Part shown: positions 1-16,521 of the stretch, one piece after another
How the letters are laid out: each line of letters starts with the position of its first letter
How positions within the stretch are numbered: position 1 is the stretch's first letter
Source: Treponema sp.
GTDB lineage: Bacteria; Spirochaetota; Spirochaetia; Treponematales; Breznakiellaceae
Length of the DNA: 16,521 nt
Assembly (NCBI GenBank): GCA_031279925.1
Contig: JAITHQ010000189.1
Coordinates: 1 to 16,521, forward strand
Direction: 5' to 3'
Translations under genes and position numbers: made by a program
The notes under the pieces: model-generated
What the model was told of the DNA's origin: nothing
The model's database searches: none
What the model saw: the letters and a program-made list of their open reading frames with translations, nothing else

Positions 1-179
1 ACCGCATCATTTACCGCCACAGTATCAACCACCTGTTTTGTAGCATAACTACCTGTGCCGTATGATGCACTATTACCGTTTGCCTTATCGACCATTTTCA
101 ACAGATAGTCACAATTCGCCGCCTGTGTTGCAGTACCCGCTGCCGGTTGAAAACTAGTACCCCATTTAGCATTTATCAC
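1..179 (-). CDS. Hypothetical protein, partial (3' end outside window)
   Basis: I do not recognise this product. The frame is open from a GTG at 177-179 to the window edge, giving about 59 residues that begin MINAKWGTSFQPAAGT and continue with a polar stretch rich in Gly, Ser, Thr and Ala. The stretch is AT-rich and its codon use differs from the GC-rich operon to its right. It starts 13 bases after the stop of another minus-strand frame, which suggests the two belonged to one transcription unit. No good ribosome binding site is visible: the only purine-rich candidate lies almost against the GTG, so the start is uncertain. The Ala/Gly/Thr-rich composition would suit a phage structural or accessory protein, but that is only a guess. 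Confidence 0.4.
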   Translation of the reverse strand, partial: MINAKWGTSFQPAAGTATQAANCDYLLKMVDKANGNSASYGTGSYATKQVVDTVAVNDA

Positions 180-192
180 GCCTTTAATACTT

Positions 193-444
193 TTACAGTG
201 CAATATAGTATACTGTAAGAGTATCGTCAACGCTTTTCCGTAAAAGTTTATCGGTCATTTCCTCAATCTGACTGTCAATGTTCCTGTCAAACGTCACTCC
301 GTTACCTGTTTTAAGCCATACCTTGTTTACTCCATACACACTACAAACAAGCTCTATCACTCGCTCATTGACCTCGTTTCTATGAGTTTCAATATCTCCG
401 TAATAACCTGGAGTAATCCATAGTTCTATATATAGTAGAAAGCG
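193..444 (-). pseudogene. 5'-truncated hypothetical gene fragment
   Basis: The minus-strand frame is open from just after a TAG at 445-447 to a TAA at 193-195 (83 codons). It reads as a plausible protein, including WITPGYYGDIETHRNEVNER and DSQIEEMTDKLLRKSVDD. There is no ATG, GTG or TTG near its upstream end; the first in-frame candidate is a GTG about 30 codons in. This suggests the 5' end was lost where this AT-rich sequence abuts the operon terminator. I do not recognise the family. The composition and the neighbouring partial gene fit a remnant of a mobile or foreign segment. A real gene using an internal GTG start is the alternative. Confidence 0.4.
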
Positions 445-446
445 CT

Positions 447-493
447 AAAAAAGCAAGGGAAAAAGACCGCCTGGTTTTCGCAACAAGCCTTGC
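447..493 (-). terminator. Possible rho-independent terminator of the signalling operon
   Basis: On the minus strand, just after the HD-GYP stop codon (495-497), GCAAGG (493-488) can pair with CCTTGC (458-453), followed directly by six T residues (452-447). The loop is long (29 nt) and the stem only six base pairs. The position at the end of the operon and the T-run support the call, but the hairpin is weak. Confidence 0.45.
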
Positions 494-494
494 C

Positions 495-1574
495 CTAGCC
501 CTTGAACTGGTCCGCTACCCGGGTAAAGACTTCAACCAGGGCCGGATCAAACTGTTTTCCCTTGCCGTTCTGGATAGCTGTTACCGCTTCCTCATGGCTA
601 AAGGCTTTCTTGTAGGGCCGCTCGGAAGTAAGGGCGTCGTAAACATCGGCAATAGCCATGATCCTGCCCGAAAGGGGAATCGTTTCTGCCTGTAAGCCTA
701 AAGGATACCCTGTTCCGTCCCATTTTTCATGGTGGGTTCCGGCGAAAATTTTTGCGTAATGCAGAAAGTCGCTCTCTTCCGCAACGGCTTCAATTTGTCC
801 AATAACCCGTATGCCGAAACTGGTATGTTTTTTCATTTCCTCAAATTCTTCAGTGGTAAGCGGTCCTGGTTTTTTAAGGATCCGATCGCTGATTGCTATT
901 TTTCCTACATCATGCAGCTGGGACGACTGCAGCAATAATTCAACATTCCAGTCCAGAGCCTCTTCCTGATACGGGCCGTTTTCCCGCAGGGCATTTATAA
1001 GCAGACTCACTCCGCGCTGGGTACGCTCTATGTGCCCGCCGGTTATATCATCCCGGCATTCTACCAGGTCCGCAACGGTTTTGAGTATCGCGTTTTGCAG
1101 CACCAGAACAGTTTTTGTTTTGGCGTCCACCATCTTTTGCAGATTGTCGTTGAAATTTTGAAGTTCGGCGGCCTGCTTTTCCAGGGTTTTTTTCTGCGCT
1201 TCTACCAGGAGGTGTACCTCGATCCGTTTTAGCAGTAAGGGCGGCTGAAACGGCTTAATAATGTAATCGATGGCCCCAAGGGAAAGCCCTTCAAGTTCGT
1301 CGTTGGATTCGGTCTTGGCGGTAAGAAAAATTACCGGAATATTTTTTTGTTCCGGCTTTGACTTGAGAATCTTGATCGCTTCGTAGCCGTCCATTCCCGG
1401 CATGTCGATGTCCAGCAGGATCAGGGCAGGGTGGTTGTTCTCCAAGAGGGCAAACATTTTTTCCGCCGAGGGGGCGGTAGCAACACTGTATTTTTCCGTC
1501 AGGACATTTTTCCCGATGCGCAGATTAGAGGGATTATCGTCTACCAAAATAATCAAGTCTTTCTTATTTTCCAT
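495..1574 (-). CDS. Response regulator with HD-GYP c-di-GMP phosphodiesterase domain
   Basis: A 359-residue cytoplasmic protein. The N-terminal receiver (about 7-122) has the acidic pair D12/D13, phospho-acceptor D55 in [10 protein letters not shown]85 and K107. A predicted helical linker follows (about 123-165). The HD-GYP domain (about 170-350) has H181, the HD pair H221/D222 in HDVGK, then H281/H282 and the signature DGTGYP at 286-291. All metal-binding and GYP landmarks are present, so it is probably an active cyclic-di-GMP phosphodiesterase. This family turns phosphorelay input into c-di-GMP hydrolysis. The ATG at 1572-1574 follows GGAG at a spacing of seven and overlaps the end of hybrid kinase C by 11 bases, so translation is probably coupled. 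Its receiver closely resembles the stand-alone receiver at 8085-8471. It is the last gene of the operon and the likely terminal acceptor for the Hpt domains of the three kinases. Confidence 0.93.
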
Positions 1575-4500
1575 TCCCGTTCTCCATGCCGCTGTTTAAT
1601 AATAGCTTAATGGTATCCAGAGCCGCGTCATATTCAGCTATTAAAACCTGATCCGAAACAAGGTCCAATTTTGTCTGTATATTTGAATCGGGCGCTTGCC
1701 GCTTAAGTTCGTCCAGCAGCCGGTCAATGTCATTAACCTTTTGCGTTTTAAGGGCTTCGGCAAGTTCGCTGAAAAGCAACAGAAGCGCCGCATCCGGATC
1801 GTTTTTTGCCGGGCTGCCGGGGGCCGCCTCTTCCGCAGGCGCGCCGGCGTCCCCATTCAGGGCGGCGCGAATACCGGCGATAAGTTCTTCCAGATGCGCG
1901 GTAAAAGCGGACAGGGTTTTTCCAATTAGGGACAGGTCGCCGGCCTTGCCCGCCGCCTCAAGCCGCTCCGCTTCCGCGGAAACTGCCGCCGCGCCAATGG
2001 AGCCGGACGCGCTTTTGAGCGCGTGGACCTGGGTGGTAAAAGCGGGCAGGGCATCGCTGTCCGGCGGGTTTTGCAAAAATTGCAGCCGTTCCACTGCGTC
2101 TTTACGGAACATCGCCAGTACCTGCCGGTAGCCCCCGGCGGTTCCGCCGGTCATGGCGAGTCCCTGCTCTATGTCCACGCCGGGAATGGAAGAAAAGCCG
2201 CCTCTCCCTCCTCTGCTTCCTTTTTCCGCTCCCTCTCCTGAATAGACGGCTTCCTCCCTTCTGGCCTCCGCCTTCTGCTGTTTATCTTTCGGCAGCCACC
2301 TTCCCATAATCTCATCAAGTTTGGATACATCGATGGGCTTGGCGATAAAATCGCTGAAACCCTGGGCCAAAAACATTTCCCTCATTCCAGATACGGCGTT
2401 GGCGGTAAGGGCAATAATGGGAAGCGGCGGTTTTTCCGGCTGTTCATTTTCCAGGTCCCGTATGATCGCGGTTACCTCAACGCCGTCCATTTCCGGCATC
2501 ATGTGATCCATAAACACCAGATCGTAGCTATTCCGCTTGATCAGTTCCAGGGCTTCCGCTCCGGAAAGGCAGACATCCACAGCCGTCCGGTAGGGGCTCA
2601 GAAGCCCCTCCGCCACTTTAAGATTGGTAACCATGTCATCCACCACCAGAAGCCGGGCGCCGGGGGCGATGAAGCGGGTTTCCATACCGGCGTTTTCGAT
2701 ATAGCCCCTGCGGTCCAGCGTTCCGTTGAGCACGTCGGCGATGGACAGGGACTGCACCGGCAGGGACACAAAACGCGCTCCGGGGATAAAGGATTCGGTT
2801 CCCCATTCGACAAGGAGGGCCAAACGGGGTTTCCGCTCCAGATGTTCCACTACCGGCTGTATCTTCTTATAAAGGCCATAGCCTGAAAACACATAGTACC
2901 ATTCTCCGGCCCGCAAGGCTTCCTCAAAAGAAGCAATGTCCGTTACCATCTGATAGGGGACGGCGAGGTTTTCTAGGGACCAGCTGAGCGATTTTGCGTA
3001 TACCGTCCGGCCCTCGTAGACCAGCACCTTTTTTTCACCCGGCCTGTCCACCTGGGCAAAGGGAATATCCGATACAACTTCCTGGGGAATAACTGCGGTA
3101 AAGGTACTGCCTTTACCGTACTCGCTTTCCACAGAAACATCGCCGCCCATTGCCAGGCACAGTCGCCTGGTGATAGCCAGTCCCAGGCCCGTTCCTTCGA
3201 TGGCCCGGTTCCGTTTTATGTCAACCTGAACAAAATCGCCAAAGAGTTTACTCTGATCCTCTGGTTTTATGCCCGCGCCGGAATCGGAAATGGCTATGCG
3301 GAGGCGGATACGGTTTCCCTCCCGCGGCCCGCAGGCGGTAATGGTAACACTGATACATCCCCGCTCGGTATATTTTACCGCGTTGCCCAAGAGGTTAAGG
3401 AGTATCTGCCGCAGCCGCACTTCGTCGCCGGAAAGGCCGTTGGGAATATGGGAATCGATATTGGTAAAAAAGCGGATGGGCTTTTCTACCAGCCTCATAC
3501 GGATAATACTTACGACGTCATTCACCAGAGAGGAAAGGAGGTACTTGACGGGGATGATCTCCATCCGGCCCGCCTCGATTTTGGAAAAATCCAGCAAGTC
3601 ATTGATAATGGAAAGCAGGTTCGCGGAAGCGTGCTTAATATCGGCGGCGTATTCCCTTGACTCATTGTCGAGTTTCCCCCGCAGAAGCAATTCCGACATG
3701 CCCACGATGGCGTTCATGGGCGTACGAATTTCGTGGCTCATGTTGGCAAGAAAGTTGCTTTTAGTCCGGCTTGCCGCTTCGGCTGCCTCCTTGAGCTCGG
3801 AAAGCCGCCGGTTCTGATCGTCAATTAAACGGTCTTTGGTCTTCCGGGTAGTCTCGACGACTATAGGTACAAAGAAAACCATAATATAGGCGGCTGCGAT
3901 GCGGGCCGCTATTTCCGGCTGGTAGTCGAAGCGGGATAATCCGGGGATAAACAACTCGGCGATGATTATCAAAAGCAGCGCGGCGGAAAGGGTAACGCCG
4001 TAGCTTAGTCCCAGAAGGGTAATGGTAAGTACCGGATACAAATAGATGAACACGATGCCATAGCCCTGGTATTCGCCGTTCCAGGCCAGCAGAATACAGA
4101 GAGCGCCATAACTGAACATAAGTACCGATGCCGGCACAATCTGGGGAATTCTGGTCCGGGACGCCATAAACATTACCGGGCAGATTATGGTAAGGGCGGC
4201 GCAAATTACCGCATCCAGATAGGCGCCCCCCGTCACATTCCAGATGGTAAATATCATAAGCGCCAGAAAACCGGCTGCGGTCATCAGGTTCATAAGCACA
4301 TAACGGATCAAATAATCAGACATGCCGAATTTGTTTTTTTCGGAGTATTTTCCCGATGTGGCGATATTGATAAGCCGCGTGATAATTTTTCTGCTGGCTG
4401 CGGCGGGCGCGGCAACTTCCTGCCCGCCGCCGGTGTACCGGAATTCATCGCTCTCGTGGGCCTTGTACCAGTTGAACAGTATGTTGAGCATTCCGCATAC

Positions 4501-5205
4501 TACCGTAACCACCAGGGCGCATATCTGGATGATCATCATGTTCCGGGAGTCCCGCTTCTGGGCAAGGATATCTTTATCGCTCAGGTCAACGCCGGCTGCG
4601 CAGTAAACCGAGCCGTCCTCCCGGTACACCGGGGCGTTGGCGGAAATAAGCCCGGTTCCGCTGGCCGTGTAGGAATTCAAATCCGAAACCCAGGTTCCGC
4701 CGCCAAGGATGCGGGGAACGGCAATTGCGGTTATGGGGTCTTCTGCGTTGTCAATATCAAAAAACACATCAGGGGTGTACATGTCCTGGGGGTCGGCGTC
4801 GTTGTCGATGATGTACTGAATCCTGCCGTCTCCGTAATCCCGCCAGTAGTAGACATAGAGGACCCCGTATTCTTCGGCAAATTGAACCAGCCGCTCTTTA
4901 AGCTCCCGGTATTCGGGAACGTCAATGTCCTGGATACGGTGATAGCGGTCCAGTTCTTCCACGCTGAGGTACTTTGCCGCAGCCTTTGCCGTGGCCAGAA
5001 GATGGTTCCGGGTGGCCTTGCTCATCATGATCTGGTAGCGGTTAATCCTGATATTTTCATATACTGAAACCAGCAGTATCATAAAGGCGGATACAAAAAA
5101 AATGCCCATGACCAGCCGCACCCTTATGGCCTGGGAAATTTTGTTGCCGCCTCCTGAAGCGCCGTCATTTGCATTGGTTTGCTGTTTTGTTTTTTTTTCA
5201 CGCAT
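1564..5205 (-). CDS. Hybrid sensor histidine kinase C (periplasmic sensor plus multi-pass membrane sensor, HisKA-HATPase-pseudoREC-REC-Hpt)
   Basis: A 1213-residue membrane kinase with an unusual double sensor. TM1 (about 28-50) and TM2 (about 223-245) bracket a Cache-like periplasmic domain (51-222). A linker is followed by a second hydrophobic block (300-452) with five or six further membrane spans. Next come HisKA with phospho-acceptor H491 (SHEIRTPMN), HATPase_c with N-box [10 protein letters not shown] (604-613), G1 DSGAGI (641-646) and G2 GTGLGL (671-676). A receiver-like stretch (about 725-830) lacks the acidic pair and acceptor Asp and is probably degenerate. A complete receiver (850-970, D900) and an Hpt domain with H1061 (VHALKSA) follow, then a C-terminal helical tail (about 1140-1205) shared with the other two kinases. 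The ATG at 5203-5205 has AAGGGA upstream and lies 16 bases after the small membrane gene. The 3' end overlaps the HD-GYP gene. Expected role: autophosphorylation and a His-Asp-His relay to the separate receivers. Ligand unknown. Confidence 0.92.
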
Positions 5206-5221
5206 AACCGTTCCCTTTGCT

Positions 5222-5464
5222 TTACCAGGTGATGATATAGCCGCCGCTCGCCTGTTTTACCTCATGGCGGTTTTCCACCTGGGCGGATGGTATACTATGA
5301 AAGGAAACAAGCGTCACCAGGGAAAAGGATAAGACGATACCAAGAATAAGCAGCAGGCTGAGCATGGTAAAGAACGCCGCAAAGGAAGATTTTGCATTAA
5401 CAGCCGCCGCGCCGCCTAATGCCGGTTTGCCGTTCCTTTGTTTTTGTTTTTTCATTATGGTCAT
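5222..5464 (-). CDS. Small single-pass membrane protein (80 residues), unknown function
   Basis: I do not recognise this product. It has a basic N-terminus ([13 protein letters not shown]), one strongly hydrophobic span at about residues 27-53 ([17 protein letters not shown] region) and a short polar C-terminal tail ending SGGYIITW. By the positive-inside rule the tail should lie outside the cytoplasm. It is well supported as a gene: the ATG at 5462-5464 follows AAGGAG at a spacing of seven, and it overlaps the TGA of hybrid kinase B as ATGA. It ends 16 bases before the kinase C start. Its place between two sensor kinases suggests a kinase accessory or regulatory subunit, but this rests on position alone. 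It could also be a truncated N-terminal signal anchor of a lost sensor gene. Confidence 0.75.
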
Positions 5465-7932
5465 TTAGTATCTCCTTTGGCGGATAAGCCCTTGAGTGTT
5501 TCCCGCGCTGCATCAAATTCGGCCATTAATACTTCGTTGGAAATTTGTTCCAGCTTTTCTTTGGCGTACGAATCCAGCGGCTGCTGCAAAAGCGTTTCCA
5601 GAACACGGTCGATGCCGGCGGTGTTTTGTATTTCGAGGGCTTCGGCAAGTTCATCGAACAGCGGGCGCGGGTCAAAAGCCGCCTGCCCGTTTTGGTTAAG
5701 GTTGTTAGGCGGCGCGTTTTCGTTCAGGGCGGCGCGGATTTTCCAGGCCAGGTCCGCAAGGCGGGCAACGAAACCGGGCAGGGCATCGCCAATCAGATTC
5801 AGGCTGGCGGCCTTTCCGGCAGCCTCAAGCCGCGCCGCTTCCGCAGCAATTTCCGCCGCGCCGATGGTGGCGCACGCGCTTTTAAGCGCGTGGACATGGG
5901 TGGTAAAAAGCGGCAAAGCATCGGGCTGCGGCGTTTCCCGCAGCATTTCCAGCCGTTCCTCCACATCCTGGCGGAAAACGGCCAGCACCTGCCGGTAGCT
6001 TTCGATGGAGCCGCCGGTGAAGATAATTCCCTTTGCCGTATCCACGCCGGGGATAGAGAACAGGCCGGGGGGATGGGGGCCCGGCAGTCTTGCGCCGGCG
6101 GGCGCGGGGGCGCTTGCCTGGAGTTTTACCGCAGGCGGGCAGCCCTCCCCCCGCTTTAAACGTTTCTCTTTTGGAATCCATTTTGCCAGAATCTCGTTAA
6201 GCCTGGCTATATCGATAGGCTTGGAAAGGTAGTCGTTAAAGCCTTTTGCAATAAACATTTCCCTCATGCCGGTTATGGCGTTGGCGGTCAGCGCGACAAT
6301 GGGCACGGTTGTAAAATATTCGCCATCAAGGGCGCGGATTGCGGCGGCGGTTTCGATACCGTCCATTTCGGGCATCATGTGATCCATAAAGATAAAATCG
6401 TAGCGGTTTTGCTTTACCATTTCTATGGCTTCCGCGCCGGAGAGGGCGGTGGCGATGTGCATCCGGTAAGGGGCAAGAAGGCCGCGGGCTACGGTAAGGT
6501 TGGTTCCTATGTCGTCTACAATTAACAGCTTCGCTTCCGGCGCGGTAAAGGGGACGGAGGTTTTTGTTTTTTCGTTTGAAGGGATTGCTATCTTGCTTTC
6601 CCAGGAAACGCCGATGGGACGCTCGTCTTTTACAAGCTGCGGAATAAGGGCGGTAAAGACGCTGCCTTCTCCATACACGCTTTCTACGGTAATATCCCCG
6701 CCCATGTGCTGGCAGAGTTTGCGGCTGATGGCAAGCCCCAGGCCCGTTCCCTCGACGGACTGGTTAAGTTTAATGTCAAAACGGGTAAAATCGCTAAAGA
6801 GCTTTGCCTGGTCTTCCGGTTTCAGGCCGATGCCTGAGTCCTTTACCGAGAGCCGCAGAAGCAGCCTTGCGCCTTCTTTTCCCTTTTGGAGATCCCCTGA
6901 TACCCGCAGTTGAACGCCGCCGTGGTTGGTATATTTTACCGCGTTACTAAGCAGGTTAAGGATCACCTGCCGGATGCGAACCATGTCCCCCAAAAGGGCG
7001 GCGGGAAGGCCGGCGTCTACATCCACGGTGAAGCCCAGGCGTTTTTCCTCCGCCTTCATGCGGATAATGCTGGCGCAGTCGTTCAGGAGGGAGGCAAGCT
7101 GGTACTCGGCGGCGATAATATCCATTTTGCCGGATTCTATTTTTGAAAAGTCAAGGATGTCATTGATAATGGAAAGCAGATTGGTCCCCGCCTGCTTGAT
7201 GCTCATCACGTCTTCGCAGGCATGGGAGGGCAGGTCTTTTTGGAGGAGCAGTTCCGCCATGCCAAGGATCGCGTTCATGGGGGTGCGTATCTCGTGGCTG
7301 GTGCTGGCCAGAAAGCGGCTTTTCGCCTCGGAGGCGGCCTCCGCCTGTTTTGCCGCTTCAATGTAGAGCTTGTTTTGAAAGATGATAATAAAGCAGCTAA
7401 TAGCGGAAGATACTGCCAGGGCCTGGATATTATCCGCATAGGCTGAAAGCCTGGATTCAAACGGGGTAACCAGATCGGGATACAGGTATTCGGCAAAATA
7501 ACAAACGGACTGTACCAGCACCGTTACAATCATCATAATGATTCCTTCTTTTCCCCGAAGGACCAGAATGGCGTTTAATACCGAAAGCAGAAAGTATCCC
7601 ATTATTCCGCTTTCAAAACCGCCGCCGGTAAAATACACCGATGGAAGAATTACGAGGTTTACCAGGGAAAGGACGATAATCGAGCCAAGGCGGAATTGTT
7701 TGATCCGTCTGAGGTAAAAGAACAGTATCAGGGTAACGGCAAGAACGGCCAGAATAACCGCAACCGACAGAATGGGCCCCCCTACCAGAAAGGTCATGAG
7801 CGCTCCAATGCCGCTTGCCAGCATCATAAAAAAGCAAAGCAGAAAAAACTTTTTTTCTTCCAGACTTGCTTCTTTGGAGAAGGCATAGCGGTTGACCATT
7901 TTTTCAAGAAAAACCATGATATTGTTTTTCAT
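5461..7932 (-). CDS. Hybrid sensor histidine kinase B (multi-pass membrane sensor, HisKA-HATPase-REC-Hpt)
   Basis: An 823-residue kinase. The first 190 residues hold about six membrane spans with short loops and no large periplasmic domain, so it probably senses through the membrane or via a partner. HisKA has H213 (SHEIRTPMN). HATPase_c has N-box [10 protein letters not shown] (326-335), G1 DSGIGL (365-370) and G2 GTGLGL (395-400). A single complete receiver follows (467-590, acceptor D517 in [12 protein letters not shown]), then a Pro/Ala-rich linker (about 592-625), Hpt with H681 (VHALKSA) and the shared C-terminal tail (about 755-820). Unlike kinases A and C it has no degenerate receiver. 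I chose the ATG at 7930-7932 because AAGGGAG sits eight bases upstream; a GTG at 7969-7971 would add 13 residues but has no ribosome binding site. It is separated from the stand-alone receiver by 152 bases containing an inverted repeat, and overlaps the small membrane gene by ATGA. Confidence 0.92.
6061..6150 (-). other. GC-rich Pro/Ala linker of kinase B, possibly repeat-derived
   Basis: The stretch coding for the receiver-Hpt linker of kinase B is much more GC- and run-rich than its surroundings and encodes a low-complexity Pro/Ala/Gly segment. It occupies the same place as the repeat insertion in the kinase A linker and has similar short C-runs, but I cannot align the two convincingly. It may be a decayed copy or simply a flexible linker. 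Confidence 0.25.
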
Positions 7933-8014
7933 CTGTTTATCTCCCTTTGCAGACCGCCAAACCGGAAACACCAGTTTTTGAACAAATTCCGTTTTGCTGC
8001 CACAGTTCAGCCTC

Positions 8015-8077
8015 AGAGCCTGTTCAAAATCTGGAATTTTGGCGGTGCAAACGCCAAAATTCTACCTTGCAGGCTCT
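8015..8077. repeat. 63-bp inverted-repeat element in the receiver/kinase B gap
   Basis: The outer arms AGAGCCTG (8015-8022) and CAGGCTCT (8070-8077) are perfect complements. Inside them are GAATTTTGGCG (8034-8044) and CGCCAAAATTC (8052-8062), with a seven-base loop. Parts of the same sequence recur at the right end of the window: the motif AGAGCCTGTTCAAA begins at 16427, and the reverse complement of the right arm ends the window. This points to a dispersed palindromic repeat family. It sits in the only sizeable gap of the operon, where it could act as an attenuator or RNA-stability hairpin. No T-run follows on the minus strand, so it is not a typical terminator. Confidence 0.75.
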
Positions 8078-8084
8078 CAATCCC

Positions 8085-8471
8085 TCAATAACCGTCATCC
8101 GCTTGCAGGTGATCCGCAATGCAGGCAATCAGCGCCGCAGGCTCGAATGGTTTGGTAATGTAGGCGGCGGCCCCCAGGGTATACCCTTCCGCTTGATCGC
8201 CGGATTCTGTTTTGCCGGTAAGGAAGATTACCGGTATATCCCTGGTTTCCGGTTTTGCCTTGAGGATTTTGATTGCCTCAAAGCCGTTGGTCATTGGCAT
8301 GTCGATGTCCAGAAGAATAAGGGACGGCTTGTTGTTTTCCAGTAGGGAAAACATCTTTGCCGCCGAGGGGGCAGTGGCAACGGTGTACTGTCCGGTTAAA
8401 ACGTTTTTACCGATGCGGAGATTTGCCGGATTATCGTCTACCAGCATAATCAGTTTTTTTTCGTTTTCCAT
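8085..8471 (-). CDS. Stand-alone receiver (single-domain response regulator)
   Basis: A 128-residue receiver with no output domain. The acidic pair D12/D13, acceptor D55 (LILLDIDMP), T85 and K107 are all present, so it should be phosphorylatable. It is far closer to the receiver of the HD-GYP protein at 495-1574 than to the receivers inside the kinases: both begin MEN, share DDNP and [10 protein letters not shown] and keep VATAPSA. It is therefore probably a duplicate of that receiver without the output domain. It starts 14 bases after the chemoreceptor stop with a G-rich ribosome binding site. Likely roles are a phosphate shuttle or sink for the kinase Hpt domains, or a protein-protein regulator. 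A CheY role is possible given the neighbouring chemoreceptor, but its similarity to the HD-GYP receiver argues for the phosphorelay. Confidence 0.9.
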   Translation of the reverse strand: MENEKKLIMLVDDNPANLRIGKNVLTGQYTVATAPSAAKMFSLLENNKPSLILLDIDMPMTNGFEAIKILKAKPETRDIPVIFLTGKTESGDQAEGYTLGAAAYITKPFEPAALIACIADHLQADDGY

Positions 8472-8485
8472 CTGCCCCCCGTTTG

Positions 8486-10624
8486 TTATTCAACCTTGAA
8501 TTTAAGGACTTCCCCGGAGAGGGTGTCGATATTGTTTTTGGTGCCGCCGCTTATCTCGTTGATCCGTTTTACGGTGACGGTTATCTGGTCCGCCCCGGAA
8601 GACATTTCGCTCATGCCGTTTTCAATCTGGGAAGTTATCTGCTTAAGGCTGCCGCTTTCCCGTATGGCTTCCTGCCCTTCCTGGGCTATTTCTTCCGCCT
8701 CCTCGCGTACCGTTCCGCTGATGTCCCGCAGCCGGGTTACCGCATCCAGAATCTGCCTGCTGCCGGATTCCTGTTCCTCCATGGCGCTGCGGATACCCGT
8801 TTCCTGATCCGCTACAGTCCGTACTTTTACATCGATGTCCTCAAAACGGTCAAGTACGTTTTTGGTTGACTGGGTAACCATGTCTATCGACGCCTTGATC
8901 TTCTTGAGCATTTCCGCGGTGGTTTGTGACTGCCGGCTTGAGTCCTCGGCAAGTTTGCGGATTTCCCCGGCCACTACGGCAAAGCCTTTTCCCGCTTCTC
9001 CGGCATGGGCGGCCTCGATGGCGGCGTTCATGGAAAGGAGGTTGGTTTGACTTGCGATATTTTCCATTACCGAGTTGATTGCCAAAAGCCCTTCAGACTG
9101 CCGGGCGATCTCCTGAAATTCCCCCGAAATATTTTGTAAATCCCTCCGGCTGACTTCCGAAGAATCGGCCAGGGCCTGTACGTTTTTGGAATTTTTTACC
9201 AGGGTCTCCGCCACCGACCGGATATTGGCAAGCATCTCCTCTATGGCCGATGACGACTGGACAACGCTTTCCGACTGCTGGGCAATATGGCTGTTAAGGT
9301 TTTTGATGTGTTCCATAATATTCGCCATGGAGGTTCCAACCTGGTTTACCTCCCCGGCCTGATTCCCGGTAAGGCCCTTCATACTCTGGATCGCGGCGGC
9401 AATCCGGTTCATTGAACCGACGGTGGCGTCCATTTGTTCCGCCAGTTCCGCGCCGGTTACTGAAAGCGACCGGGTTTTGTCGCGGATAACGGCTACCAGG
9501 CCCTGTATCTTTTCAAAGGTGAGGTTGAAAATTTTTGAAAGGCTTCCTATTTCGTCATTGCCCGCCGAATCGAGCCGCCGGGTAAGGTCCCATGTTTCAG
9601 CGATTTCGGAAAGCACAACGACGCTTTGGTTCAGCGGTTTAACCAGGCGGAAGATAAAGGCATTGATGATAATAAATATCAGCAGGATGGTGAGGATCAT
9701 AACCAGAAAGAGGATCGCGATAAGGCTTTGGAAAATCATGCCGGAATTGAGGGGCATATAAACCGCCATGTACCAGTTAAGCTGGGGAAGCCGGCCTACC
9801 GCGTATTCGGCATTATCCAGCGTAAAGGCCCTTACCTGATCCGGCCCCAGCGCCTTTGCCGCGGCTTCCACCGTTCCCCCGTTTTTTTCCCAGTGGCGGG
9901 CTATGGTTTGTTTTGCTTCCATAAGCCTGCTGTCCCGCGCGCCGGTTATTTCCCCCTGCCCGTTAAAGAGGAACAGCTCCGCATTGCCGCCGCCTTCGCC
10001 GCCAAAGAGCGCGTTAATAAAGTCGGTTAAATCGATGCCGGTTCCTACAATGCCAATAGCCCTGCCCCGCCGGGCGTGCCCGCCTTCAAATACCTGGGCG
10101 TTGATCCAGAGCATTGTTTTTTTAAGCCCAATGTCGTAGTTTACATTAAAGTTAAAAAGCTCATTCTGGGTAAGGGTCCAGGTGTACCAGTTCGAATCGG
10201 GATCGGCGGGGTTGAGGGTATACATATATTCATCGCCAAAGTAGTAACGCCGGTCGGTATCGTTTATCCAGAACACGTTGTTTCCGGTAAAGGCGGAACG
10301 GTACCCGGCAATTTCCGCAAAGGCCATTGATTCCAGTTCCGCATTGCCGGGATCAAGAAAATACCGCCGGATAAGGGGGGAATCGGCCATTTTCAGGGCC
10401 AGGGCTATCTCCCTTGAAACCTGCCCCTCAAGCCGCAGCCGCCTGGTTTCGATAAGCCGGGAAAGCTCCGCGGAGGCGGTGTTCCTGATAATTTGATTCA
10501 TGGAAAGGAAAAAAGCGGTTCCCCCTCCAGCCAGAATGATAAGAAACAAAATGATTGAAAAGACAAGAAACCGGTACTTGATCGATGTCTTTCTTTCGGA
10601 CTTTTTGTCCCTATTCGTTTTCAT
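8486..10624 (-). CDS. Methyl-accepting chemotaxis protein with dCache-type periplasmic sensor
   Basis: A 712-residue transmembrane chemoreceptor. TM1 spans about 18-40 and TM2 about 300-323. The periplasmic region (41-295) has a two-lobed Cache look, with SNWYTWT near 144-150 and GTGIDL near 194-199 resembling conserved Cache positions. A HAMP domain follows TM2 (about 324-376). The signalling domain contains the invariant hairpin-tip region (about 524-560: [20 protein letters not shown], then [16 protein letters not shown]). There is no C-terminal pentapeptide for CheR or CheB tethering. It should form arrays with CheA/CheW encoded elsewhere. The ATG at 10622-10624 follows AGAGGTG and lies 14 bases inside the 3' end of kinase A, so translation is coupled. 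Placement inside a kinase operon suggests it shares a stimulus with the kinases. The ligand cannot be read from the sequence. Confidence 0.95.
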
Positions 10625-13600
10625 GCAGCACCTCTTTTATAAGTAATAAAGCCGAATCAAATTCGGCTATTAAGACCTGATTGGAAATTTGTTCCAGGGT
10701 TTCCCGTGTGTTTGAATCCAGCGGCTGCCGGCCCAGTTCTTCCAGCAGCCGGTCGATGGCTTCGGTTTTTTGCGCCTGGACCGCGCCGGCCAGTTCCCCA
10801 AACAGGGGGCCTAAGCCCGTCCGCCCGCTTTGATCCCCGGCGGCGGCGCTTTCCCCCAGCGCGGCGCGGATTGACCGGGCCAGTTCCGCAAGGCGCTGCG
10901 CAAAACCGTCCAGGGTTTCCCGGATAAGGGCAATGTCGCCGCTTTTACCGGCGGCCTCAAGCCGCGCCGCTTCCGCCGAAATTGCCGACGCGCCGATGGA
11001 CGCCGCCGCGCTTTTAAGCGCGTGAACCTGGGTGGTAAAAAGCGGCAGGGATTCAGGCGGCGGCTCTTTTTGCAGCAGGGGCAGCCGCTCCTGCACGTCT
11101 TTACTGAATATGGCCAGTACCTGCCGGTACCCCGCCACTGTGCCGCCGGTGGCGGCAATTCCCTTTACCGTATCCAGGCCGGGAATGGGGGGAAGGCCGG
11201 GGGGCGTTGCGGGGGGCGGAGCGCCCCTGCTTTGGGGAGTAACGGAACCTGACCTGGTTACATAAGGCGGCTGTGCCGCCCTGCCGGCAAAACGGTCAGG
11301 TGCAGTGAGGGGGGAGACTTCCCCCCCTTTTATTTGTTTTTCCTGGGGTATCCATTTACCCAGGATTTCGTTCAGTTTGGCGATCTCTATGGGTTTGGAC
11401 AGGTAGTCGTTGAATCCTTTTTCCAAAAACATTTCCCGCATCCCGGAAATTGCGTTGGCGGTAAGGGCGATAATGGAAACCGGCTTTCGGGTTTCGCCTT
11501 TGGCGGAATTTTGTTCCGTTTCCCATGCCCGGATCAGCGCGGCGGCCTCGGCGCCGTCCATGCCGGGCATCATGTGATCCATAAACACGATATCCCATTC
11601 ACGGCGTTTTACCAGTTCCACCGCTTCCCTGCCCGACAGGCAGGCGCTTACCTCCATCCGGTAGGGGGCAAGCAGGCCCTCCGCCACGGTAAGGTTGGTA
11701 GCGATATCGTCTACAATCAGGATACGGGCCTTCGGGGCAATGAAACGGACTTCAGTCTTTTCCTGCCAGGCTTTAGTTTCCCTGCCGTTCAGAAGATTGG
11801 CGACGGGAACGGCATAGGCGGGGCTTACGATAGCCTGGGCGTTTTCAAAAGACGGCAGGTCCCCCAGTTCGGCAAGCAGGACCGGAACGGCGGGAAGCCG
11901 GTTCTCCTGTATAAAGGCGGCGGCTCTGGTGTAAAGCCGGGAAGAAACAAAAACGAAGGCCCAGGGGCCGGACTCCGGCCCGCCGCCCATTTCCAGCAGG
12001 GCAAATAGCTCCGCTTCACCGGCAGTCATAAAGGGGACGCCCAGGTTTTCCAGGGTACGGGCAAGGGAGGCGGCGCGGCGGCTCTGGTGATCGCAGAGCA
12101 GTACCGCCTTGGCCTGTGGATTCTCCACTGCCGCCAGGGGCAGCGCCGGGTTTTCCGGGGCACGGGCCTGTAAAATCTTCGCGGTAAACCCCGAGCCGGA
12201 ACCGTATTCGCTTTGCACCGTAATGTCCCCTCCCATAGCCCGGCAGAGGCTGCGGGTAATGGCAAGCCCAAGGCCCGTTCCTTCGATGTTTTTATTTTTT
12301 GCCATATCCAGCCGGACAAAATTGCCAAAGAGGCCGGGCAGGTCCGCCGCTTGAATGCCTATGCCGGAATCGGCGACTTCCATGGAAAGGATCAGTCTTC
12401 CATCGCCGTTTTCCTGGACGGCGCTTACGTCAAGGGCTATGTATCCTTCGCGGGTGTATTTGGCGGCGTTGGAAAGAAGGTTAAGAAGTATCTGCCGTAT
12501 CCTCGCCTCGTCCCCCAAAAGCCGGCCCGGAAGGCACGAGTCCACATTAACGGTAAAAAGGATGGGTTTTTCGCTGATCCGCACCCGGGACACGTTGATT
12601 ACGTCGTTGAGCAGAGACGAAAGCTGGTAGGGCGCGGCGGTTATTTCCAGGTTTCCCGCCTCGATTTTCGAGAAATCCAGAATGTCATTGATAAGCGAAA
12701 GGAGGTTTGCCCCGGCCTGTTTTATCTCACGCACATACTCGGCCATTTTGGGAAGGGTCTGTGAACGCAGGGCCAGTTCCCCCATGCCGATAATGGCGTT
12801 CATGGGTGTACGGATTTCGTGGCTCATCCGGGCCAGAAACGATGACTTGGCCCTGCTTTCCTCGTCGGAACGAATCCGCGCCGCCTCCAGGCGAAGCAAA
12901 ACTATTCCCAGGGAAAAAGCCAGAATAAGGCCTAGAGCCGATAGCATCAACCCGGCGTAATACAAGTCGCGGTAAAAACTGTAATAGGGTGTAACCAGGC
13001 CCACATACCAGCCGTTAAACAGGGGGCGGAAAAACACCAGCGCCTTTTTGCTGTTGCTGTCGCGGATTCGCATGGCCGAGACGCTTTCTCCGGTTCGCAG
13101 CAGCCGGGCCAGTTTCTGGTAATCGTTTCCCAGTTCTTCCATAGGACGCATCCGCATTGATTCCTGGGGGTGAGCCACTACATGCATGTTCTGGCTAAGG
13201 AGTATGCCGTAACCGCCTTTGGAAAGGCTCAAATTCTGGATATATTCATTCAGCCGGGAAATGTTAAGGTTCAGCGCAAGAATACCATCGATGCCGCCCC
13301 GCTCGTTATCAATGTTTCGTACCGCGGAAATGATCACTTCGCCGGTAAGAGCATCCTTGTACGGCGCGGTATAGGCCGTTTTGCCGCTGTTCCGCACCGC
13401 CGTCTGATACCAGGGCCGCTGCTGGGGGATATAATCGTCGCCGGGATTAAGGCCCATGCTGTCGATGAATTCCCCCCGGATATATCCGTAGATGCCGTAT
13501 AGCCGCAATTCCCCTTCCTGCTGCTGCATCCAGCCGGTGGTGGCTGTCAGATACCGGAGCAGTTCTTTGTTGTTTGCCCCGGAAATGATCATGCTTTGGA

Positions 13601-13832
13601 CGGTATGGTAGGTATTGAGCAGGCTGGTATCGGCCTCCGCAAAGGCGGAACGTATACGGGCCTCTACCGCGGAAAGGGACCAATCCGAGCTTTCCAATAG
13701 CCGGTTCCAGAGAATGCCCCGTACAAAAAGGTAGCCTGTTAGCACCATAATAAAAAAAGCCCCAAACACCAGGAGAATCTGGGTGGATTTTTTGGCCTTT
13801 TTCGGAACGGCTTTCCAGAGCGGTTTCTTCAT
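10611..13832 (-). CDS. Hybrid sensor histidine kinase A (dCache sensor, HisKA-HATPase-pseudoREC-REC-Hpt)
   Basis: A 1073-residue kinase. TM1 (about 18-40) and TM2 (about 291-313) enclose a dCache domain. It contains Y134, R139, W141 and Y142, with the spacing of the published amino-acid-binding dCache motif, but the final Asp position appears to be N188. HisKA has H338 (SHEIRTPMN). HATPase_c has N-box [10 protein letters not shown] (451-460), G1 DSGIGI (488-493) and G2 GTGLGL (518-523). A degenerate receiver-like stretch (about 575-680) precedes a complete receiver (703-825, D752). Hpt carries H937, and the helical tail (about 1010-1070) is shared with kinases B and C. The receiver-Hpt linker (about 834-878) is encoded by a repeat element. 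The ATG at 13830-13832 overlaps the second lipoprotein's stop as ATGA, with no strong ribosome binding site, implying translational coupling to the binding protein. This makes it the prime candidate partner of the BMP lipoproteins. Confidence 0.93.
11201..11328 (+). repeat. 128-bp palindromic repeat, copy 1, inside the kinase A coding sequence
   Basis: The element begins GGGGCGTTGCGGGG and ends with a hairpin AGGGGGGA-GACT-TCCCCCCC. Between these, arms ACCTGACC (11247-11254) and GGTCAGGT (11294-11301) flank a 39-nt loop containing GGCGGCTGTGCCGCC. Copy 2 (16172-16298, opposite strand) has the same ends, length and layout. It is translated in frame as the Pro/Ala-rich linker between the receiver and Hpt domains of kinase A. 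Such a linker tolerates insertions, which probably explains its survival. Confidence 0.7.
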
Positions 13833-15007
13833 GGCTGGGTCTCAATCACCGTGCGGTAGTACCAGTCAATACTGCTGAGTATCTCGCTGTCGGAAAGGGT
13901 TTTTCCCTCCGCGCCGATCCGGCGTCCGTCATTGGTTTCCAGAACGCCGTCAAAAATATTAAAGTTCCCGTTTTTGATACGCTCCCTGGCTTCCGCCACC
14001 GCCTCGCCGGTTCCCGGCGCGGCAAGGTTTTCGGCAAGGGGGGTAATGTCCACTACCCCCTCTTTAAGGCCGTAAAAATGCGGCGCGGACTTAAAGGTTC
14101 CCTGCATAACGCTTTCCACAAACCGGGTATAGAACGCGCCCCAGTTGATCACCACCGATGTAATCACTGCCAAAGGCGCGTCCCCCCTCATGTCGCTGTA
14201 AAAGCCGATACCGCTTATGCCGGCCTTCTGGGCCGCTATTTGGGGAGTTGGAGTATTGCAGTGCTGGGCCATCACGTCGCAGCCTGCGGCGACAAGGTAT
14301 TCGGCGGCCACGTTTTCGCCCATAGGATCAAACCAACTGTAGGTAAGGCGCACATACACCCGCGCCGAGGGATTCACGGTTTCCACCCCCAGGGCAAAGG
14401 CGTTGATTCCCCCGGTAACTTCGCTGTTGTCTTTTCCCATAGCCGCCACATAGCCTATTTTGTTTGTTTTTGTTTTTAGCCCCGCCACAATGCCGCTCAG
14501 GTAGCGTCCGTGGTACAGCCGTGCGGAGTAATTGGTAAAATTGCTGCCGTTGTATTTGTACCCTGTGGCGTGGGCAAAAACCACCTGGGGAAATTCGGCG
14601 GCCAGTCGCTCACAGGCGTCCATGTAACCCCAGCTGGTGGCAATGATGATGTTGGCCCCTTCGGCAATACAGTCCCGCATGGCCGATTCAGCCTCGGCGC
14701 TGTCGCCATCAAAAATATCGATCTTGCGGATAAGCTGATCTTTGGCGAGGCCCAGATTCCGCTGCATCTCCATAGTTCCGGTATAATGAGCGTAATCGTA
14801 CCGTGAACGCTCGTCGATTTGGTTGGGGTGGATTATGCCGATCTTTACCTGTTTCTTTTCCAGGGGCATTCCGGGCCGCCACGCCTGTTTTTCCTGTTTT
14901 GAACAGCCGGCCATAAGGAACGGAACAATCAAGGCCAAAAAAACAGTTTTTTTAGCGGTTGTTGTTGCAAAACTAAAGTTTTGCAACAAGCTCTTTCGCC
15001 CGTTCAT
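13829..15007 (-). CDS. BMP/Med-family substrate-binding lipoprotein (second copy)
   Basis: A 392-residue secreted lipoprotein. The signal peptide ends in the lipobox LMAGC with lipidated Cys at residue 35. The mature part begins the BMP fold with KIGIIHPNQ, followed by FDGDSAEAESAMRDC, IIATSWGYM, VVFAHATG, GYVAAMGKDNSEVTGGINAF and TYSWFDPMGE, in the usual order for periplasmic BMP (PnrA/Med-like) proteins. Known members bind purine nucleosides or other small ligands for ABC importers. No permease or ATPase gene lies nearby, which favours a sensing role. The ATG at 15005-15007 overlaps the TGA of the first copy (ATGA) behind a GGTGGTGGA stretch, and its own stop overlaps kinase A. Residues 7-16 of the signal peptide are encoded by a perfect palindrome, making its N-region unusually long. 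It is a close paralogue of the gene at 15004-16140. Confidence 0.9.
   Translation of the reverse strand: MNGRKSLLQNFSFATTTAKKTVFLALIVPFLMAGCSKQEKQAWRPGMPLEKKQVKIGIIHPNQIDERSRYDYAHYTGTMEMQRNLGLAKDQLIRKIDIFDGDSAEAESAMRDCIAEGANIIIATSWGYMDACERLAAEFPQVVFAHATGYKYNGSNFTNYSARLYHGRYLSGIVAGLKTKTNKIGYVAAMGKDNSEVTGGINAFALGVETVNPSARVYVRLTYSWFDPMGENVAAEYLVAAGCDVMAQHCNTPTPQIAAQKAGISGIGFYSDMRGDAPLAVITSVVINWGAFYTRFVESVMQGTFKSAPHFYGLKEGVVDITPLAENLAAPGTGEAVAEARERIKNGNFNIFDGVLETNDGRRIGAEGKTLSDSEILSSIDWYYRTVIETQP
14962..14989. repeat. Perfect 13-bp inverted repeat within a signal-peptide coding region
   Basis: TTGTTGCAAAACT (14962-14974) is followed by AA and then AGTTTTGCAACAA (14977-14989), an exact reverse complement. 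It encodes residues 7-16 (LQNFSFATTT) of the second lipoprotein, in the stretch before the hydrophobic core. The first lipoprotein lacks this segment, so it looks like a small in-frame insertion. Confidence 0.8.
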
Positions 15008-16140
15008 TCCACCACCGTCCGGTAATACCAGTTAATTCCGTCCCGTATCTCGCTGTCGGAAAACCGCCTGCCCGCCACGCCTATAAAACGGCCATCGTTG
15101 GTTTCAAGAACGCCTTCGAACACGTCAAAGATTCCTTCTTCAAGCCGCAGCCGTTCCTCAAGAATTTTCTCTGCCGTTCCCGGCGCGGCGTTGGCCGAAA
15201 GGGGGCTTATGTCCACCGCTCCGTCTTTCAGGGAACCAAAATAGGGCGCTGCGGTAAAACTCCCGTCTATAACGCTTTGCACCAGCGAGATATAATAGGC
15301 CCCCCAGTTCCAGACCGCCGATGTAAGCGCCGCCTGGGGCGCGTCGGCGGTCATGTCCGTATTGTAGCCGATGCTCCAAACCCCCGCCCGCTGGGCTTCG
15401 ATCTGGGGGTTGGGCGTATCGCAGTGCTGGGCTATTACATCGCAGCCTGCGGCAATCAGGCTGCGGGCCGCGTTCATTTCGCCCATAGGATCAAACCAAC
15501 TGTAGGTAAGGCGCACGTGAATCCGCGCGCCGGGCTTAACCTTTTCCACCCCCAGGGCAAAGGCATTAATCCCCCCGGTAACCTCGCTGTTGTCCTTCCC
15601 CATAGCCGCTACATAGCCGATTCTGTTGGTTCTGGTTTTAAGGCCCGCGGCAATGCCGCTTAAATACCGGGCCTGGTATATCCGCCCAAAGTAGTTGGTA
15701 AAATTGGTTCCATTGTACCTGGAACCCGTTGCGTGGGCAAAAACAACCGAAGGAAATTCCGCCGCCAGGCGCTCGCAGACATTCATGTAACCCCAGCTGG
15801 TGGCGAAAATAATCTGCGCCCCCGCCGCAATGCAGTCCCGCATGGCGCTTTCAACCAGCGCCGTTTCACCATCGAAAATATTAACCTTGCGGATAATCTG
15901 TTCTTCCAAAAGCCCCAGTTCCCGCCGCATAGCCTTAATACCTTCGTCATGGGCAAAGGTGTAACCCGAATGTTCGGCCAGGGGATTTGAAATATAGATA
16001 ACCCCGATTTTGATCTTTTCCTGTGCCAGCGGCATACCCGGTTTCCACAAGGCCGCCTGTTTTGTACAAGCAGGAACAAGCAGCGCCGCCGTAATCAGGA
16101 CAAGTGCGCCCAGCCGGAGCTTGATCCCTTTGCTTCTCAC
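15004..16140 (-). CDS. BMP/Med-family substrate-binding lipoprotein (first copy)
   Basis: A 378-residue secreted lipoprotein and the first gene of the operon. The signal peptide is short (MRSKGIKLRL, then a hydrophobic core) and ends in a relaxed spirochaete-type lipobox VPAC, with Cys25 as the lipidated residue. The mature protein has the BMP-family blocks: KIKIGVIYI, FDGETALVESAMRDC, IIFATSWGYM, VVFAHATGSRYNG, KDNSEVTGGINAFALGVE, TYSWFDPMGE and DVIAQHCDTPNPQ. I chose the GTG at 16138-16140 because AAGGAG lies seven bases upstream, the signal peptide begins there, and the promoter at 16339-16347 excludes the longer frame. It shares long blocks with the second copy, including a 39-base stretch identical in DNA. 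The family normally delivers ligands to ABC importers; here the neighbours are sensor kinases. The ligand cannot be told from sequence. Confidence 0.92.
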   Translation of the reverse strand: MRSKGIKLRLGALVLITAALLVPACTKQAALWKPGMPLAQEKIKIGVIYISNPLAEHSGYTFAHDEGIKAMRRELGLLEEQIIRKVNIFDGETALVESAMRDCIAAGAQIIFATSWGYMNVCERLAAEFPSVVFAHATGSRYNGTNFTNYFGRIYQARYLSGIAAGLKTRTNRIGYVAAMGKDNSEVTGGINAFALGVEKVKPGARIHVRLTYSWFDPMGEMNAARSLIAAGCDVIAQHCDTPNPQIEAQRAGVWSIGYNTDMTADAPQAALTSAVWNWGAYYISLVQSVIDGSFTAAPYFGSLKDGAVDISPLSANAAPGTAEKILEERLRLEEGIFDVFEGVLETNDGRFIGVAGRRFSDSEIRDGINWYYRTVVE

Positions 16141-16332
16141 TTCGCAACTCCTTTTTAACTTTTTATAATAGAGGGGGGAAGCCTCCCCCCTGGGCCGCAA
16201 TCCGGCCATTTTGTTTGTTGGGCAGCCGTGCCGCCTTTGGGTAAAGTGGCCGGATTGCGGCCCACCCCCCTCTGCGGGGCTCTGCCCCGCAACGCCCCGC
16301 CGTCTATCCATATTTTGCGACCGCTGTTTTAT
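16141..16332 (-). promoter_or_regulatory. Long structured leader of the operon
   Basis: This is the expected untranslated leader between the promoter and the first GTG, about 190 nt. It holds a repeat element with three potential hairpins (16172-16191; arms 16192-16208 and 16247-16263; and a G/C-run pair at about 16273-16290). The ribosome binding site AAGGAG lies just downstream of the last hairpin. I see no match to a known riboswitch. Folding of the repeat could affect early transcription or ribosome access, but the element is repeat-derived, so this is inference. Confidence 0.4.
16172..16298 (-). repeat. 127-bp palindromic repeat, copy 2, in the operon leader
   Basis: On the minus strand it begins GGGGCGTTGCGGGG and ends with the hairpin AGGGGGGA-GGCT-TCCCCCCT. 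The internal arms are a perfect 17-bp inverted repeat, GGGCCGCAATCCGGCCA (16192-16208) and TGGCCGGATTGCGGCCC (16247-16263), around a 38-nt loop. Copy 1 inside kinase A has the same ends and nearly the same loop length but different arm sequences. Confidence 0.75.
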
Positions 16333-16338
16333 GTATGT

Positions 16339-16347
16339 ATTATACCA
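16339..16347 (-). promoter_or_regulatory. Extended -10 promoter of the operon
   Basis: The minus strand reads TGGTATAAT, a perfect extended -10 (TGnTATAAT) for the housekeeping sigma factor. No good -35 hexamer is seen at 16-18 nt spacing, which the extended -10 can offset. Transcription would start near 16331-16333. It is the only convincing promoter I see upstream of the eight-gene run. Confidence 0.65.
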
Positions 16348-16426
16348 TAAGAAAAGCAAGACAAGACAGTAACCTGCAGCTTCTATTCCCCGCAGTACGT
16401 GAATACCGCCATAAAAACGATCTTTA

Positions 16427-16521
16427 AGAGCCTGTTCAAATTGTGGATTTTTGCAGTCAATAGACCGCAAAAATCCCGATTTTTGGGCTCTTTTGGAGCC
16501 TGCAAGGTAGAATTTTGGCGT
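16427..16521. repeat. Repeat cluster related to the 63-bp element, cut by the window end
   Basis: It starts AGAGCCTGTTCAAA, as the element at 8015 does. GGATTTTTGC (16445-16454) pairs with GCAAAAATCC (16467-16476) around a 12-nt loop. From about 16495 to the window edge the sequence is the reverse complement of the right arm of the 8015-8077 element (GAGCCTGCAAGGTAGAATTT and on). This looks like two neighbouring or composite members of one repeat family, the second continuing outside the window. Confidence 0.6.

Follow-up and report, generated by a model that had tools for sequence, protein, structure and literature searches.

In the LuxP-LuxQ and TorT-TorS systems, a periplasmic binding protein reports to a hybrid kinase with a receiver and a phosphotransfer step. 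A further case is the Bacillus subtilis lipoprotein Med, which we take to be a relative of the BMP family and which is said (in work of 2011 attributed to Banse and cited in PMC3911142 and PMC11210211) to be required for the activity of KinD; to our knowledge, Med-KinD is so far a single case. According to PMC13068155, it is established that binding proteins work together with two-component systems, and such arrangements are called three-component systems; for KinD, Table 1 of PMC11210211 gives the domains TM-dCache-HisKA-HATPase. Among the titles listed by literature searches for a BMP-kinase system, none describes one.

The window analyzed here is a stretch of 16,521 nucleotides from a Treponema contig. 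ORF and Pfam analysis found nine intact ORFs, all on the minus strand and at the places given by the initial annotation, whose account of the gene content thus holds: BMP1, BMP2, HKA, MCP, REC, HKB, SMP, HKC and REC-HD-GYP. The first ATG, GTG or TTG was taken as the gene start, with that of HKB set to the ATG at 7932 and not to the upstream GTG. BMP1 (15004..16140, minus strand, as are all the genes below; Bmp E-value 3.5e-39) has a GTG start with AGGAG upstream and a lipobox-like LVPAC, while BMP2 (13829..15007; 8.8e-44) carries a lipobox-like LMAGC and shares an ATGA overlap with the kinase A gene. Against the Bmp domain (PF02608, cut-off 24.1), these two BMP-family lipoproteins reach 135 and 150.1 bits, the lipobox-like cysteine having been recognized by eye. 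HKA (10611..13832), the presumed partner of BMP2 and perhaps of BMP1, belongs to a family conserved downstream of BMP genes and has the dCache, HisKA, HATPase, REC and Hpt domains of a dCache_1 hybrid histidine kinase. Its periplasmic dCache sensor is encoded at 12978..13715 (residues ~40-285; model pLDDT 87.9), and among the three HisKA-HATPase-REC-Hpt kinases of the window it is the only one with a Pfam dCache domain.

Downstream of HKA, MCP (8486..10624; HAMP-MCPsignal) has a dCache-like sensor, recognized by a sub-threshold dCache match, that differs from the one of HKA and belongs to sensor family A3. It is followed by REC (8085..8471), a lone receiver that shares 70% identity with the receiver domain of REC-HD-GYP, and by HKB (5461..7932), a membrane hybrid kinase (HisKA-HATPase-REC-Hpt) without dCache. 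SMP (5222..5464) is an 80-residue protein with one hydrophobic stretch and neither a Pfam nor an NCBIfam match, and HKC (1564..5205) is again a membrane hybrid kinase (HisKA-HATPase-REC-Hpt). The last gene, REC-HD-GYP (495..1574), has HDVGK and a HHExxDGxGYP-type motif and would encode a response regulator of the REC plus HD type, a predicted c-di-GMP phosphodiesterase. The phospho-acceptor histidines, the Hpt motif and the HD-GYP motifs are all readable in the window proteins. Several of the genes are in-operon paralogues, namely the kinase cores (HKA and HKC are 48% identical over 773 residues), the BMPs (64% between BMP1 and BMP2) and the receivers. None of the nine encodes an importer permease or ATPase, as had been stated initially. 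Past the HD-GYP gene, the minus strand of positions 1-494 looks by eye like the tail of a phage-type regulator that has been truncated, with no ORF of at least 80 residues listed.

At the four junctions from BMP1 to REC (BMP1/BMP2, -4 nt; BMP2/HKA, -4, the ATGA; HKA/MCP, -14; MCP/REC, +14) and at the three from HKB to HD-GYP (HKB/SMP, -4; SMP/HKC, +16; HKC/HD-GYP, -11), the genes overlap or are no more than 16 nt apart. Between REC and HKB lies a gap of about 152 nt with a hairpin inside, a possible site for a second promoter or an attenuator. We infer that all nine genes are carried on a single transcript, and MCP is likely to be co-transcribed with its neighbors. The more specific proposal of a single promoter and a single terminator was not sustained by scans of the window: the consensus scan gave 15 promoter-like sites versus 12.4 +/- 4.0 in shuffled sequences, which is chance level, and terminator-like sites were little above chance (34 versus 26.8 +/- 5.5), with neither a minus-strand promoter-like site upstream of BMP1 nor a minus-strand terminator-like site below position 495 among those listed. 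By eye, an extended -10-like TGG-TATAAT at 16347-16339 (minus strand) is a candidate promoter, with a poor -35 and absent from the consensus scan.

The BMP1 leader also holds an inverted repeat (16191..16264, minus strand) with 22-nt arms that are 95% complementary; a riboswitch was considered for this leader and discarded, as the window has no Rfam match at E-values up to 1. Elsewhere, a perfect 26-nt inverted repeat pair joins the space between REC and HKB (8051-8076) with the region upstream of BMP1 (16496-16521), and beside it lies a 27-nt direct repeat (89%; 8015-8041 and 16427-16453). Judged by their sequence and placement, these repeats look like a dispersed intergenic element.

Regarding the binding proteins, the BMP2 structure was modeled with a mean pLDDT of 89.4, and its nearest solved relatives are AtzT (E 7.8e-59) and the Brucella protein 3s99 (1.1e-53) by sequence, and the same pair by fold. 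According to PMC6834077, AtzT contacts guanine through Tyr45, Ser97, the Phe98 backbone, Glu165, Trp194, Asn218 and Asn220, and 3s99 was modeled with adenine. Mapped by hand on AtzT, the equivalents in BMP2 are Y70, S125, W126, E196, W225, H249 and N251, and BMP1 is the same except for a D at position 251. Both proteins thus appear to have an AtzT-type pocket, with the stacking Tyr/Trp and the Ser, Glu and Asn(His)/Asn(Asp) contacts. In a comparison of 30 receptor-adjacent BMPs, W occupies the Trp194 position in all 30, S that of Ser97 in 29, E that of Glu165 in 27, and N or D that of Asn220 in all 30. The conservation is equal in importer BMPs and therefore supports a purine-type ligand, not a sensing role; on this basis the ligand is probably a purine. 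The residue at pocket position 251 was also tried as a rule separating first from second BMPs, and this was rejected: 8 of the 12 tandem pairs have one D and one N, and either residue may come first.

To place the locus among other BMP genes, a BMP-centered set of 79 loci was taken from a genome scan (best 80 of 485 confirmed stretches) and classified by the gene within 1500 nt downstream of the BMP. A receptor of the HKA-dCache family follows in 30 loci (29 kinases and one HD-GYP protein), a PnrC/D/E-type importer in 22, an MCP in nine and none of these in 18. The spacing between BMP and receptor is -49 to 107 nt in 28 of the 30, six of them with the same -4 overlap as BMP2/HKA, and 490 and 616 nt in the other two. 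PnrD/E permeases were found in none of the 30 receptor loci. The initial annotation had proposed looking in related spirochaete genomes for BMP and dCache hybrid kinase adjacency without ABC permeases, and this is the arrangement found in those loci. By their locus labels, the receptor-linked BMPs come from eight phyla, a count that binning errors in MAGs could inflate, and seven of the 30 (L007, L010, L019, L023, L026, L037, L057) carry sample codes of termite guts, matched through PMC7024585.

Several of the 18 loci without a classified neighbor end close to a contig edge, and in another of them (L001) the receptor lies about 1.5 kb from the BMP, beyond an opposite-strand gene. Real exceptions among the non-Bacillota loci are L005, L035, L044 and L061, which have no adjacent receptor; the BMPs of L005, L044 and L061 are members of the kinase-linked clade described below, as is that of L001, and those of L035 are outside the tree. 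The "ABC" labels given to L005 and L044 were dismissed as an artifact of the motif rule, since their neighbors include no PnrD/E permeases. In G221, a Treponema primitia-like genome in a single contig of 4,059,867 bases, a profile search gave four Bmp matches: two BMPs have PF02653 permeases no more than about 4 kb away and the other two stand in tandem directly before an HKA-like kinase, after which comes an HKC-like kinase (46% over 952 residues to the window HKC).

Two other arrangements were observed alongside. In Lachnospiraceae and other Clostridia, BMP genes are paired with MCP genes (L050, L052, L058, L064, L065, L070, L074, L075, L076; gaps of -14 to 22 nt), the MCP of L052 having a single Cache domain, sCache_3_3; as read from sequence, such a pair is possibly a BMP-dependent chemoreceptor. 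At L001 (8739-17246), L007 (1-8850) and L154 (6619-7764), other binding-protein families are found among hybrid kinases (SBP_bac_8, DUF3798, Peripla_BP_6 and an SBP_bac_3-like domain fused to the kinase), as if the pairing of binding proteins with kinases were general at these loci.

The association was also approached from the receptor side, with a profile (A2) built from BMP-adjacent receptors and run against three phyla, represented by 296, 149 and 150 genomes, the phylum of each genome being taken from the titles of the loci within it. Of the 87 receptor hits listed, the loci of 40 were examined, and in the 296-genome search at most seven candidates were scored per genome. At 377 bits or more there are 15 loci representing 14 distinct genes (L089 and L094 are one gene), and a BMP lies immediately upstream on the same strand in 13 of these 14, the exception being the gene of L001. 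Receptors at or below 340 bits have a BMP immediately upstream in none of 25, two of which have only about 600 nt of upstream room. Six of the 13 BMP-linked high scorers (L082, L083, L099, L110, L111, L112) are new with respect to the 79 BMP loci. Similarly, 12 hits of at least 400 bits in ten carrier genomes comprise 10 with an adjoining BMP, one with a BMP across an insert and one without, the last being a 441-bit receptor (G002:C23) that has a divergent Peripla_BP_6 gene instead. The score boundary is not clean, since L054 is BMP-adjacent at only 327 bits. Upstream of the lower-scoring receptors, REC-HD-GYP genes were found in five and a lone REC in one of six cases picked by look from 23 upstream ORFs, and L088 has an upstream SBP gene. 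The receptor signaling family therefore also exists without a BMP, and its BMP-dependent members look like a derived branch.

In a quick tree of 93 BMP rows, a group of 52 (SH-aLRT 100) takes in all 42 rows labeled as receptor-linked, and its remaining ten members are unlinked, at contig ends or adjoining unrelated genes. The nine MCP-linked BMPs group together elsewhere in the tree. Over 28 adjacent pairs, BMP distance correlates with that of the outer part of the receptor (r 0.67) more than with that of the next 235-residue kinase segment (r 0.40; bootstrap range of the difference 0.02 to 0.54), and the partial correlation with the outer part is 0.60, reached in 0 of 5000 permutations. A common history of BMP and receptor outer part, or a physical partnership between them, would agree with this co-divergence, which falls short of a proof of contact. 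Two residues follow the same division: Q137 is present in 35 of 35 high-scoring receptors versus 4 of 30 lower-scoring ones, and R147 in 34 of 35 versus 5 of 30, where the lower group takes in second receptors from BMP loci and perhaps L054, and L004, which falls between the groups, was dropped. Q137 and R147 are thus candidate docking residues of a dCache subfamily. A direct proof of interaction was sought in BMP-kinase fusions and was not obtained: of 137 HKA-sensor homologues, 120 were listed, and none of these 120 has a Bmp domain.

The modeled HKA sensor is a canonical dCache by Foldseek and VIA-align, and model and sequence place it among the amino-acid and amine dCache sensors. It carries Y134, R139, W141, Y142 and Y158, positions that we take to be the amino-acid motif of the general dCache ligand pocket. 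As most of the residues of this pocket are kept, HKA may bind a ligand itself. The motif is less uniform at two positions, R139 being lost in 8 of 35 high-scoring receptors and D188 present in 32 of 35, with N188 in the window HKA. The general motif is kept in lower-scoring relatives without a BMP, and it is Q137 and R147 that mark the BMP-linked group.

The window MCP, in turn, does not look like a BMP-specific part, the role that the initial annotation had in effect given it. Of the 296 genomes from the G001 phylum, 32 contain the sensor family of this MCP, mostly in chemoreceptor-sized frames without a BMP, and a dedicated BMP receptor was discarded on these grounds. An A3-sensor gene immediately adjoins a BMP only as the G221 kinase among the genomes examined (in G002 it is about 5 kb off) and in L027 among the loci. 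An MCP follows the kinase in L003 and L011, and a BLAST search with the N-terminal 400 residues of the window MCP matched only the HAMP-side end in L011 and nothing in L003. A hybrid kinase of the T. primitia-like genome (L155, 9866-12769) has a sensor 38% like that of the window MCP and a 4-nt overlap with the first BMP gene, from which an exchange of sensors between kinase and MCP outputs may be read.

On the output side, the link to HD-GYP put forward initially is backed by fusions and by recurrent neighbor genes. An HKA-type dCache is fused to an HD domain in L021 (528 residues) and L110 (531 residues), and the HD domain of L021 is 62% identical to the window HD-GYP over 200 residues. REC-HD-GYP genes occur at 8 of 29 receptor-linked loci versus 0 of 23 labeled ABC and 0 of 9 MCP loci. 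Also, the HKA-type kinase of L017 has an extra C-terminal receiver that is 65% identical to the lone REC. Related receivers carry, in its place, a class III cyclase (L011, L027) or a SpoIIE phosphatase (L055), so c-di-GMP is a common output and not the sole one.

The proposal of the initial annotation that BMP and dCache hybrid kinase make up one sensor unit is upheld by the 30 of 79 loci with this adjacency, by the 13 of 14 high-scoring receptors and by the absence of importer permeases there. The BMP-kinase unit is real and conserved, most simply a module of a ligand-binding lipoprotein and a dCache receptor that often has an HD-GYP output, and its conservation across phyla suggests a transport family turned into the sensor for a second-messenger switch. 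For the window, we consider it probable that the operon is an envelope three-component sensor, with the BMP acting on the dCache of HKA, a relay to HD-GYP, and HKB, HKC and MCP as further inputs or outputs of the cluster. BMP2, and perhaps BMP1, would be lipid-anchored and close around a small ligand, for which a purine base is the likeliest candidate; the closed BMP would dock on the periplasmic dCache of HKA and not on an importer; HKA would autophosphorylate and pass the phosphoryl group through its own receiver and Hpt to the lone REC and to REC-HD-GYP; and the latter would shift the c-di-GMP level and with it motility or surface behavior. In this scheme we infer the physical BMP-HKA complex, the purine ligand, the phosphoflow and the sign of the response.

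The BMPs could instead be ordinary importer binding proteins that serve a permease elsewhere and lie in a signaling operon because its kinases regulate uptake. Such a permease had been raised by the initial annotation as a point against itself, and the concern stands insofar as PF02653 permeases occur somewhere in 10 of the 11 carrier genomes examined, so that one could be shared, and insofar as Bacillota relatives of the BMPs do precede PnrC/D/E-type importers (22 of 79 loci). It weakens in G221, where the importers are accompanied by two BMPs of their own, and in G005, which has no PF02653 match; with importer permeases missing from all 30 receptor loci, a separate BMP clade and BMP divergence that tracks the outer part of the receptor, we find this explanation improbable. 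Somewhat less remote, and still unlikely, is that HKA senses its ligand directly in its own dCache pocket, the BMP being an accessory that tunes or delivers it. The placement of the domain among amino-acid and amine sensors, the five motif residues and D188 in most high-scoring receptors speak for direct sensing, whereas the N188 of the window, the loss of R139 in some receptors, the persistence of the motif in relatives without a BMP and the two residues that mark the BMP-linked group speak against it.

A third doubt concerns the extent of the system. The nine genes might not be one system at all, with BMP1-BMP2-HKA as the unit and MCP, HKB, HKC and HD-GYP as neighbors gathered by duplication, which is in keeping with the hairpin-containing gap before HKB, with an MCP sensor family that is not BMP-specific and with the duplicated kinases, BMPs and receivers. 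Yet the genes overlap on both sides of this gap, G221 has an HKC-like kinase after its HKA-like gene as well, and REC-HD-GYP genes recur at receptor-linked loci and are absent from those labeled ABC. We hold this narrower unit to be less likely than not, though the strongest of the three alternatives to the three-component sensor.

If the ligand of this sensor is a purine, the availability of purines in the gut would be connected to c-di-GMP behavior. Going further, one may speculate, with little confidence, that a purine-sensing BMP/dCache module was carried by horizontal transfer among gut bacteria from some eight phyla, in part at least within termite hindguts, with tandem BMPs of different purine preference acting on one receptor and with phosphodiesterase, cyclase and phosphatase outputs swapped on a common receiver; if true, this module would let the community of uric-acid-recycling termites read nitrogen-rich purines.

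Compared with the known systems, the window shares with LuxP-LuxQ and TorT-TorS a binding protein and a hybrid kinase, the binding proteins being of other families, and HKA scores below the LuxQ equivalog (258.3 bits, cut-off 1200) and the TorS equivalog TIGR02956 (324.5 bits, cut-off 676.5). With the PnrA/AtzT-type BMPs of ABC importers it has the fold and the purine pocket in common; however, importer genes are absent from the locus and the kinase-linked BMPs are a separate clade. The Clostridia BMP-MCP pairs likewise have a BMP directly before the receptor gene, but differ in their chemotaxis output, in the single sCache_3_3 domain of the one MCP examined (L052) and in their own BMP clade. 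Hence, an importer-type family is met in three wirings (importer, chemoreceptor and kinase) with a clade-level boundary in gene neighborhood.

Med-KinD is the match in architecture, a lipoprotein taken to be of the BMP family with a dCache kinase, and BMP2 is matched by 2hqb, presumably a Med homologue, both by sequence (E 2.8e-9) and by fold. It is thus a precedent for a BMP-family lipoprotein acting with a dCache kinase, and the initial annotation, which was aware of no described BMP-kinase-MCP-HD-GYP system, needs correcting on this point. As differences, KinD, which is no hybrid kinase, feeds Spo0A and not HD-GYP, and the window system has tandem BMPs and pairs them with the kinase in an operon. 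The KinD sensor did not turn up among the sequence matches to profile A2. Next to this single case, the survey offers dozens of natural BMP-kinase pairs, including what seems to be one from a cultured spirochaete; it also defines a dCache subfamily, proposes residues for docking and points to a ligand class. Altogether, the kind of system is known, and what is new is the subfamily pairing, the tandem BMPs, the spread across phyla and the predicted purine-to-c-di-GMP wiring.
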